Shown here: one piece after another, positions 1-64,000 of the stretch
How the letters are laid out: every line of letters starts with the position of its first letter
Position numbering within the stretch: the stretch's first letter is position 1
DNA from: Legionella quateirensis
Lineage (GTDB): Bacteria; Pseudomonadota; Gammaproteobacteria; Legionellales; Legionellaceae
NCBI RefSeq assembly: GCF_001467955.1
Contig: NZ_LNYR01000012.1
Location: 1-64,000 of the forward strand
Length of the DNA: 64,000 nt
Direction of reading: 5' to 3'
Position numbers and translations under genes: made by a program
Notes under the pieces: generated by a model
What the model was told of the DNA's origin: nothing
The model's database searches: none
The model's input: only the letters and a program-made list of their open reading frames with translations

Positions 1-330
1 GCCGCGTTGAGGAGATCCCTCATTGCATTCGGGATGACGTAACTCTCTGGAATTATGCCGAAGTGTCGTCATCCTGAACGAAGTGAAGGATCTCCAAATG
101 CAGGCACAATGCCGCGTTGAGGAGATCCCTCATTGCATTCGGGATGATGTAATTCTCTGGAATTAAGCCGAAGTGTCGTCATCCTGAACGAAGTGAAGGA
201 TCTCCAAATGCAGGCACAATGTCGCGTTCAGGAGATCCCTCATTGCATTCGGGATGACGTAACTCTCTGGAATTATGCCGAAGTGTCGTCATCCTGAACG
301 AAGTGAAGGATCTCCAAATGCAGGCACAAT
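1..330. repeat. Three tandem copies of a 110-bp palindromic repeat
   Basis: Copies lie at 1-110, 111-220 and 221-330 and differ by only a few bases. Inside each unit a left arm beginning GGAGATCCCTCATTGCATTC and a right arm ending GAAGTGAAGGATCTCC are imperfect reverse complements of about 28 bases, so each unit can fold into a hairpin. The right arm is of the GTCATCCTGAACGAAGTGA type, widespread as an intergenic repeat in bacteria. The array may continue to the left of the window. Short reading frames across it are by-products. Confidence 0.95.
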
Positions 331-440
331 ACCACATTCGGGATACCTCTCTATAATTAACCTTCTAATTTTGTTCAATTACTTGCTTTGTTGGCTCTTT
401 ATTCTACTCTTTATGTTAAGGGAGTCGAATTGGAGTAGGC

Positions 441-1571
441 ATGCGCGGGTTTATCCTAGGATTAATGATGTTGGTAATAAATACGGCATTTGCAGATGAG
501 CTTATTGGATTCGCTGCTTATGAAAATGGTGATTATACAACAGCATATCCTCATTTAATGCAGGCAGCCAAAGAAGGGAATGAAGAAGCCATGTACTTGC
601 TGGGTCGTATGTATCAGTATGGATATGGTGTTCCGGAAAGTTTTGAAGAAGCACGAAATTGGTACTTAAAATCAGCTGAAAAAAATAATGCATTATCGCA
701 ATTAAGTCTTGGGTATTTATATGATACTGGAAAAGGCGTAACCCAAAATTTCACTGAAGCATTTAAATGGTATATGAAGGCTGCTGAACAGGGAAACCCA
801 ATCGCACAAAGAAATATTGGTTTAATGTACGCTACAGGTGACGGTGTTCAAGCTAATGATGAAAATGCATTTGTATGGTTCAGAAAAGCTGCTGATCAAG
901 GTTATAGCAAGGCACAGGTCAATCTGGGATATCAATATATGATGGGTAAAGGTACTCCTAAAGATGTAAACAAAGCAATGGAATGGTATCAAAAAGCGGC
1001 GGAACAGGGCGATGAGAAAGGGGAGTATAGTTTGGGATTATTATATACTGGTCAGCAAGGTGGAGTAACAGCAGACGACTCAGCAGCATTTTATTGGTTT
1101 TCTCAAGCAGCAAACAATGGACATGTCAACGCACAGACTTATTTGGCTTATTACTATTTAAAAGGATATGGGGTCGATGCTAATCCCCAAAAAGCAGCAT
1201 ACTGGTATCAGGCAGCTGCTGAAAAAGGACAACCAGAAGCCCAGGCTCAAATTGGTCAGTTGTTGTTAACTGGAACTGGAGTTGATAAAGATTATCAACA
1301 AGCAGCGTTCTGGTTTGGAAAATCAGCTGCTCAAGGCAATCCTATCGGACAGGCCAAATTAGGTTATATGTACATGGCTGGTCTAGGAGTCGATAAAAAT
1401 ATGATTAAGGCCTATGCATGGCTTAAGATCGCGGCAGATAATAAAAATGAAGACGCGATAAAACAGCTTAAGGCACTTGAAGGTAAATTGACGGAACAAG
1501 ACAAAATAGCGGGTGATAAATATATCAAGGAACTAGGGCCTTTAGAAGCTAAAGTGGACTATGATGATTAG
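441..1571 (+). CDS. Secreted Sel1-repeat protein (LpnE type)
   Basis: A 376-residue protein with a signal peptide (residues 1-18, cleavage after NTAFA) followed by eight Sel1-like repeats of about 36 residues. Each repeat has the A-x-x-x-LG-x-x-Y-x-x-G-x-GV and A-x-x-W-x-x-x-A-A patterns, spanning residues about 47-345. The Sel1 solenoid is a protein-interaction scaffold. In Legionella such proteins (LpnE, EnhC, LidL) affect host-cell entry and vacuole trafficking. Size and repeat number match LpnE, but the position beside the lsp type II secretion genes fits the paralogue lpg1356 better; that is recalled context and was not checked. The start has GGAG 5 bases upstream. The stop codon TAG is also the first bases of a MITE-like repeat. 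Confidence 0.9.
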   Translation: MRGFILGLMMLVINTAFADELIGFAAYENGDYTTAYPHLMQAAKEGNEEAMYLLGRMYQYGYGVPESFEEARNWYLKSAEKNNALSQLSLGYLYDTGKGVTQNFTEAFKWYMKAAEQGNPIAQRNIGLMYATGDGVQANDENAFVWFRKAADQGYSKAQVNLGYQYMMGKGTPKDVNKAMEWYQKAAEQGDEKGEYSLGLLYTGQQGGVTADDSAAFYWFSQAANNGHVNAQTYLAYYYLKGYGVDANPQKAAYWYQAAAEKGQPEAQAQIGQLLLTGTGVDKDYQQAAFWFGKSAAQGNPIGQAKLGYMYMAGLGVDKNMIKAYAWLKIAADNKNEDAIKQLKALEGKLTEQDKIAGDKYIKELGPLEAKVDYDD

Positions 1572-1733
1572 GGGTTGTTGACCTTTGCGATTTTGATGTC
1601 TCGCGACGTGTTCTCTTGAATCAGTTCGCTCTTGATGAATAGATTATGTTTGTTAATAATAATTAATCTCTGGATCCTGCGAACAAGCCGTGGGACGTTG
1701 GGAATAAATTGATGAATTGTCAACACACCAATG
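1568..1733. repeat. MITE-like element, full-length copy
   Basis: The left end TTAGGGGTTGTTGACC and right end GAATTGTCAACACACC are inverted relative to each other and match the ends of copies at 21486 and 29445. It is about 165 bp long and has no coding capacity. The interior resembles the copy near 16560 (GATCTTGATAAATA-type and GGGACGTTGGGAATA-type segments). Its first four bases include the stop codon of the Sel1 gene. Confidence 0.75.
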
Positions 1734-2075
1734 TTCATGATCACCTCAAATTATTTATATCCTGCAGATAGTTCACTTTGATCAGATACAGCACAATCAT
1801 AGCCCTGAGATTTGTAATTTGGAATTCGTCGAACGCAGTAAAAACGTGGCAGATTTCTACAGTAACAATTTATAGTCAAGATTATGACAAGCCTTAGTCC
1901 TGGCATAATATGAAAAAAAGTCATCAGTATCTAGTTAGTACAATCCATACACTGATCGAGAATAGAAAGTCTATAGACGATATGATTCATGCTGCATTTC
2001 TTGCATCAAAAAAAATCATATAGTCGTACTATACTTTTATCATGGTGTTTGTTATTTTGATAAACAGGTGTATGA
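1734..2075. other. Intergenic region upstream of the hydrolase-like gene
   Basis: No convincing gene. A 37-codon frame (1910-2023, MKKSHQYLV...) is open but has no ribosome-binding site or recognisable family. The region is AT-rich and presumably carries the promoter of the downstream gene. I could not define a clear -35/-10 pair or PmrA box. Confidence 0.5.
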
Positions 2076-3320
2076 ATGACCAAAAGCAATGAATCAAAGA
2101 ACGATCAAAAGAATAGCTCATTTTTTCAAAACTATCTCAAATTGTCAGTAGCTAAAACACTTTTTCCTGAAGGGGATGGGGATTGGTATAAAAAAAAGGG
2201 TTATGGAGGTAAAAATGCTGATGATAAGCCCTATGCTCCATTTGAAGATTTTCTTAATCAACAAAAATCTCAACCTGATTCAATTTATTATGAATCGTTC
2301 CAAGGTCTGAATCTTAATTTACATACTGTACCTTCTCAATTGGTCTCAGGAGAACCATGTGAATTGGAAGTACTCAAATGCGAACCTGAGTTGGATTCTC
2401 CTTCAAAACCAGGAACAGGTAAACACATCGTCTATTTTACTGGCGCAAATACATACTATCAAGCGTGCTTTCGAGATATCAGCACCGCGGCAAAGGAAAC
2501 AGGAGCAACGGTACATGCATTTAATTTTCCAGGCATTGGATTGAGTACAGGGATGGTTGAGGAAGCGAATGATTTAACTAATGCGGGTATTGCCGTGGTT
2601 GTGTCGTTATTAAATCAGGGCATTAAACCCGATGATATTGTTTTACAAGGTGATTGTTTTGGAGCTTCTGTTGCTATGGAGGTAAAAAAGGAAATTGAGA
2701 AGCAAGCCGATATACAATTGCGACTTATCATGAATAACGCATTTAAATCATTTAAAGCGGCAGTTTCTGACATGATTGACAGAACTCCTTTAATCCCCTC
2801 CATATCAAAATCAATTGTTAAGAATTTATTGGAGTTTACTGGATGGAATGTTACACCAGGTGAAAAATACATTCATTCAGATCCTTATCAGTGCCATATT
2901 CAACACCAAGGAGATCAAACATTAGCAACGTCCACTTTAGCCTCCAGGGTGGCTAAATATAAAGAAGAAATAAGGACAGGAGTAACCAAATCCAAATCAA
3001 GAGAGCCTGTAATTGATAAGTGTCCTGAGGAATATAAACCCTATCGTGATTTTCTAGACCAAATTTGTTATGTACGAGTTAAAGAGTCTGAAAAATCAAA
3101 ACTGGGTGCCAAATTTGGTGTGGATAGCGCTGGGGAGGTTAATGCTCATTTTGCAGATCTTTGCGAACTGGAAATGCCTGGAGGACTATCTGTTTACGAA
3201 GGATTTGTTAATAACTACCTGATTGTTTCAGATAAATACATTAATGCTCATCCTCAAAAAGACTATGATGTGGATAATATTCACTTTCTTTCTTCCAAAC
3301 TGTCGCATACTCTCGACTAA
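2076..3320 (+). CDS. Alpha/beta-hydrolase-like protein with Cys nucleophile elbow; candidate effector (SidB/Sdb-like)
   Basis: A 414-residue protein without signal peptide or obvious membrane segment. Hydrolase-fold landmarks appear in order: a strand plus oxyanion-type turn (HIVYFTGAN, about 117-125), the NFPGIGLS loop (150-157), and a nucleophile elbow G-D-C-F-G (192-196) where Cys194 replaces the usual Ser. A C-terminal DNIHF (400-404) could supply the His. The first 60 residues are polar and charged. Soluble lipase-like proteins of this kind are known Dot/Icm effectors in Legionella (SidB and the Sdb family). That link, and translocation, are inference. The start is supported by AGG about 8 bases upstream. 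An unrelated dienelactone-hydrolase-like enzyme is the alternative. Confidence 0.7.
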   Translation: MTKSNESKNDQKNSSFFQNYLKLSVAKTLFPEGDGDWYKKKGYGGKNADDKPYAPFEDFLNQQKSQPDSIYYESFQGLNLNLHTVPSQLVSGEPCELEVLKCEPELDSPSKPGTGKHIVYFTGANTYYQACFRDISTAAKETGATVHAFNFPGIGLSTGMVEEANDLTNAGIAVVVSLLNQGIKPDDIVLQGDCFGASVAMEVKKEIEKQADIQLRLIMNNAFKSFKAAVSDMIDRTPLIPSISKSIVKNLLEFTGWNVTPGEKYIHSDPYQCHIQHQGDQTLATSTLASRVAKYKEEIRTGVTKSKSREPVIDKCPEEYKPYRDFLDQICYVRVKESEKSKLGAKFGVDSAGEVNAHFADLCELEMPGGLSVYEGFVNNYLIVSDKYINAHPQKDYDVDNIHFLSSKLSHTLD

Positions 3321-3479
3321 ACAATCCTGGGAGTGAGTGTATTCTGATGTAATTAGTGCTTATCTCAGTTATGACTCAATTAACTGTAACTATTTGCAAA
3401 GTTGATGACAGCTATATCATGTTTTGTTAGAGCGCTAATTAGTTTAATTATTGAGATAATTAATTAAATTTACTACATT

Positions 3480-4592
3480 ATGATAAAGAGTGCTGCTAGT
3501 GAGTTAACTATGAAAGAAATTGCAAACGAGATATTGAGCGTGAACAATACTGAAGGCAACAAGGTTGCCATTCTTGTTATTGATGAAGATCGTGAAGCTA
3601 CTGGAGATGCAGAGAGTTATGATCAACTGATAAGTAGAAAACAGGAAAGGGTAATTGAATTTGCCAATACTCATAATTTACCTATGTGGTTTGTATACGG
3701 AGAGACACCAACAAGAAAGTTACTCATGAATAAAGCAACAAACAAAGAACTTGTGTCAGAGTTTCATAAATTTCATACTAGCGCATTTCTTGTTCATCCT
3801 CACGAGGGTGTTGAATATCCGCTTGATAATCAGCTAAAAGACGCTGGGATTACTCACCTCGTTATCCTGGGGCATCATATGGAAGCTTGTGTAAAAGAGA
3901 CCGCCATGAGTGCTCTTAAACTAGGGTATGAGGTGATTACGTCAATGGACACGCTCAGACAAAACCATCTATTCTTTTATGATCAGTGTTCGTGGAAAAA
4001 TGTTGAAGGTATCTCATTCTATGAATCACTGGATGCGGAAGTGAAACATCTGAGGGATGAGTCCGTGGCAGCGCCTTCAAGTAGTTTGTGGGATCAACCT
4101 ATGCCTGTTGGGGAAGCATACGAAGATAACTTGGATTATAATGAAGAAATTACTTTCATTGAGTTTGGTTTTGATAGCAACGGCAATATCGCAGAAGCAC
4201 AGCAATCATCGGCTTCATCAGAAAAGCCTCGCAGTCAGAACGCTTATGAACAATTACGTCAATTATTAGAAAGTGAGTTATTTATTGAGCCTGGGTCAAA
4301 ATTAAAAGAACAAGTCTATCCTAATCTGGTTCACTTATTAAATGCTATAAAAGATAATGCAGATTTTATAACAATTAAAGAGATTGCAAATCAGGGCATT
4401 GAGAGGAATAGTACTATTAAGGAAAAAAATGTATCCTCGGACTCTGAGCATTTAAGTAATCGCCTCACAATATTCCAGACAATACTTAATGCGAATACTC
4501 TTGAGGAAGCGCTTGACTCAATACATCAAAAATATCCTCAAGACAGACAAACCCAGGATAATGAGTCAACTATTAATACGACTCTAAAATAA
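3480..4592 (+). CDS. Isochorismatase-like cysteine hydrolase with C-terminal extension
   Basis: A 370-residue protein. Residues about 27-180 match the isochorismatase/nicotinamidase fold, with the expected triad visible: Asp35 in AILVIDED, Lys97 in FHKFHTSAF and Cys137 in GHHMEACVKETAMSA. Family members cleave isochorismate or amide bonds, and the substrate cannot be told here. Residues about 200-370 are an acidic, Ser-rich linker followed by predicted helices and have no family I recognise. This extension is absent from ordinary isochorismatases of about 200 residues. It is preceded by an AT-rich spacer with TTAATTATT-like stretches and lacks a strong ribosome-binding site; Met11 at 3510 is an alternative start. 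The location next to the Cys-elbow hydrolase suggests an effector pair, which is inference. Confidence 0.75.
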   Translation: MIKSAASELTMKEIANEILSVNNTEGNKVAILVIDEDREATGDAESYDQLISRKQERVIEFANTHNLPMWFVYGETPTRKLLMNKATNKELVSEFHKFHTSAFLVHPHEGVEYPLDNQLKDAGITHLVILGHHMEACVKETAMSALKLGYEVITSMDTLRQNHLFFYDQCSWKNVEGISFYESLDAEVKHLRDESVAAPSSSLWDQPMPVGEAYEDNLDYNEEITFIEFGFDSNGNIAEAQQSSASSEKPRSQNAYEQLRQLLESELFIEPGSKLKEQVYPNLVHLLNAIKDNADFITIKEIANQGIERNSTIKEKNVSSDSEHLSNRLTIFQTILNANTLEEALDSIHQKYPQDRQTQDNESTINTTLK

Positions 4593-4600
4593 CTCCATAT

Positions 4601-4676
4601 TCAGGCGTGTTGACACCTTAGATTTCGATAATTTGCGATGGTGGTACTAATTTGATGAAATGTCAAAACATCCAAA
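4601..4676. repeat. Degenerate MITE-like remnant
   Basis: GGCGTGTTGACACC on the left and GAAATGTCAAAACATCC on the right resemble the inverted ends of the better preserved copies, but with several mismatches. It lies between the isochorismatase-like gene and lspK. Confidence 0.3.
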
Positions 4677-4833
4677 TTTTAAGGATGGATCTTCTCTTTC
4701 GAGAATAGGACAACTTTATACACAGTACAAATCAGGATTAACAAATAAGCAGAGTTAAATAGAGACGGGCTATCTGTGACAAACAGCGCTATTTGGACGT
4801 TTGGAATAATTCGAATCAGATCCCTGAATTTAG

Positions 4834-5775
4834 TTAAAAATAATTAATACTTTCTCTGATAATGCTCACAGACAGAGTACCTTTCTTGTCTTTATCACGT
4901 TGCATCAAGGTATAGATAACCAGTTTAAATTCATCGCTTTTCGCAAAAGCAACACTGAGGAAATATTTGCTTTCAATTGTTATTTGCTCCGTAGGCAGGT
5001 CAATTTTTTTTATTAATTCATCAATATCTTTAAGATCTTCAATTCCTGTTTCACCCCTGGCCATGATTAGCTCATTTGTCTGAGCGTCACTAAGTCCATT
5101 TCCAAGAGACATCAGGAGTTTTTTGGGAGCAGTATTGATGTTTATGGGAGTGGTTTCAGGCAATACCGTAATGTAGGGCTCCAGGGCTAAAAACAGAGGA
5201 GCGGTTACATCCTTTACCAGACGAAACTCAGATCGGCTTTTCATGAGTTGGTGGCTTGGGTTATACGCTGGTTTTTGCGAGTGGTAATAGGCGGTGAACA
5301 TGTCTTTACCTCGAGAAAGATCATAGGTCATAAGCCAATTTTTTAATGCCATTGCCAAATTGAGTTTATCCATATTATTTGCGTTGGAATCAACCATACC
5401 CAGGAGATTAATGAAGGGTAAAGTGAATTTTTTTTCAACCAAATTATTAAGATTAAATCGAGCTTGTAAATCATAAAGACCACCAGATAAAGTGACTTGG
5501 GGATACATAGATTCTCTGTTTTTAGGGAATGCGTCCACCATACCTTGCTCATCTACTTTGATAAATTTATTTTTTTTGTTATTAAGTTCACCAAGTGACC
5601 AGAATGTAACTGCTTGTGAGGCAAGATAAAGTTTATCGTGGATGACAATCAAACGAGTTCTATATATATCCAGTTGCAATCGGGTACTCATTGCTGTAGC
5701 AACAATTGCGACCAGTGTCATAATGAATAGAGCGGTAAGAAGGGCACCCCCTTGAGTTTTATCATGTGGTTGCAT
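4834..5775 (-). CDS. lspK: Type II secretion minor pseudopilin GspK/LspK
   Basis: A 313-residue protein with a prepilin-type N-terminus (GGALLTALFIMTLVAIVATAM) that lacks the Glu at +5, as expected for GspK, the tip pseudopilin that starts the pseudopilus. The large periplasmic domain contains the T2SSK helical insert and the ITVLPETTPININTAPKKLL segment typical of the family. It is the last gene of the lspF-K run and its start overlaps lspJ by 14 bases. In Legionella the system exports virulence enzymes to the medium and host vacuole. Confidence 0.93.
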   Translation of the reverse strand: MQPHDKTQGGALLTALFIMTLVAIVATAMSTRLQLDIYRTRLIVIHDKLYLASQAVTFWSLGELNNKKNKFIKVDEQGMVDAFPKNRESMYPQVTLSGGLYDLQARFNLNNLVEKKFTLPFINLLGMVDSNANNMDKLNLAMALKNWLMTYDLSRGKDMFTAYYHSQKPAYNPSHQLMKSRSEFRLVKDVTAPLFLALEPYITVLPETTPININTAPKKLLMSLGNGLSDAQTNELIMARGETGIEDLKDIDELIKKIDLPTEQITIESKYFLSVAFAKSDEFKLVIYTLMQRDKDKKGTLSVSIIRESINYF

Positions 5776-6379
5776 AAAGCGCCTCGGGTATTATAAACAA
5801 TAAGTTTAATTTACCCCAATCTTTCAGTTTTAAATTGATTTGTATGGCTTTGGGAAGGGGTTCTTTACGTTGATTTTGGCCTAGAGCTTGCTCGCGCCAT
5901 TCAGACAATACCTGCAGGTTTTGATTTAAGTAACTGAAATAACAATCATTTAGATTCGTTATTAATTCTTTATCTTTATAAACATTTCTATCTAATGGAT
6001 CGAGACTGGACCAGGTTCGGCGTATGAGTTTTCCATCCTGACAAACCAGTGCAACACGTTTGAGACTGCTTCGTTTTTCACTACTTTTGGGGTTAATAAC
6101 CCCATCGCGAGTCAATTCCAGATATTGTGCTTGTCCAACGAATCCAGGAAATAAACGCATTTCATTTCCTCTAATGGGGCGTTCAAGAGTTTGTGTTGTA
6201 TCTTGCTGAATGATGCTGATTGCTAATTGAAGTGAATTTAATCGTTCAGCCTGTTCATTTACTCGTGTACGGGCATTAAAAGCATAATAAAGAGTAGATG
6301 ACGTAATTGTTGCTAAAATTGCAAATACCGTTAGAGCGATTAAAATTTCAATTAAGGTAAAGCCCGCGTATTTTTTCAT
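5762..6379 (-). CDS. lspJ: Type II secretion minor pseudopilin GspJ/LspJ
   Basis: A 205-residue protein with a short leader and the cleavage motif AG|FTLIEI, including the conserved Glu5, followed by a hydrophobic helix. Order and size identify it as GspJ, part of the GspI-J-K tip complex. The sequence around residues 55-100 (QDTTQTLERPIRG, LTRDGVINP) is typical of GspJ. The start overlaps the lspI stop by 4 bases (ATGA), so translation is probably coupled. Confidence 0.93.
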   Translation of the reverse strand: MKKYAGFTLIEILIALTVFAILATITSSTLYYAFNARTRVNEQAERLNSLQLAISIIQQDTTQTLERPIRGNEMRLFPGFVGQAQYLELTRDGVINPKSSEKRSSLKRVALVCQDGKLIRRTWSSLDPLDRNVYKDKELITNLNDCYFSYLNQNLQVLSEWREQALGQNQRKEPLPKAIQINLKLKDWGKLNLLFIIPEALYATT

Positions 6380-6762
6380 GGCAGATACCTGAATGCGATC
6401 AGTTCTTCTCTAAATGGCCCTGTTTGCTTGGGACTTACTGAAATGGTGATTTGCTGTACTTTATTAAGTGGAGTTGCACTGATTTTTGCTCTCCAATACC
6501 ATTGTTCGCCTAACATCGTTGTAGCCTGGGTTGATTCCTGGCTTTGATTAACTTGTAACAAATTTAACTGAATCATTGATACACCTTGCATAGCAATCCA
6601 ATGGCTGATGGTTTTTTCTTTAATTCTATGGGTATTTTCAATATTTTGAGCAGTAGCTTTCAAGAGAGCGGTTAAAGCGATAGCAATAATTGCGAGAGCA
6701 AGCAAGACCTCAATCAAAGTAAATCCTGAGTTACTACATTTCGATTTAGGTTCACAGGTCAT
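6376..6762 (-). CDS. lspI: Type II secretion minor pseudopilin GspI/LspI
   Basis: A 128-residue protein with leader and cleavage motif SG|FTLIEVLLALAI, including Glu5. The size is typical for GspI, the smallest tip pseudopilin, which recruits GspJ and GspK. The start overlaps the lspH stop by 4 bases (ATGA). The operon order G-H-I-J-K matches other type II systems. Confidence 0.92.
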   Translation of the reverse strand: MTCEPKSKCSNSGFTLIEVLLALAIIAIALTALLKATAQNIENTHRIKEKTISHWIAMQGVSMIQLNLLQVNQSQESTQATTMLGEQWYWRAKISATPLNKVQQITISVSPKQTGPFREELIAFRYLP

Positions 6763-7244
6763 TTGGGTTTGGCCGTGCTAAAAGATAAAGTGCCGTCATG
6801 TGTGCCAGTCAGAATGGTAATTACCTCTTCTTTAGTGGTACCAAATACGATTGTAAAAGGGGTTACATCTCCAGAAGAGCTGATTACTATGGCTGGTGTT
6901 CCTTGCCCAGCTTTGTTGCCAGTTTTAAGTGTTATTACAGTATTTTTAGGAAAATAATTAATTTTGAAAATCCCTTTACTGGATACCGGGTTCCATTCAG
7001 TTGATTCCTGAAATTTTAAAATCTGATAGCTGGAACTATCGATTCGAAGACCCATGGTACTGCTTTCCAATATGGCTTGCTGTTGAGCCAGATGTATCGT
7101 GTTTGCCAATTGTTCCGCTGCAAACAGGATCCGTTTGCTTGCGCCAAAGTCGCCGAAAGTGATTAAGGCAAAACCTACAGTAATGCCTAAAATCACAATG
7201 ACAATCAAAATCTCAATTAAGGTAAACCCTCGATTAGTGGTCAT
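6759..7244 (-). CDS. lspH: Type II secretion minor pseudopilin GspH/LspH
   Basis: I place the start at Met 7244 (MTTNRGFTLIE), giving about 161 residues with the usual short leader. The frame is open upstream to 7298, but that would put 24 residues before the cleavage site and overlap lspG further. The motif RG|FTLIEILIVIVILG is present, followed by a GspH-type domain (LAQQQAILESSTMGLRI). The start overlaps the end of lspG by 11 bases. Confidence 0.92.
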   Translation of the reverse strand: MTTNRGFTLIEILIVIVILGITVGFALITFGDFGASKRILFAAEQLANTIHLAQQQAILESSTMGLRIDSSSYQILKFQESTEWNPVSSKGIFKINYFPKNTVITLKTGNKAGQGTPAIVISSSGDVTPFTIVFGTTKEEVITILTGTHDGTLSFSTAKPK

Positions 7245-7653
7245 CCCAGTTACCAATCTCCGCATTGATACCTGTACCACCAGGTTGTCCCTCTGCACCT
7301 AAGGTAAATACGTCGACTTCACCGTGTTGTCCTGGATTCAAGTAAAGATAATCTCTTCCCCATGGATCTTTGGGAACTGACTTAAGGTATTGTTTCCAAT
7401 TAGTAGGGGCAGGATTACTTGATGGTTTTTCAACAAGAGCACTTAATCCCTGGTCAGTTGTTGGATAAGAACCATTATCGAGTTTATATAAATCCAACGC
7501 ATTCTGTATGGCCAGAACATCCTGTTTGGCTTTTACTTTTCGTGCTTCATCAGGTCGTCCCATAATTTTGGGAACAACAATAGAAGCAAGAATTCCTAAA
7601 ATAACTACAACCACCATAATTTCAATTAAAGAAAAGCCTTTTTGCCTGTTCAT
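7234..7653 (-). CDS. lspG: Type II secretion major pseudopilin GspG/LspG
   Basis: A 139-residue major pseudopilin with KG|FSLIEIMVVVVILGILA at the N-terminus, the strongly conserved LDNGSYPTTDQGL and DPWGRDYLYLNPG stretches, and the C-terminal calcium-site loop (FTLGAEGQPGG). It polymerises into the pseudopilus that pushes substrates through the secretin. It sits 75 bases downstream of lspF. AGAGG-like bases precede the start. Confidence 0.96.
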   Translation of the reverse strand: MNRQKGFSLIEIMVVVVILGILASIVVPKIMGRPDEARKVKAKQDVLAIQNALDLYKLDNGSYPTTDQGLSALVEKPSSNPAPTNWKQYLKSVPKDPWGRDYLYLNPGQHGEVDVFTLGAEGQPGGTGINAEIGNWDDH

Positions 7654-7728
7654 CTAAGTTCCTCTTAAAACTAAATAGTGAATTATAACATGCTTCTGCT
7701 GACCTGATGAATATATTATGTATCAGGT

Positions 7729-8928
7729 TTAGCTCACCAGTTGTTCCATTGAAAATATAGGTAATAATGTTGCTAAAACAATAAATAATACAACTGCCCC
7801 CATAAATAAAATCACCAGAGGTTCTAACAAGGTTAATGAGGTATCAATTAATCGTTTCACTTCATTATCCAAATGCGTAGCTGCTCGCTCCATCATATTC
7901 GAAAGTTGTCCGCTTTTTTCTCCACTGGCAATCAGATGAATGGCCATGGGACTGATATAATGTGTTTCTTTCAGTGCTTCGCTAATCCCACTACCTTCTC
8001 TGACTCTAAGCGTAGCGGTATCAAAAGACTGTCGCATCACGACATTAGTTACCAGACTTGCTGAGACACGCATGGTTTCCAGCACGCTGACCCCTGCCGC
8101 AAACAAGATACCAAAGGTATGAATATACCGTGCCACGTTAATGGTTTTCACCAGATAGGAAACTATGGGCAATTTCAGCAAAAAACGATGCCAGGCTGTT
8201 TTAATTTTGATATTGTTCAGGCTTTTTTTGAATCCTGCGAACAGAAGTATTAAAGCCACTAAAGTATAGAGGCCATATGATTTAATGTAATCGCTGATCC
8301 GAATTAAAAGTTCCGTCATACCGGGCAGGGTTTGTCCGCTACTGGTAAATACTTCGATTATTTTGGGTACAACAAAAGTGAGGAGAAAACTGATTATTGC
8401 AGTGGAAACAAGGATCATCAGTATAGGGTAAATGAGAGCCTGCTGTACTTTTTGCCGTGTTTGTTGTTGATTTTCAGTGTAATCTGCCAGTTTCTCGAGA
8501 ACCAAGTCCAGGCGTCCGGTTTGTTCACCTGATCCTACCGTGGCGCGGTAAAGTTCTGGAAAAGCATTGGGGTAATAGGACATTGCCTGAGCTAATCCGT
8601 ATCCTTCAAGTACTTTGGCACGAATACCTATAATGAGTTCTCTGACTTTATCTTTTTCAGTTTGTTCGCTCACTCCACGCAATGATTCCTCTACAGGGAT
8701 GCCGGCAGCGAGTAGAGTGGCTAATTGTCGGGTTAATAGTGAGAGATCGGCCGCAGAAATTTTACCCTTGGTATTTCCTGTACGCTGTTGTGCCAGCGTT
8801 TGTACCTGGGTAGGGATTAAGCCTTGCTCCCTTAATAATTGACGTGCGTGACGTTCGGAATCCGCTTCGATGACTCCCTTATTAGCACTGCCATTTTTTT
8901 TTAGCGCTTGATATTGGTACGCGCCCAT
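7729..8928 (-). CDS. lspF: Type II secretion inner-membrane platform protein GspF/LspF
   Basis: A 399-residue protein with two repeated cytoplasmic GspF domains (about 65-190 and 268-390), each ending near a membrane helix: about 168-192, 215-235 and 370-393. The motifs LSLLTRQLATLLAAGIPV and SGEQTGRLDLVLEKLADY are family hallmarks. It forms the platform that couples the GspE ATPase to pseudopilus assembly. It is the first gene of the lspFGHIJK run and is divergent from glnA over 98 bases. The remaining components (C, D, E, L, M, O) are not in this window; in Legionella they are encoded elsewhere. Confidence 0.95.
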   Translation of the reverse strand: MGAYQYQALKKNGSANKGVIEADSERHARQLLREQGLIPTQVQTLAQQRTGNTKGKISAADLSLLTRQLATLLAAGIPVEESLRGVSEQTEKDKVRELIIGIRAKVLEGYGLAQAMSYYPNAFPELYRATVGSGEQTGRLDLVLEKLADYTENQQQTRQKVQQALIYPILMILVSTAIISFLLTFVVPKIIEVFTSSGQTLPGMTELLIRISDYIKSYGLYTLVALILLFAGFKKSLNNIKIKTAWHRFLLKLPIVSYLVKTINVARYIHTFGILFAAGVSVLETMRVSASLVTNVVMRQSFDTATLRVREGSGISEALKETHYISPMAIHLIASGEKSGQLSNMMERAATHLDNEVKRLIDTSLTLLEPLVILFMGAVVLFIVLATLLPIFSMEQLVS

Positions 8929-9026
8929 ATTAACTTTGATAAAGTAGAAAACTATAGAGTGTAATCTATTGGGATTAATAAGTCACTTAAGGTAAACTAT
9001 ACGCGGACTATCCTGGAGACTAAAAG

Positions 9027-10436
9027 ATGAGTAAAAATGTAGTGCTTTCAGCAATAAAGGAACATGATGCAAAATTTATTGATCTGAGATTTACTGATAT
9101 ACGAGGTAAAGAGCAACATATCACTATACCTGTTTCAGCAATTGATGATGATTTTATCGAAAATGGAAAAATGATTGATGGTTCTTCCTTCGAAGGATGG
9201 CAGAAAATTCATCAGTCTGATTTAGCACTGATGCCTGATGTCAATTCAATCAAGCTCGATCCCTTTTTTCAGGATAATACTTTATTTATTCGATGCAATG
9301 TAGTCGATCCACAAACCATGCTGGGATACGATCGTTGTCCTCGTTCAATTGCTCAACGCGCTGAAGCGTATTTGCAATCTACCGGTCTTGCTGATGTAGT
9401 GAACTTTGGTCCAGAACCTGAGTTTTTCCTTTTTGATAATGTTCGCTGGGAAACCAGTATCAGTGGTTCATTTTATTTTATTGATTCTGATGAAGCACAA
9501 TGGAATTCAGGTAAAGAAATGGAAGGTGGCAATATTGGACACAGACCTCCTCTTAAGGGTGGTTATTTCCCCGTTCCTCCAGTCGATTCTTCACATGATA
9601 TTCGTTCGGCAATTTGTTTAACTTTAGAAGCTTTAGGTACTGTTGTTGAAGCACATCATCATGAAGTTGCCACTGCAAACCAATGTGAGGTCGCTACTCG
9701 TTTTAACAGCCTTACTCAAAAAGCTGATGAATTACAAATTTTAAAATACGTCATTCATAACGTAGCTCATAATTATGGTAAGACGGCTACATTTATGCCT
9801 AAACCTTTAGTGGGGGATAACGGTAGCGGTATGCACTGTCATCAATCGTTAAGTAAAGATGGTGTTAACTTATTCTCAGGGGATCAATATGCTGGTCTAT
9901 CTGATACTGCGCTCTACTACATTGGTGGTATTATCAAGCATGCTCGTGCGTTGAATGCGTTTACCAATCCTTCAACAAACAGTTATAAGCGTCTGGTTCC
10001 AGGATTTGAAGCTCCAGTATTATTAGCGTACTCTGCCAGAAACCGGTCAGCTGCAATTCGTATACCGCATGTAAATAATCCCAAGGCACGCCGTATTGAA
10101 GTACGTTTCCCTGATCCAACTGCAAATCCTTATTTGGCATTTTCTGCAATGATGATGGCTGGACTTGATGGCATTCAGAAGAAAATTCATCCAGGTCAAC
10201 CCATGGATAAAGATCTTTATGATTTGCCTCCCGAAGAGCTTGTTGATGTTCCAACTGTATGTTCTTCTTTGGAGCAGGCTATGGAGCATTTGGAAGCAGA
10301 TTATGAGTTCTTATTGCATGGTGATGTGTTCAGCAGAGACTTCATCAATAATTATATTTCAATGAAGAAAAAAGAAATCACTAAAATCAGAAGTTTGACT
10401 CATCCTTATGAATTTGAGCTATATTATAGTCTTTAA
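9027..10436 (+). CDS. glnA: Glutamine synthetase, type I
   Basis: A 469-residue enzyme, the usual GSI length. It makes glutamine from glutamate, ammonia and ATP. Visible signatures are the beta-grasp segment with [19 protein letters not shown], the ATP-site region [34 protein letters not shown] and the adenylylation-loop motif DLYDLPPEE, where Tyr near residue 398 is the regulatory adenylylation site. It has its own divergent promoter region opposite lspF. No ntrB/ntrC follows, unlike enterobacteria. Confidence 0.98.
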
Positions 10437-10447
10437 GGAACGTATTG

Positions 10448-11026
10448 ATGAATAAACTACTTCTTGCTGTTACCTGTATGTTATTGATTTGCGCCTCTTA
10501 TGCGCAAATCTATAAATGGATTGACAGTCAGGGAGTAGTGCACTTTAGTGATCGACCTCATCCGGGTTCTGAGCAGTTAAAGATCCCGGATGCTCAAGGC
10601 TACACTCCACCTGTTAAGCAATCAGGTAGTGACACTCAAAATCAGGAGAAGAAAGATACATCCACTTCTGAAGAACATAAATATACTAAAATTGCGATTT
10701 TACAACCTCTTAACGAGTCAACTATTCGTAATAACCAAGGCTATGTCGTTGTATCTGTTGAATTAGAACCTGCTTTGGTACAAGGTGATAATTTGCAATT
10801 GATTTTTGATGGTGCGCCTTTGGGTGATCCTCAACCGAATCTTTTATTTCAATTAAATGGAATCTATCGAGGAAAGCATACATTAGCTGTTCAGGTAATA
10901 AATTCTGAGGGTGAAGTACTTCTTACCAGTGACAGTATCACGATATTTATGCACAGACCTCGAGTTGGTATGGTTCAAGGGACTAGGAAAAATAATACCA
11001 AAAATCTGGCTCAGCACAGTAATTAA
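10448..11026 (+). CDS. DUF4124 domain protein, exported
   Basis: About 192 residues with a signal peptide (MNKLLLAVTCMLLICASYA) followed directly by a DUF4124 domain (QIYKWIDSQGVVHFSDRPH). After a polar linker comes a beta-rich Ig-like region (about 85-175). DUF4124 proteins are common behind glnA in gammaproteobacteria, and their role is unknown. AAGGA ends 7 bases before ATG 10448, which I prefer to the in-frame TTG at 10445. It is probably co-transcribed with glnA. Confidence 0.88.
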   Translation: MNKLLLAVTCMLLICASYAQIYKWIDSQGVVHFSDRPHPGSEQLKIPDAQGYTPPVKQSGSDTQNQEKKDTSTSEEHKYTKIAILQPLNESTIRNNQGYVVVSVELEPALVQGDNLQLIFDGAPLGDPQPNLLFQLNGIYRGKHTLAVQVINSEGEVLLTSDSITIFMHRPRVGMVQGTRKNNTKNLAQHSN

Positions 11027-11167
11027 TTGATTCTCGATGTTTGAATTTATATCAGAACAGTATTCATAACCCTTTTATATTTATTTACAGAATGGAATTT
11101 TCAAGTATTAGACTTTTACTGTTACTATAAGTTTTTTGCTGAAAGACTTTTTATTTGAGAATTAGTG

Positions 11168-12259
11168 ATGAATGCAGATAAAGAACTGATTTCAAAAAAG
11201 AAAACGATGCGTACCAGTATTCCTGAATTGAATGAAAAAACAGAATGCATTGTTGCCAGGAGTGACAAAATTATTCTCAGTGCTCATGCTATTTTTGAAG
11301 GAATAGGGATAGCTGGCCTTATTTCTGCTGCATTTTGGTACACTACCGCTCCTATGGCTCCAGACGGCTTTAAAGGTCCCATTTCAACCTATACAATCGC
11401 AATAACAACAATTATCTCCCTGTTTTTAGCGATTCCTATTGCCTATTATGGTTTTAAAAGATTAGTAACTGATATAGACAGTTTATATTTAAGTTTATCA
11501 TTAGAAATTAAAGAGTTTATTAATTCACATGACGAAATAATTTACGAATTATTGAAATTAAGAAGCTTGTTTCTGAATGATTCAGAATTCAAAAGGCATG
11601 TAAAGCATTTAGTAGAACAGCATCATATGGTGATTACGGACACGTTTATTTTATCTGTCTGTCATCAATACAATGAACTTAAAGATCTCCGTTTTAATAT
11701 TAAATGGCAGCCACCAATCAGATTGAATTTAAGCGATCCGATGGATAGTAATCAGTTTGATTCGGTTTCTATTTTGGAACTCTTTAAGGTTCAGGAATTA
11801 ACTTATAACAAATCAATCAGAAAAGCTCTATTAGAGTTTATCAATCGTTATATTAAAGACAATGAGGTTACTTTTGAGTCTGTAATTCATGACACCTACC
11901 AGCATATTCCTAATATTGGGCGATTGAGGGCTATTGTTTATGGTACAGCTTCGGGTGTAGCGTGTACTGAAGTACTGCTCAGCATAGGATGGACAGTAGC
12001 TTCAATACTTATAGGAGTTAAAGCGATTGCTCCTGTTTCTAATTTCTCCTGGATTGTGTTTGCTGTATGTTCCATAATTCTTGGTTTTATTTTTGGTATA
12101 GGAATGGGATACAGTCGCCATAAGCAAAAAACAAATCAATTGCTGCATTCGAGGTTAAAACAGAGAAATTCACTGCTTACAACAAGCAGGGACTACATTA
12201 TTAATTTGATTACTGAAAAGATATTCGCCCACCAAGGTAAAGAGCATAAGGTTTATTGA
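11168..12259 (+). CDS. Unknown four-helix membrane protein
   Basis: About 363 residues, with no family I recognise. Two hydrophobic hairpins frame a long cytosolic-looking middle: helices near 40-62 and 72-96, a hydrophilic helical region about 100-255, then helices near 258-284 and 290-312, followed by a basic tail (SRHKQKTNQLLHSRLKQR). The paired N- and C-terminal hairpins resemble membrane-inserted Legionella effectors, but this is only topology. ATG 11168 is preferred over GTG 11165. Its TGA stop lies inside a short repeat end. Confidence 0.7.
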   Translation: MNADKELISKKKTMRTSIPELNEKTECIVARSDKIILSAHAIFEGIGIAGLISAAFWYTTAPMAPDGFKGPISTYTIAITTIISLFLAIPIAYYGFKRLVTDIDSLYLSLSLEIKEFINSHDEIIYELLKLRSLFLNDSEFKRHVKHLVEQHHMVITDTFILSVCHQYNELKDLRFNIKWQPPIRLNLSDPMDSNQFDSVSILELFKVQELTYNKSIRKALLEFINRYIKDNEVTFESVIHDTYQHIPNIGRLRAIVYGTASGVACTEVLLSIGWTVASILIGVKAIAPVSNFSWIVFAVCSIILGFIFGIGMGYSRHKQKTNQLLHSRLKQRNSLLTTSRDYIINLITEKIFAHQGKEHKVY

Positions 12260-12302
12260 CCCGATCGATGGTGACGTACAGCGGTTTGTCAACAGACCCT
12301 AA
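12247..12302. repeat. Short MITE-like remnant
   Basis: The right end GTTTGTCAACAGACCCTAA is a good match to the family end (reverse complement TTAGGGTCTGTTGAC). The left end TAAGGTTTATTGACC is a weaker match and contains the stop codon of the membrane-protein gene. Only about 56 bp separate the two outer edges, so the interior is deleted. Confidence 0.5.
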
Positions 12303-12398
12303 CAAAGTCGTTTAACTATATAAATTCCAGCTTGGTGTTTTTTCTAAATACTGATAGATTACGTATCGATTTAATTGCTACTTACAGGTATATACGCA

Positions 12399-13172
12399 AT
12401 GTTTACACTTCTGTCACCTGCAAAAAAAATGTTAACCATATCCAAACCCTACACTGATGAAACTACGGATCCTGTGTTGATCAAGAACACCCTAAAACTG
12501 GCTAAAATTATGAAATCCAAGTCAATCGAAGAGATTGCACAATTAATGGATTTATCCAGGGATCTTGCTGTTTTGAATTATGAGCGATACCAGCAGTTTC
12601 AATTCAAAGACGTTTCTGTTTCACATTCCTATCCAGCTGTATATTTATTTCAAGGGGATGTGTATCAAGGATTAGTAGCAAATACCTGGAAGAATGAAGA
12701 TTTAGAGTATTCACAATCTCATCTGGGAATTTTATCGGGTCTTTATGGACTTTTAAGACCCATGGATAGAATCCAGCCTTACAGACTGGAAATGGGTGTT
12801 CATTTAGTTAATCCTAAAGGGAATAATCTTTATGAGTTTTGGCGCGAACCGATTACCAAGGCTTTAAATGAACGATTAGCTTCTGAATCTAATCCTGTTC
12901 TTATCAATTTGGCATCAACTGAATATTTTAAAGCAGTTGACATTAAAAAAATCAAATTTCCCATTGTTACCATTAATTTTTATGAGCATAAAAATAATGA
13001 AACTAAAATGATAGGTATCTATGCTAAAAAGGCACGGGGGATTATGGCGAAGTATTTGATGCACAATAGAGTGGATACTGTAGAACAGATAAAAAATTTT
13101 TCTGATTCGGGATACAGATATAATGAGAAAACTTCTTCAGAACACCACTTGGATTTCATTAGAGAACACTAG
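12399..13172 (+). CDS. yaaA: YaaA family peroxide-stress protein
   Basis: About 257 residues from Met 12399. The family begins MFTLLSPAKK, so the eight in-frame residues upstream are dropped. Conserved features are LSPAKKM, LSGLYGLLRPMDRIQPYRLEMG, LINLASTEYFKAV and the C-terminal KKARGIMAKYL. In E. coli YaaA lowers free iron and so limits hydroxyl-radical damage during peroxide stress, and it binds DNA. It appears monocistronic. The stop codon is provided at the boundary with a MITE-like copy (CTAG at 13169). Confidence 0.93.
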   Translation: MFTLLSPAKKMLTISKPYTDETTDPVLIKNTLKLAKIMKSKSIEEIAQLMDLSRDLAVLNYERYQQFQFKDVSVSHSYPAVYLFQGDVYQGLVANTWKNEDLEYSQSHLGILSGLYGLLRPMDRIQPYRLEMGVHLVNPKGNNLYEFWREPITKALNERLASESNPVLINLASTEYFKAVDIKKIKFPIVTINFYEHKNNETKMIGIYAKKARGIMAKYLMHNRVDTVEQIKNFSDSGYRYNEKTSSEHHLDFIREH

Positions 13173-13261
13173 AGGTTGTTGACAATTCATCTTGAATAGC
13201 CTACTTCCCGCGCATAAAGCGCGGAACGTAGACTTTAGAATTAATGGTCAACAGAGCCTAG
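13169..13261. repeat. MITE-like element, internally deleted copy
   Basis: It has CTAG at both outer edges and inverted ends (GGTTGTTGACAATTCATC and GGTCAACAGAGC). The interior CCCGCGCATAAAGCGCGG palindrome and CTTGAATAGCCTACTTCC match the copy at 29445, which is 167 bp. This copy is 93 bp and seems to lack one palindrome arm. Confidence 0.8.
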
Positions 13262-13317
13262 TACAACGACGCACTGAATCTTCTAATGATTAATCAGCTA
13301 ACGGTTGCGAGCAGTTT

Positions 13318-14217
13318 ATGTGGAATTTAACGAGTCGGATTCATCAATTGAATCATTTTCCAAATGATGGAGTAGTGTGTTATGCCAAAAGAGATGATGA
13401 GTTAGGATGTGGTATCAGTGGGTCAAAAATACGAAAATACTCCAGTTTAATGCCTTATTTAATTAATCAAGGGATTAAGCATCTAATCATTATCGCAGGC
13501 CCTCAGTCCAATAATTTGCTTGCGGCTCTTCAATTGGCCAGAGAGAATCAATTAAAGGTTACCGCATTTTTAATTAAACCCAGAACTACAGAGATTCAGG
13601 GTAATTATAAATTAAGTCGATTGTTTTTAGACGAGCAGGAAATTATCTGGGTGAACAGGGAAGAATGGCTTAATGTAGATGAACTTGCCAATACCTATCT
13701 GAATGAACTTAAGGAACCTGGATTTGTACTCACAGAGGGTGCCAGTGTCGCGGCAGCAATGGATGGGGCGTTAAGTATCGCTACAGATATACTCCATAAT
13801 GAAGAAACATCAGGTGTCATTTTTCAACACATCTTTGTCGATGCAGGTACGGGTTTTTCTGCTGCAGCATTAATTAAAGGCTTGACCGAATTAAAGCATC
13901 AAGCATCGATTCATGTGCTTTTATTGGCTGATGATGAAAGAACCTTTAGATTAAAACTGAATGATTGGATCGGATCAATACCACCACAGGTAGATTGTTT
14001 TTATCCGGATACAGCGAAATCATTCGGTTCTTTAAATCAAATGATTAAACTTGAAATCAGACGTCTGGCACGAGAAGAAGGGATACTGGCTGATCCCATA
14101 TATTCCGCAAAATTATTTCATTCAGCGAGAATTTATATTAAGAATATGAACTTGAAAGGTAATGTTTTGATTATTCATTCAGGTGGAACATTAACAATGG
14201 CTGGATTTGAATTGTAG
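13318..14217 (+). CDS. PLP-dependent ACC deaminase / D-cysteine desulfhydrase-like protein
   Basis: A 299-residue protein of the tryptophan-synthase-beta fold family. It has the pattern CYAKRDDELGCGISGSKIRKYSSL with the PLP Lys in GSKIRKY, the GPQSNNLLAA loop that binds the substrate carboxylate, and a glycine-rich phosphate loop at DAGTGFSAAALIKG. Family members release ammonia from 1-aminocyclopropane-1-carboxylate or sulfide from D-cysteine, and I cannot choose between these. The C-terminal HSGGT supports the family. It stands alone, with a MITE-like copy just upstream and a half-end overlapping its stop. Confidence 0.85.
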   Translation: MWNLTSRIHQLNHFPNDGVVCYAKRDDELGCGISGSKIRKYSSLMPYLINQGIKHLIIIAGPQSNNLLAALQLARENQLKVTAFLIKPRTTEIQGNYKLSRLFLDEQEIIWVNREEWLNVDELANTYLNELKEPGFVLTEGASVAAAMDGALSIATDILHNEETSGVIFQHIFVDAGTGFSAAALIKGLTELKHQASIHVLLLADDERTFRLKLNDWIGSIPPQVDCFYPDTAKSFGSLNQMIKLEIRRLAREEGILADPIYSAKLFHSARIYIKNMNLKGNVLIIHSGGTLTMAGFEL

Positions 14218-14230
14218 TGTGTTGATTGAA
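14214..14230. repeat. MITE-like left end only
   Basis: GTAGTGTGTTGATTG follows the family end pattern (TAG + TGTGTTGA) and overlaps the stop codon of the PLP-enzyme gene. No matching right end was found, so this may be a remnant or chance. Confidence 0.3.
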
Positions 14231-14409
14231 GATTTTGCTGTTACTCTTCAATAACCCAGGAATCTATTATCCCAAACGCTATGAGTGGGCCTGGATATCG
14301 AGATCAACTTCACAGCGTTCAGGATGTTGAAATTTCCAGATATATCGAGAGTTTACTGCATCAACGGCTCAAGCCAATGTATTAAAATCACATTAATTCC
14401 CATTCACCC

Positions 14410-14437
14410 CTTGAAATTCAATAATATACCCTTATAT
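14410..14437 (+). promoter_or_regulatory. Heat-shock (sigma-32) promoter of htpG
   Basis: CTTGAAA (14410-14416), a 12-base spacer, then CCCTTATAT (14429-14437). The established sigma-32 consensus is CTTGAAA, 11-16 bases, CCCCATNT. It is placed 41 bases before the htpG start, on the same strand. The match is seen directly; function is inferred. Confidence 0.78.
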
Positions 14438-14478
14438 GGATCTCATTATTTAGTTAATGAGTAACAGGAGATCGGATA

Positions 14479-16350
14479 ATGGTTAGTAAACAACAAACAA
14501 TGGGTTTTCAAACCGAAGTAAAGCAGATGCTTCATTTGGTTGTCCATTCATTATACAGCAATAAAGAAATTTTCCTCAGAGAGTTAATATCCAATTCATC
14601 TGACGCATTAGATAAATTACGATTTTTAGCCCTTTCTAATAGTTCACTTTTTGAAAATGATTCTGATTTAAAAATTACACTTCAGGTGAATGAAAAACTT
14701 AAAACCATTACGATTAGTGATAATGGGATCGGTATGAGTTGGGATGAGGCAGTTGAAAACCTCGGTACTATAGCTAAATCCGGTACTAAAGAATTTATGA
14801 GTCAATTAACAGGTGAGAATGCCAAAGATTCACAGTTGATTGGTCAATTTGGAGTGGGTTTTTATTCAGCATTTATTGTGGCGGATAAAGTAACAGTAAA
14901 AAGCCGACGCGCTGGTTTAAAGCCAGAAGAAGGAATTGTTTGGGAATCTACTGGTGATGGCGAATTTACTATTGGCTATGAGAAAAAAGCATCTCGTGGT
15001 ACAGAAATAATCTTGCACTTGAAAGATGAAAATGATGAGTTTCTTAGTAATTGGAGAATTCGTAGCATAATCAGTAAATATTCGGATCATATTTGCTGGC
15101 CTATAGAAATGAAAAAAATCTCTGAGGACGACAAAGAATCCAAAGAATTTGAAACAGTAAATAAAGCCACTGCATTATGGACAATGCAAAAGTCCGACAT
15201 TAGTGATGAGGAGTATAAATTACTCTACAAGCATATTTCCCATGATTATATGGATCCGCTTTCCTGGTCTCATAATCATGTTGAAGGGAAACATGAATAC
15301 ATCACTCTACTTTATATACCTAGCCATGCACCTTATGATTTATGGCAGCATGAAGTAAAACATGGTTTGAAACTTTATGTTAAACGCGTATTTATAATGG
15401 ATGACGCGACTCAGTTTTTACCCCGATATTTACGATTTGTTAAGGGTATAGTTGATGCCAGCGATTTGCCGTTGAATGTATCACGTGAAATTTTACAGGA
15501 TAACAAACAAGTCGAAAGCATCCGCGCGGCCTGTACTAAACGTATTTTAGCTCTGTTAGAAAAAATGAGTACCAATGATAAGGAAACGTATCAAAAATTC
15601 TGGAATGAATTCGGATTGGTACTCAAAGAGGGGCCTGTAGAAGATTTTGCTAATAAAGAAGCGATTTCCAAGTTATTACGTTTTGCCACAACTCTGAGTG
15701 GATCAGAGAAGCAGGAAGTAACTTTGGAGGAATATGTTGCTCGTATGAAGGAAGGCCAGGATAAAATCTATTACATCACCGCATCCAGTTATAATGCGGC
15801 GAAGAATAGTCCACATCTGGAAATATTCAAGAAAAAGGGCATCGAAGTATTGCTATTAAGCGATAAAATTGATGAGTGGCTTGTCGGTTATATGAATGAG
15901 TTTGAAGGTAAAAAACTGCAATCCATTTCTAAAGGAAAAGTTGAGTTTAATGATGATGAATCAACCGATCACATTAAAGAACAGGAAAAAACTCTAGAGC
16001 CTGTAATTAAACACATTAAAACCATTTTGAATGAGCGGGTAAAAGATGTATTGATTACCAACAGATTAACCGACTCTCCCGCATGTATTATTGCTGACGA
16101 ACAGGATATGGGTTTGGAAATGCAAAGGATATTACAAGCTGCAGGTCAGCAAGTACCTACCAGCAAACCCATTTTCGAGATTAATCCTGAACATCCATTG
16201 ATTAAACGTCTGCATGATATTCAAGATGACAGCCAATTTGAGTTGTGGGTGACTATGCTGTTTGAACAGGCTGTTTTAGCTGAAGGAGGACAGTTGGATA
16301 ATCCTGCTGATTTCGTTAATCGTGTGAATAAGTTGCTGGTTTCATCGTAG
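14479..16350 (+). CDS. htpG: Chaperone HtpG (bacterial Hsp90)
   Basis: A 623-residue protein of full Hsp90 length. The N-terminal GHKL ATPase shows [33 protein letters not shown] and [11 protein letters not shown]. The middle domain has the catalytic-loop Arg region ([11 protein letters not shown]), and the C-terminal dimerisation domain follows. It is an ATP-dependent chaperone for late folding. AGGAG lies 8 bases before ATG. It is transcribed from the heat-shock promoter upstream and followed by a strong hairpin terminator. Confidence 0.98.
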
Positions 16351-16378
16351 TCTTGAAAAGTAGCGTGTATTTTTGTAT

Positions 16379-16414
16379 CTCTCAGGTCTCGTTTCGAGCT
16401 TGAGAGATTTTTAT
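16379..16414 (+). terminator. Rho-independent terminator of htpG
   Basis: CTCTCAGGTCTCG, a TTT loop and CGAGCTTGAGAG form a long stem with a small internal mismatch, followed by ATTTTTATTT. It starts 28 bases after the htpG stop. Confidence 0.85.
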
Positions 16415-16463
16415 TTATTAAAAATGCACTTTGATTAATCTAAAATTGCAATTTTTATAAGAT

Positions 16464-16550
16464 CGTCATCCTCGCGAAGGCGGGGATCCATCCTAAAATT
16501 TAGCACAATGCTACTTTTTTGCATGGATCCCCGCCTTCGCGAGGATGACG
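16464..16550. repeat. Perfect 27-bp inverted repeat (hairpin element)
   Basis: The arms at 16464-16490 (starting CGTCATCCTCGCGAAGGCGG) and 16524-16550 are exact reverse complements over 27 bases, separated by a 33-base AT-rich loop. Part of the loop (ATCCTAAAATTTAGCACAATG) recurs imperfectly near 41695. There is no coding capacity. It is a palindromic intergenic repeat of a family different from the 110-bp repeat, although the GTCATCC edge is shared. Confidence 0.92.
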
Positions 16551-16559
16551 TATAAAAAG

Positions 16560-16689
16560 TGAGGATCGTTCAAGACTTGCTCGCGGGATTTAGTTCGATC
16601 TTGATAAATACATTATGTGCGTCAATGAGTCTGAATCTCTGGGTCGCGGGGCGTTGAGAATAGTTTAATGAATTGTCAACACACCTTAG
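16560..16689. repeat. MITE-like element, right end preserved
   Basis: The right end GAATTGTCAACACACCTTA (16670-16688) matches the copy at 1568, and the interior (TTCGATCTTGATAAATACATTATG) matches the copies at 1568 and 21486. The left end is not recognisable, apparently lost next to the hairpin element. Together with that hairpin and the terminator it fills the 400-base gap between htpG and the doxD-like gene. Confidence 0.6.
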
Positions 16690-16755
16690 TACAACGATTT
16701 ACTAATTCTGTCCTGTGACGAACAGACTAAGAGGGATACTCATAGAATCATCTCG

Positions 16756-17811
16756 CTAAAGATGCAATGCCAAATCCCATCGATGCCCATCTACTGTATA
16801 AATCTGTAATTGATAGGCTCCTGGCAGGAGTTTTTTTCCCTTTGAAAAGAGCAAACTAATTTCTGCTTTTGCACTTTCAGGAGCAACAAGGCCATACATC
16901 CCTACCTTAACTTGATTGTACGCGTATACATTGTTAATAGCTGTTCTGGGTAGGACACGAAGTTGGCTTGCGGTCCAAGACCTAACGATATTTTGTGTGG
17001 CATCCAACAATTCAATACGTGTGATATAAATAGGAACCACACTGGGACCTCCATCTACATACATCTTAAAGCGCACAGAATGTGCATCTAAAGTACCGTC
17101 ATATAATGAAAGATGAAACAGGTCTGGATTTACTGGACCAGCATGATAGCGAGAAAAAACGGATCCACGATAATAATCATACGTTCCTACGGTAAAAAGT
17201 ACCGTGAATATAAAACATCCGAGGGCTACTCGTTTTATTGTCTCTAAAGACCATGGACCACTTCCCAAAAATAAAAACCAACGTTTGTGCAACAATTGGG
17301 GGTAACGCTGAGTCATCCAGCTATCGATAGAGTAAACAGATCCTCCAGTCATGAATAAAGTCAAACCCATAGACAAATTAGAAACGGCCATGGTCCATTC
17401 ATCCATACAAGTTGACCCCTGCCAGCCAAACAATACCATCAAAATAACGCTGATAAATACAGTTACCATCGATGCAGCACGAGTGAAAAATCCAAAAATC
17501 AGCCCTAAACCACTGAGCAACTCAATCAAACTGAACGCAATAATCGCTAGATACAATAAAGTAAAATGTTGTAATAAAAAACTAATCAAGTGACCTGTAT
17601 CAAACAACACTCCTGGCATAGTACTTTGTAATTTATTAGCCATCCATTGAGGTGCATAAGGATCAAGTTTTTGCGGATCATAAATAAAGCGCCTTGATCC
17701 ACCTCCCCAAAAAATCCACCCTTGCACAAATCGAATACAAAGAATTCCCCATCCAAGGATTTGCCAGTTTAATGACTTAGTAGAATGAGTTTTATGATTT
17801 TCCATTATCAA
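16756..17811 (-). CDS. DoxD-DoxA fusion, thiosulfate:quinone oxidoreductase-like membrane protein
   Basis: A 351-residue protein. The first half (about 15-170) is a DoxX/DoxD-type membrane domain with four helices (RFVQGWIFWGGGSRRF, LIELLSGLGLIFGFFTRAAS and FGWQGSTCMDEW are typical). After a further helix near 190-210, the second half (about 220-351) is a periplasmic beta-rich DoxA-like domain (RYHAGPVNPDLF, YGLVAPESAKAEISLLFSKG). In Acidianus these are two subunits that oxidise thiosulfate to tetrathionate with quinone; fused forms are known in some bacteria. The exact substrate here is not shown. It is monocistronic. Confidence 0.8.
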   Translation of the reverse strand: MIMENHKTHSTKSLNWQILGWGILCIRFVQGWIFWGGGSRRFIYDPQKLDPYAPQWMANKLQSTMPGVLFDTGHLISFLLQHFTLLYLAIIAFSLIELLSGLGLIFGFFTRAASMVTVFISVILMVLFGWQGSTCMDEWTMAVSNLSMGLTLFMTGGSVYSIDSWMTQRYPQLLHKRWFLFLGSGPWSLETIKRVALGCFIFTVLFTVGTYDYYRGSVFSRYHAGPVNPDLFHLSLYDGTLDAHSVRFKMYVDGGPSVVPIYITRIELLDATQNIVRSWTASQLRVLPRTAINNVYAYNQVKVGMYGLVAPESAKAEISLLFSKGKKLLPGAYQLQIYTVDGHRWDLALHL

Positions 17812-18056
17812 TCTGTAATTGTATGTCTTATTATCATGATGCCCTAATTAGAAAATAAAGATAGGTCTTGAATGAAAATTCAGCAATAACATCAGTCCGG
17901 ACAACGTTATCCCGAATGTGTGGAGGATATCCAGATTAAGGCACAGAGCCATTTTTAGACTTACAATCCGTTTCGCACCAGGGATGACAAGCCTTAACCA
18001 AACGGTAATGCCTCTTGGAGGGCAGGTACTGAATTTATTTCCCAGATATTTTAGAT
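17812..18056. other. Intergenic region between fis and the doxD-like gene
   Basis: No gene seen. TATCCCGAATGTGTGGAGGATATCC and CAGGGATGACAAGCC look like decayed pieces of the GTCATCC/GGATCTCC palindromic repeat found at the left end of the window. The promoter of the doxD-like gene must lie here, but I could not define it. Confidence 0.4.
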
Positions 18057-18082
18057 AAAAAAAAGGCTCGTTAAACGAGCCT
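18057..18082 (-). terminator. Rho-independent terminator of fis
   Basis: Read on the minus strand, GGCTCGTTTAACGAGCC forms a compact stem-loop followed by a long run of T (plus strand AAAAAAAAGGCTCG...). It lies 20 bases beyond the fis stop codon. Confidence 0.9.
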
Positions 18083-18101
18083 ATCGCGAATAAAATATAT
18101 C

Positions 18102-18398
18102 TTATTCGTCAGTCAAGCGAAAATACTTGGTGCCGAAATAACGTTGTAATTTCTTCCTGATTGTACCACGGCTGATTCCTAACATCTTAGCAGCTTGCAA
18201 TTGATTGCCACGGCGTTTTTCCATAACAGCCTGAAGTAAAGGTGGCTCAACTTCTGACAATATCATGTCATAGAGATCATCAATTGATTTTGTTTTATTT
18301 TCGGCAAGAAAGCGGGTGACCAAACTGTACACTAAATCTTGTAAACCTTGTTCTTGTTTGGTACTTTGAGTAGTCGCTTGTGTATCAATGACATTCAT
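18102..18398 (-). CDS. fis: Nucleoid-associated regulator Fis
   Basis: A 98-residue protein of normal Fis length. The C-terminal helix-turn-helix is very clear (RRGNQLQAAKMLGISRGTIRKKLQRYFG), and the acidic N-terminal half forms the dimer core. Fis bends DNA and controls rRNA, virulence and growth-phase genes; Legionella carries several Fis paralogues. Unlike the usual arrangement there is no dusB upstream. It is a single gene ending in a strong terminator. Confidence 0.95.
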   Translation of the reverse strand: MNVIDTQATTQSTKQEQGLQDLVYSLVTRFLAENKTKSIDDLYDMILSEVEPPLLQAVMEKRRGNQLQAAKMLGISRGTIRKKLQRYFGTKYFRLTDE

Positions 18399-18524
18399 CT
18401 TAACTTCCTTATTATTAATTAAATCATACAGTCCAATTGCTTACACGTATTAATGAAAGCAAAATTAATTGTACATGAAGGCTAATTGATTATCTAGATT
18501 TTCCAACTAAAACTATGCATTTTA

Positions 18525-19667
18525 TTAGGACAATTCACTCTCTACAAGTTCAAACAGCGAGCAGTCGGATTTTTTTAAAGACAAAGACTCTTTTAAAGCA
18601 GACAGTTGATTTATCATTTTATCCGGTTGCTTCGGATCGTGATGAAAATCTGAAATATATCGAGATAATTCAATGGCGTTACAATCATATTGCAAGAACT
18701 CGGGAACCATCATTTTATTGACCAGAAGATTGCATAAACCAAGAAACTTAACTTTAATCAGAAGCATTGCCATGTGATAGGTTAAGAATGAGGATTTATA
18801 GATAATGCACATGGGTTTTTCGAGAAGGGCGCATTCGAGTGAAGCGGTTCCAGAAGCAACGATTACAAAGTTGGCTGCAGCCATGCATTCGATAGCTTTT
18901 CCTTTAATAAAGGTCACCGGTAGATTCAATCCTGTAAAATAGGAAGTAATTTTATCTGCGTTAATAGTACCGGCAATTGGGATAACAAAATGAATGCCAG
19001 GGTCTTTTTGATGGATTAGTCTGGCAGTGTCTCTAAGAACAGGCATATGACGTTCTATTTCATGTGTACGGCTACCTGGAAGTAAAGCAAAGATACGTGC
19101 ATCCCTAGGCAGTTCTAATGTTGCTCTGCTGGAAAGTGTATCGGTACTATGCGACATTTTTTCTACCAGGGGATGACCGACAAAGCTTACTGGTACACCT
19201 GCTTTTTCATAAATGGCTTTTTCAAAAGGCAAAATCACGGCCATTCTATCAATACATTCTTTGATTGTATGAATGCGATTTGCTTTCCAGGCCCAAATTT
19301 GTGGGCTGATATAATAGAGTATTTTAAGCCCTAATTCCTTCTTGGCATACTTGGCTAATCTTAAATTAAAACCCGGATAATCGACAAGAATTAACAAATC
19401 AGGCTTTTGTGTTACAAGATGTTTTTTAATAGTATTTAACGCGTTACGGATAATATTTAAATAGCGTACAACCTCAGTTAAGCCAGTAACACCATAACGT
19501 GCAAGATCAGATACCAATTCAGCACCCGCCTCCTGCATGTGTTTACCACCAATTCCACTGATGCGTATATCTGGATAAGCAGCTTTTAACTGTTTAATCA
19601 GAGCGGATGCATGGATATCGCCAGATTCTTCACCTGCAATAATTACAATGTGTTTAGCTTTCTGCAT
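18525..19667 (-). CDS. lpxB: Lipid-A-disaccharide synthase LpxB
   Basis: A 380-residue glycosyltransferase (family GT19) joining UDP-2,3-diacylglucosamine and lipid X to form the lipid A disaccharide at the inner membrane. Signatures are IAGEESGDIHASALIKQLK at the N-terminus, GIGGKHMQEAGAELV, LVDYPGFNLRLAKYAK, YYISPQIWAWKANRI and LLPGSRTHEI. Its start overlaps the upstream oxidoreductase gene by 14 bases, so the two are probably translated together. Confidence 0.96.
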   Translation of the reverse strand: MQKAKHIVIIAGEESGDIHASALIKQLKAAYPDIRISGIGGKHMQEAGAELVSDLARYGVTGLTEVVRYLNIIRNALNTIKKHLVTQKPDLLILVDYPGFNLRLAKYAKKELGLKILYYISPQIWAWKANRIHTIKECIDRMAVILPFEKAIYEKAGVPVSFVGHPLVEKMSHSTDTLSSRATLELPRDARIFALLPGSRTHEIERHMPVLRDTARLIHQKDPGIHFVIPIAGTINADKITSYFTGLNLPVTFIKGKAIECMAAANFVIVASGTASLECALLEKPMCIIYKSSFLTYHMAMLLIKVKFLGLCNLLVNKMMVPEFLQYDCNAIELSRYISDFHHDPKQPDKMINQLSALKESLSLKKSDCSLFELVESELS

Positions 19668-20616
19668 AACGTTCAGTGAGATTATTATGAATTAGCGCCG
19701 TTATTTGCTCCGCTGTTTCAAGAGCATAACGTCCTTCTTCTCCAGTAACCAATGGTTGACTGTCCTGTTCAATACAGTTGACAAAGGCTTTTATTTCTTC
19801 CAATAAAGCATCGCCTTTTTCAAACTCCTGGGAGACGCTGGTAATATCAGGAATACCAGGAAACATTTCACCATTCCCTTTTTTAAAAACAGCGAATTGC
19901 TTTTTATGATAATCAATAGAAATATAAGAGTTGTGTTGAAAGATTCGTGTTTTACGTTCTGTTTTAAAACTGATGCGGCTGGCTGTTACATTGGCGACGC
20001 AATGGTTTTCAAAGGTAATTCTGGCGTTGGCAATATCAATTGCCTTGGTTAATATGGGTGTACCCTGGGCAACAATAGAAGTGATTGGGCTTTTTACCAT
20101 GTTCTGAATAATATCAATGTCATGGATCATTAAATCCAATATGACGTTTACATCTGTTCCCCGAGGATTGAACGGAGCCAGACGTTCTGATTCAATAAAT
20201 AAGGGGATTTCCAGATAAGGATCCACCGCAAGCCGGGCAGAATTGAATCGCTCCAGATGTCCAACTTGTAATTTGGCGTTATGAATAGCAGCAATATGTA
20301 TTAACTCTTCCGCCTGAGCTACTGTTTCGGTGATTGGCTTTTCGACTAATACATGTATGCCTTGTTCTAAAAAGGCTTTTGCAATTTCAAAATGTCTGTT
20401 TGTAGTGGCTGCTATATTTACGGCATCTACTTTACCAAATAAATCACGGTAATCAAAAAATGGAGTAACATTAAGCTCCTGTGCTACTGCTTTACTTACA
20501 TCAGAGTTAACATCACAAACGCCAACTAATTCAGCATTCGGAATTGATTGATATTTTTGTGCATGAAATCGACCTAGATAGCCGACACCAACTACTGCGC
20601 ATCGAATTTTACTCAT
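19654..20616 (-). CDS. Gfo/Idh/MocA oxidoreductase; candidate UDP-GlcNAc 3-dehydrogenase (GnnA)
   Basis: A 320-residue NAD-dependent sugar dehydrogenase-type protein. It has a Rossmann motif (VGVGYLGRFHAQKY), VCDVNSD, the family EKP motif (HVLVEKPIT) and the active-site MIHDIDI. It overlaps lpxB. Legionella lipid A is built on 2,3-diamino-2,3-dideoxyglucose; in other bacteria the precursor is made by GnnA, a Gfo/Idh/MocA enzyme, plus the aminotransferase GnnB. The pairing with lpxB therefore suggests a GnnA role, which is inference. No GnnB-like gene is nearby. Confidence 0.85.
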   Translation of the reverse strand: MSKIRCAVVGVGYLGRFHAQKYQSIPNAELVGVCDVNSDVSKAVAQELNVTPFFDYRDLFGKVDAVNIAATTNRHFEIAKAFLEQGIHVLVEKPITETVAQAEELIHIAAIHNAKLQVGHLERFNSARLAVDPYLEIPLFIESERLAPFNPRGTDVNVILDLMIHDIDIIQNMVKSPITSIVAQGTPILTKAIDIANARITFENHCVANVTASRISFKTERKTRIFQHNSYISIDYHKKQFAVFKKGNGEMFPGIPDITSVSQEFEKGDALLEEIKAFVNCIEQDSQPLVTGEEGRYALETAEQITALIHNNLTERYAES

Positions 20617-20723
20617 TGCTAATCATTTGATAATTATTTGTACGCATGATCGCATTTCTTAGGTGATAAATCAATTTTATCTAGGTATTATCTTACATCT
20701 TACTATTAGCAGAGAGCAATGCA

Positions 20724-21293
20724 ATGGATTTTGATAATGCACTATTGTTGGCGGGAGTGGACGAAGTAGGTCGTGGTCCATTAGCAGGGGCTGTTATTAC
20801 CGCGGCAGTGATTTTAAAAGAACCTATTGAAGGACTGGCTGACTCAAAGAAACTGAGTGAGAAGAAACGAAAGCTGTTGTCGTTACAAATTCAGGAAAAG
20901 GCTTTGGCTTTTGCTTATGGGCGTGCTGAAGCAGAGGAAATTGATGAGTTGAATATACATCATGCTACCTTACTGGCAATGCAGCGTGCTATAGAAGCCT
21001 TGCCTATTCAACCTGAAGCCGTTCTGGTGGATGGCATACATATTCCAAAAATCAGTATCCCTTGCAAAGCGATTGTGCAGGGAGACAGTTTAATTCCCGC
21101 GATTAGCGCAGCCTCCATATTGGCGAAGGTATTACGTGACGAGGAAATGGAAGAACTAGATAAAATATACCCCGGATATGGCTTTGCTGGCCATAAAGGG
21201 TATCCAACTGTTGCGCACCGAGAGGCTTTGATTCGCCTGGGTCCATGTATGATTCATAGACGAAGCTATGCACCGGTTGCCGCGTTGCTTTGA
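20724..21293 (+). CDS. rnhB: Ribonuclease HII
   Basis: A 189-residue enzyme that removes ribonucleotides from DNA and RNA-DNA hybrids. It has the catalytic Asp-Glu pair in [17 protein letters not shown], the VDGIH motif, the [20 protein letters not shown] block and [12 protein letters not shown]. Length and motifs are standard. It is divergent from the oxidoreductase-lpxB pair across 107 bases. Confidence 0.97.
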
Positions 21294-21485
21294 CTGTAAT
21301 TATTCACCACAACTCAAGATAAAGTCATATTTGGCTCATCTTGGGATTAATGCTCTCTAATAAATGCTCACATCGCCATCTATACTGTGCTTTTTAGAGA
21401 GTTTTTCGCTTAATCAGCACTCAAATCTGACTTTTTATCAAGGTTCGAACTCTATGGTGAAAAGATAACTTTGGCTTATATTCTT

Positions 21486-21651
21486 CTAGGGTGTGTTGAC
21501 AATTCATCTATTTATTTCCAACGTCCCGCGACTTGTTCGCGGGATCCAGAGATCGAGTATCATTAACAAACATAATGTATTCATCAAGATCGAACGGGAT
21601 CCCGCGAACAAGTCGCGGGACGTCGAAGTCGGAATTGTCAACAGATCCTAA
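21486..21651. repeat. MITE-like element, full-length copy
   Basis: CTAG + GGTGTGTTGACAATTCATC on the left and GGAATTGTCAACAGATC + CTAA on the right are clear inverted ends. Inside are two long arms, CGTCCCGCGACTTGTTCGCG and its complement near 21597-21623, which make the whole element an extended palindrome. It is 166 bp with no coding capacity. It lies between rnhB and mrdB and forms most of that 370-base gap; the rest shows no gene. Confidence 0.9.
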
Positions 21652-21664
21652 TATGCTGATTGGT

Positions 21665-22783
21665 TTAATTCAGGCTGTTAAACAAAATCCGATGTGAGCT
21701 GATTGACATTAATATCCCAAAACTGGCTAAAAAGGTTACCATTGCAGTACCACCATAACTGACCAGAGGAAGAGGGATACCTACAACAGGAATGATTCCC
21801 ATGACCATGCCGATATTAACAAAACCAGATAAAAAGAAGGACATGGCGAGACTGGCCGCAAGCAATCGGGTAAATGTAGTTTGAGCATTGCTGGCGATAT
21901 TCAAGCTTCTAAGTGAAATCAAAACAATGAGGGCAATAATCGCAAACCCTCCTGCAAATCCAAATTCTTCACCACTTACAGCAAAGATAAAGTCTGTCGC
22001 ATGTTCTGGTAAAAAATTCAAATGTGACTGGCTGCCTTCCAACCAGCCTTTACCCATAAGCCCACCAGAGCCAATAGCTATTTTTGATTGGATAATATGA
22101 TAGCCTGAACCCAGAGGATCCTGTTCCGGATCAAGAAGGGTATAAACACGTTGCTTTTGATAGTCATGCATTACATGCCATACAACTGGAACCGCCAAGC
22201 CCATAAGAACGACAAGCAATAAAATAAATTTAAAACGAATTCCAGCGAGGAATACCACACACAATCCTGCAGCCGCTACCATTATCGCCGTCCCCAAATC
22301 TGGTTGTTTGGCGATTAACAGTGCAGGAATAAAAATGATTATGGAAGCAACAGATATCGATCTGATACTTCCGGGATGAGCCTGTCGGTCAAAGTACCAG
22401 GCCGCCATCATGGGGACAGCAAGTTTCATTATCTCGGAAGGTTGGAAGCGGAACAGCCCCAACTCGAGCCAACGTTGCGCTCCTTTACCAATTTTACCCA
22501 TTAACATTACAGCCAGGAGTAGCCCTAAACCAATACCATAGATCCATGGAGTCCAGATCTTGTATTTATGAGGGGGAATAAAGCCGAGAACCAGCATAAT
22601 CAAAGTGGCGATTATGAGTCTCATGGACTGACGTAAAATCATGCCCATATTCGCATTGGATGCGCTATAGAGTATTAAAAGACCAAAAGTAATTAAAGTC
22701 AGTAACAAACCCAACAATGGAAAATCCATATGCAAAGCTTTTGCTGTAAATCGATATACGGGTTTAGAATGATGTCTGTTCAT
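21665..22783 (-). CDS. mrdB: Rod-shape SEDS glycosyltransferase RodA (MrdB)
   Basis: A 372-residue polytopic membrane protein with about ten helices. SEDS-family signatures are AQRWLELGLFRFQPSEIMKLAVP, KQPDLGTAIMVAAAG, EHATDFIFAVSGEEFGF and the C-terminal GIPLPLVSYGGTAMV. It polymerises glycan strands during cell elongation as partner of PBP2. Its start overlaps the mrdA stop by 4 bases. The stop lies about 14 bases from a MITE-like copy. Confidence 0.96.
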   Translation of the reverse strand: MNRHHSKPVYRFTAKALHMDFPLLGLLLTLITFGLLILYSASNANMGMILRQSMRLIIATLIMLVLGFIPPHKYKIWTPWIYGIGLGLLLAVMLMGKIGKGAQRWLELGLFRFQPSEIMKLAVPMMAAWYFDRQAHPGSIRSISVASIIIFIPALLIAKQPDLGTAIMVAAAGLCVVFLAGIRFKFILLLVVLMGLAVPVVWHVMHDYQKQRVYTLLDPEQDPLGSGYHIIQSKIAIGSGGLMGKGWLEGSQSHLNFLPEHATDFIFAVSGEEFGFAGGFAIIALIVLISLRSLNIASNAQTTFTRLLAASLAMSFFLSGFVNIGMVMGIIPVVGIPLPLVSYGGTAMVTFLASFGILMSISSHRILFNSLN

Positions 22784-24633
22784 GGATTCACTTTAATTGG
22801 ATGTATTTGGTAATAGGCGTCCAGGACTTTACGAGCTACTGTTGATGCAATGACATCATTTTCTACTACCACCGCAATAGCTATGTCCGGTTTGTCCACG
22901 GGGGTAAAGGCGATAAATAACGAATTATCTCGAAGTGCTTCCGGGATGTCTTCATATTTAGTTTTTTCATATTGTCTTCCACTGAATACTTGCGCTGTTC
23001 CAGTTTTTCCGGCAACAGGGTACGGTGGATTGCGGCCAAATCGATATCCAGTTCCTTCGTTACTGGTCAATACATTATGCATGGCATCGGCTACCACATC
23101 CCAATTGGATTCATCTTTAAGATAAACAGGGTATTCTTCAACGGGTTTGTATTCATCAATTTCACCGTTATCACTATTGACTGTTTTAGTGAGTAAATGA
23201 GGTTTGAATCGTTGTCCATGCTGGCTTAATGAAGCTGTGGCATTAGCCATTTGTAGAGGAGTTGCTAACATGAAACCTTGGCCAATTGCTGAGATTAACG
23301 TATCACCGGGGTACCAGGAAACACCTTTAGTTTGTTTTTTCCAGCGTGCACTGGGAATGATTCCATTGGCTTCTTCATGGAGATCCACATGGGTTAATTG
23401 ACCCAAGCCAAATTTAACCAACATGTCTTCTATATTGGCTATTCCCATTTTATGGCCGAGTTGATAAAAATACGTATCACAAGAGACAGTAATCGCTCGT
23501 TTAAAGTTAATAACTCCATGACCTGTTTTTTTCCAATCACGGTATACATGACTGGCTGTAGGCAGTTTGAATTTACCTGGATCCCAGATTTCAGTGGCTG
23601 TAGTCACAAAGCCTTTATCCAAACCGGCCAATCCTACAAACGGTTTAATTGTTGAGGCAGGAGGATATACTCCGCGTACCGCTCGATTAAATAGAGGTCT
23701 TTGCAACGCATTGGATAAAATTTTATAATCCTTTGTGCTTACCCCACCGACAAAGATATTAGGATCAAAACTGGGAGAACTCACCATCGCCAATATTTCA
23801 CCATTGTGAGAATTAATGACGACTACAGCGCCGCGTTTATCTTTAAGTGCGTTATAGGCGGCCTCCTGCAGTCTCACATCAAGGCTGAGGTAGAGTTTGG
23901 CGCCTGAATGAGGATTCACTTTGTTGATGACTCGAAGTGTACGCCCACTGACATCAGTTTCAGTCATTTGGTAGCCTACTTTGCCATGAAGTATATCTTC
24001 ATAGTATTTTTCAACACCTGCTTTACCGATGAAATTGGTTGCTCGGTAATTGGTAGGATCCACTTTCTTTAATTCGTCAATATTGATTCTGCCTACATAA
24101 CCTAATGCGTGGGCTGTCATTTCACCCAGTGGATAATGGCGCATTAATCGAGCCTTGATACTCACTCCTTTAAAGTGGTATTGATTGATTGCAAACACAG
24201 CCACTTCTTCCTGGCTTAACTTGAGCTTGATTGGAATGGGTACGAAGGAGCGGTTTTGTGATCGCGCACGATTAAATGTTTCTATATCATCATCAGTAAT
24301 AGAAGGAAGTAATTCACGAAGTTTAGCCAGAGTTTTTTTCATGTCACTCACATGCTCTGGAATTATTTCGAGTACATAAACCGGAACGTTCTCTGCAAGT
24401 AATACTCCATTCCGGTCAAGAATCACGCCTCTGGGTGGCGCTATAGGAATAATACTCATTTGATTTTTTAAAGACAGGGTTTGATAGCGCTTGAATTCTG
24501 ATATTTGCAGATAAGCTAATCTAAGAACCAATATTAATGACAAAATAATTAATATAGCCACTAATAAATTAAGCCTGAAACGCTGATTTTGTGATTCTGC
24601 TCGATAATTTTTGAACGACTGATTCAGAGGCAT
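22780..24633 (-). CDS. mrdA: Penicillin-binding protein 2 (peptidoglycan transpeptidase)
   Basis: A 617-residue class B PBP. It has one N-terminal membrane helix (about 23-45), a pedestal region starting PPRGVILDRNGVLLAEN, and a transpeptidase domain with the three expected motifs: the active-site serine in STIK (in PPASTIKPF), SCD and KTGTAQ. It cross-links peptidoglycan in the elongasome with RodA, encoded immediately downstream. The order rsfS-rlmH-mrdA-mrdB is the usual proteobacterial arrangement. Confidence 0.96.
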   Translation of the reverse strand: MPLNQSFKNYRAESQNQRFRLNLLVAILIILSLILVLRLAYLQISEFKRYQTLSLKNQMSIIPIAPPRGVILDRNGVLLAENVPVYVLEIIPEHVSDMKKTLAKLRELLPSITDDDIETFNRARSQNRSFVPIPIKLKLSQEEVAVFAINQYHFKGVSIKARLMRHYPLGEMTAHALGYVGRINIDELKKVDPTNYRATNFIGKAGVEKYYEDILHGKVGYQMTETDVSGRTLRVINKVNPHSGAKLYLSLDVRLQEAAYNALKDKRGAVVVINSHNGEILAMVSSPSFDPNIFVGGVSTKDYKILSNALQRPLFNRAVRGVYPPASTIKPFVGLAGLDKGFVTTATEIWDPGKFKLPTASHVYRDWKKTGHGVINFKRAITVSCDTYFYQLGHKMGIANIEDMLVKFGLGQLTHVDLHEEANGIIPSARWKKQTKGVSWYPGDTLISAIGQGFMLATPLQMANATASLSQHGQRFKPHLLTKTVNSDNGEIDEYKPVEEYPVYLKDESNWDVVADAMHNVLTSNEGTGYRFGRNPPYPVAGKTGTAQVFSGRQYEKTKYEDIPEALRDNSLFIAFTPVDKPDIAIAVVVENDVIASTVARKVLDAYYQIHPIKVNP

Positions 24634-24704
24634 CGCACACAGTAAAGTTTAGGGTACAAACCAAAGTGCTGATAGTAACTTAAAATGGACTTATTTACCA
24701 ATCC

Positions 24705-25175
24705 CTATTTATGATATGGATGGTTATTAATGATAGTCCAGGCTCGATATAAGGTTTCTAATAAAATAATTCGAACCAATGGATGCGGGAGTGTTAGTTT
24801 GGATAAGGACCAACGTTCATCACTGAGCCGAAGGATCTCACTGGTAAGTCCTTCGGGACCACCAATGATGAAACAAAAATGGCTGGAGATCTGTTGTAAC
24901 TGGGAAATTTTTATGGATAAGTCTTCACTGCTGAAGCTTTTTCCTTCAATATCCAGAGCAATAATACGTGCCCCGCTAGGTAATGCTTCACGGATCATGG
25001 CGGATTCTTTTTCCATGATTCGTGATAGATCAGATGATTTGCTCCGACTAATTAGAGGGATTTCAATAACTTTTAACTGAATGCCATCTTTGAATCGTTT
25101 GATGTAATCATTTGAGCCTTTGACTACCCAGTCAGGCATTTTATTACCCAGGGTAATGACTGTAATTTTTAGCAT
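24705..25175 (-). CDS. rlmH: 23S rRNA pseudouridine-1915 N3-methyltransferase RlmH
   Basis: About 156 residues from Met 25175 ([17 protein letters not shown]), the normal start for this SPOUT methyltransferase. The 14 in-frame residues further upstream overlap rsfS and are omitted. Motifs: [28 protein letters not shown] and the C-terminal [20 protein letters not shown]. It methylates the pseudouridine in helix 69 of 70S ribosomes. It begins 7 bases after the rsfS stop. Confidence 0.96.
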
Positions 25176-25182
25176 ATAGAGT

Positions 25183-25518
25183 TCAGGAACCTGGTTGCTC
25201 TTCCCACAATCCTTCAAGATTATAAAATTGTCTGCTTTCAGCTTGCATTACGTGAAGGATGAAGTCTCCAAAATCAATCAAAGCCCAATCACCACTTTCC
25301 AGCCCAGTAGAACTGAGAGCAGGTAAGCCAGACATCTTCATATCGTCCATTACTTTTTGAGCTATAGCTTTTACATGGCGTGATGCACGACCAGATGCAA
25401 TGATCATATAGTCAGTAATGGTTGTTTGTTTATGGACATCAATCACTTTGACATCTATAGCCTGGATGTCTTCGAGTGATTTCAATAAGGTATTTAACAT
25501 AAGGTTCTGATCAGACAT
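25183..25518 (-). CDS. rsfS: Ribosomal silencing factor RsfS
   Basis: A 111-residue protein of the RsfS/YbeB family. Typical features are [32 protein letters not shown] and the [16 protein letters not shown] segment. It binds L14 and blocks subunit joining in stationary phase or starvation. It is the first gene of the run with rlmH, mrdA and mrdB. The nadD and holA genes often found upstream are absent; a peptide transporter gene precedes it. Confidence 0.95.
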
Positions 25519-25592
25519 AGGTGTGTTAATCTTCCATCAAAAAGCGCCAAATGATATCAGCAAATGGTTTATATAAAAAGGGTTAATCTTCA

Positions 25593-27041
25593 TTATTCTG
25601 ATACCTGAATATCAGTTAACAAAAATTTTATGACTGCAAACAGAACCAGACATCCTAGTGTTGCAACAAAAAGGATGCTTAACTGTTGAGTAAATGCTGC
25701 GGAATACAGCGATTTAAGCACGGCGATATCCGTTTCGCCTGGCGGAATGGCCGTTAAAGATGCTAATTTTCCAGACAGAAATCCACCAATTCCAAGTGAC
25801 ACGAAAAATATTCCTATCATTGTGCTTACTTTATTTTTATCTGCAAGAACGGTTATTGCTGATAAACCTACTGGGGAAAGGAATAGTTCAGCCAACGAAA
25901 TCATTAGATAAGCTGGAATAATAAGTAGTGGCGATAATAAAATGGCTTTATTACTAAAGGTGCTTACTATTGCAATAATGGAGTAGGCTATAGTCATGAA
26001 GATCATGGCCAGTACGAATTTTTTTCCCGTACTTAATCCGCGCTCAATCAGATTGAGATGATGATGTTTTTTAGCTAAAAAATAGCCAATAATGAGCATT
26101 CCAATACTTTGTATCGTAATGTAATAGGGCGGCGGGAATTGAATACCATATAAAGTGGGTTGCACTACTCGGGAAATAAAGAGAGTCAATGACATGAACA
26201 TTTGGAAATAAAAAGCCCAAAACATCACCGATATAATACACAGTAATCCAATGACCAATGTTTGACGCGCTTGATTGGAGTCTTCTCGATTCACAGAGTA
26301 TAAAATATATACTGCTGAAAATAACACGACTAAACCAAACATTAAATTCGCCAGTTTGGGATAATTCAGGATATAGAACGATAAAGCCCATAACCCAGTC
26401 ATTAAGATGACCGCAAGCACAATATTTTTGAACTCAAAAACGAAAGGATTATAGTCTTTTATTTTATATTGATGGACGCCATACAGAAAGACCATAAAGG
26501 CAATAATCATTCCTATTGCCGCGCTGATAAAGGAGCCTGACCAACCAAATAGTTCAGTTAACTGGCTAGGTAGGGTAGTACCTAAAATAATACCGGTTGT
26601 TATTCCCATATAAAAAATAGTGAACCCGCTTTCCCTTCTTGGTGAACCTACAGGGTATTCATTACCTAGAAGTGAGGAAATATTAGGCTTCAATAGCCCG
26701 GTTCCAACAGCGACACCTGCCAGGGATGAGGTCAGTGCAAGGTTATTATCCAGAATTGATAAAAGACAATAACTCAAAAATAAAACGAATGCTCCGAGTA
26801 ATGTAGCTCTTTTTTGGCCAATCAGTTTGTCAGCAATCCATCCACCGACTAAAGGTGAGAGGTAGGTGAGTGCCGTAAAAGAACCAACCAGAGCATAAAT
26901 TTGTTTATCCTGCCATTTAAAATGAAAGGCCAGATACAATGCTAATAATGACTGCACCACGTAAAAGCCGTATCGCTCCCACATTTCTGTAGCAAAAAAT
27001 ATGCGTAATGATTTTGGATGTTTATCAGTTTGATTTAACAC
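25593..27041 (-). CDS. Proton-dependent oligopeptide transporter (POT/PTR2 family)
   Basis: A 482-residue inner-membrane protein with about 14 hydrophobic segments. The N-terminal RIFFATEMWERYGFYVVQSLLALYL carries the POT proton-coupling ExxER signature, followed by the PTR2 motifs GGWIADKLIGQKRA and FTIFYMGITTGIILG. It imports di- and tripeptides with protons, fitting the amino-acid-based nutrition of Legionella. It is monocistronic, separated by 75 bases from rsfS on the same strand and divergent from the pilus locus. Confidence 0.93.
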   Translation of the reverse strand: MLNQTDKHPKSLRIFFATEMWERYGFYVVQSLLALYLAFHFKWQDKQIYALVGSFTALTYLSPLVGGWIADKLIGQKRATLLGAFVLFLSYCLLSILDNNLALTSSLAGVAVGTGLLKPNISSLLGNEYPVGSPRRESGFTIFYMGITTGIILGTTLPSQLTELFGWSGSFISAAIGMIIAFMVFLYGVHQYKIKDYNPFVFEFKNIVLAVILMTGLWALSFYILNYPKLANLMFGLVVLFSAVYILYSVNREDSNQARQTLVIGLLCIISVMFWAFYFQMFMSLTLFISRVVQPTLYGIQFPPPYYITIQSIGMLIIGYFLAKKHHHLNLIERGLSTGKKFVLAMIFMTIAYSIIAIVSTFSNKAILLSPLLIIPAYLMISLAELFLSPVGLSAITVLADKNKVSTMIGIFFVSLGIGGFLSGKLASLTAIPPGETDIAVLKSLYSAAFTQQLSILFVATLGCLVLFAVIKFLLTDIQVSE

Positions 27042-27239
27042 GGTTCACACAATTTTGTTTTAGTTACTTTCAAGTATAACATAGTGTGAAACATAGTGAC
27101 TACTAACTATTCATTAGGGTGAATTTTACGCCAGTATCGACAGGAGTTCTTGCCATTTTTTCTCATTTGATTGATATTATATCTAGTGATGGCAAATTTT
27201 GAGGATTGAACAAAACAATCCGTTTATGTGGAATAGGGA

Positions 27240-28466
27240 ATGCCGCAATATACTTACACGGCTCGTGATCAAAATGGTAAAGCACTATCTGGACAGCGTA
27301 ACGCTGCGAATCCAGAAGAGCTTGCTAACCAACTCATAGCGGATAATCTTATTCCAATTGATATCTCAATTTCAACGGCAACGAGCTCGACTCCGGCCAA
27401 ACAAAAAGTTAAATGGTTCGAATCTAAAGTACCTCAATCTGAACTCCATATGTTTTGCAGACAAATGTATTCATTGCTCCATGCGGGAATTCCTCTAGCT
27501 ACCTCAGTAGAGCGACTGTCTGAAACAACTCATAACACAACCTTATCTGAAGCTTTGATTCAAATTCTACATACTTTAAATAAAGGCACATCACTTCATG
27601 TTGCTATGGCACAATATCCAAATATATTTACCGACTTTTTTTTAAATTTGATAATTGTTGGGGAAAATACAGGAAATCTGGACAAAATTTTCTTGCATCT
27701 TGCTGATTATCTTGAACTTGAAGTAGACATTACCAAAAAGGTAAAAACTGCCTTACGTTATCCAACTATGGTAATCGTCGCGATAGTGGTTGCGTTAATC
27801 ATTATTAATGTCTTTGTTATACCTTCATTTGCAAAGTTGTATGCCAGTTTCCAAAGTCAGTTGCCATTACCAACTCGTATTCTAATGGCCAGCTCCAATT
27901 TTATATTGAGCTATTGGTACTTAATGATTGGTTTTGCTGTACTTACTATTTTGGGGATTCGTGCTTATGTAAAAACGGATTCAGGGGCGATGTTCTGGGG
28001 ACGATTACAACTGAAGATTCCAATAATAGGCTGGCTGATACATCGTATTCTTCTTGCTCGATTCGCGCGCTTGCTTGCATTGGTTTTACGGGCCGGTATC
28101 CCTGCTGTCGAGGGCATTCAGATGGTTGGGGCTTCAACAGGGAATCTTTATGTTGCAAATAAAATCAAGTCTGTTACCGATTTAATCGTTCGGGGTAATA
28201 CAATTTCTGCTGCCATCACTCAAACAGAGCTTTTTCCGCCTTTAATTATTCAGATGATTAGCCTTGGTGAAGAAAGTGGAACGATAGACGAATTACTGGA
28301 TGAAGTTGCAGAATATTATCAACGGGAAATCAATTATGACATTGTCCGATTAAGTGATGCTATCGAACCGATTTTACTGGTTGTGATGGCGGGTATGGTA
28401 TTAATCCTTGCTCTTGGTGTTCTTTTGCCAATGTGGAGCATGGCTAGTTTGATACAGAAACGATGA
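27240..28466 (+). CDS. mshG: MSHA pilus inner-membrane platform protein MshG (PilC/GspF family)
   Basis: A 408-residue protein with two GspF-type domains and three membrane helices (about 172-195, 222-243, 376-400). The sequence LHMFCRQMYSLLHAGIPLATSVERL matches PilC/MshG, and the conserved NTGNLDKIFLHLADYLE and GEESGTIDELLDEVAEYYQRE occur at equivalent places in both halves. It organises pilin insertion and extraction. It is paralogous to lspF at 7729 but distinct. It is the first gene of the pilus locus, with a 198-base leader region upstream that must hold the promoter. Confidence 0.9.
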   Translation: MPQYTYTARDQNGKALSGQRNAANPEELANQLIADNLIPIDISISTATSSTPAKQKVKWFESKVPQSELHMFCRQMYSLLHAGIPLATSVERLSETTHNTTLSEALIQILHTLNKGTSLHVAMAQYPNIFTDFFLNLIIVGENTGNLDKIFLHLADYLELEVDITKKVKTALRYPTMVIVAIVVALIIINVFVIPSFAKLYASFQSQLPLPTRILMASSNFILSYWYLMIGFAVLTILGIRAYVKTDSGAMFWGRLQLKIPIIGWLIHRILLARFARLLALVLRAGIPAVEGIQMVGASTGNLYVANKIKSVTDLIVRGNTISAAITQTELFPPLIIQMISLGEESGTIDELLDEVAEYYQREINYDIVRLSDAIEPILLVVMAGMVLILALGVLLPMWSMASLIQKR

Positions 28467-28930
28467 TTAACTTAGGACGATCCTATGAATTTACACGAAT
28501 GCATCTGGCAATCGTTCTTTGTTTGATTGCAGTATTGGTGGGTACTCTCTTACGTTATTTTGAAGTGCTTGAAGCTACGGTAGAAAGAACTACTGTAAGT
28601 ATGAATCTTAACACGATAATGCAACTGGCTCATTCCCAAAGCATACTATTGAAGCAGACTGATCCCGATTGCTCTTATCTGAATAATTCTGATTATATTT
28701 TCCAGGCATCGGGATTCGCTTCGCCAGAAGATCAGGAAAGCGGATATTGGCAATATAATCCTGTTCTTCATCAACTAACCTACAAAGTTCGTGGCAAACG
28801 ATATTTTTGGTCAAATATTGATCAAAAAATTGTAGTTGATCTATACTGTGATAAGGGTATAGTTGAATTTACAGTGAGTTCTTATAGATGGTGTCAGGAT
28901 ATGCGTCTATGGGGTTGTCATGAGTGGTAA
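28463..28930 (+). CDS. MshF-like pilus accessory protein
   Basis: A 155-residue protein whose start overlaps the mshG stop (ATGA). It has one N-terminal membrane helix (about 15-33) without a prepilin G|FTLIE site, then a periplasmic domain with a Cys cluster near the end (YRWCQDMRLWGCHEW) and DPDCSYL earlier. Position directly after mshG and overall layout match MshF of Vibrio, a poorly understood MSHA component. The assignment rests mainly on context. Confidence 0.65.
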   Translation: MINLGRSYEFTRMHLAIVLCLIAVLVGTLLRYFEVLEATVERTTVSMNLNTIMQLAHSQSILLKQTDPDCSYLNNSDYIFQASGFASPEDQESGYWQYNPVLHQLTYKVRGKRYFWSNIDQKIVVDLYCDKGIVEFTVSSYRWCQDMRLWGCHEW

Positions 28931-28980
28931 GTTGTTAGGGATGAGAAAACAGTACTTATTTACACTTTTTGAGGAGTATA

Positions 28981-29433
28981 ATGGTGAAGCAACGTGGTTT
29001 TACTCTTATTGAATTAGTTATTGTCATTATACTACTAGGAATTTTAGCTGCAGTGGCAATTCCCAAGTATTATGATTTTACTACTCAAGCACGAATCTCA
29101 GCTTTAAATGGTATTTTGGGTTCTGTGGCTTCAGCCAGTCAAATAACTCATTCAGCGGTTATCGTAAATAATTTACCTGATTCTACTGCTTCTATTATTA
29201 TGGATGGGGCTACTGTAACTTTGCTCCATAAATATCCAGCATCAGCTGCTGGAGGTATCAATGTGGCGATATCTTATGTACCAGTACCAGGTTTTACTCT
29301 AACCCAAACTGCTACTACAGCAACATGGACAGCAGCAGGGGCTCCAACTCCAGCTACGTGCAATGTTGTTTATACTGCATCAACAGCAGCAGGTAACGCA
29401 CCGGTTATAACAATAAATACGGCTGGTTGTTAA
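28981..29433 (+). CDS. Type IV pilin, MSHA major/MshB type
   Basis: About 150 residues from ATG 28981 (GAGG 7 bases upstream; the in-frame TTG at 28969 is not needed). The leader MVKQRG is cleaved before FTLIELVIVIILLGILAAVAIPKYYDF, a canonical type IVa pilin helix with Glu5. The globular part is Ala/Thr-rich with two Cys (TPATCN and the final GC) that could close the D-loop. It could be the major pilin MshA or the minor MshB. A MITE-like copy separates it from the next pilin gene. Confidence 0.85.
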   Translation: MVKQRGFTLIELVIVIILLGILAAVAIPKYYDFTTQARISALNGILGSVASASQITHSAVIVNNLPDSTASIIMDGATVTLLHKYPASAAGGINVAISYVPVPGFTLTQTATTATWTAAGAPTPATCNVVYTASTAAGNAPVITINTAGC

Positions 29434-29444
29434 TACCATATATA

Positions 29445-29611
29445 CTAGGGGCTGTTGATAATTCATCTTGAATAACCTACTTCCCGCGCTTTATGCGCGG
29501 GATCCATACATACTCTGAGTCAATAATTCTATTGTTGACTCAATCTGAGTCTGGATTCCGCGCATAAAGCGCGGAACGTAGGCTCTAGAAGCAATTGTCA
29601 AAAGACTCTAA
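29445..29611. repeat. MITE-like element, full-length copy inside the pilus locus
   Basis: CTAG + GGGCTGTTGATAATTCATC on the left and CAATTGTCAAAAGACT + CTAA on the right. The inside contains CCCGCGCTTTATGCGCGGGATCC and the complementary GGATTCCGCGCATAAAGCGCGG. It is 167 bp, the same length as the copy at 21486, and has no coding capacity. It lies between the two pilin genes and may act as a processing or attenuation hairpin if transcribed. Confidence 0.9.
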
Positions 29612-29734
29612 TGTTAATCCACGATTTTATATCGTGAATTACGCATTTCGGATAATCAAGTAACAATTAATTGATATCTGATAAAAATTGGCTATTAGTC
29701 AATTACTTAGCTTTATTGCTTTTATAAATAGGGT

Positions 29735-29764
29735 TTGTGTTTACTACAAATACTGGTCTATACT
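29735..29764 (+). promoter_or_regulatory. Possible sigma-70 promoter for the second pilin gene
   Basis: TTGTGT (29735-29740), 18 bases, TATACT (29759-29764), about 97 bases before the pilin start. A separate promoter for a major pilin would fit the 430-base gap that breaks the otherwise tight gene spacing. The -35 match is only moderate. Confidence 0.35.
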
Positions 29765-29860
29765 TAATTATGGACTTAAGAGCCAATCAAATGGATGCAT
29801 TGCATCGATTTTGAATGTCAAAACGATGTGATATGTACGTGATTTATATGGGAGTGACTG

Positions 29861-30244
29861 ATGAACTTGCAAAAGGGCTTTACCCTGATTGAATTAGTAA
29901 TGGTGATTGTAATTCTGGGTATTTTATCCGTGGTAGCAGTACCTCTTTATATTGACTTAAAATCTGATGCTGCTCAGGCCGCAGTTAATGGCGTTGCAGG
30001 GGGGTTATCATCTGCCATGTCAGTTAATTTTGCTGCACGTACGGCAAACAGTGCGAAGGGCGTAGCAGTAACGAATTGCAATACCTGGACTGTATTGGCT
30101 GGAGGACAACCCACAAATGGGGGGGTATATGCAATTACTTCTGCTGTAATAGCCCCTGGAGCTACGGTTACTTGTACCTTAACTTTTACACCTACTGGTG
30201 GAACACCTGTTACTGCTACTTTTAGCGGTATGGGTATTAATTAA
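29861..30244 (+). CDS. mshA: Type IV pilin, probable MSHA major pilin
   Basis: A 127-residue protein with leader MNLQKG cut before FTLIELVMVIVILGILSVVAVPLYIDL. The short globular domain resembles MshA in its AAQAAVNGVAGGLSSAMSVNFAARTAN segment and has two Cys (VTNCNTW, VTCTL) that may form the pilin disulfide. The start is preceded by GGGAGTGA. It has its own upstream region with a possible promoter, as expected for the abundant subunit. Whether this or the pilin at 28981 is the main subunit cannot be decided from sequence alone. Confidence 0.8.
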   Translation: MNLQKGFTLIELVMVIVILGILSVVAVPLYIDLKSDAAQAAVNGVAGGLSSAMSVNFAARTANSAKGVAVTNCNTWTVLAGGQPTNGGVYAITSAVIAPGATVTCTLTFTPTGGTPVTATFSGMGIN

Positions 30245-30352
30245 TACAGTGAGAATAGTCCTTTAGATCAAGGACTTTTTGGTCCAACTGACCAACATAA
30301 TTTTAGCTGAGTACCATTATCAGCGAGTATAGGAGCTGGAGCAGGGTAGAAT

Positions 30353-30769
30353 ATGATGCGACCTACACAAGGTTTTACCCTTATCGAGTTTATAGCGGTT
30401 CTCATTGTAATCAGTATTTTAGCTGTAGCCGTAATCTTCAATTACCCTTCTGCAGGAAGCTTTAATTTAATTTCAATCTCTGAGCAATTAAAGAGAGATA
30501 TTCGTTACACTCAAACATTGGCCATGAGCTTAAATACATCTTATACCATCAATATTTCCGCGACTAATTATTTTATTTCTCCAACACCTCCACTTGGTGC
30601 AGTCAACATTGCCATGCCGACGGGGGTTACTTTATCTGCCAGCAATATCACTTTTAATGCATCAGGTACTCCATCCAATTTATCCATCGTTACCATTACC
30701 GTTACGGCAGCAGGCGAAGGATCAAAGGTGCTGACAGTAGCACCTGAAACGGGGTTTGTGAATGGATAA
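30353..30769 (+). CDS. MSHA minor pilin, MshC-like
   Basis: A 138-residue prepilin with QG|FTLIEFIAVLIVISILAVAVIF at the N-terminus including Glu5. The following domain begins LISISEQLKRDIRYTQTLAMSLN, the GspH/FimT-type helix seen in MshC and other initiating minor pilins. Two adjacent ATG codons (30353, 30356) are possible starts. It overlaps the next gene by 8 bases. Confidence 0.75.
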   Translation: MMRPTQGFTLIEFIAVLIVISILAVAVIFNYPSAGSFNLISISEQLKRDIRYTQTLAMSLNTSYTINISATNYFISPTPPLGAVNIAMPTGVTLSASNITFNASGTPSNLSIVTITVTAAGEGSKVLTVAPETGFVNG

Positions 30770-32267
30770 TCAGCGCGGCTTTTTAATGATGGTTATTGCC
30801 ATACTGCTGGTTATTGTAGCTGCACTTGCTAGTGCTTTTGTTGCGATGACGCTCAGTGGTACGAATTCGAGTGTCAGTTCTATTTCTGCAAATCGTGCCT
30901 ACGATCTGGCACAAACTGGCATTGAACAGGGGACTTACGAGCTCACTCTTGCAACGGCATGGTGTGATGGGAATTGGCAGCCAGCAGTTACTGTGAGTGG
31001 GCAAGGTGAATATCAGTACAGTTGTACTAAAAATACGGGTTCTACTACTCTTTCCTCTGCAATAACCGCCTCATCGACTGCAATTCCTTTAAGTTCTGTG
31101 TCGGGCTTAGCGACATTTGGTTCGATTACTGTTGATTCAGAGACCATATACTACGATGGAATCAGTGGAGCAACATTGCAACATGCCCGTCGTGGGCAAA
31201 ATGGTTCTTTAGCTGCTGCTCACTCCAGCGGTGCTTCGGCAAATCAGACTCAATATATTATTGCCAGTCAGGGAAGTTCCCCCTCAGCAACATCCCCCAG
31301 TGGTCGGGTTACATTGTCACAGGCGGTATTATTATCCAATCCTTCTACTTATTTTGCCGCAGGGGTTAACAGCAGCTCCAGCGGTGTTATTCTCAAGTTT
31401 GATGGCTCTTCCTGGTCAACTGTGTTGACAGGTCCAGTCAATTTTACTTTCACAGGAATATTCAATACCTTGACTAACGGAATTGCTGTCGGAAGCACTT
31501 CTGCTTCAGTTGGTTCAATTTACTTATATAATGGTGTGTCATGGGCACTGGCGTTGTCAGGTATTTCTAATGCCAATTTTCAGGACGTTTCTTGTGATAC
31601 AAGCACCAATTGTTGGATAGTTGGCAGTGGTGTATCACCCCCAAGGGGATTGATGTATCGTTATACTTTTCCGGGTACTTTTTCTTATCTCGCCAGCAAT
31701 AATTTTAACTTGCTTGGCGTAAGCTGTATCAGTGGGTTTTGCATGTCGGTAGGCAGTAATCGAGCCTATAATTTTTCTTCGAATACCACCGTCCCATTTA
31801 ATAATCTGACTAGCCTCTCCAGTACTATGAATGATGTAGATTGTCCTCAAACCAATAGATGTGTTGCAGTACGAAGCAATGGACGCGTGTATTATTTCAA
31901 TGGGGTGTGGAGTGGTCCTTATACTCTGACTAATAATTCATTAAATTCCGTACATTGCCCTAATACCAGTCTGTGTATTTTGGTAGGAAACAATGGGGTT
32001 AATTTTAAATGTTCATTACCTATCAGTTCGGCTGCATCCTGTGTTGCCCAATCTGCCCCAAGCTCTGTTAATTTACAAGGAGTCCATTGCAATGCAACTA
32101 ATGATTGTATGGCCGTTGGCTCCAGCTCCGCTAATGCCTATCATTTTGATGGTAGTAATTGGACAAACACAGCTTTGGGAGGGACTTTTACTTTAAACTC
32201 GGTGACGGGTATTCCTGGCGGTGGAGGTGCTGTAAGTGCAACTCCTACAGTCTGGCGTAATCATTAG
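30762..32267 (+). CDS. Large minor pilin with Cys-paired beta-propeller-like C-terminus
   Basis: A 501-residue protein. Residues 1-60 look like MshP/PilX: NQRG then a hydrophobic helix (FLMMVIAILLVIVAALASAF), with no Glu5, and an RAYDLAQTGIEQ helix. Residues about 106-160 form a small module (FGSITVDSETIYYDG...RRGQNG...AAAH). From 195 on there are about seven repeats of the form V-x-C-x5-C-x-x-VG...Y-x-F-x-G-x-W; Cys pairs are visible at 278/284, 322/327, 361/367, 399/405 and 443/449. This looks like a disulfide-stapled beta-propeller, suitable as a tip adhesin. Family MshP is usually about 150 residues, so the extension is the striking feature. Confidence 0.8.
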   Translation: MDNQRGFLMMVIAILLVIVAALASAFVAMTLSGTNSSVSSISANRAYDLAQTGIEQGTYELTLATAWCDGNWQPAVTVSGQGEYQYSCTKNTGSTTLSSAITASSTAIPLSSVSGLATFGSITVDSETIYYDGISGATLQHARRGQNGSLAAAHSSGASANQTQYIIASQGSSPSATSPSGRVTLSQAVLLSNPSTYFAAGVNSSSSGVILKFDGSSWSTVLTGPVNFTFTGIFNTLTNGIAVGSTSASVGSIYLYNGVSWALALSGISNANFQDVSCDTSTNCWIVGSGVSPPRGLMYRYTFPGTFSYLASNNFNLLGVSCISGFCMSVGSNRAYNFSSNTTVPFNNLTSLSSTMNDVDCPQTNRCVAVRSNGRVYYFNGVWSGPYTLTNNSLNSVHCPNTSLCILVGNNGVNFKCSLPISSAASCVAQSAPSSVNLQGVHCNATNDCMAVGSSSANAYHFDGSNWTNTALGGTFTLNSVTGIPGGGGAVSATPTVWRNH

Positions 32268-32276
32268 GAGTAAACC

Positions 32277-32678
32277 ATGAGAAGAAGTGTACAACAAGGT
32301 TTTACTCTTATCGAACTGGTCGCTTTCATTGTCCTGATTGGTATTATTGCTGGTGGATTATTGGTTGGTCTGAATCAATCCCTCAGCAGTGCCAAAACGC
32401 CCACATCGATTACTCAGGCAAGTTTTCTTGCCAACGCGCGTATGCAAATAATCTTGATGAATCGATCCATTAATGGGTATACAACACTTTCTGATCCATG
32501 CACCACTACCCCTGGTTTAGCAATATGTACTCCTCTTTCGAACTACGCCACAGCCAATAATTTCACAGTGAGTACCCCAACTATTACCGGAACCAATCCT
32601 AAAATTATTACCATTACTGTTTCAGGAGCAGGAGATGCCAATATCAAGGCCTACGTATATAACTATGCGAACAATTAA
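32277..32678 (+). CDS. MSHA minor pilin, MshD-like
   Basis: A 133-residue prepilin with leader MRRSVQQG before FTLIELVAFIVLIGIIAGGLLVGL (Glu5 present), followed by a short domain with two Cys (DPCTTTPGLAICTPL). TQASFLANARMQIILMNRS is the GspI/MshD-type segment. GGAG precedes the start, 9 bases after the propeller pilin gene. It overlaps the next gene by 14 bases. Confidence 0.75.
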   Translation: MRRSVQQGFTLIELVAFIVLIGIIAGGLLVGLNQSLSSAKTPTSITQASFLANARMQIILMNRSINGYTTLSDPCTTTPGLAICTPLSNYATANNFTVSTPTITGTNPKIITITVSGAGDANIKAYVYNYANN

Positions 32679-33144
32679 GGGCTTTACCCTCATTGAAATG
32701 ATCATGGTAATGGTACTTTCCGGGATCATCTTTGCAATTGCCTCGGTGATGTTAAATGCTGGATTTACAAGTTATTTTACAGGGATAAATGTTACAGGAT
32801 TAAACAATCAGGCCGCATTGGTGATGGCTCGAATGACTAAAGAACTGGAACAGGCTGTAAGTTTTTCGGTAATTAATTCTTCAAATGTCAGTTTTACCAC
32901 ATCAAATGGTGAATCAATTACTTACACCTGGGTTAGCCCCGGGCCAACACTCACTCGTACAGGAATATCATCCCAGCCCCTTAGCGACGTGGTAACGGGA
33001 TTTGCGTTGACATACTATCAGTCAGACTTTAATAGTACATCTACTCTTGCTCTGGTTCGGGCAATAACAATCAATATGACGTTAAGAGAAGGGGATGAAA
33101 CCATTCAAATGATTAATACGGTCTTCTTAAATAATATAAAATAA
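32665..33144 (+). CDS. MSHA minor pilin, MshO-like
   Basis: About 159 residues from Met 32665 (MRTIKG|FTLIEMIMVMVLSGIIFAIA). The longer in-frame start at 32635 would give an atypical leader. The GspJ/MshO-type domain contains ALVMARMTKELEQAVSFSV and a beta-rich end. The start lies inside the end of the previous pilin gene, suggesting coupling. Its stop lies against a MITE-like left end (GAGTCTGTTGATAATTCC). Confidence 0.78.
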   Translation: MRTIKGFTLIEMIMVMVLSGIIFAIASVMLNAGFTSYFTGINVTGLNNQAALVMARMTKELEQAVSFSVINSSNVSFTTSNGESITYTWVSPGPTLTRTGISSQPLSDVVTGFALTYYQSDFNSTSTLALVRAITINMTLREGDETIQMINTVFLNNIK

Positions 33145-33160
33145 GAGTCTGTTGATAATT
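33142..33160. repeat. MITE-like left end only
   Basis: TAAGAGTCTGTTGATAATTCC matches the family end and again starts at a stop codon (TAA of the mshO-like gene). I found no right end in the 120 bases before mshI. Confidence 0.5.
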
Positions 33161-33281
33161 CCGAACATCCAAGTAACTGCAGTTTTATCAGGATTTTCCA
33201 TAGCTATATCAACACGATAGAAGTCGACATTCAAAAATGGGTCAGTTAAACTAGACATATTATATATTATCAGGATGATGG

Positions 33282-34205
33282 ATGTTCGGCTTTGGCAAAG
33301 CGAAAAAACCTTCACGACAACTGTCATGTCTATTAAGTGAGCATGGTTTTAGTCTTGTAGAACTTGAAGAGGGTAGCCGCATACGCTTTTGTGAACATCA
33401 TTATTTTCCAGATCCAAAACCAGAACTGTTCACCAAGGGAATATCAGAGGCAACTAAACGATATAATTTATTTGGTCAACCTTGTCAGGTTATTTTATCA
33501 CCGGGCTTATATCAGCTGTTGTTAATGGATGCGCTCGAAGTGCCAGAGCAGGAGATGGCTAAAGCCTTACGATGGCATTTGAAAGGAATGATTGATTACC
33601 CGTTAAATGACATCGCTGTGGATACTTTTATGGTACCTCTACACGGTGCAGGTGGCTTGCGAAAACGTGTTTTTGTTGCAGTAACGCCTCAAATCGAATT
33701 AATTACTAAAGTCGAATTGTTAAAGCGTTGTTTGCTTAACATTTCATCTATAAGTATTGCCGAGTTGGCGTTGTCCCAACTGGTGATGCGTGCGCCTATA
33801 GATCCTGAGTCACCGAGCATAGTAGTCAGTTATGACGCAAATGTTTGCAGACTGCACATCTATTATAAAGATAATTTATACCTGTCTCGAGCTTTATCCA
33901 TCAGTCCTTCGATTATTGAACCTGATAGCACTGCAATTCATGATATGGTTCTTGAGATTCAACGCTCCATAGATTATTGTTTAATAGAACTTAAATTGCC
34001 TGAACCTAAAAAGATTTTCTTTACCCCAAGCTTCTACGCTGCGGGAGATTTATTTCCTCAATTAAAGGAGGATCTTGCAAAGGATGTGCTTTTACTTGAT
34101 GTTCATGCATATTTTACCGCAGAACAGATGATATCTCCTCCGGTTATGGCTGAGGCGTTTTATGCTATTGGTGGTGCTTTAATGCATTTGAACAGGGAGA
34201 AATGA
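33282..34205 (+). CDS. mshI: MSHA biogenesis protein MshI (PilM-like)
   Basis: A 307-residue soluble protein with no membrane helix. The segments LFGQPCQVILSPGLYQLLLMDALEVPEQEMAKALRWHLKGMIDYPLNDIAVDTF are characteristic of MshI, an actin-like-fold relative of PilM that links the platform and alignment subcomplex on the cytoplasmic side. It opens the second half of the locus (mshI to mshE), where all genes overlap or nearly touch. Confidence 0.88.
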   Translation: MFGFGKAKKPSRQLSCLLSEHGFSLVELEEGSRIRFCEHHYFPDPKPELFTKGISEATKRYNLFGQPCQVILSPGLYQLLLMDALEVPEQEMAKALRWHLKGMIDYPLNDIAVDTFMVPLHGAGGLRKRVFVAVTPQIELITKVELLKRCLLNISSISIAELALSQLVMRAPIDPESPSIVVSYDANVCRLHIYYKDNLYLSRALSISPSIIEPDSTAIHDMVLEIQRSIDYCLIELKLPEPKKIFFTPSFYAAGDLFPQLKEDLAKDVLLLDVHAYFTAEQMISPPVMAEAFYAIGGALMHLNREK

Positions 34206-34840
34206 TGATTCAAACAATCAATTTTCTTCGCGATCTTCCTAAGGACAACAGTAGACTTTCCGTCACAAAAATGGTTTGGATAGTTATCGGGGTAACTGTT
34301 TTTCTTTTTATTCTATCTTTTTTCAAGGGGGTACGCATACATAATCTGCATCGTAACCTGAATGAACTCCAGCAAACCTTAGTTACTGAAAGCCAAACCT
34401 ACACTGAGTTGGTAAAAAAATACCCTCTTTTAAGTAATAATATTTCATTATCAAATCAGATTCAGGCATTGAGGATTCGGCTTGATGAGCGAAGTGCGGA
34501 TTATGCTGCTTTAGAACATCTGGTTGTAAGACCCGGCTTTTCTGAATTTATGTATGCATTGGCTCAAACTGTACCTCCATCATTATGGTTTAATCAAATA
34601 TCAATTAATTTGGAAAGCGACAGTATCACTCTCGGTGGTTACGCCGTTCGTCCAGATGATGTATCAGTGCTGATGAGTCGTTTAATGAAAACAGCTGCTT
34701 TTAACAAAACGGTATTTAATTTGTTTTATGTAAAAGCAATCAGTAACCGCCCCTATGTAAAATTTTCCATTGCAACGGATGATCTTGGTTCTGAAGATGA
34801 CTCTGAAGAACCTGCTAAAACCGATTCCGGGGGAAAATGA
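34202..34840 (+). CDS. PilN-like MSHA alignment protein (MshI2)
   Basis: A 212-residue bitopic protein: a short cytoplasmic start containing INFLRDLP, the PilN-type motif that contacts PilM/MshI, a membrane helix at about 22-42, a coiled coil (about 45-95) and a small periplasmic ferredoxin-like domain. It overlaps mshI by 4 bases. In Vibrio this function is called MshI2 or PilN-like. Confidence 0.82.
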   Translation: MMIQTINFLRDLPKDNSRLSVTKMVWIVIGVTVFLFILSFFKGVRIHNLHRNLNELQQTLVTESQTYTELVKKYPLLSNNISLSNQIQALRIRLDERSADYAALEHLVVRPGFSEFMYALAQTVPPSLWFNQISINLESDSITLGGYAVRPDDVSVLMSRLMKTAAFNKTVFNLFYVKAISNRPYVKFSIATDDLGSEDDSEEPAKTDSGGK

Positions 34841-35574
34841 CTATGAGTATTCACTTATTGTTTTTAAAACATTATCAGCTGATAAAACTAAGAGTAGAGC
34901 AACTAAGCGAGCGCGACCGATTCAGTCTATTAATCATTGTCCTTTCATTACTTTTTGGATTATGGTTTTTGGCAGTGCATTTTCCTCAGCAAAAAGCAAT
35001 TAATGACAGCTCCCTTCAAACGCAGCAACTGGATACCCAAGTTAATGAATTAAGGCAAAAGCAAACAGTAATTCATACCTTGCTGAACAATCCTGATACA
35101 GACCAGTTTTTAAATGACTATAAAGATTTAATGAGTCAATTGAATGTAATTGAAAAACAGTTTGCTCGTTATCGTCGTCGATACATCAGCAGCCGTGATT
35201 TAGCGAAATTGTTGCATGATATGTTGAAACAAACCTTTGGGGTAACCATTGTTGATTTAGCAACCATACCTCAAGCTGCTCCAGTTCAACCACAACCGAC
35301 AACGAATCAAGTTCCGTCTGGTGATGTCACATCGACTCAGAATGCATCAACCCGGATGAATATAGAACACACTTATTACCGATTAATCTTGAAAGGTAAC
35401 TATTTTCCTATAATGAACTATTTAAAGCGCTTGGAAGGGCTTAATTGGAGTCTGTATTGGGATAAATTTACTTATACCGTAAAAAAGTATCCTGAAGGGA
35501 TTGCCGAGATTGAGTTTTATACTTTGAAACTACCTAGCGATACGGGCAATGTGTCGCAAGGAGTGAGCCCATGA
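34837..35574 (+). CDS. mshJ: MSHA biogenesis protein MshJ (PilO-like)
   Basis: A 245-residue bitopic protein with a membrane helix at about 30-48 (FSLLIIVLSLLFGLWFLAVHF), a coiled coil (about 55-110) and a periplasmic domain, the same plan as PilO/GspM. Its partner is the PilN-like protein just upstream, which it overlaps by 4 bases (ATGA). A Pro/Gln/Thr-rich linker (about 145-175) interrupts the periplasmic part. Confidence 0.83.
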   Translation: MTMSIHLLFLKHYQLIKLRVEQLSERDRFSLLIIVLSLLFGLWFLAVHFPQQKAINDSSLQTQQLDTQVNELRQKQTVIHTLLNNPDTDQFLNDYKDLMSQLNVIEKQFARYRRRYISSRDLAKLLHDMLKQTFGVTIVDLATIPQAAPVQPQPTTNQVPSGDVTSTQNASTRMNIEHTYYRLILKGNYFPIMNYLKRLEGLNWSLYWDKFTYTVKKYPEGIAEIEFYTLKLPSDTGNVSQGVSP

Positions 35575-35912
35575 TCAACCTGTACTCCAAATTATTCTGC
35601 CCTATCATCATCCTGTTTTATCTGCTGTTTCCGAATATTGGTCTGGCGTATTTAAGTGATCCGACAAAACCTAAAGTAAACACGGAAGAGCAGGTATCCA
35701 AAGTTAAAGGCACGCCTTTTAATCTTCAAAGTATATTAATCGGAAGAATGAGGCGACTTGCCATGATCAATGAACAAATTGTGAGTGTTGGCAGTTCTAT
35801 TAACGGCGCTCGCGTTCTTGCTATTGATAAAAATCATGTGGTATTGTTGTACTCTGGCCGTAAGGTCGTCTTGTATTTATTTGGAAAAAGGTTGTGGACA
35901 AAACGTAGATGA
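35571..35912 (+). CDS. mshK: MSHA biogenesis protein MshK (PilP/GspC-like)
   Basis: A 113-residue exported protein with an N-terminal hydrophobic signal or anchor (about 8-27), then DPTKP and a small homology-region domain (LQSILIGRMRRLAMINEQIVSVGSSINGARVLAIDKNHVVL) typical of GspC/PilP/MshK proteins that dock onto the secretin. It overlaps the genes on both sides by 4 bases. Confidence 0.82.
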   Translation: MINLYSKLFCPIIILFYLLFPNIGLAYLSDPTKPKVNTEEQVSKVKGTPFNLQSILIGRMRRLAMINEQIVSVGSSINGARVLAIDKNHVVLLYSGRKVVLYLFGKRLWTKRR

Positions 35913-37666
35913 AAAAATATACAGTTATACTTCTTTTGCTCCTCACAGCCTGTAATATGCATAAACCGCTTAAAGGTACTGCAATTGATGAAATGGATGA
36001 CGAATTGCAAACAGGCATTGCCAATAATAAAACATTACTAGCAAAAGATAGCAGGATGCCACATCGTAATGCAGTGCAAGCACTTTTACCCAGCTTGAAA
36101 GTACGCTCCGGCTGGTCACGTTCAGGTAATCAACGTTTTGATATTGCAGTGAAAAATGTACCTGCCCAGGCTTTTTTTATGGGTCTTGTTGCAGACACAT
36201 CAACCAATATGGTTGTGAGTCCTGAAATTAAAGGCACTATTACTTTAAGCCTTAAACAGGTGACTGTTGAACAAGTGCTTCAATCCATTGAAGATGTTTA
36301 TGGTTACGCCTATATTCCAATTCAGGGCGGCTATGAAATACTTCCTAATTCTTTAAAAACCCAAATTTATAATGTGAATTACCTGGAGTTGCAGCGTAAG
36401 GGCAGCTCTAATATGACCGTAAGTAATGGAGAGGTCACTTCGGTTGGTTCAAACAATCAAGGTACCAATGGAACAACTTCTACGGTTTCCTTACCTACCA
36501 ATATTAATAATAATCAAAGTTATAGTAATGTGATTGGCGCTGTTGAAACTAAAAGTGATATAGATTTTTGGAAATCGTTAAAGCTTACTCTCGAAAATAT
36601 TATTGGTAAAACGGATGGTCGTTCAGTCACAGTTAATCCTGTTGCTGGAATCATTGTTGTCAGGGCGATGCCCAAAGAGCTCAAACAAGTCGAAAAGTAT
36701 CTGGATGTCGTGCAGAACAGTATGGATCGTCAGGTCATTCTGGAAGCCAAAATTCTTGAGGTCAATCTGAGTAATGAGTTTCAAATGGGCATTGACTGGA
36801 AACTCTTCGGGGCAAAGCTTAATGCGCTGTCCAATTTCACTGGAACGAACGTAGACATACCTAATGCTGATTTTTCCAGTGCGGCAATTCGAGCTGCCGG
36901 TCAGGGTTTTGGAATTGATATCCATTGGAATCCCCGTGATTTTACCACCTATATCCAGGCTCTCGAGCTCCAGGGCAATGTACAGGTTTTATCCAGTCCA
37001 CGTGTATCTGCCATGAATAATCAAAAGGCTGCAATTAAAGTAGGATTTGATGAGTTTTTTGTTACTAATGTGTCTCAGAATCAGAACATTGTTTCTCAGG
37101 GATTAGTTACTCAGCCCACCTTAAATGTGAATTTAACTCCTTTCTTTTCAGGAATTACTCTTGATGTTACCCCTCAAATTGACCCGAATGGTCAGGTTAC
37201 CCTGCACATTCATCCTTCAGTAAGTCTTGTAAAAGACCAGCGAAAAGTCATCGATTTGGGTACTCAAGGTGGTATTCTTGATTTGCCATTGGCCAACAGT
37301 ACCATCCGAGAGTCTGATACTATAGTCCACTCCAAAAATGGTCAGGTAGTGGTCATTGGTGGGTTGATGCAAGATGCAACGACGGAGGGTATTGCTCAAC
37401 TACCCTGGTTTGGTAACATTCCTTTTTTAGGTACCTTGGTTCGTCGAACCAAGCAAAATTCCGACAAAAGTGAGCTGGTGATTTTATTAAAAGCAACCAT
37501 TGTTAACCACAAAAGCAACATTAAAGATCTTACAGATACTACTCGTAGAATTGCAAGTCTTAAGCGTGGTTTCCATTTGGGCGATCGACCTGATATCTAT
37601 GGTACTCAAGGAGAGGCTCCTATTGTTCTGGGTCCGAAATCAAAAGAGAATCTGAGTACACGATAA
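35909..37666 (+). CDS. mshL: MSHA outer-membrane secretin MshL
   Basis: A 585-residue protein with a lipoprotein signal (lipobox LLTAC, Cys about 15), so probably a self-piloting secretin. An STN/N0-like domain (about 75-150) and an N1-type domain (about 210-270) precede the C-terminal secretin core with VQVLSSPRVSAMNNQKAAIKVG and the hallmark VVVIGGLMQD. A Ser/Thr/Asn-rich linker lies at about 165-200. It forms the outer-membrane pore for the pilus. Confidence 0.93.
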   Translation: MKKYTVILLLLLTACNMHKPLKGTAIDEMDDELQTGIANNKTLLAKDSRMPHRNAVQALLPSLKVRSGWSRSGNQRFDIAVKNVPAQAFFMGLVADTSTNMVVSPEIKGTITLSLKQVTVEQVLQSIEDVYGYAYIPIQGGYEILPNSLKTQIYNVNYLELQRKGSSNMTVSNGEVTSVGSNNQGTNGTTSTVSLPTNINNNQSYSNVIGAVETKSDIDFWKSLKLTLENIIGKTDGRSVTVNPVAGIIVVRAMPKELKQVEKYLDVVQNSMDRQVILEAKILEVNLSNEFQMGIDWKLFGAKLNALSNFTGTNVDIPNADFSSAAIRAAGQGFGIDIHWNPRDFTTYIQALELQGNVQVLSSPRVSAMNNQKAAIKVGFDEFFVTNVSQNQNIVSQGLVTQPTLNVNLTPFFSGITLDVTPQIDPNGQVTLHIHPSVSLVKDQRKVIDLGTQGGILDLPLANSTIRESDTIVHSKNGQVVVIGGLMQDATTEGIAQLPWFGNIPFLGTLVRRTKQNSDKSELVILLKATIVNHKSNIKDLTDTTRRIASLKRGFHLGDRPDIYGTQGEAPIVLGPKSKENLSTR

Positions 37667-37680
37667 CTAAGGAGAGGAAG

Positions 37681-38592
37681 ATGTATTTAGAACATTTTAG
37701 ATTGACTAAAGCGCCGTTTACTCTCACGCCAAATACGGAGTTTTTTTGTGAGCTCCCCACACATCAAGAGGCGTTGAATGTTCTCTTGCTAAGTTTGTCG
37801 CAAGGTGAAGGGTTCATAAAGATTGTAGGTGAAGTAGGAACAGGAAAAACACTTATCTGCAGAATTTTATTAAATAGTTTAAAGGATGAGTATGTTACTG
37901 CATATATTCCAAATCCTGATCAGACGGCAGATGGACTACGTTTTTCGGTTGCTAGTGAGCTGGGTGTGCAACCTGATGAGCACTGGACGCAATATCAATT
38001 GCTTGAAGCAATTAATACTCGATTGCTGGATCTGCATCGCGCTGGAAAAAAAACGGTTCTAATTATTGATGAAGCACAAGCATTACCTGATTCATGTCTG
38101 GAGGCTATCAGGCTTCTTACTAACCTGGAGACAGAAGAAAGTAAATTACTGCAGGTAGTACTTTTTGGACAACCTGAACTTGATACCAAATTAGACCAGC
38201 CTTCTTTAAGACAATTAAAACAAAGATTCACTTTTTCATATGATTTACAACCATTGGCCCGCAATGATCTTGAAAAGTACTTAAGTCATCGTTTGGCTAA
38301 AGCTGGGTACACCTACGGCTGTATGTTTACTGAAGCTGCAAAATGGAGATTATACAGGGCAAGCGGAGGGTTGCCGCGTATTCTGAATATTCTATGCCAT
38401 AAATCACTATTAGTGGCCTATGGACAAGGAAAATTACAAGTTAATGGTCGTGCGGTAAGTCGTGCTATTGCGGATACAGAAAGCTCCGAACTCTTTGGTT
38501 TAAGGCCTTACCTAAAATCATTATTAGGTTTAGGGGTGATGAGTATATTAATTTTTATTATTATGTATTGGAATCACGGATTATCTTCATGA
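37681..38592 (+). CDS. mshM: MSHA AAA ATPase MshM (ExeA-like)
   Basis: A 303-residue ATPase with an N-terminal family motif (YLEHFRLTKAPFTLTPNTEFF), Walker A GEVGTGKT (about 54-61), Walker B VLIIDEAQAL (about 122-131) and a C-terminal membrane helix (about 280-298). It resembles ExeA, which helps place secretins through the cell wall, but lacks ExeA's periplasmic peptidoglycan-binding domain. AAGGAGAGG precedes the start. Confidence 0.9.
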   Translation: MYLEHFRLTKAPFTLTPNTEFFCELPTHQEALNVLLLSLSQGEGFIKIVGEVGTGKTLICRILLNSLKDEYVTAYIPNPDQTADGLRFSVASELGVQPDEHWTQYQLLEAINTRLLDLHRAGKKTVLIIDEAQALPDSCLEAIRLLTNLETEESKLLQVVLFGQPELDTKLDQPSLRQLKQRFTFSYDLQPLARNDLEKYLSHRLAKAGYTYGCMFTEAAKWRLYRASGGLPRILNILCHKSLLVAYGQGKLQVNGRAVSRAIADTESSELFGLRPYLKSLLGLGVMSILIFIIMYWNHGLSS

Positions 38593-39623
38593 GTTTGCTT
38601 AATAATCTTCTAAAAGATCTTTCCAAACAAAAACCATTGAAAAACCCTATCCCATTGCTTCACGCAGTTCCAGGCAATGGCATAACTCAGTTTATGTGGC
38701 GATTGATAGCAGGTGGTATAATTTTCATTATTGTGTGTATCGCTTTAATTTTAATGAATAAGGTGAGTGACTCTCTATCAAAATTACAGGTGCCTCTCCA
38801 GGATGAGTCCGCGATTATAGTAGCAGATTCAGTTCTGAGAGCAGCTCCTTTGGAGCCACTTAAACCGATTAGTTATATTCCTGCACTTCCTCCTGTACAA
38901 GCTCTCGAATCAAAGTTACCACCAGCTCCTCAATTGACTTCTGAAGAGAATGAGATACCAGATTGGGTAGATACTCAGGAAGATCTTGAGCTTAAAGCTG
39001 CAGTTACTTCAGAAAGTACCACCATAAATAAGGTTTATGCCCCTCAAACTCTGAGTGAGTGGCATGATGCACAAATGAATAAAGCGCTTCAATCAATAGA
39101 GGAGGGGCGTGACGATCGTGCAATTGAATATTTACAGGAAATTCTGGACAAAATCCCTAATGCGGTGAATGCCAGTGAAAATTTGGCTTCACTCTATTTA
39201 ACTTATGGTGATTTTGATTTGGCAACAGCAGTGGTTGATGAAGGTTTAAAACATACACCATCGGATATACCTCTTATATCCATTAAAGCAAGACTAATTC
39301 TTGAACGGGGCAAAGCAGCTGAAGCAGTTAAATATTTATCTAATTATCATCCACCCATAGAAACCTATCCTGATTTTTATGGCACCCTCGCTGCTGCTCT
39401 GCAAGGTGAAGGCAAGATAGTAGAGTCCGGTGGACTATTTAAGTCATTAATTCAGATTGACCCTACTAATGGTCAGTATTGGTTAGGCTATGCCATTTCT
39501 CTTGAATATGCTCATGATTTAAATCAAGCAAAGGAAGCGTATTTACGTGCTAGTCAAAGTCCGGATAGCGAAACGCTAGTTCGTGCATATGCTGAAAATC
39601 GGTTGAAAAAAATACAAGGATAG
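38589..39623 (+). CDS. mshN: MSHA TPR protein MshN
   Basis: About 344 residues from Met 38589 (MSLLNNLLKDLSKQKP), which overlaps the mshM stop (ATGA). The seven upstream in-frame residues are dropped. A membrane helix lies near residues 32-54, followed by a Pro-rich linker and TPR repeats (about 155-340; ALQSIEEGRDDRAIEYLQEIL, LASLYLTYGDFDLATAVVDEGL). MshN is a periplasmic scaffold of the MSHA system. Confidence 0.87.
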   Translation: MSLLNNLLKDLSKQKPLKNPIPLLHAVPGNGITQFMWRLIAGGIIFIIVCIALILMNKVSDSLSKLQVPLQDESAIIVADSVLRAAPLEPLKPISYIPALPPVQALESKLPPAPQLTSEENEIPDWVDTQEDLELKAAVTSESTTINKVYAPQTLSEWHDAQMNKALQSIEEGRDDRAIEYLQEILDKIPNAVNASENLASLYLTYGDFDLATAVVDEGLKHTPSDIPLISIKARLILERGKAAEAVKYLSNYHPPIETYPDFYGTLAAALQGEGKIVESGGLFKSLIQIDPTNGQYWLGYAISLEYAHDLNQAKEAYLRASQSPDSETLVRAYAENRLKKIQG

Positions 39624-39625
39624 TT

Positions 39626-41368
39626 ATGAAGCGCATACGACTTGGTGAGATTTTGCTTAATGCAGGCTTAATTAACCAGGAGACTCTTGATCAGGCTATG
39701 GAGCTGCAAAAAAAAACCGGTGATAAGTTTGGTAGAATCCTGATAAACATGGGCGTTGTTTCGGAACATGATGTTCTTGAGCTTTTTGCCAAACAATTAG
39801 GTATCCCCTATATCGATTTGGATAAATACGAGCTCTCTCCTAAATATACACAATTGTTACCTGAAACATATGCACGACGTTGTCGTGCATTGGTTCTTAA
39901 TGAGAAAAATGGTGAATTATTAGTTGGGATGGCTGACCCTCAAGATATTACTGCTTTTGATGCGATTTCAAAGGTATTAAAAAAGCCGTTGAAGTTAGCC
40001 GTTATCAGTGAGATGTCGTTATTAAATGCAATAGATAGAATTTATCGACGGACACAGGAAATATCAACATTTGCCCATGAGCTTTCTGGTGAGATGATTG
40101 AGGAGTTGGGCGGAAAAGAAGATGACTTGTTTGACGAGCTACAAGAAAGTGATGAGCAGGCACCTGTAGTAAAACTCTTAAACTCTCTGTTTCATGATGC
40201 AGTTCAAGCCAGAGCATCAGATATTCATATTGAACCTGATGAAAAATCGTTACGTATCCGTTTTCGTATTGATGGCCAGCTTCATGAGAATATATTAGAT
40301 GAAAAGCGTATTGTCAGTGCTTTGATTCAGCGATTAAAACTGCGTGCCCATCTGGATATTTCTGAAAAACGGATTCCTCAGGATGGTCGATTTAATTTTA
40401 AAATCAAGGGTAATTCATTTGATGTACGCTTATCCACTCTGCCAACCGCGAATGGTGAAGCAGTAGTAATGCGTTTACTCAATCAATCCAGTGAAGTGAC
40501 GGATTTAAGTCAACTTGGAATTGATCCTGCAACAGTAAAACGTATCGAAGAAATATATTCCAAGCCCTATGGGATGCTCTTGGTAACTGGCCCTACAGGA
40601 AGTGGTAAAACAACAACCTTATACAGTATTCTCGCCCGGCTTAATGTACCCGAGCGTAAAATTATAACGGTTGAGGATCCTATAGAATATCGCATCAGCC
40701 GAATTAATCAGGTACAGGTTAACCCCAAAATTGATCTGACTTTTGCGCGAGTTCTACGTGCCATGCTGCGTCAGGATCCGGATATTATTATGGTGGGTGA
40801 AATCCGTGATTCAGAAACAGCTCAAATCGCAATGCGCGCAGCTGTTACGGGTCATTTGGTACTTGCTACCTTACATACTAACGATGCTATGACCTCAGCA
40901 ATACGATTAATCGATATGGGTGTTGAAGGTTATATGGTCGCCTCTGCAGTGAAGGCGATTATTGGTCAAAGGTTAGTTCGTACTCTTTGCAAATCCTGTA
41001 TGTATACAGAAAAACCGGATGAACATGAGCTCATTTGGCTACAATCAATGAATGTTGATCCTCAACTTTTATTTAAAAATGGTGCTGGATGTTCGCATTG
41101 TAACTACAGTGGTTATTATGGAAGAGTAGGAATTTATGAGCTATTGGAGCTTAATACGGATATGCTGAATGCTTTACGCCAGAATGATTCAGCAGCCTTT
41201 GTCAAAGCAGCATTAGCGTGTAACACTTATCATCCTTTATCCGAATCAATCCTTGAGCTGGTAAAGAACGGTACGACGTCGGTTGCTGAGGCTATTCGGG
41301 TGGTTGGGCAATTAGATGAAGAATTTTTAAGAAGAAAAACAGATACTTCTGCTGAAATAGTTGAATAA
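39626..41368 (+). CDS. mshE: MSHA extension ATPase MshE with c-di-GMP-type N-domain
   Basis: A 580-residue PilB/GspE-family ATPase that powers pilus extension. The N-terminus (residues 5-60) shows the MshEN pattern RLGEILLNAGLINQETLDQAM followed by a second FGRILINMGVVSEHDVL copy; in Vibrio MshE this tandem motif binds c-di-GMP. Walker A GPTGSGKTT is at 322-330, the Walker B region RQDPDIIMVGEIRD at 382-395, and four Cys (455, 458, 489, 492) form the zinc site. It is the last gene of the locus, starting 2 bases after mshN. Confidence 0.94.
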   Translation: MKRIRLGEILLNAGLINQETLDQAMELQKKTGDKFGRILINMGVVSEHDVLELFAKQLGIPYIDLDKYELSPKYTQLLPETYARRCRALVLNEKNGELLVGMADPQDITAFDAISKVLKKPLKLAVISEMSLLNAIDRIYRRTQEISTFAHELSGEMIEELGGKEDDLFDELQESDEQAPVVKLLNSLFHDAVQARASDIHIEPDEKSLRIRFRIDGQLHENILDEKRIVSALIQRLKLRAHLDISEKRIPQDGRFNFKIKGNSFDVRLSTLPTANGEAVVMRLLNQSSEVTDLSQLGIDPATVKRIEEIYSKPYGMLLVTGPTGSGKTTTLYSILARLNVPERKIITVEDPIEYRISRINQVQVNPKIDLTFARVLRAMLRQDPDIIMVGEIRDSETAQIAMRAAVTGHLVLATLHTNDAMTSAIRLIDMGVEGYMVASAVKAIIGQRLVRTLCKSCMYTEKPDEHELIWLQSMNVDPQLLFKNGAGCSHCNYSGYYGRVGIYELLELNTDMLNALRQNDSAAFVKAALACNTYHPLSESILELVKNGTTSVAEAIRVVGQLDEEFLRRKTDTSAEIVE

Positions 41369-41842
41369 AATCAGATAAGACTTTAGTGGATGATCTAAAT
41401 CCTTAGGTACCGTGCTTACACGATGATTTAATAGTTCACAGGAACAAGACCTGAGCGTTCCTCACTTTTTATACGTTTCCCAGTGAAAGAGAGCTGAGGG
41501 AACCCCTCATAACAGTATAAAGGTTCGTCTTTGCGAACGAAGTGAAGTAATCCAAAACACATGTTTAATAAGGCTCTGTTGTGGATTGCTTCGCGTTGCT
41601 CGCAAAGACGGGTATTTATAGGACTATTCGGTATTAAATAAATACATTTTTGAAGTTATAAATTATGAAGGGCGTCTCAGGAAAGAGGGGATTCATCCTA
41701 AAATTAGCACATTGCTACATTTGAGCCAGTTTCCAATTTACCATAAACGTTTGAAAGAATGAATTTAACTTAATACTGCATTCACGCAGAAAGTTGACTC
41801 GTGTATGATGTTTCTAATTTTGTTAGAAATGGAGAATTCTTG
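41369..41842. other. Repeat-bearing gap between mshE and hutU
   Basis: No gene seen. Besides the inverted repeat listed separately at 41526, the stretch 41690-41720 (GGATTCATCCTAAAATTAGC) resembles the loop of the hairpin element at 16464, so it is a decayed second copy of that family. No clear terminator for the pilus locus was found. The hutU promoter should lie in the last 100 bases. Confidence 0.5.
41526..41610. repeat. Imperfect 29-bp inverted repeat
   Basis: The arms CGTCTTTGCGAACGAAGTGA... (41526-41554) and ...GTTGCTCGCAAAGACG (41582-41610) pair over 24 of 29 positions with a 27-base loop. The CGAACGAAGTGAAG core is shared with the 110-bp repeats at the left end, so these may be related palindromic families. 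Confidence 0.85.
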
Positions 41843-43528
41843 ATGAATGATAACAAGAATAAAAGAGTAATTACTGCAAATAGAGGCACGGAAAAACAAA
41901 CCAAAAGTTGGTTGACTGAGGCTGCTTTAAGGATGTTATGTAATAATCTGGATCCAGATGTAGCTGAAGACCCGGATTCATTAATTGTATATGGTGGGCT
42001 CGGAAAAGCCGCCAGAAACTGGAATTGTTTTGATAAAATCGTCCAGGTATTAAAAGCATTGGATGATGATCAGACTTTATTAATTCAATCAGGAAAACCC
42101 GTTGGTGTTTTCACGACCCATGAAGACGCACCACGAGTTCTTATAGCCAACTCTAATTTAGTTCCCCGTTGGGCAAATTGGGAATATTTTAATGAGTTGG
42201 ATAAAAAAGGCCTGATGATGTATGGTCAAATGACCGCTGGAAGCTGGATATATATTGGTTCACAAGGAATTGTTCAAGGTACCTACGAAACCTTCATTGC
42301 TGCTGCTAAAAAACATTATAACGGAGATTTATCAGGTCGTTGGATTTTAACTGGTGGATTAGGGGGGATGGGCGGAGCACAAACATTAGCTGGCACTATG
42401 GCTGGTGCAAGTGTTCTTGCCGTTGAATGTGATTTAAGTCGAATAGAAAAACGAATTAAAACGAAATATCTTGATAAATATACTGCTAATCTTGATGAGG
42501 CCTTGGCATGGATTAATGAGTCATGTCAAAAGAAGCAACCTATATCCGTAGCAGTGCTGGGTAATGCCGCAGAAATCTATCCTCAATTGATTGAACGTGG
42601 CGCTCATCCATCTCTGGTCACAGACCAAACCAGTGCTCATGATCCGTTGAATGGATACCTACCTGCCGGTTGGACGTTGGAACAGGCCAGTGCTATGAGA
42701 AAAACAGATCCTGCCCAAGTTGTCGACGCCGCTAAAAAATCAATGGCTATTCAAGTGCATGCCATGCTTCAATTTCAAAACAGAGGAATACCTGTATTTG
42801 ATTATGGAAATAACATTCGACAAATGGCATTGGAAGCTGGAGAAGAACAGGCCTTTTCATTTGAGGGATTTGTTCCTGCTTATATCAGACCCTTATTTTG
42901 TGAAGGAATTGGCCCCTTCAGATGGGTTGCCTTATCAGGGGATCCTGAAGATATTTATGCAACAGATCGGATGGTAAAGAAACTGATTCCACATGATAAA
43001 CATTTGCATCATTGGCTGGATATGGCCAGAGAGAAAATCGCTTTTCAGGGGCTTCCTGCCAGAATTTGCTGGGTTGGTTTAAAAGACCGGGCTCGATTAG
43101 CCTTAGCATTTAATGAAATGGTTAAAAATAAAGAAGTTAAAGCGCCCATAGTTATTGGACGGGATCATTTAGACTCTGGTTCTGTTGCCAGCCCTAATAG
43201 AGAAACTGAAGGGATGTTGGATGGTAGCGACGCAGTCTCCGATTGGCCTTTACTTAATGCATTGCTAAATTGTGCCAGTGGAGCTACCTGGGTCAGCATA
43301 CACCATGGAGGAGGTGTTGGTATGGGATTCTCACAACATGCTGGTGTAGTTATTGTCGCGGATGGCTCAGCAAAAGCAGCACAACGATTGGCCAGAGTTT
43401 TACATAATGATCCGGCAACGGGTGTGATGAGACATGCTGATGCGGGATATGAGCTTGCAAAACGATGTGCAAAAGAAAATTCATTATGGTTACCTATGGA
43501 ATCTCAAGAGGAGCAAGTAAATGTCTGA
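41843..43528 (+). CDS. hutU: Urocanate hydratase
   Basis: About 561 residues from ATG 41843 (GGAG upstream; the frame is open for 14 codons more but urocanases begin near here). It converts urocanate to imidazolone propionate using NAD as an electrophile. Signatures: [67 protein letters not shown] and [15 protein letters not shown]. It overlaps hutH by 8 bases. hutI and the formimidoyl-glutamate enzymes are not in the window. Confidence 0.97.
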
Positions 43529-45050
43529 AGGCTTTATTCTTCAACCAGGGCAACTGACCCTGCAGTCTATTAAATACACCATTTCTAATGGCTTGCTTTG
43601 TTCTTTATCCGATACAGCTTTGGGCTTAATCGATGCGTCGCACCAGACGGTGAAAAAAGTTATTGAGGATAAAAAGACAGTCTATGGTATTAATACTGGA
43701 TTTGGTTCTTTAGCGAACCAGACTATATCAAATGAACATTTGAAACAGTTGCAACGAAATATTGTTCTGTCTCATGCCTGTGGAACAGGTGAGTTACTTT
43801 CTGATGATGTAGTTGCATTAATATTACTGCTTAAAATTAATAATTTGGCTCAAGGGTTTTCAGGAGTTCGAATTGAAGTGGTTGAAGCCTTGGTGCAACT
43901 CTACAACCATAAAGTATATCCATGTATCCCTGCAAAGGGTTCCGTTGGTGCTTCAGGGGATTTAGTTCCTTTGGCTCATATGTCTTTAGCTTTGCTTGGT
44001 GAAGGGCAGGTACGATATAAAGGTAAAAAAATTAGTGCTGTTGAGGGTTTGAAAATTGCTGGATTATCACCTATAGAGTTGGAAGCAAAAGAAGGGTTAG
44101 CTCTTCTTAATGGCTTGCAGGTTTCAACCGCGCTGGCATTGATGGCTTTATTTACCACTGAAACCCTGTTTGAAACTGCGGTTATTGCAGGTGCCTTGTC
44201 CGTAGATGCCGCGAGTGGAAGTGATGTCCCTTTTGATGCCAGAATACATGAGGCACGTGGTCATCAATCGCAAACTCATGTGGCATCAATGTATCGCAGT
44301 TTATTGTCTGGTAGTGAAATAAGAGAGTCGCATCGACTCTGTAATCGAGTACAGGATCCTTATTCATTACGGTGCCAACCGCAAATTATGGGAGCTGTAC
44401 TTCATCAATTGCAGTTTGCTGGGGCTACCCTGCAGGTTGAAGCGAATGCTGTTTCTGATAATCCTCTGGTTTTTGCCCAGGATGGAGATATATTATCAGG
44501 TGGAAATTTTCATGGTGAAATTATTGCGATGGCTGCTGATAATCTTGCTTTGGCCATTGCCGAAATGGGTGCAAATGCTGAACGACGGATTGCATTGTTA
44601 ATCGATAAGAATTTTAGCGGTTTACCGGCATTTCTAGTTAAAGAAAGTGGGCTGAATTCAGGTTTTATGATAGCTCATGTTACAGCAGCATCTTGCGCCA
44701 GTGATAATAAAGCACTTGCTCATCCCCATTCAGTTGATAGTATTCCAACATCTGCGAATCAGGAAGATCATGTTTCTATGGCTACCAGTGCGGCTCGTCG
44801 TCTATATGAAATGAACGATAACACTGCTACGATCCTTGCTATTGAATTACTCGCGGCCTGTCAGGGACTGGAGTTTCATAAACCGTTAAAAACCTCTCCT
44901 CAGCTGTATGAGATATATCGAAAAATAAGGGAAGATATTGCTCCTTATGATAGAGACAGATATTTTGCTCCTGATATTGCCAAAATAAAACACAGGATTC
45001 TTGCTGAAGATTTTACTTTAGCTCATTTGAATGTTGAAACCATAGGATAG
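43521..45050 (+). CDS. hutH: Histidine ammonia-lyase
   Basis: A 509-residue enzyme that deaminates histidine to urocanate. The Ala144-Ser145-Gly146 triad that cyclises to the MIO cofactor is visible in [15 protein letters not shown]. Also present are [11 protein letters not shown] near the N-terminus, [15 protein letters not shown] and [11 protein letters not shown]. It is translated directly after hutU, giving a two-gene unit for the first two steps of histidine breakdown. Confidence 0.97.
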
Positions 45051-45061
45051 GACACACGATT

Positions 45062-46465
45062 ATGGATTTAAATTCTCAATTCAAAGCTCTGGATCATGAG
45101 CATCAATTAAATCCCTATCCTTCACTGGGCGAAAGAAAAAAAATCTTGATGAATATCAAAAAGGCTTTGCAAACAGAAGCGTACTCTATAGCTGAAGCAA
45201 TCAACAAGGATTTCACACATCGTTCGGTCGAAGAAACCTTATTTCTTGAAATTTTCCCTACAATCAACGCTATTAATTATTGTTTAAAAAAAATGAAGCG
45301 ATGGGTAAGAAAACGACATAGAGAGGTATCCTGGTTATTTTTTCCAGCAACAGCTTATGTAGTGCCACAGCCTTTAGGCGTCATAGGCAATCTCGTACCC
45401 TGGAATTATCCCGTTTATCTATCAGTAGTCCCAGCCGTTTATGCTTTGGCTGCCGGTAATCGGGTAATGATTAAAATGTCTGAATTATCTGCTCATACTG
45501 GTTTAGTTCTCCAATCGATACTTCACTCAACAGGCTTGGATAAGTACATCCAGGTTGTTAATGGTGATGTAGAGACTTCGAAAAAATTCTCATCTTTACC
45601 TTTTGCGCATTTAATGTTTACTGGATCGACCGCGGTTGGAAAAATGATCATGAAAACCGCAAGTGAACATCTTACACCGATCACTCTGGAGCTGGGAGGT
45701 AAATCTCCAGCCCTATTGTCTTCCACCATGAATAAAAATTATTTTAATCGCTTGTTTATGGGGAAACTGTTCAATGCGGCACAGACCTGTATTGCTCCTG
45801 ATTATCTGTTAGTTCCGGAAGGATGGGAAGAAGTTGTTGAGGAAGAATTCAATAAATTCATTGAGAAGCATTATCCTGATTTGATGAACAATGATAATTA
45901 TTCCAATATTATAAATGACAATCATAAGCTGCGTTTATTAGAGTTGATAGAAGATGCTCGTTCAAAAGGGTCGCGTGTGGTTGAATTTGGTGAGCAAAAT
46001 GAACATTCAAATAGACTTCCGGTCTATTTGTTATTTGATGTCACTGCCGAAATGAGGGTCATGCAAGAAGAAATTTTTGGACCTATTCTACCTGTCGTTA
46101 GTTATAACACTTTTATGGATGCAGTAGCTTATATCAACTCATTACCCAATCCTTTAGCTCTATATTATTTTGGAGAGGACAATGTTGAGAAGAAGTTGAT
46201 TCAAACCAGAACTTTATCCGGTGCTATAACGATTAACGATACACTAATGCATATCGCAATAGACGATTTGCCTTTTGGCGGTGTTGGTCCAAGTGGAATG
46301 GGGCAATATCATGGTCAAGAGGGCTTTGATACGTTTTCTAAATTAAAACCTGTGTTGGTAAAAGGAGCATTTTCTTCGGGATCAATGCTTTATCCTCCAT
46401 ATGGAAAGTTGATGCGCTTGTTTTTGGCCTATATTGCTGGAATCAAAATAAGAGGGACTAAATGA
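45062..46465 (+). CDS. Aldehyde dehydrogenase (coniferyl-aldehyde dehydrogenase-like)
   Basis: A 467-residue NAD(P)-dependent aldehyde dehydrogenase. It has GVIGNLVPWNYPVYLSVVPAVYALAAGNRVMIK, the nucleotide-site FTGSTAVGKMI, the catalytic Glu in LELGGKSPALL, the catalytic Cys in NAAQTCIAPDY and EEIFGPILPV. The short form and C-terminal hydrophobic tail ([14 protein letters not shown]) fit the class-3/coniferyl aldehyde group. The substrate is unknown. It starts 12 bases after hutH and overlaps the next gene by 4. Confidence 0.9.
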   Translation: MDLNSQFKALDHEHQLNPYPSLGERKKILMNIKKALQTEAYSIAEAINKDFTHRSVEETLFLEIFPTINAINYCLKKMKRWVRKRHREVSWLFFPATAYVVPQPLGVIGNLVPWNYPVYLSVVPAVYALAAGNRVMIKMSELSAHTGLVLQSILHSTGLDKYIQVVNGDVETSKKFSSLPFAHLMFTGSTAVGKMIMKTASEHLTPITLELGGKSPALLSSTMNKNYFNRLFMGKLFNAAQTCIAPDYLLVPEGWEEVVEEEFNKFIEKHYPDLMNNDNYSNIINDNHKLRLLELIEDARSKGSRVVEFGEQNEHSNRLPVYLLFDVTAEMRVMQEEIFGPILPVVSYNTFMDAVAYINSLPNPLALYYFGEDNVEKKLIQTRTLSGAITINDTLMHIAIDDLPFGGVGPSGMGQYHGQEGFDTFSKLKPVLVKGAFSSGSMLYPPYGKLMRLFLAYIAGIKIRGTK

Positions 46466-47268
46466 ATAAAGTAATTTTCATTACTGGTGGCAGCAGAGGA
46501 ATAGGCAGAGCAATTGCTTTAAAATGTGCTGCTGAAAAAGCATGTGTTGTTATTGCCGCTAAAACTACGGAACCGCATCCCAAACTGGAAGGGACTATAT
46601 ATACTGTTGCAAAGGAAATTGAAGATTTGGGCGGACAAGCCCTGCCTTTAATGGTTGATGTACGCGATGAGCTGCAGATCCAAAATGCAATGAATAAAAC
46701 CATAGAAACTTTTGGCAGACTTGATGTGTTAATTAATAATGCAAGTGCGATCAGTTTAACCGATACACTGAATACTGCAATGAAACGTTATGACTTAATG
46801 CAGGAAGTCAATACCAGAGCAACATTTGCTTGTTCTCGGGCAGCTATTCCTCATTTGTTGAAAAGCCCCAATCCTCATATTGTGACTTTATCGCCACCGT
46901 TGAATATGGATAGAAAATGGTTTGCATCACATTTGGCATATACCTTAAGTAAATACGGTATGAGCATGTGTACTCTCGGATTATCGGAAGAGTTTAAAGA
47001 GGCGGGTATTGCTGTTAATTCTTTATGGCCAAGAACAACTATTGCTACAGATGCCATACGTGTTCACTTCCCAAAGGAACTGTATATGGCAAGCCGAAAA
47101 CCACAGATTATCGCGGATGCGGTACATTGGATTATCAATCAACCCTCAAGATCAATAACAGGAAATTTATTTATTGATGAAGATGTTTTAAAACGTGCTG
47201 GTGTAACTGATTTTTCTTGTTATGCTATGCAGTCTGATTTGGAACTATATACAGATTTATTCTTATGA
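46462..47268 (+). CDS. Short-chain dehydrogenase (HSDL2-like SDR)
   Basis: A 268-residue SDR with [16 protein letters not shown] (cofactor loop), [13 protein letters not shown], an active-site Ser in TLSPPLNM and the Tyr-x3-Lys pair in [15 protein letters not shown]. The [15 protein letters not shown] segment is typical of the hydroxysteroid-dehydrogenase-like 2 subgroup, linked to lipid metabolism. The true substrate is unknown. It overlaps both neighbours by 4 bases, so aldehyde dehydrogenase, SDR and rnhA form one unit. Confidence 0.9.
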
Positions 47269-47696
47269 TTGTTGAAATATATACAGATGGTGCCTGTAAA
47301 GGAAATCCTGGACCTGGTGGATGGGGTGTTTTACTCCGGTACCAGGGCGTTGAACGAACTCTCCATGGTGGTGAGGCACATACCACAAATAATAGAATGG
47401 AGTTAATGGCTGCGATTAAGGGCCTGGAATCATTAAAGCGTCCCTGTGAAGTGGATTTATATACAGACTCTAAATACGTCCAGCAAGGAATGAAGGAGTG
47501 GCTCGCATCCTGGAAAAAAAATGGCTGGCGCAATTCAAAAAAAGAACCGGTAAAAAATGCCGATCTCTGGATGTCATTAGATCAACTCGCCTCAACTCAT
47601 AAAGTAACGTGGCATTGGGTTAAGGGGCATTCTGGTCATTTGGAAAATGATTTGGTTGATGCTTTAGCGAATCAAGGAATAACTGAATTAACCTGA
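47265..47696 (+). CDS. rnhA: Ribonuclease HI
   Basis: A 143-residue enzyme degrading RNA in RNA-DNA hybrids. The catalytic DEDD set is visible: Asp in [17 protein letters not shown], Glu in NRMELMA, Asp in LYTDSKYV and the C-terminal Asp in [11 protein letters not shown], with VKGHSG between. It overlaps the SDR gene by 4 bases and precedes dnaQ by 9 bases on the same strand, whereas in E. coli rnhA and dnaQ are divergent. Confidence 0.97.
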
Positions 47697-47705
47697 CAGG
47701 GCGGA

Positions 47706-48413
47706 TTGATGAGGCAAATAATATTAGATACAGAAACAACCGGTATAGGTCCTGAACAAGGCCATAGAGTTATTGAGATCGGTTGTATTGAATTGATTGA
47801 TCGAAAATTAACCGGGAACCATTTTCACGTTTATCTGAATCCTGAACGTGATGTGGAAGAGGGTGCTTTTCGTGTGCATGGAATCAGTACTGAATTTTTA
47901 CAGGATAAGCCCTTATTTAAAGATGTGGTTTCGGATTTTCTTCAATTTGTAGGTGGTGCTGAATTAGTGATACACAATGCACCATTTGATGTTGGATTCC
48001 TCAATTCAGAATTGAAACATGTTCACTGGAAGAAAAAACTAGAAGAATACTGCGATATTTTTGATACTCTGGTCTTGGCGAGAGAAAAGCATCCAGGTCA
48101 ACGCAATAGTCTTGATGCGTTATGCAAGCGTTATAATATTGATAACTCCAACAGGCAGCTGCATGGAGCTTTGCTAGACGCGGAAATTTTGGCATTTGTT
48201 TATCTGGCCATGACTGGTGGTCAGGGTAGTTTATTTTCAGAGACAGAGACGGTCACCTCTAACCTGGCCATTAATGTTAATGAATCAAGTTCTTTAAAAT
48301 TGGCACATGCCGTTATTGTGAGACCTAGTGATGAAGAACTTGCCGCTCACCATGATTTTGTTAATTTCTTGGCTAAGAAATCGGGTGTTAATCATTGGAG
48401 TGAAGAAACGTAA
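47706..48413 (+). CDS. dnaQ: DNA polymerase III epsilon subunit (proofreading exonuclease)
   Basis: A 235-residue DEDDh 3'-5' exonuclease with ExoI IILDTETTGIGPEQGHRVIEIG, ExoII VIHNAPFDVGFLNSE and ExoIII HGALLDAEILAFVYL. The C-terminal 50 residues, which tether the subunit to the polymerase alpha subunit, are divergent. It is the last gene of the run from hutU, followed by a bidirectional hairpin. Confidence 0.96.
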   Translation: MMRQIILDTETTGIGPEQGHRVIEIGCIELIDRKLTGNHFHVYLNPERDVEEGAFRVHGISTEFLQDKPLFKDVVSDFLQFVGGAELVIHNAPFDVGFLNSELKHVHWKKKLEEYCDIFDTLVLAREKHPGQRNSLDALCKRYNIDNSNRQLHGALLDAEILAFVYLAMTGGQGSLFSETETVTSNLAINVNESSSLKLAHAVIVRPSDEELAAHHDFVNFLAKKSGVNHWSEET

Positions 48414-48489
48414 CGGTGAATTGCGTTAAACATGCCAAAGTTTTGATGCTTTATGTTTGTATGGTTATCAAAATAGCTTAATTGAAGCA

Positions 48490-48535
48490 AAGAATCCAAC
48501 CTGCTCTATATGATCAATGCAGGCTGGAATTCTTT
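48490..48535. terminator. Bidirectional hairpin terminator between dnaQ and the small secreted protein gene
   Basis: AGAATCCAACCTGC and GCAGGCTGGAATTCT pair imperfectly around a 16-base loop, with TTTT on the right and AAA on the left. It lies between two convergent genes. The stem has a bulge, so strength is uncertain. Confidence 0.6.
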
Positions 48536-48546
48536 TGAATGTGCAT

Positions 48547-48927
48547 TTAACTTTTTGGAACCAAATATTTTTCAGCAAAATCTTTACCAATACACTCTCC
48601 AAGAGATCTGCCCCAGGTTGCAGCGCTTTCGCTATTAATTTTATCAGGCATACTGCCATAAAGTTCATTTTGACATTTATTGGTGCTTTCTGGTATTAAC
48701 GTAACGCATTGTTCATAGGTCATTTTAATTTCATCAAATCTTTTTTTCAAATCAGCATCCTGTATAAAACCTTTGCAGATAAGATCAGGCAATAAAGGAG
48801 TCATTGAGCTTAGCCAACTGTCTTTAGGCATCTCAGTAGGGCTGGAAGTATCTTCCGCATTGGACACAAAGGGTATAAATGCACTACTTAATGCTATGGT
48901 TGTTGCGAGAAGCAATTTCCTTGTCAT
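48547..48927 (-). CDS. Small secreted protein of unknown function
   Basis: A 126-residue protein with a clear signal peptide (MTRKLLLATTIALSSAFIPFVSNA, cleavage before EDTSS). The mature part of about 100 residues has four Cys (ICK, EQC, KCQ, GECIG), which suggests two disulfides, and is largely helical. No family recognised. It could be a periplasmic protein or a substrate of the type II system encoded at 4834-8928; nothing in the sequence decides this. Confidence 0.75.
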   Translation of the reverse strand: MTRKLLLATTIALSSAFIPFVSNAEDTSSPTEMPKDSWLSSMTPLLPDLICKGFIQDADLKKRFDEIKMTYEQCVTLIPESTNKCQNELYGSMPDKINSESAATWGRSLGECIGKDFAEKYLVPKS

Positions 48928-49129
48928 GATGAATTATCCTTTTTTAGGGTCTCAAATATATATTAGGACAAATTATTCTGATTTGCCTGTTTAAACAGCA
49001 TTATGATTTGATTTAATTAGATTTTGTTGCAGATTTATCGTTTTTAAAACTCAGCTTAAACGATTGAAGTTTGATTTGTCCAAAAATTAAACTAAAATAG
49101 AAGTTGATGGAAATGAAATAGGAATAATC

Positions 49130-49603
49130 ATGGAAAAGTCCAACTTTCGTTTAATGTTCATAGTACGTTTTTTGTTTATTTCATTTGTTGCATTAATGTA
49201 TCACTCGGCATATTCAGCGGGTAATACTTTTATTTTTAATCCCAATACACTGACCTGGAAAGCCATTAATGCAAACGGCAAGGTGGTTCGTACAGGAAGG
49301 GGATCTGGAGGTAAAAGTTATTGCTCTGATATTCGTCGGGGTTGTAAAACTCCGTCAGGTGTTTACCGAATAATCAGCAAAGGCGGACCTGGTTGTAAAT
49401 CCAGTCGATATCCGGTTGGCGGTGGTGGTGCACCGATGCCCTATTGTATGTTTTTTAGTAAATACTATGCGGTACATGGTTCATATGATGTACCTAACTA
49501 CAACGCAAGCCATGGATGCGTCAGGGTAAAACCGAGCGATGCTTATTGGTTAAGCCATAATTTTATGCAAATAGGGACGAAAGTAATTATTAAACCCTAT
49601 TAA
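49130..49603 (+). CDS. L,D-transpeptidase (YkuD domain)
   Basis: A 157-residue exported protein: signal peptide or anchor (about 8-30, ending YSAG), then a single YkuD domain. The catalytic motif is visible as YAVHGSYDVPN...ASHGCVRV, with the His and the nucleophilic Cys in SHGCVR. Such enzymes make 3-3 peptidoglycan cross-links or attach proteins to it. Extra Cys residues (SYCSDIRRGCKTP, GPGCKSS, PYCMF) suggest disulfides. It is monocistronic with a terminator downstream. Confidence 0.9.
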   Translation: MEKSNFRLMFIVRFLFISFVALMYHSAYSAGNTFIFNPNTLTWKAINANGKVVRTGRGSGGKSYCSDIRRGCKTPSGVYRIISKGGPGCKSSRYPVGGGGAPMPYCMFFSKYYAVHGSYDVPNYNASHGCVRVKPSDAYWLSHNFMQIGTKVIIKPY

Positions 49604-49636
49604 TGATTTTTAATGGCAGTCCTTCCGTAGTATAAC

Positions 49637-49664
49637 TAAAAGCCACAATCCAGAGTTCTGGTGA
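49637..49664. terminator. Bidirectional terminator between the L,D-transpeptidase gene and erpA
   Basis: TAAAAGCCAC and GTGGCTTTTA are an exact inverted repeat flanking a short loop, with A-rich and T-rich outer edges in both directions. It lies between two convergent genes, 34 bases beyond one stop and 14 from the other. Confidence 0.85.
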
Positions 49665-49677
49665 GTGGCTTTTATAT

Positions 49678-50070
49678 TTACATATCGTCTTCATCATCCA
49701 AACTGAATGAAGATCCACAGCCGCAGGTTGTTTTTGCATTGGGATTGCGAATGACGAATTGCTCACCTTGAATTCCCTGAATATAATCGATTTCTGCATC
49801 ATGCAGGTATTGATGACTCATTGAATCAATCAATAGTTTTACTGAGGATTTACCATCAGAACATTGCTGCTCTACAATCGTGTCATCATCGTTGATTTGT
49901 TCATCAAAGCTGAATCCGTATTGAAATCCCGAACAGCCTCCGCCAGAGATGGAAACACGTAAATTAAGGTTGAAATTATCTTCTTCTCTGATTAATTCTG
50001 CTACTTTATCTGCGGCACTCACAGAAAAATGGATGTCACTTGTCGCAGGGGCTATATCAACTTCAGCCAT
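49678..50070 (-). CDS. erpA: Iron-sulfur cluster insertion protein ErpA
   Basis: A 130-residue A-type Fe-S carrier. The three conserved Cys are present: one in [11 protein letters not shown] and two in the C-terminal CGCGSSF. The ErpA-type ending plus an acidic N-terminal extension ([16 protein letters not shown]) favours ErpA over IscA. It passes clusters to apoproteins such as IspG and IspH. It lies 52 bases downstream of mnmA, whose sulfur chemistry is also linked to IscS. Confidence 0.93.
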
Positions 50071-50122
50071 CGTATACTCCGGTTAGATAATAAGTACAAC
50101 TATACTAATTATATTATAACAA

Positions 50123-51208
50123 TTATCTGATGATTTGTTCTATTGTTGCTCCACCCAGACATTGGTTTTTATCATAAAAAACCACATATTGGCCAGGTGT
50201 AATTGCTCTTTGTGGACTAGAAAACATGATGTAATGTTGATTTCCATCCTGTGGTGAAATCATACACGCCTGTTCTGCCTGTCGGTATCTGGTTTTGGCA
50301 TAGCAAGTGATTGGTAATTTATCCTGACACTCAGCTAACCAGTGAATTGGGCCACAAATAAGTCCTTGTGCGTAAAGCATAGGATGTTGACTGCCTTGAG
50401 CAATGTACAATGTGTTGGTTTTTACCTCTTTTTCGACCACATACCAAGGTTCATCAGAGGAGTTTTGCATACCACCAATTCCAAGTCCCTGACGTTGACC
50501 TAAAGTATAAAACATGAGTCCATCATGTTTTCCCAGGATAGTCCCGTCCATATTTCTTATATCACCAGGTTTAGACAAGATAAATTCTTTTAAAAAAGAT
50601 TTAAATCGTTTTTCCCCTATAAAACAGATACCTGTAGAATCTTTTTTAGCATGGGTTACCAAACCTAATGCTTTGGCAAATTCTCGAATTTGCGATTTAT
50701 TATAATCGCCAATAGGGAATAGCGTTTTTGCAAGTGCTGCGGGTTCTACAGCATGCAGAAAATAAGTCTGATCTTTGTCTCGATCTTTTGCTTTATAAAG
50801 AAAACCTATAGATCCTTCAATTTTATTCTTTGCATAATGTCCAGTAGCAATGTAATCCGCTCCAAGTTCTAATGCATGATTTAAAAAGGCATTAAATTTG
50901 ATTTCTTTATTGCACAAGACATCGGGATTTGGAGTTCTACCTTTTTCGTATTCATTTAAGAAATGAGCGAATACTCTATCCCAATATTGTTGTGAAAAAT
51001 TAACGCTATGAAGAGGAATACGTAATTGATTGCATACTGCCTGAGCATCTGCCAGATCTTGCGCTGCAGGGCAGAATGCATCTGTATCATCCTCTTCCCA
51101 GTTTTTCATGAACAGACCTTCAACCTGATAGCCTTGTTCCTTTAATAACCAGGCTGCAACTGATGAATCAACTCCCCCGGACATACCCACAATGACTTTA
51201 GCGTTCAT
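50123..51208 (-). CDS. mnmA: tRNA-specific 2-thiouridylase MnmA
   Basis: A 361-residue enzyme adding sulfur to U34 of Lys, Glu and Gln tRNAs. Signatures: PP-loop [23 protein letters not shown], the catalytic Cys pair in [11 protein letters not shown] and STGICFIGE, and the C-terminal PGQYVVFY. Length is standard. It is transcribed with erpA. Confidence 0.97.
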
Positions 51209-51558
51209 ACACCATAATACCGTTAAAAATACAAAAATAATTCTTGAAAAGGGTCATTATCTCACAAAAACAGTAAAAGAAGGAGTGAAAGATTTTTTGA
51301 AGTGCCGTGTACAGCGCATCAGGTGTACTGAACAAGAAATTGTATAGAGTGTTTTCATTTCTTTGTATTGAACTGTTGATAATGGTAAAATTCCAGGATG
51401 TGTTGCAAATGTCGATTACTAACTCCCGTGACGTTGGGAATAAATTAATGAATTGCCAATACACCCAGATTACAGAGGTCAAATTTTGCCTTAAAAAGCT
51501 CAGTTGGTTGATATATTTTACATATTGTTGGATAATAATTACTTTGGATGTTTGATTC
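51209..51558. other. Intergenic region between mnmA and yceD
   Basis: Divergent promoter region of 350 bases with no convincing gene. A 120-codon minus-strand frame covers most of it, but it is Phe/Tyr/Ile-rich, has no family and runs through a MITE-like remnant at 51424-51467, so I treat it as non-coding. Confidence 0.6.
51424..51467. repeat. MITE-like right-end remnant
   Basis: TCCCGTGACGTTGGGAATAA...GAATTGCCAATACACCCA matches the right third of the copy at 1568 (GGGACGTTGGGAATAA...GAATTGTCAACACACC) with a few changes. The left part is missing. Confidence 0.6.
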
Positions 51559-51987
51559 ATGCTTCATTTACAAGATATGGCCAAACAAGGCCAACAAACT
51601 CAGAAACTGACTGTAACTGAACGATTACCCAGTTTTATCAATGGCCCGTGTCAGTTAACGGTTACCTACAGTATTGAAGCTAAAGATGATTATTATTTAA
51701 TTCATATGCAAACAGCAGGAGAGTTAGTTATCGTTTGTCAACGATGCCTCTGTGAGTTCTCCAGTCAGTATGCCAATCAAACGACTATTGCTGTATGTAG
51801 AAGTGAAGAGAGAGCTGAACAGATTCTTGAGCTTTATGAATGTATTGTTTCATCAAACTGGCAGGTGGATTTAGTCGAATTGGTTATCGATGAATTGCAT
51901 CTGTATGCACCTCAGTTTCATGCTGAAATTGAGGATTGTGGAAGTGAAATAAATGAAATTTTAACTGGGAAAATTGAAACATATTGA
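51559..51987 (+). CDS. yceD: YceD/DUF177 family protein (large ribosomal RNA accumulation protein)
   Basis: A 142-residue DUF177 protein with the family Cys motif VCQRCLCEF (about 53-61) and the acidic end [13 protein letters not shown]. In bacteria and plastids it is required for normal 23S rRNA levels, and it nearly always sits in front of rpmF, as here. No strong ribosome-binding site was seen. It is probably the first gene of the lipid-synthesis run. Confidence 0.9.
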
Positions 51988-52073
51988 TATTTTGTGCAAT
52001 TAATACTTGGATTGAAGTTAAAATATCGGTAATATTCCCGCTTTATGAATGCAAATTGTTTAGGAGTAATACA

Positions 52074-52274
52074 ATGGCAGTACAACAAAATAAAAAATCA
52101 CGCTCACGTCGTGATATGCGCCGTTCTCATGACGGTTTAACCAAGCCAACATTATCTGTTGATTCTACTACTGGTGAAACACATCTTCGTCATCATATGA
52201 CTCCAGATGGTTATTATCGTGGTAGAAAAGTTATAGATACTGACTCTTCCTCAGCTTACGAAGAACAAGAGTAA
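52074..52274 (+). CDS. rpmF: 50S ribosomal protein L32
   Basis: 66 residues from ATG 52074, with AGGAG about 8 bases upstream; the frame is open for 30 codons more, but L32 begins [20 protein letters not shown]. The [16 protein letters not shown] segment is typical of the zinc-free form, lacking the four Cys of some L32 proteins. It is followed after 5 bases by plsX. Confidence 0.97.
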
Positions 52275-52279
52275 TATTC

Positions 52280-53308
52280 TTGAACAATATCACCATTGCA
52301 GTTGATGCGATGGGTGGGGATCATGGCTTAAGTGTAGTGATTCCTGCCTGTGTTCGCGCAGCTAAAAAAAATCCAGACCTGAAAATAATCCTTGTCGGTG
52401 TGCAAGATAAGGTGAGTGCTTCATTAAAGAAGCATGGTGTGTTGTCTTCAAATCAATTTACAGTTGTTCATGCATCAGAAGTTGTAACCATGGATGAATT
52501 GCCATCTCATGCGTTACGTAATAAAAAAGATTCTTCTATGCGAGTCGCTATAAATCTGGTCAAGGAAGGAAGAGCACAAGCCTGTGTTAGCGCTGGTAAT
52601 ACGGGTGCTTTAATGGCAACGGCTCGATTTGTGTTAAAAACACTGCCCGGAATTGACAGGCCAGCCATCATTTCTGAATTACCTACAATAAAAGGTAAAA
52701 CCTGGGTCATAGATCTGGGAGCCAATGTTGATTCATGTGCTGAGCACCTTTTTCAGTTTGCGGTAATGGGTTCTGCTTTAATTCAGGCTATTGAAAAAAA
52801 ATCAAAGCCTAAAATTGCGCTTCTCAATATTGGTGTTGAAGAAATTAAAGGGAACGATCAGGTCAAACGTACCGCTCATATGCTGGCAGAATGTTCCGTG
52901 ATGAATTATATAGGCTATGTAGAAGGTGACCATTTTTATACCGGTGATGTTGATTTGGTTGTTTGCGATGGGTTTGTTGGTAATGTAGCGCTAAAAGCCA
53001 GCGAAGGTTTGGCAAAATTATTGCTGACTTTGCTTAAAGAATCATTTAACAGGAACTGGTTTGCAAAACTGGCTGGTTTAATTGCTTTACCTGCTTTGAA
53101 ACATCTGAAAAATCGATTGGATCCTTCTCGTTATAATGGCGCGAGTATGCTTGGTTTGAATGGTATTGTAATTAAAAGCCATGGCGGTGCCAATGAGTTG
53201 GGTTTTGAATATGCTATTGAGCAGGCTGTTCTTGAAGCACAAAATAATGTTGTTGATTTAGTACGTGATCAAATAAACGATTTTATAAATCAGGGATTGT
53301 TGTTATGA
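52280..53308 (+). CDS. plsX: Phosphate acyltransferase PlsX
   Basis: A 342-residue enzyme that makes acyl-phosphate from acyl-ACP for phospholipid synthesis. It has [17 protein letters not shown] at the N-terminus, [33 protein letters not shown]-type VIDLGANVD and [13 protein letters not shown]. The start is TTG (52280), since no ATG exists before the conserved AVDAMGG. It overlaps fabH by 4 bases. Confidence 0.96.
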
Positions 53309-54258
53309 AGAATGCTGTAATTAGTGGCACGGGAAGTTATTCTCCTGAAAGACAACTCACTAATGTTGAACTTGAAAAAATACTCGATACCGATGATGAA
53401 TGGATAGTATCCAGAACCGGAATTAGTAGTCGCAGTATTGCAGAACCTCATGAAACTACGTCCTTTATGGCTTCACGAGCAGCAGAGCAGGCTCTGGCTT
53501 CTTCTGGTCTTGACGCTGAGGAAATTGATTTAATCCTGGTTGCTACCTGCACCCCGGATCATTTTTTTCCAAGTGTTGCATGTCACGTACAACATGCATT
53601 AAAAATTAAAAAACCAATTCCAGCCTTTGATGTTGGTGCTGCATGCAGTGGTTTTGTTTATGCTATGGATATAGCGAAACAGTATATAGCGACTGGGGCT
53701 GCTCGTCACATTATGGTGATTGGAGCTGAAAGCATGTCCAGAGCTGTTGATTGGACCGACAGGTCTACCTGTGTACTGTTTGGAGATGGAGCTGGCGCAG
53801 TAGTATTAAGCGCAAGTGAGCGCCAAGGTATTTTGGGCAGCGTCTTACATTCAGCATATGATTCGGAACAACTTTTGACATTACCAAATGCAACATTTGA
53901 AGAACAACGCGCAACGATTGGTATGCGTGGTAATGAAGTATTCAAAATTGCTGTTAATATTATGGGTGATGTTGTTGATGAAGTATTAGCACTCAGTAAA
54001 CTCAATAAATCTGATATTAATTGGTTAATTCCACATCAGGCAAATATACGTATAATTCAGGCTATCGCTAAAAAATTATCTCTTCCCATGTCACAAGTTA
54101 TCGTTACTATTGGTAATCAGGGCAATACATCCGCCGCTTCCATACCATTAGCGTTGGATCATTCAATTAGAAACAATCAGGTTAAACGTGATGAATTGTT
54201 ATTAATCGAATCATTTGGCGGTGGAATGACTTGGGGCGCAATGGTTATTCGTTACTAA
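53305..54258 (+). CDS. fabH: Beta-ketoacyl-ACP synthase III
   Basis: A 317-residue enzyme that starts fatty-acid synthesis from acetyl-CoA and malonyl-ACP. The catalytic triad is visible: Cys114 in [10 protein letters not shown], His in IPHQANIRI and Asn in [11 protein letters not shown]. Length is standard. It is coupled to plsX by a 4-base overlap. Confidence 0.97.
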
Positions 54259-54282
54259 TTAATTAATAGGGCTAATTCAATT

Positions 54283-55230
54283 ATGGTTAACACAGCATTT
54301 GTATTTCCTGGACAAGGATCTCAATCTGTAGGGATGCTATCTGATTTTTCTCTTCAATATCCTATTGTTACCGATCTGTTTGCAGAAGCATCCGAGGCTG
54401 TGGGGTATGATCTCTGGGATTTGATTCAGAATGGGCCTGTTGAGAAATTAAATCAGACTGAGCATACGCAGGTTGCTATGTTAACTGCTGATGTCGCAGT
54501 ATATCGTTTATTAATACAACAAGGATTTCCGCATCCTTTAATAATGGCCGGTCATAGTTTAGGTGAGTATGCGGCTTTGGTTTGTGCTGACTCATTATCA
54601 TTATCGGATGCAGCGCAATTAGTTGCTCGTAGAGGCCAGGTCATGCAAAATGCCATACCTTTAGGTATGGGAGCAATGGCAGCAATCGTTGGTTTAACTG
54701 ACGAACAGGTCATTAATTTGTGTGCAGAAGCAAGTACCGATAAGTTTAAGGTTACCCCGGCAAATTTTAATGCTATTGGCCAGGTAGTAGTTGCTGGTCA
54801 TACTTCGGCCGTAGAACAGATGATTGACTTGGCCAATGAAGCAGGTGCTCGTTTGGCAAAAGTAATTCCTGTCAGCGTACCCTGTCATTGTCCACTTTTG
54901 GCCGAGGCTGCGAACCTTTTTGCAGAGAGCCTTGAACATACTGAATTTAAAAATCCGTCTATTGATGTGGTAAGCAATGTGGATTTAAGCGTGTATTATT
55001 CTGCTCAACACATAAGAAAACAGTTGAAAGAGCAATTGTATAGCCCAGTTCGTTGGGTAGAAACGATTCAGATGTTTAAAAATCGTGGTATTGAGTTAAT
55101 CGTAGAGTGTGGTCCAGGAAAAGTTCTAAATGGACTTATCAAAAGAATAGACAGAAGTATAAATGCTGTTAGTGTTTATGACACAATTAGCCTGGATCAG
55201 ATTGTAGAACAATTACATACTCCAGCTTAA
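54283..55230 (+). CDS. fabD: Malonyl-CoA:ACP transacylase
   Basis: A 315-residue enzyme with VFPGQGSQSVGML, the nucleophile Ser92 in AGHSLGEYAALV and the His in VSVPCHCPLL. It loads malonate onto ACP for the FabH and FabF steps encoded on either side. Confidence 0.97.
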   Translation: MVNTAFVFPGQGSQSVGMLSDFSLQYPIVTDLFAEASEAVGYDLWDLIQNGPVEKLNQTEHTQVAMLTADVAVYRLLIQQGFPHPLIMAGHSLGEYAALVCADSLSLSDAAQLVARRGQVMQNAIPLGMGAMAAIVGLTDEQVINLCAEASTDKFKVTPANFNAIGQVVVAGHTSAVEQMIDLANEAGARLAKVIPVSVPCHCPLLAEAANLFAESLEHTEFKNPSIDVVSNVDLSVYYSAQHIRKQLKEQLYSPVRWVETIQMFKNRGIELIVECGPGKVLNGLIKRIDRSINAVSVYDTISLDQIVEQLHTPA

Positions 55231-55241
55231 GAGGAAGCTTA

Positions 55242-55988
55242 ATGATAACTTTAGAAGGTAAAATTGCTTTAGTGACAGGAGCCAGTCGTGGCATTGGTCA
55301 GGCAATTGCTGTTAAACTGGCGAAACAGGGTGCATTTGTTTTTGGAACCGCGACTACTGAACAGGGAGCAGCTTCAATTAATGCGCTTTTTGAAAAAGAT
55401 AAACTATCTGGTAAAGGTATCGTTCTTGATGTTACTAATGCCGAGCAAATCGAGCAGTTAATGTCTACTTTGACTGAGACTAATCAATGTCCTTCTATAC
55501 TGGTAAATAATGCAGGTATTACTGCGGATAATTTACTGTTGCGAATGGACGATGATGAATGGTACAAGGTAATCGAAACCAATCTAAACTCAATTTATAG
55601 AATGTCCAAGGCCTGTATAAAACCTATGTTTAGAGCTCGCTGGGGACGAATAATTTCTGTGGGTTCAGTAGTCGGTGCAAGTGGTAACTCTGGACAGGTC
55701 AATTATACTGCAGCAAAAGCGGGTGTAGTTGGTTTTTCCAAGTCATTAGCCCAGGAAATTGGCAGTAGAGGTATTACTGTTAACGTTGTTGCACCTGGAT
55801 TTATTGATACAGATATGACAACCTCCTTACCCGATATGGTAAAAGAAGAGATGTTAAAAAGAATTCCAATGCGTAAACTAGGGCAAGCGGAAGATGTGGC
55901 TGATGCTGTTGTTTTTTTAGCGTCAGACAGTGCTAAATATATTACAGGTGAAACAATTCATGTCAATGGCGGCATGTATATGAATTAA
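55242..55988 (+). CDS. fabG: 3-oxoacyl-ACP reductase
   Basis: A 248-residue SDR enzyme with VTGASRGIGQAIAVKLAKQG, LVNNAGITADNLLLRM, Ser in SVGSVVGASGNSGQ and the Tyr-x3-Lys pair in NYTAAKAGVVGFSK. It ends with the FabG signature ITGETIHVNGGMYM. It reduces beta-ketoacyl-ACP with NADPH. Confidence 0.97.
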   Translation: MITLEGKIALVTGASRGIGQAIAVKLAKQGAFVFGTATTEQGAASINALFEKDKLSGKGIVLDVTNAEQIEQLMSTLTETNQCPSILVNNAGITADNLLLRMDDDEWYKVIETNLNSIYRMSKACIKPMFRARWGRIISVGSVVGASGNSGQVNYTAAKAGVVGFSKSLAQEIGSRGITVNVVAPGFIDTDMTTSLPDMVKEEMLKRIPMRKLGQAEDVADAVVFLASDSAKYITGETIHVNGGMYMN

Positions 55989-56074
55989 ATGCTCTTGCGT
56001 TATCTGTATAATTGAATAAACTAACCGTCAGTATTTTAAATTATTTCTATCAACCGAAAGAGGAAAATCAAGTT

Positions 56075-56323
56075 ATGAGTACAGTTGAAGACCGTGTCCG
56101 TAAAATTGTTGTTGAACAATTAGGCGTTAAGGAAGAAGAGTTAAAAAATGATGCGTCATTTGTTGACGATCTGGGTGCTGATTCTCTGGATACTGTGGAG
56201 TTGGTAATGGCTCTTGAAGAAGAGTTTGAGACTGAAATTCCTGATGAGAAAGCAGAAAAAATTACTACGATTCAGGAAGCTATTGATTATATTGAATCTA
56301 ATTTAAATAAAGAAGAAGCCTAA
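56075..56323 (+). CDS. acpP: Acyl carrier protein
   Basis: About 82 residues from ATG 56075 ([18 protein letters not shown]); the 21 upstream in-frame residues are untranslated leader. The phosphopantetheine site is Ser37 in [27 protein letters not shown] lies about 10 bases upstream. It is highly acidic, as expected, and sits between fabG and fabF. Confidence 0.97.
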
Positions 56324-56342
56324 TTTTTTCGAGGAGCTTTGA

Positions 56343-57581
56343 TTGAATAAACGGCGTGTGGTTGTTACTGGCATGGGGATGCTTACCCCTGTCGGACTTA
56401 ATGTACAAGAAACTTGGCAAAATATATTGGCAGGAGTTAGTGGTGTAGGTCTGGTTGAAGATTTTGATACCAGCGAATACAGCACTAAAATTTGGGCCAA
56501 GGTCAAGAATTTTAATGTTGAGAACTATGTGCCTGTCAAAGATGCTCGTAAAATGGATGTATTTACGCAATATGGAATTGCTGCTGCTGAAGAGGCCATG
56601 CTTGATTCTGGTTTGAAGATTGATGAAGCCTTATCACGTCGTACGGGTGTTGCTGTGGGCGCTGGTATTGGTGGAATTCAAACGATTACCAACAATCAGG
56701 ATAAACTGGTTTCTGGTGGTCCGCGTAAAGTTTCACCATTTTTTATTCCAGCAGGCATAATCAATATGGTTGCTGGACAGATTTCTATTAAGCATAATTT
56801 AAAAGGCCCTAATATTTCTGTAGTGACTGCATGTACTACAGGAACTCATAATATTGGACTTGCCGGTCGGATTATTGCTTATGGTGACGCAGATGTCATG
56901 ATTTGCGGTGGCGCAGAAATGACCACTACACCACTTTGTCTTGCTGGATTTTCAGCAGTACGATCTTTATCCAAACGTAATGATGAACCAGAAAAAGCAT
57001 CAAGACCCTGGGATAAAGACCGAGATGGTTTTGTTATGGGAGAAGGTGCTGGTATTCTTGTTTTGGAAGAATATGAGCATGCTAAGGCCCGTGGCGCTAA
57101 AATTTATGCTGAATTAGTAGGGTTTGGCATGTCGGGTGACGCGTATCACATCACGGCACCAGATGAAGATGCTGATGGTGCTGCACGTGCCATGGAGGCG
57201 GCCATTCATGATGCGGGTATTAATCCACAACAAGTTGATTATATCAATGCTCATGGTACTTCGACGTATCTTAATGATATGAATGAAACCAAAGCCATCA
57301 AACGTATTTTTCAGCAACATGCTTATGACCTGGCAGTGAGTTCTACCAAATCAATGACCGGACATTTATTAGGTGCTGCTGGAGCAGTAGAAGCCATCAT
57401 CAGTGTTTTGGCAATTAAAGATCAAATTGCCCCCCCAACTATAAACCTGGATAACCCTGATGAAGGTTGTGATTTGAATTATGTAGCGCATACACCACAA
57501 AAGAGAACCATTAATTATGTTTTAAGTAATTCACTTGGTTTTGGTGGTACGAACGGCAGTCTGCTATTTAAGCGAATCTAA
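56343..57581 (+). CDS. fabF: Beta-ketoacyl-ACP synthase II
   Basis: A 412-residue condensing enzyme. It has [15 protein letters not shown], active-site Cys164 in [13 protein letters not shown], and the two His in [11 protein letters not shown] and [14 protein letters not shown]. The start codon is TTG (56343) with GAGGAG 8 bases upstream. It extends acyl chains and adjusts membrane fluidity. Confidence 0.97.
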
Positions 57582-58580
57582 ATGGAATCCCCAAGACATA
57601 AAAAACTGGTAGTTTGTATTGTTGCTGTGTTTTTTATGTCTTTTTTTCTTGTCGGCTGGAATATATACAGATTAGTACAATGTCCTGTTATTCCCAAGAC
57701 TGACGCCGCGCAAATAATCAGTATTGATCGCTCTGCATCAGCCTATCAGGTCGTTCAATTATTAAAAGAAAAAAAGCTGATTCATTCAACAAGACTTTTG
57801 CTATTGATCATTCGTTGTAAAGGACTCTCTCATCAAATTAAAGCGGGCGTATATCAAATAAATCCGGGTGAGACAGTAATGGAGTTGCTGCAGAGAATTG
57901 TTGCTGGTGATGTAATAACTCAAAAATTTACAATTATTGAAGGAACAACTCAGCAAAAAGTGGCTCAGGATTTAATGAAAGCACACTATTTAAATTATCA
58001 TCCTGATGATTGGTTATCAATTAAAGGTAATTATCCTAATGCTGAAGGATTACTACTGGCAGATACTTATCAATATCAAGGTGGCAGTAGCAGTAAAACT
58101 CTATTAGAGCAGGCACATCGTAATCTGATGTCTTATTTGAATGATTCCTGGTCTCATAGAGCAGCTGATTTACCCTATAGAAGTGCTTATGAACTGCTTA
58201 TTGCAGCCTCAATAATTGAAAAAGAAACAGCCATTCCCCAGGAAAGAACACTTATATCGGGTGTAATGGTCAATCGATTAAAGAAATCAATGCCTTTACA
58301 AATGGATCCTACTGTAATTTATGCATTAGGTAATGATTATAAAGGTAAATTATCCCATAATGATCTATTAATTAAATCGCCATATAACACCTATATATAC
58401 CGAGGTTTACCTCCAACACCAATAGCGATGGTAGGCAAAGAATCCATAGATGCAGCAGCTCATCCTCAATTATCCAAATATTTGTATTTTGTTGCCAAAG
58501 GAGATGGTTCTCATCAATTTTCAGAAACTTATGAGCAACAACGTCAAGCGATTAATCAATATCAAAGAAAGGACTATTAA
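57582..58580 (+). CDS. mltG: Endolytic murein transglycosylase MltG
   Basis: A 332-residue inner-membrane protein with one N-terminal helix (about 8-27), a LysM-like region and a YceG catalytic domain. The catalytic Glu lies in [28 protein letters not shown], followed by [13 protein letters not shown] and the ending [16 protein letters not shown]. It cuts nascent glycan and so sets strand length. Its ATG directly follows the fabF stop codon. Confidence 0.96.
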
Positions 58581-59221
58581 TGGCATTGTTAGCGGGAAAA
58601 TTAATAGTAATTGAGGGATTGGAAGGAGCAGGCAAATCGACGGCAGTGAATACTGTAATTGATGAGCTATCAAAACGTGATATCAGTTCTATAACGACGC
58701 GTGAACCGGGTGGAACAGCTGTAGGTGAGATATTAAGAGACCTCATTAAAAATCCTGAATACAGTGATGTCCTGGATGACAAAACAGAATTACTTTTGCT
58801 TTATGCTGCACGTATTCAATTGATTGAACAAGTGATTAAACCCGCTTTGCGGCAAGGAAAATGGGTTATTGCTGATCGATTTGAATTATCTACTATAGCC
58901 TATCAAGGTGGGGGTAGAGGGTTGGATCTTCAAATGATAAATAGTTTATCCTCTTTCTGTCTCAATGGATTTAAACCTGATCTTACCTTGTATCTGGATA
59001 TATCTCCCGAGATTGGAATGCAAAGAGCAAAACAGCGCGGTGCATTTGATCGAATTGAACAACAAGCTCTTGAGTTTTTTCATCGTGTGCATGATGCGTA
59101 TATAAAGTACATTCATGTGAATCCTGATGTTGTTACAATTGATGCAAGTCGTTCTCTGACTGATGTACGTTGTGCAATTCAGGAAGCAATAATTCGATTT
59201 CTCGAGCATGATGATGAATAA
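58580..59221 (+). CDS. tmk: Thymidylate kinase
   Basis: A 213-residue dTMP kinase with P-loop [15 protein letters not shown], the [12 protein letters not shown] motif and the DR-type [17 protein letters not shown]. It overlaps mltG by one base (TAATG) and holB by 14 bases. The order mltG-tmk-holB-pilZ-tatD is common in gammaproteobacteria. Confidence 0.97.
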
Positions 59222-60119
59222 TCATCAGGAACAATGGCAAAAAATTCAAGCCGCATTTGTTAACCATCGCATTCCACAGTCCATGTTATTGGTTGGACCT
59301 TTACATTGTGAACTTGGGTTGTTTGTCAGAAAGACCATGAATTTATTATTGTGTAAATCAGGCCAGAATGAACCTTGCATGAGTTGCGGTGATTGTCAGA
59401 TGGTTGAACGAATGGAACATCCAGATGTTGAATGGATTAAGCCTGAAAAGAATGGCGGAGCTATTAAAGTTGATCAAATTAGAGATCTACAAAGTTCAGC
59501 TTATCTAACGCCTCAACGATCCAATTACCGATTAATTGTTATCGAGTCAGCTGATCGCATGAATACAGCTTCAGCAAATGCATTATTGAAAATATTGGAA
59601 GAACCTGCACAACATACTGTTTTTATTTTAATAGCACAACAGTTAACTACTGTACTCCCAACTGTATTGAGTCGATGTCATATCATCACATTTTCTCCTG
59701 TAGATGATTCAACATCAAATAATTTATTGACGCTTGGAGAACACTACTCACATGAATCCGAGAGGGCTGTACTTTTTAATCAAGCCGAAGTCATTTTAGA
59801 TGGACTCATTGCCTTGATTGAACGCAGGCAGCATCCTTGTGTTTTAGCGGCTCAATGGACTCAATATGAATTGGGTAGTTTTTTATGGTTTTTATATTTA
59901 GTGTATGCACAAATAGAACACATGCATGTCATGAAAACTGCTGCGACAGGTCCAGCAACCCTTCAGCTTAATAAGTTATTGACATTACTGCCTCAGATTT
60001 CAATATTTGACCAAATTGATAAAATAAATACATTATTGAGAAAAATAAGCCATAATATGAATGTAAATCATACATTGGTTTTAGAAGATTTGTTATTTTC
60101 TTTAATACCAGGTACCTAA
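59208..60119 (+). CDS. holB: DNA polymerase III delta-prime subunit
   Basis: A 303-residue clamp-loader subunit with the zinc Cys cluster ([19 protein letters not shown]), KVDQIRDLQ, the SRC sensor motif ([11 protein letters not shown]) and [11 protein letters not shown]. The P-loop is degenerate, as normal for delta-prime. Three close ATG codons (59208, 59211, 59214) could start it. It overlaps the end of tmk. Confidence 0.95.
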
Positions 60120-60147
60120 TCTGGACGAGTATTAAAGAGGAGGGTTT

Positions 60148-60489
60148 ATGGCGGATAAAACTCAACTGATAAACTGTTCGTTTACCAGTGAAGCCTCTCT
60201 GTATCTGGCTTATATGCCCTTTGTTAAAGGAGGGGGGATCTTTATACGAACAAATCACATTTATCCCCTGGGTGAACTAGTTGAATTATCAGTAAAATTA
60301 ATTAATGAACAGGATGCTTATTCTGTGAATGGAAAGGTAGTATGGATTACTCCAAGGGGAGCACAGGGTAACAAGCCATCAGGAATAGGCGTGCAGTTTC
60401 AGGGTGAAAACAGTAGATATCTGTGTAATAAAATCGAAACTTATTTGGCAGGAATGTTAAAATCAACGCAAATGACGGATACTATCTGA
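60148..60489 (+). CDS. pilZ: PilZ-domain type IV pilus protein
   Basis: A 113-residue single PilZ domain (FVKGGGIFIRTNHIYPLGELVELSVKL, GKVVWITPRGAQG, GIGVQF). It lacks the N-terminal RxxxR needed for c-di-GMP binding, like Pseudomonas PilZ, which instead binds FimX and the PilB ATPase. Position between holB and tatD matches that classic PilZ. It probably serves the conventional type IVa pilus encoded elsewhere; a link to MshE in this window is possible but untested. AGAGGAGG precedes the start. Confidence 0.93.
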   Translation: MADKTQLINCSFTSEASLYLAYMPFVKGGGIFIRTNHIYPLGELVELSVKLINEQDAYSVNGKVVWITPRGAQGNKPSGIGVQFQGENSRYLCNKIETYLAGMLKSTQMTDTI

Positions 60490-60512
60490 TTTGATTTCTA
60501 CAGAGGATTCAC

Positions 60513-61301
60513 ATGTTAGTCGATTCACATTGTCATTTAAATTTCATTGATTTAGCTGATTTTAATAATGATCTGTCTGAGGTAATAAATCGCGCAAAAG
60601 AAAATGGAGTTCAGCATTTCCTAACGGTCTGCGTTGAATTAAGTGATTACCCACAATTGGAAGCTATAGCCGCAGCACACTCTAATATTAATATCTCGGT
60701 AGGTGTACATCCTAATAGTGAGATGGCCGATCCGGTAACTGCATCCTTACTTTGTGATTTAGCAGCTAACCCGGCATGTATCGCTATTGGTGAAACAGGG
60801 CTTGATTATTATCGGACGCTCACAGATGAAGCGCAGGAAATGCAGCGGGAGCGGTTTAGAGAGCATATCAGAGCCGCATTAATTACCTCAAAGCCACTGA
60901 TAATTCATACACGCCAGGCAGCTGAAGATACTCTCTTATTAATGGCTGAAGAAAATGCCCATCAAATTGGTGGAGTAATGCATTGTTTTGCCGAAGATCT
61001 TGATATTGCCAGAAGAGCTATCGACCTTAATTTTTATATTTCATTTTCAGGTATTGTTACTTTTAAAAATGCTGTTGCCCTTCAGGAAGTTGCAAAACAA
61101 ATTCCATTGGACCGAATATTGATTGAAACAGATTCACCTTACCTGGCTCCTGTTCCTTACCGAGGAAAGCAAAATCATCCGGCACTGGTGAAATATGTTG
61201 CAGAAGCGATTGCTCAATTAAGAGGAATGGATTATGAAACGATTGCCAGAATTACCACGGATAACTTCTATAAATGTTTTAAATTAAGTGAAACACACTA
61301 G
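60513..61301 (+). CDS. TatD family metal-dependent DNase
   Basis: A 262-residue YcfH/TatD-type hydrolase with the metal ligands in VDSHCHLNF, the Glu in IGETGLDYYR, HTRQA, VMHCFAED and ETDSPYLAPVPYRGKQNHP. Members are 3'-5' exonucleases or D-amino-acid-tRNA-type repair enzymes. AGAGGA precedes the start. Its stop codon TAG is part of a MITE-like end. Confidence 0.94.
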   Translation: MLVDSHCHLNFIDLADFNNDLSEVINRAKENGVQHFLTVCVELSDYPQLEAIAAAHSNINISVGVHPNSEMADPVTASLLCDLAANPACIAIGETGLDYYRTLTDEAQEMQRERFREHIRAALITSKPLIIHTRQAAEDTLLLMAEENAHQIGGVMHCFAEDLDIARRAIDLNFYISFSGIVTFKNAVALQEVAKQIPLDRILIETDSPYLAPVPYRGKQNHPALVKYVAEAIAQLRGMDYETIARITTDNFYKCFKLSETH

Positions 61302-61324
61302 GGTGAGTTGTCAACAGCCCCTAA
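61298..61324. repeat. Minimal MITE-like remnant
   Basis: CTAGGGTG on the left is joined almost directly to the right end AGTTGTCAACAGCCCCTAA, leaving only 27 bp. The tatD stop codon is within the CTAG. Confidence 0.55.
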
Positions 61325-61530
61325 CAAAAGAACACCGAACTTACAAAACTCAGAGTTATCAATCCATTAAAAGTATGGATGAAGGTATAGTTATGTACTG
61401 TTATCTACTCAGAATCCAATACATGATACCGAAGTTAGTGTTCATCTTTAAATGAACACTAAAACTTAATGTTTGACCAATATTTGTACTTTGTGATATA
61501 TTGCATGTCATTTGGTTTTGTTGTGAGAAA

Positions 61531-62991
61531 ATGATGCAAGAATGGTTAAGGCTATTTTATCAAAAAATTGAGGGAACAACTTTAACTATAAATGGCACGA
61601 TTTATAAACTCACTGACTGTAAGCGCATTGGCGGTGGCTCAGAAAAGCATGTGTATCAGCTTAAAGATGACGCCTTATGTTTTTTTATACCCCATAAATA
61701 TCGAAGTGAAGAACATTGGAACCAGAAAATTCAATTTGAAAAGCTTATACTTGATGAGATAAGCCAATTAGGTTTGAAAACCCAACAATTCGAGTTGGTT
61801 TCGATCGAAATAAGAGTTCCTGGAGAACAGCCGCGAGCCATTAATGGTCTGTTGACCAAGGACTTTAAAAGTCTGTGTAATGACGAATCTATAGTCATAC
61901 ATGATTCCAAGGGCAGTCAAAGAGTGACTGGTACTCCTCCTGATTTTCACAGCATGAGAGGACGTTTTAAGGATAAAGAATTCGTTCAACACATGTTTAA
62001 AAAAATCATCAAGGAATATGCGGTTGCTTACACATTCTCGTTACCAATCAATATATTACAAACAAATGATGACAGTCAGCATATCATTTTTGAACTGCCT
62101 CAAAACTCTAATGAACCCCCTGTAGTGAGATACATGTTTTGGGATGTAGTCTCAGATGTTGCTACCTTTCCCTTTATATTCAGGGCTCCTACTCTAAATG
62201 AATTAAAAGAGGGACCTGGTAAGCATCGTTGGGGAAAAAAAGGTATTGCCGCGCTATATCATCTTGCCAATACAGTAGCTTGCACTATTTTAGAAATGTA
62301 CAACCATGAAATTGACGATTCATTTAGCTTTGTTGGTGAATTGCAGTCTGATATTCTTTTAGCTATTGATGATGATGTATTTTTAAATGATGCTTTAGAA
62401 CATGCTCAATCCTTGGCAGTGCCTTTTTTTAATAAACTATTTGTTGAATTTAAAAAGGAAGAAGTAATACTCGATACAGGAATGTTTCACTCGTTAATGT
62501 TGATGGCAATTTCATCAAGTAATCTGGATATTATTGAACAATGCTATCAATTACGTCCTCAAAATTCGCTTTTACCTGAAGAGCACATTGATAGTATGCT
62601 CGATGTTTCTATTAAATACGGGAATCAAGCCGTTGTTGAGTTTCTCAATAGCAAATTAGGCGCAGAAAAAAATACCTACGAAAAAGCAAAACAATTAGCG
62701 ATTGAGGAGCAAGAGAAGAAAGTAAAAAGGGAACAATTAAAAGAAACCTTTTTGAAACAATATAATAAACAATTGGTTTCAGACAAAAGTTTATATTGTG
62801 GTATCTATTCATTTTTTGTCAAAAGTTATGTTACAAATGACATGGATTTATCTGAAATCGTAAAACACGCTCAAGGCTTATCTAAAGAAGGAACGGGAAT
62901 GCGTAGTAAATTGGTGATGAAGCAACTGGGATGGCTGGATGTGAATAATAACGTTACTGGTGAGTTAAGTTCTGTTATTGCAAAAATCTAG
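61531..62991 (+). CDS. Unknown protein with kinase-like glycine loop and ankyrin-like region; candidate effector
   Basis: About 486 residues, taking the ATG at 61531 (or 61534); the ten codons upstream are open but start-poor. No signal peptide or membrane helix. Residues near 30-45 read RIGGGSEKHVYQLKDD, like a protein-kinase phosphate loop and second strand. A following FFIPHKYRSEEHW could hold the Lys, and LILDEI the helix Glu, but I see no clear HRD or DFG. The region about 310-390 has two helix pairs resembling ankyrin repeats (MAISSSNLDIIEQCYQL, VSIKYGNQAVVEFLNSK), then a charged coiled coil (about 395-430). Solitary eukaryote-like genes of this form in Legionella are often Dot/Icm effectors; this is inference. 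Confidence 0.65.
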   Translation: MMQEWLRLFYQKIEGTTLTINGTIYKLTDCKRIGGGSEKHVYQLKDDALCFFIPHKYRSEEHWNQKIQFEKLILDEISQLGLKTQQFELVSIEIRVPGEQPRAINGLLTKDFKSLCNDESIVIHDSKGSQRVTGTPPDFHSMRGRFKDKEFVQHMFKKIIKEYAVAYTFSLPINILQTNDDSQHIIFELPQNSNEPPVVRYMFWDVVSDVATFPFIFRAPTLNELKEGPGKHRWGKKGIAALYHLANTVACTILEMYNHEIDDSFSFVGELQSDILLAIDDDVFLNDALEHAQSLAVPFFNKLFVEFKKEEVILDTGMFHSLMLMAISSSNLDIIEQCYQLRPQNSLLPEEHIDSMLDVSIKYGNQAVVEFLNSKLGAEKNTYEKAKQLAIEEQEKKVKREQLKETFLKQYNKQLVSDKSLYCGIYSFFVKSYVTNDMDLSEIVKHAQGLSKEGTGMRSKLVMKQLGWLDVNNNVTGELSSVIAKI

Positions 62992-63057
62992 TACAGAAAA
63001 CTGAAATTCATCTGCAAGGAAGCTTTGTAAAATTCATTGCTCTAATAGGCTGATTTT

Positions 63058-64000
63058 TTAATTTCTGTGTAGTAGGCTGGATAATAAACACAGAGAGCCC
63101 AAGAGCACCATACTCAAGGGTAGTATGTAATCATTGGTCGTTAATATACTCCCAACCACTCCAGCAATCAGTGAAGATACAGTCATACGCATCGTATTGA
63201 TAACAGCGGTTGCCGAAGCTGCTTGTTCGTTAAAATCTTTAAGTGCCAGGGATAATGCGGGTGGATTGGTGATAGTTACCCCTAGAGTAACCAATAATAA
63301 AGGGACAAGACAGTTTAGGCTAAAACCAATAAAATAATAGAGCATCAGCGAAATAGCGGCTCCAATGATGATCATCAGACTACCAAAACACATATTCCAT
63401 CTTAATGAGAAATAATCTCTAAGACGTATACCTATATAGTTGCCCAGGATCATTGTGAATCCATTGAATGCAAAGATTAAAGCAAAGGCAGTAGGTGAGT
63501 AGTGCAGTTGGTTAATGATTAAATAAGTGATATTGATTATTATGATCATTATATTGGTAAATGAAGCGCTAAGGATAATCATCCCTAACCAAAGATGCCT
63601 GTTTTGAAGAATGTACCTGTATTGTTTTAATGATTTTATATAAGAAAATTTCGATTTACTCCTGTTCCATGAGGGTGATTCCTTCAATATCATTCTGGCA
63701 AGCAGCAGAAGTATAAAACCAAATACCGCCATGCATATAAAAGTCGCCTGCCATCCCATATAGAGAAATACTACTGCTCCGAATAATGGCGCAATAATCG
63801 GTGAAATAGATACAATCATTGAGATATGTGAAATGATATTGGCTCGTTCTGCAGTCTTTTCATAATCTCGGGTTGACGATAGGGCAATGACTCCAGAACA
63901 GCAGATAAAGAAACTTTGCAATGCTCTACCGGCAATTAACATATAAATAGACGTGGAAAAAATGCAAATCATGGTAGCGATCAAGAATAGTGATAGACTG
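63058..64000 (-). CDS. MFS drug efflux protein, Bcr/CflA type (5' end outside window)
   Basis: The frame is open through the right edge, so the N-terminal two to three helices are missing. The visible 313 residues hold about nine helices. AGRALQSFFICCSGVIALSSTRDYEKTAERANIIS and SISPIIAPLFGAVVFLYMGWQATF match the Bcr/CflA subfamily of 12-helix proton-driven exporters (bicyclomycin, chloramphenicol). The substrate is not known. It is convergent with the kinase-like gene. Confidence 0.85.
   Translation of the reverse strand, partial: SLSLFLIATMICIFSTSIYMLIAGRALQSFFICCSGVIALSSTRDYEKTAERANIISHISMIVSISPIIAPLFGAVVFLYMGWQATFICMAVFGFILLLLARMILKESPSWNRSKSKFSYIKSLKQYRYILQNRHLWLGMIILSASFTNIMIIIINITYLIINQLHYSPTAFALIFAFNGFTMILGNYIGIRLRDYFSLRWNMCFGSLMIIIGAAISLMLYYFIGFSLNCLVPLLLVTLGVTITNPPALSLALKDFNEQAASATAVINTMRMTVSSLIAGVVGSILTTNDYILPLSMVLLGSLCLLSSLLHRN

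What the first reader, a model, noticed from the sequence alone, without database searches (positions are those of the whole stretch)
30762..32267. Minor pilin carrying a disulfide-stapled beta-propeller-like domain
The gene at the MshP position is about three times the usual length. After a PilX/MshP-like helix it has about seven repeats ending in Y-x-F-x-G-x-W; five carry a V-x-C-x5-C-x-x-VG motif with closely spaced Cys. This is a natural design for an exported adhesin at the pilus tip, analogous in idea to PilY1 or MshQ but built into the pilin itself.
Basis: partly seen in the sequence, partly recalled or inferred. Interest (0 to 1): 0.75.

Follow-up and report, generated by a model that had tools for sequence, protein, structure and literature searches.

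The report
Pilus tip protein with propeller head
A Legionella species appears to have built a seven-bladed, probably disulfide-stapled propeller into a minor subunit of its MSHA pilus, whereas most relatives tested that have a plain version of this subunit carry a separate large surface protein, MshQ, which suggests two interchangeable ways of arming the same pilus.

The parts
30762..32267 (+). modular MshP: 501-aa minor pilin with inserted module and C-terminal propeller
   Evidence: homologues
30762..30779 (+). prepilin-type leader MDNQRG (residues 1-6); the mature protein would start F-L-M-M-V, no Glu5
   Evidence: sequence
30780..30950 (+). long N-terminal pilin helix, residues 7-63
31053..31235 (+). 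small module (about residues 98-158) inserted between pilin strands; relatives match phage virion/tail families, the window protein itself matches none
31236..31328 (+). last two pilin strands (159-172, 182-189)
31338..32219 (+). seven-bladed beta-propeller, residues 193-486, with five Cys-hairpin pairs
32220..32264 (+). C-terminal tail, low confidence; 15 of 22 aligned proteins end with a W-x-E, this one with W-R-N
27240..28466 (+). platform protein (GspF/PilC family), mshG position
28463..28930 (+). mshF position (label by position only; no NCBIfam match)
28969..29433 (+). type IV pilin, MshA/MshB-like by position
29861..30244 (+). type IV pilin, MshA/MshB-like by position
30353..30769 (+). 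minor pilin, mshC position (GspH/ComGD-like), has Glu5
32277..32678 (+). minor pilin, mshD position, has Glu5
32635..33144 (+). minor pilin, mshO position, has Glu5
33282..35912 (+). four ORFs at the mshI-mshK position (labels by position, recalled)
35909..37666 (+). MshL secretin, TIGR02519 250.8 bits, cut-off 250.2
37681..41368 (+). mshM, mshN, mshE positions (labels by position, recalled)

Best explanation
This is the GspK-type (Glu5-less) minor pilin of an MSHA pilus, MshP, onto which two extra domains have been grafted. The whole short MshP (about 125 residues) is kept as the carrier; a small module also found in phage virion proteins is inserted into its beta-sheet, and a seven-bladed beta-propeller follows the last pilin strand. 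The pilin machinery exports and processes it like any prepilin, disulfides close the blade hairpins in the periplasm, and because it lacks Glu5 it caps the minor-pilin complex that starts assembly, so that the propeller is displayed at the pilus tip. There it acts as the binding head and replaces MshQ, the separate putative adhesin of other MSHA systems. Resting on tool results: gene, operon, predicted fold, missing Glu5, conservation, exclusion of DUF6701. Inferred: processing, disulfides, tip position, binding, functional replacement.
Against: No binding, disulfide or tip localisation was measured. 50 of 120 other MshL genomes also lack DUF6701, so lack of MshQ is not specific to this form. 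Nine DUF6701 genomes have no MshL at my threshold, so the domain may not be MSHA-only. Genomes are related and the Fisher tests uncorrected; 6 of the 17 propeller genomes are one genus. One short-MshP genome (G168) shows no DUF6701. One near relative has a stop codon in the gene, so it may be dispensable there. One propeller relative has no Cys-pair motif (L014), so the staples are not essential to the fold. The genome scan's only pattern itself held one Cys pair, so conservation of that pair in those loci is partly by selection. The window protein matches no Pfam family at E 1 and no NCBIfam family at E 0.01. MshQ loss in V. cholerae lowers piliation (PMC7096442), so MshQ may have an assembly role that a propeller need not share.
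Confidence: 0.63

Rival explanations
1. The propeller is a structural cap or assembly platform rather than an adhesin: it takes over a piliation role of MshQ or PilY1 and binds only other pilus proteins.
For: MshQ loss lowers MSHA piliation, while retraction does not need it (PMC7096442, passages); Ycf48, the nearest solved relative by profile, is an assembly factor (its model name says so); low dN/dS in the two pairs that could be measured.
Against: The same position carries different C-terminal domains in other genomes (L017, L018, L020, L022, L023), which fits variable ligands better than one fixed assembly role.
Confidence: 0.2
2. The propeller is a receptor for a soluble ligand (DNA, protein, polysaccharide) used for uptake or sensing, as proposed for the modular tip pilin ComZ.
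For: ComZ is a proposed tip pilin with a large beta domain inserted in the pilin fold and a role in DNA binding (PMC6561018, passages).
Against: The genome has a separate PilY1 gene on another contig, so other pili may serve uptake; the MSHA pilus of V. cholerae serves attachment (title and passages of PMC7096442).
Confidence: 0.12
3. The absence of MshQ in propeller genomes is only shared ancestry: MSHA systems of these lineages never had MshQ, and the propeller is unrelated to its absence.
For: 50 of 120 other MshL genomes lack DUF6701; the Fisher tests treat related genomes as independent.
Against: The 10 MshL propeller genomes come from 9 families, and the 15 short-MshP genomes with DUF6701 from 12 families.
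Confidence: 0.3

Closest known systems
Modular pilins PilB and PilC of Streptococcus sanguinis (PMC8179133, passages read)
   Same: small pilin carrier with a bulky functional module grafted on for display by the filament
   Different: vWA or lectin module on a T4P pilin of a monoderm; here a seven-bladed propeller plus a phage-type insert on an MSHA MshP. In the passages read, a propeller is named only for PilC/PilY1; the data set of 264 architectures was not read.
ComZ of Thermus thermophilus (PMC6561018, passages read)
   Same: GspK-like proposed tip pilin enlarged by a big beta domain
   Different: beta-solenoid inserted between the last two strands, DNA binding; here a propeller after the last strand
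GspK of type II secretion (passages in PMC8179133 and PMC6561018)
   Same: proposed tip pilin with a domain inserted in its sheet
   Different: alpha-helical insert, no propeller
MshQ (DUF6701) of MSHA pili
   Same: large protein of the MSHA operon, putative adhesin; one DUF6701 protein here also has LamG-type lectin domains
   Different: separate protein without a pilin helix; not found at E 1e-10 in the 17 genomes with the propeller form
PilC/PilY1
   Same: beta-propeller at a pilus tip
   Different: not a pilin; its propeller is the carrier, here the propeller is the cargo; PF05567 was found only on another contig of this genome
Ycf48 / PSII_BNR propellers
   Same: propeller fold and detectable profile similarity
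   Different: photosystem assembly; no pilin part or Cys hairpins (recalled)

Membership tests
MSHA pilus system | MshL secretin next to pilin and platform genes | tested here: met
   TIGR02519 250.8 bits (cut-off 250.2), GspF family (below the equivalog cut-off) and pilin motifs; other gene names by position
MshP / GspK-type minor pilin | prepilin-like N-terminus without Glu5 | tested here: met
   22 of 22 propeller forms and 16 of 16 short MshP lack Glu5
MshP / GspK-type minor pilin | match to PilX_N or GspK model | tested here: inconclusive
   window protein none; 8 of 22 and 2 of 22 aligned proteins at E 0.01; the three PilX_N matches shown are below Pfam's cut-off
[quoted passage not shown]
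   like repeats occur in proteins without a pilin part in another genus of the family (G323)
Modular pilin | module has a direct pilus function such as adhesion | not testable with these tools
   no binding data
Seven-bladed beta-propeller | closed ring of seven blades | tested here: met
PilC/PilY1 | PF05567 domain | tested here: not met
   no Pfam match in the window protein at E 1; the genome's one PF05567 match lies on contig C36
MshQ | DUF6701 (PF20419) domain | tested here: not met
   none in the window protein or in the genome at E 1e-10
Disulfide-stapled domain | formed disulfides between the hairpin Cys | not testable with these tools
   Cys at or beside neighbouring strand ends in the model, even Cys number in 21 of 22; coordinates not available

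The most novel reading that the evidence does not exclude
MSHA pili have two interchangeable ways to carry a binding head at the tip: in trans, as MshQ recruited by a plain MshP, or in cis, with the head fused to MshP itself. Lineages switch between them, and the fused position swaps heads (propeller, DUF7305-like domain, others) and has shared a module with phage virions. This would explain what MshQ does and why it is missing in many MSHA systems.
Probability: 0.48. Interest if true: 0.75.

Novelty: new variant of a known kind. Interest (0 to 1): 0.6.

Why it matters
MSHA pili are poorly characterised type IV filaments (PMC10191384, passages); a 2022 study lists MshQ among components of unknown function (PMC9815625, passage). 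A protein that seems to replace MshQ by fusing a recognisable head to a tip-type pilin says where MshQ should act and makes that testable. It also shows a propeller used as cargo on a pilin, whereas PilY1 is said to use one as carrier (PMC8179133, passage). Searches found no paper that describes it: MshP + pilus + beta-propeller, 0 papers; 'modular pilins' with 'propeller', only PMC8179133; DUF6701, 0; type IV pilus + minor pilin + propeller + pilin domain, 2 papers, of which PMC4471445 speaks of PilY1 (passages) and PMC10384520 was seen only in the listing. The library is open-access papers only.

Tried and rejected
Rejected: cytoplasmic or unrelated propeller (the protein starts with a prepilin-type helix and sits in a pilin operon); PilY1 or MshQ membership (PF05567 and PF20419 absent from the protein); frameshift or fusion artefact (three same-genus relatives match over their whole length at 51-54% identity, and a fourth at 56%). 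Led nowhere: tblastn of the whole protein against phage and plasmid records found nothing; an exact promoter search found nothing, and the looser scan found 20 promoter-like sites against 20.5 in shuffles. A Foldseek search with the model of residues 1-193 was never accepted because the machine was busy, so fold relatives of the pilin part and the small module remain untested. In the viral structure library the best-scoring match overall aligned poorly (rmsd 18.2), and the best close one is a phage BNR-repeat protein (319 columns, rmsd 3.6). Of 60 MSHA loci fetched (some cut by contig ends), a short MshP was recognised in 16 and a propeller MshP in 4, plus one cut off by the stretch I fetched (L098); in the other 39 none was taken as MshP. 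The choice was made by hand from the hits, leaving out hits that looked like other pilins and weak ones.

G115 and G344 were put in the propeller group after the locus survey; the single-sequence search had missed them, so other genomes among the 120 may hold undetected long MshP. The propeller group of 17 includes G051, where no MshL was found at E 1e-40, G353, where the propeller lies at a contig end and the pilin part was not seen, G404, whose copy has the stop codon, and G393, whose propeller lacks the Cys-pair motif. DUF6701 as the mark of MshQ is recalled; it fits by position in the two cases read.

Full report
What is there. The ORF at 30762-32267 is intact and 501 codons long. It lies between the mshC-like pilin (30353-30769, overlapping by 8 bases) and mshD/mshO-like pilins (32277, 32635) in a run of genes from a GspF/PilC-type platform gene (27240) to the mshE position (39626-41368). 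MshL passes its curated cut-off (250.8 vs 250.2 bits). Other msh names are given by position and recall. The source is a Legionella species close to L. bononiensis (95% identity in the best segment, whole protein matched).

The observation. Five Cys hairpin motifs are present, four with x5 and one with x4 spacing; the full motif appeared at least once in 82 of 20,000 shuffles. The aromatic repeat ending is clear in four places. There are 14 Cys; 21 of 22 aligned proteins have an even number.

Carrier. Residues 1-193 modelled alone give a helix 2-63 and strands 76-78, 82-97, 159-172 and 182-189 with a module between (pLDDT 87.9, pTM 0.65). Alignment with 15 of the 16 short MshP proteins shows that the short MshP is kept as a whole: the module is inserted after the first long strand, and the propeller follows the last strand. 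After the prepilin-type glycine, position 5 is not Glu in 22 of 22 propeller forms, while five of five other GF-type pilins in the operon have it; 16 of 16 short MshP also lack it. A review states that a subunit lacking Glu5 caps the tip complex that starts assembly (PMC10191384, passages). At E 0.01, PilX_N matches 8 of 22 aligned proteins and GspK 2 of 22; Rax2, a propeller family, matches 10 and PSII_BNR 2; the window protein matches none of them.

The small module. Relatives match phage virion families over about residues 94-185 of their own numbering, for example phrog_4406 (15 of 22 aligned proteins, best E 4e-9); one matches a tail protein family at E 2e-11 (residues 60-167). The window protein itself matches no PHROG at E 0.01. 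tblastn of one relative's module finds 47 phage records (best E 7e-6), of Synechococcus, Pelagibacter, Prochlorococcus and other cyanophages, some hits annotated as baseplate wedge or tail tube. The direction of transfer is unknown.

Distribution. In the genus, MshL occurs in 6 of 45 genomes at E 1e-100 and the propeller MshP in all 6 of these; the L. bononiensis copy has one in-frame TGA. A scan of 84,980 species genomes with a profile of six sequences gave 26 loci; its single pattern held one of the Cys pairs. Reading, 23 of 26 begin with a Glu5-less pilin helix (one is the copy with the stop), one (L052) has a different, Glu5-bearing pilin start, one (L055) is cut at the contig end, and one (L056) has no pilin start. 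By record title 19 of the 23 are Gammaproteobacteria; the other four are labelled Myxococcales, Betaproteobacteria, Verrucomicrobia and Nitrospirae (metagenome bins). Of the 23, 21 have at least one msh-like machinery gene at E 1e-3 in the fetched stretch and 10 have MshL at E 1e-80 or better. Like repeats also occur in proteins without a pilin part in another genus of the family (G323).

Cargo exchange. Three other genomes keep the pilin and small module but carry a different C-terminal domain (L017, L018, L020); L017 matches DUF7305 weakly (E 0.00095, below cut-off), L018 and L020 match nothing in Pfam. DUF7305 also occurs in a DUF6701 protein next to a short MshP (L120) and in a cut-off fragment next to another (L113). 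L022 and L023 carry yet another domain.

MshQ exclusion. A 1385-residue and an 816-residue ORF right after a short MshP carry DUF6701, the first also LamG-type lectin domains; I take DUF6701 as the MshQ mark. It is in 15 of 16 genomes with a short MshP and 0 of 17 with a propeller MshP. In 11 of those 15 it lies within 15 kb of the MshL used, in one (G128) by a second MshL, in three on another contig. In an even sample of 369 genomes of the class, 79 have DUF6701; among 135 genomes with strong MshL, 0 of 10 with a propeller MshP, 0 of 5 with another long MshP and 70 of 120 others have it (Fisher 2.8e-4 for propeller, 6.7e-6 for all long forms, not corrected for kinship). Against the simple story, 50 of the 120 others lack it too, and nine genomes have it without MshL at my threshold.

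Selection. dN/dS is 0.076 for the propeller between the window and L. bononiensis (stop codon left out) and 0.13 between L. gormanii and L. santicrucis; two further pairs were saturated. The domain looks conserved rather than decaying in these lineages.

Mechanism. Most likely the protein is exported and processed as a prepilin, its hairpins are oxidised in the periplasm, it caps the minor-pilin complex, and its propeller is shown at the tip as a binding head in place of MshQ. All of these steps are inference. MshQ is described as a putative adhesin whose loss lowers surface MSHA and which is not needed for retraction (PMC7096442, passages), so a structural capping role is the main functional rival.

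Comparison. It is a modular pilin in the sense of the 2021 PilB study (PMC8179133, passages), which counts 264 architectures; in the passages read a propeller is mentioned only for PilC/PilY1, and the supplementary list was not read, so an earlier listing of a propeller pilin cannot be excluded. ComZ (PMC6561018, passages) and GspK are the nearest designs of an enlarged tip pilin. Hence new variant of a known kind.

Noticed in passing
L031 6001-7503; L066: The L. bononiensis copy, 95% identical, has one in-frame TGA inside the propeller region, while the other msh genes in the fetched stretch align at 84-98% identity.
   Followed up: partly
window 30257-30295: Two stem-loops with T-containing tails lie between the second MshA-like pilin and mshC, a possible attenuator; the region scan gave 9 terminator-like sites against 4.9 (sd 2.4) in shuffles.
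   Followed up: no
window 28969-30244: Two MshA/MshB-like pilin genes in tandem with a gap of about 430 bases between them.
   Followed up: no
L013, L024, L026, L028 (G323): A genome of another genus of the same family has several proteins with like Cys-hairpin propeller repeats and no pilin part; one match has a stop codon inside.
   Followed up: partly
L017, L018, L020: Pilin plus phage-type module with a different C-terminal domain, weakly DUF7305-like in L017.
   Followed up: partly
L014 799-2433: A propeller MshP without any Cys-pair motif in its blades.
   Followed up: no
L052 4684-8550: A 1289-residue protein with a Glu5-bearing pilin-like start and more than a dozen Cys-poor propeller-type repeats, downstream of mshE- and mshG-like genes.
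   Followed up: no
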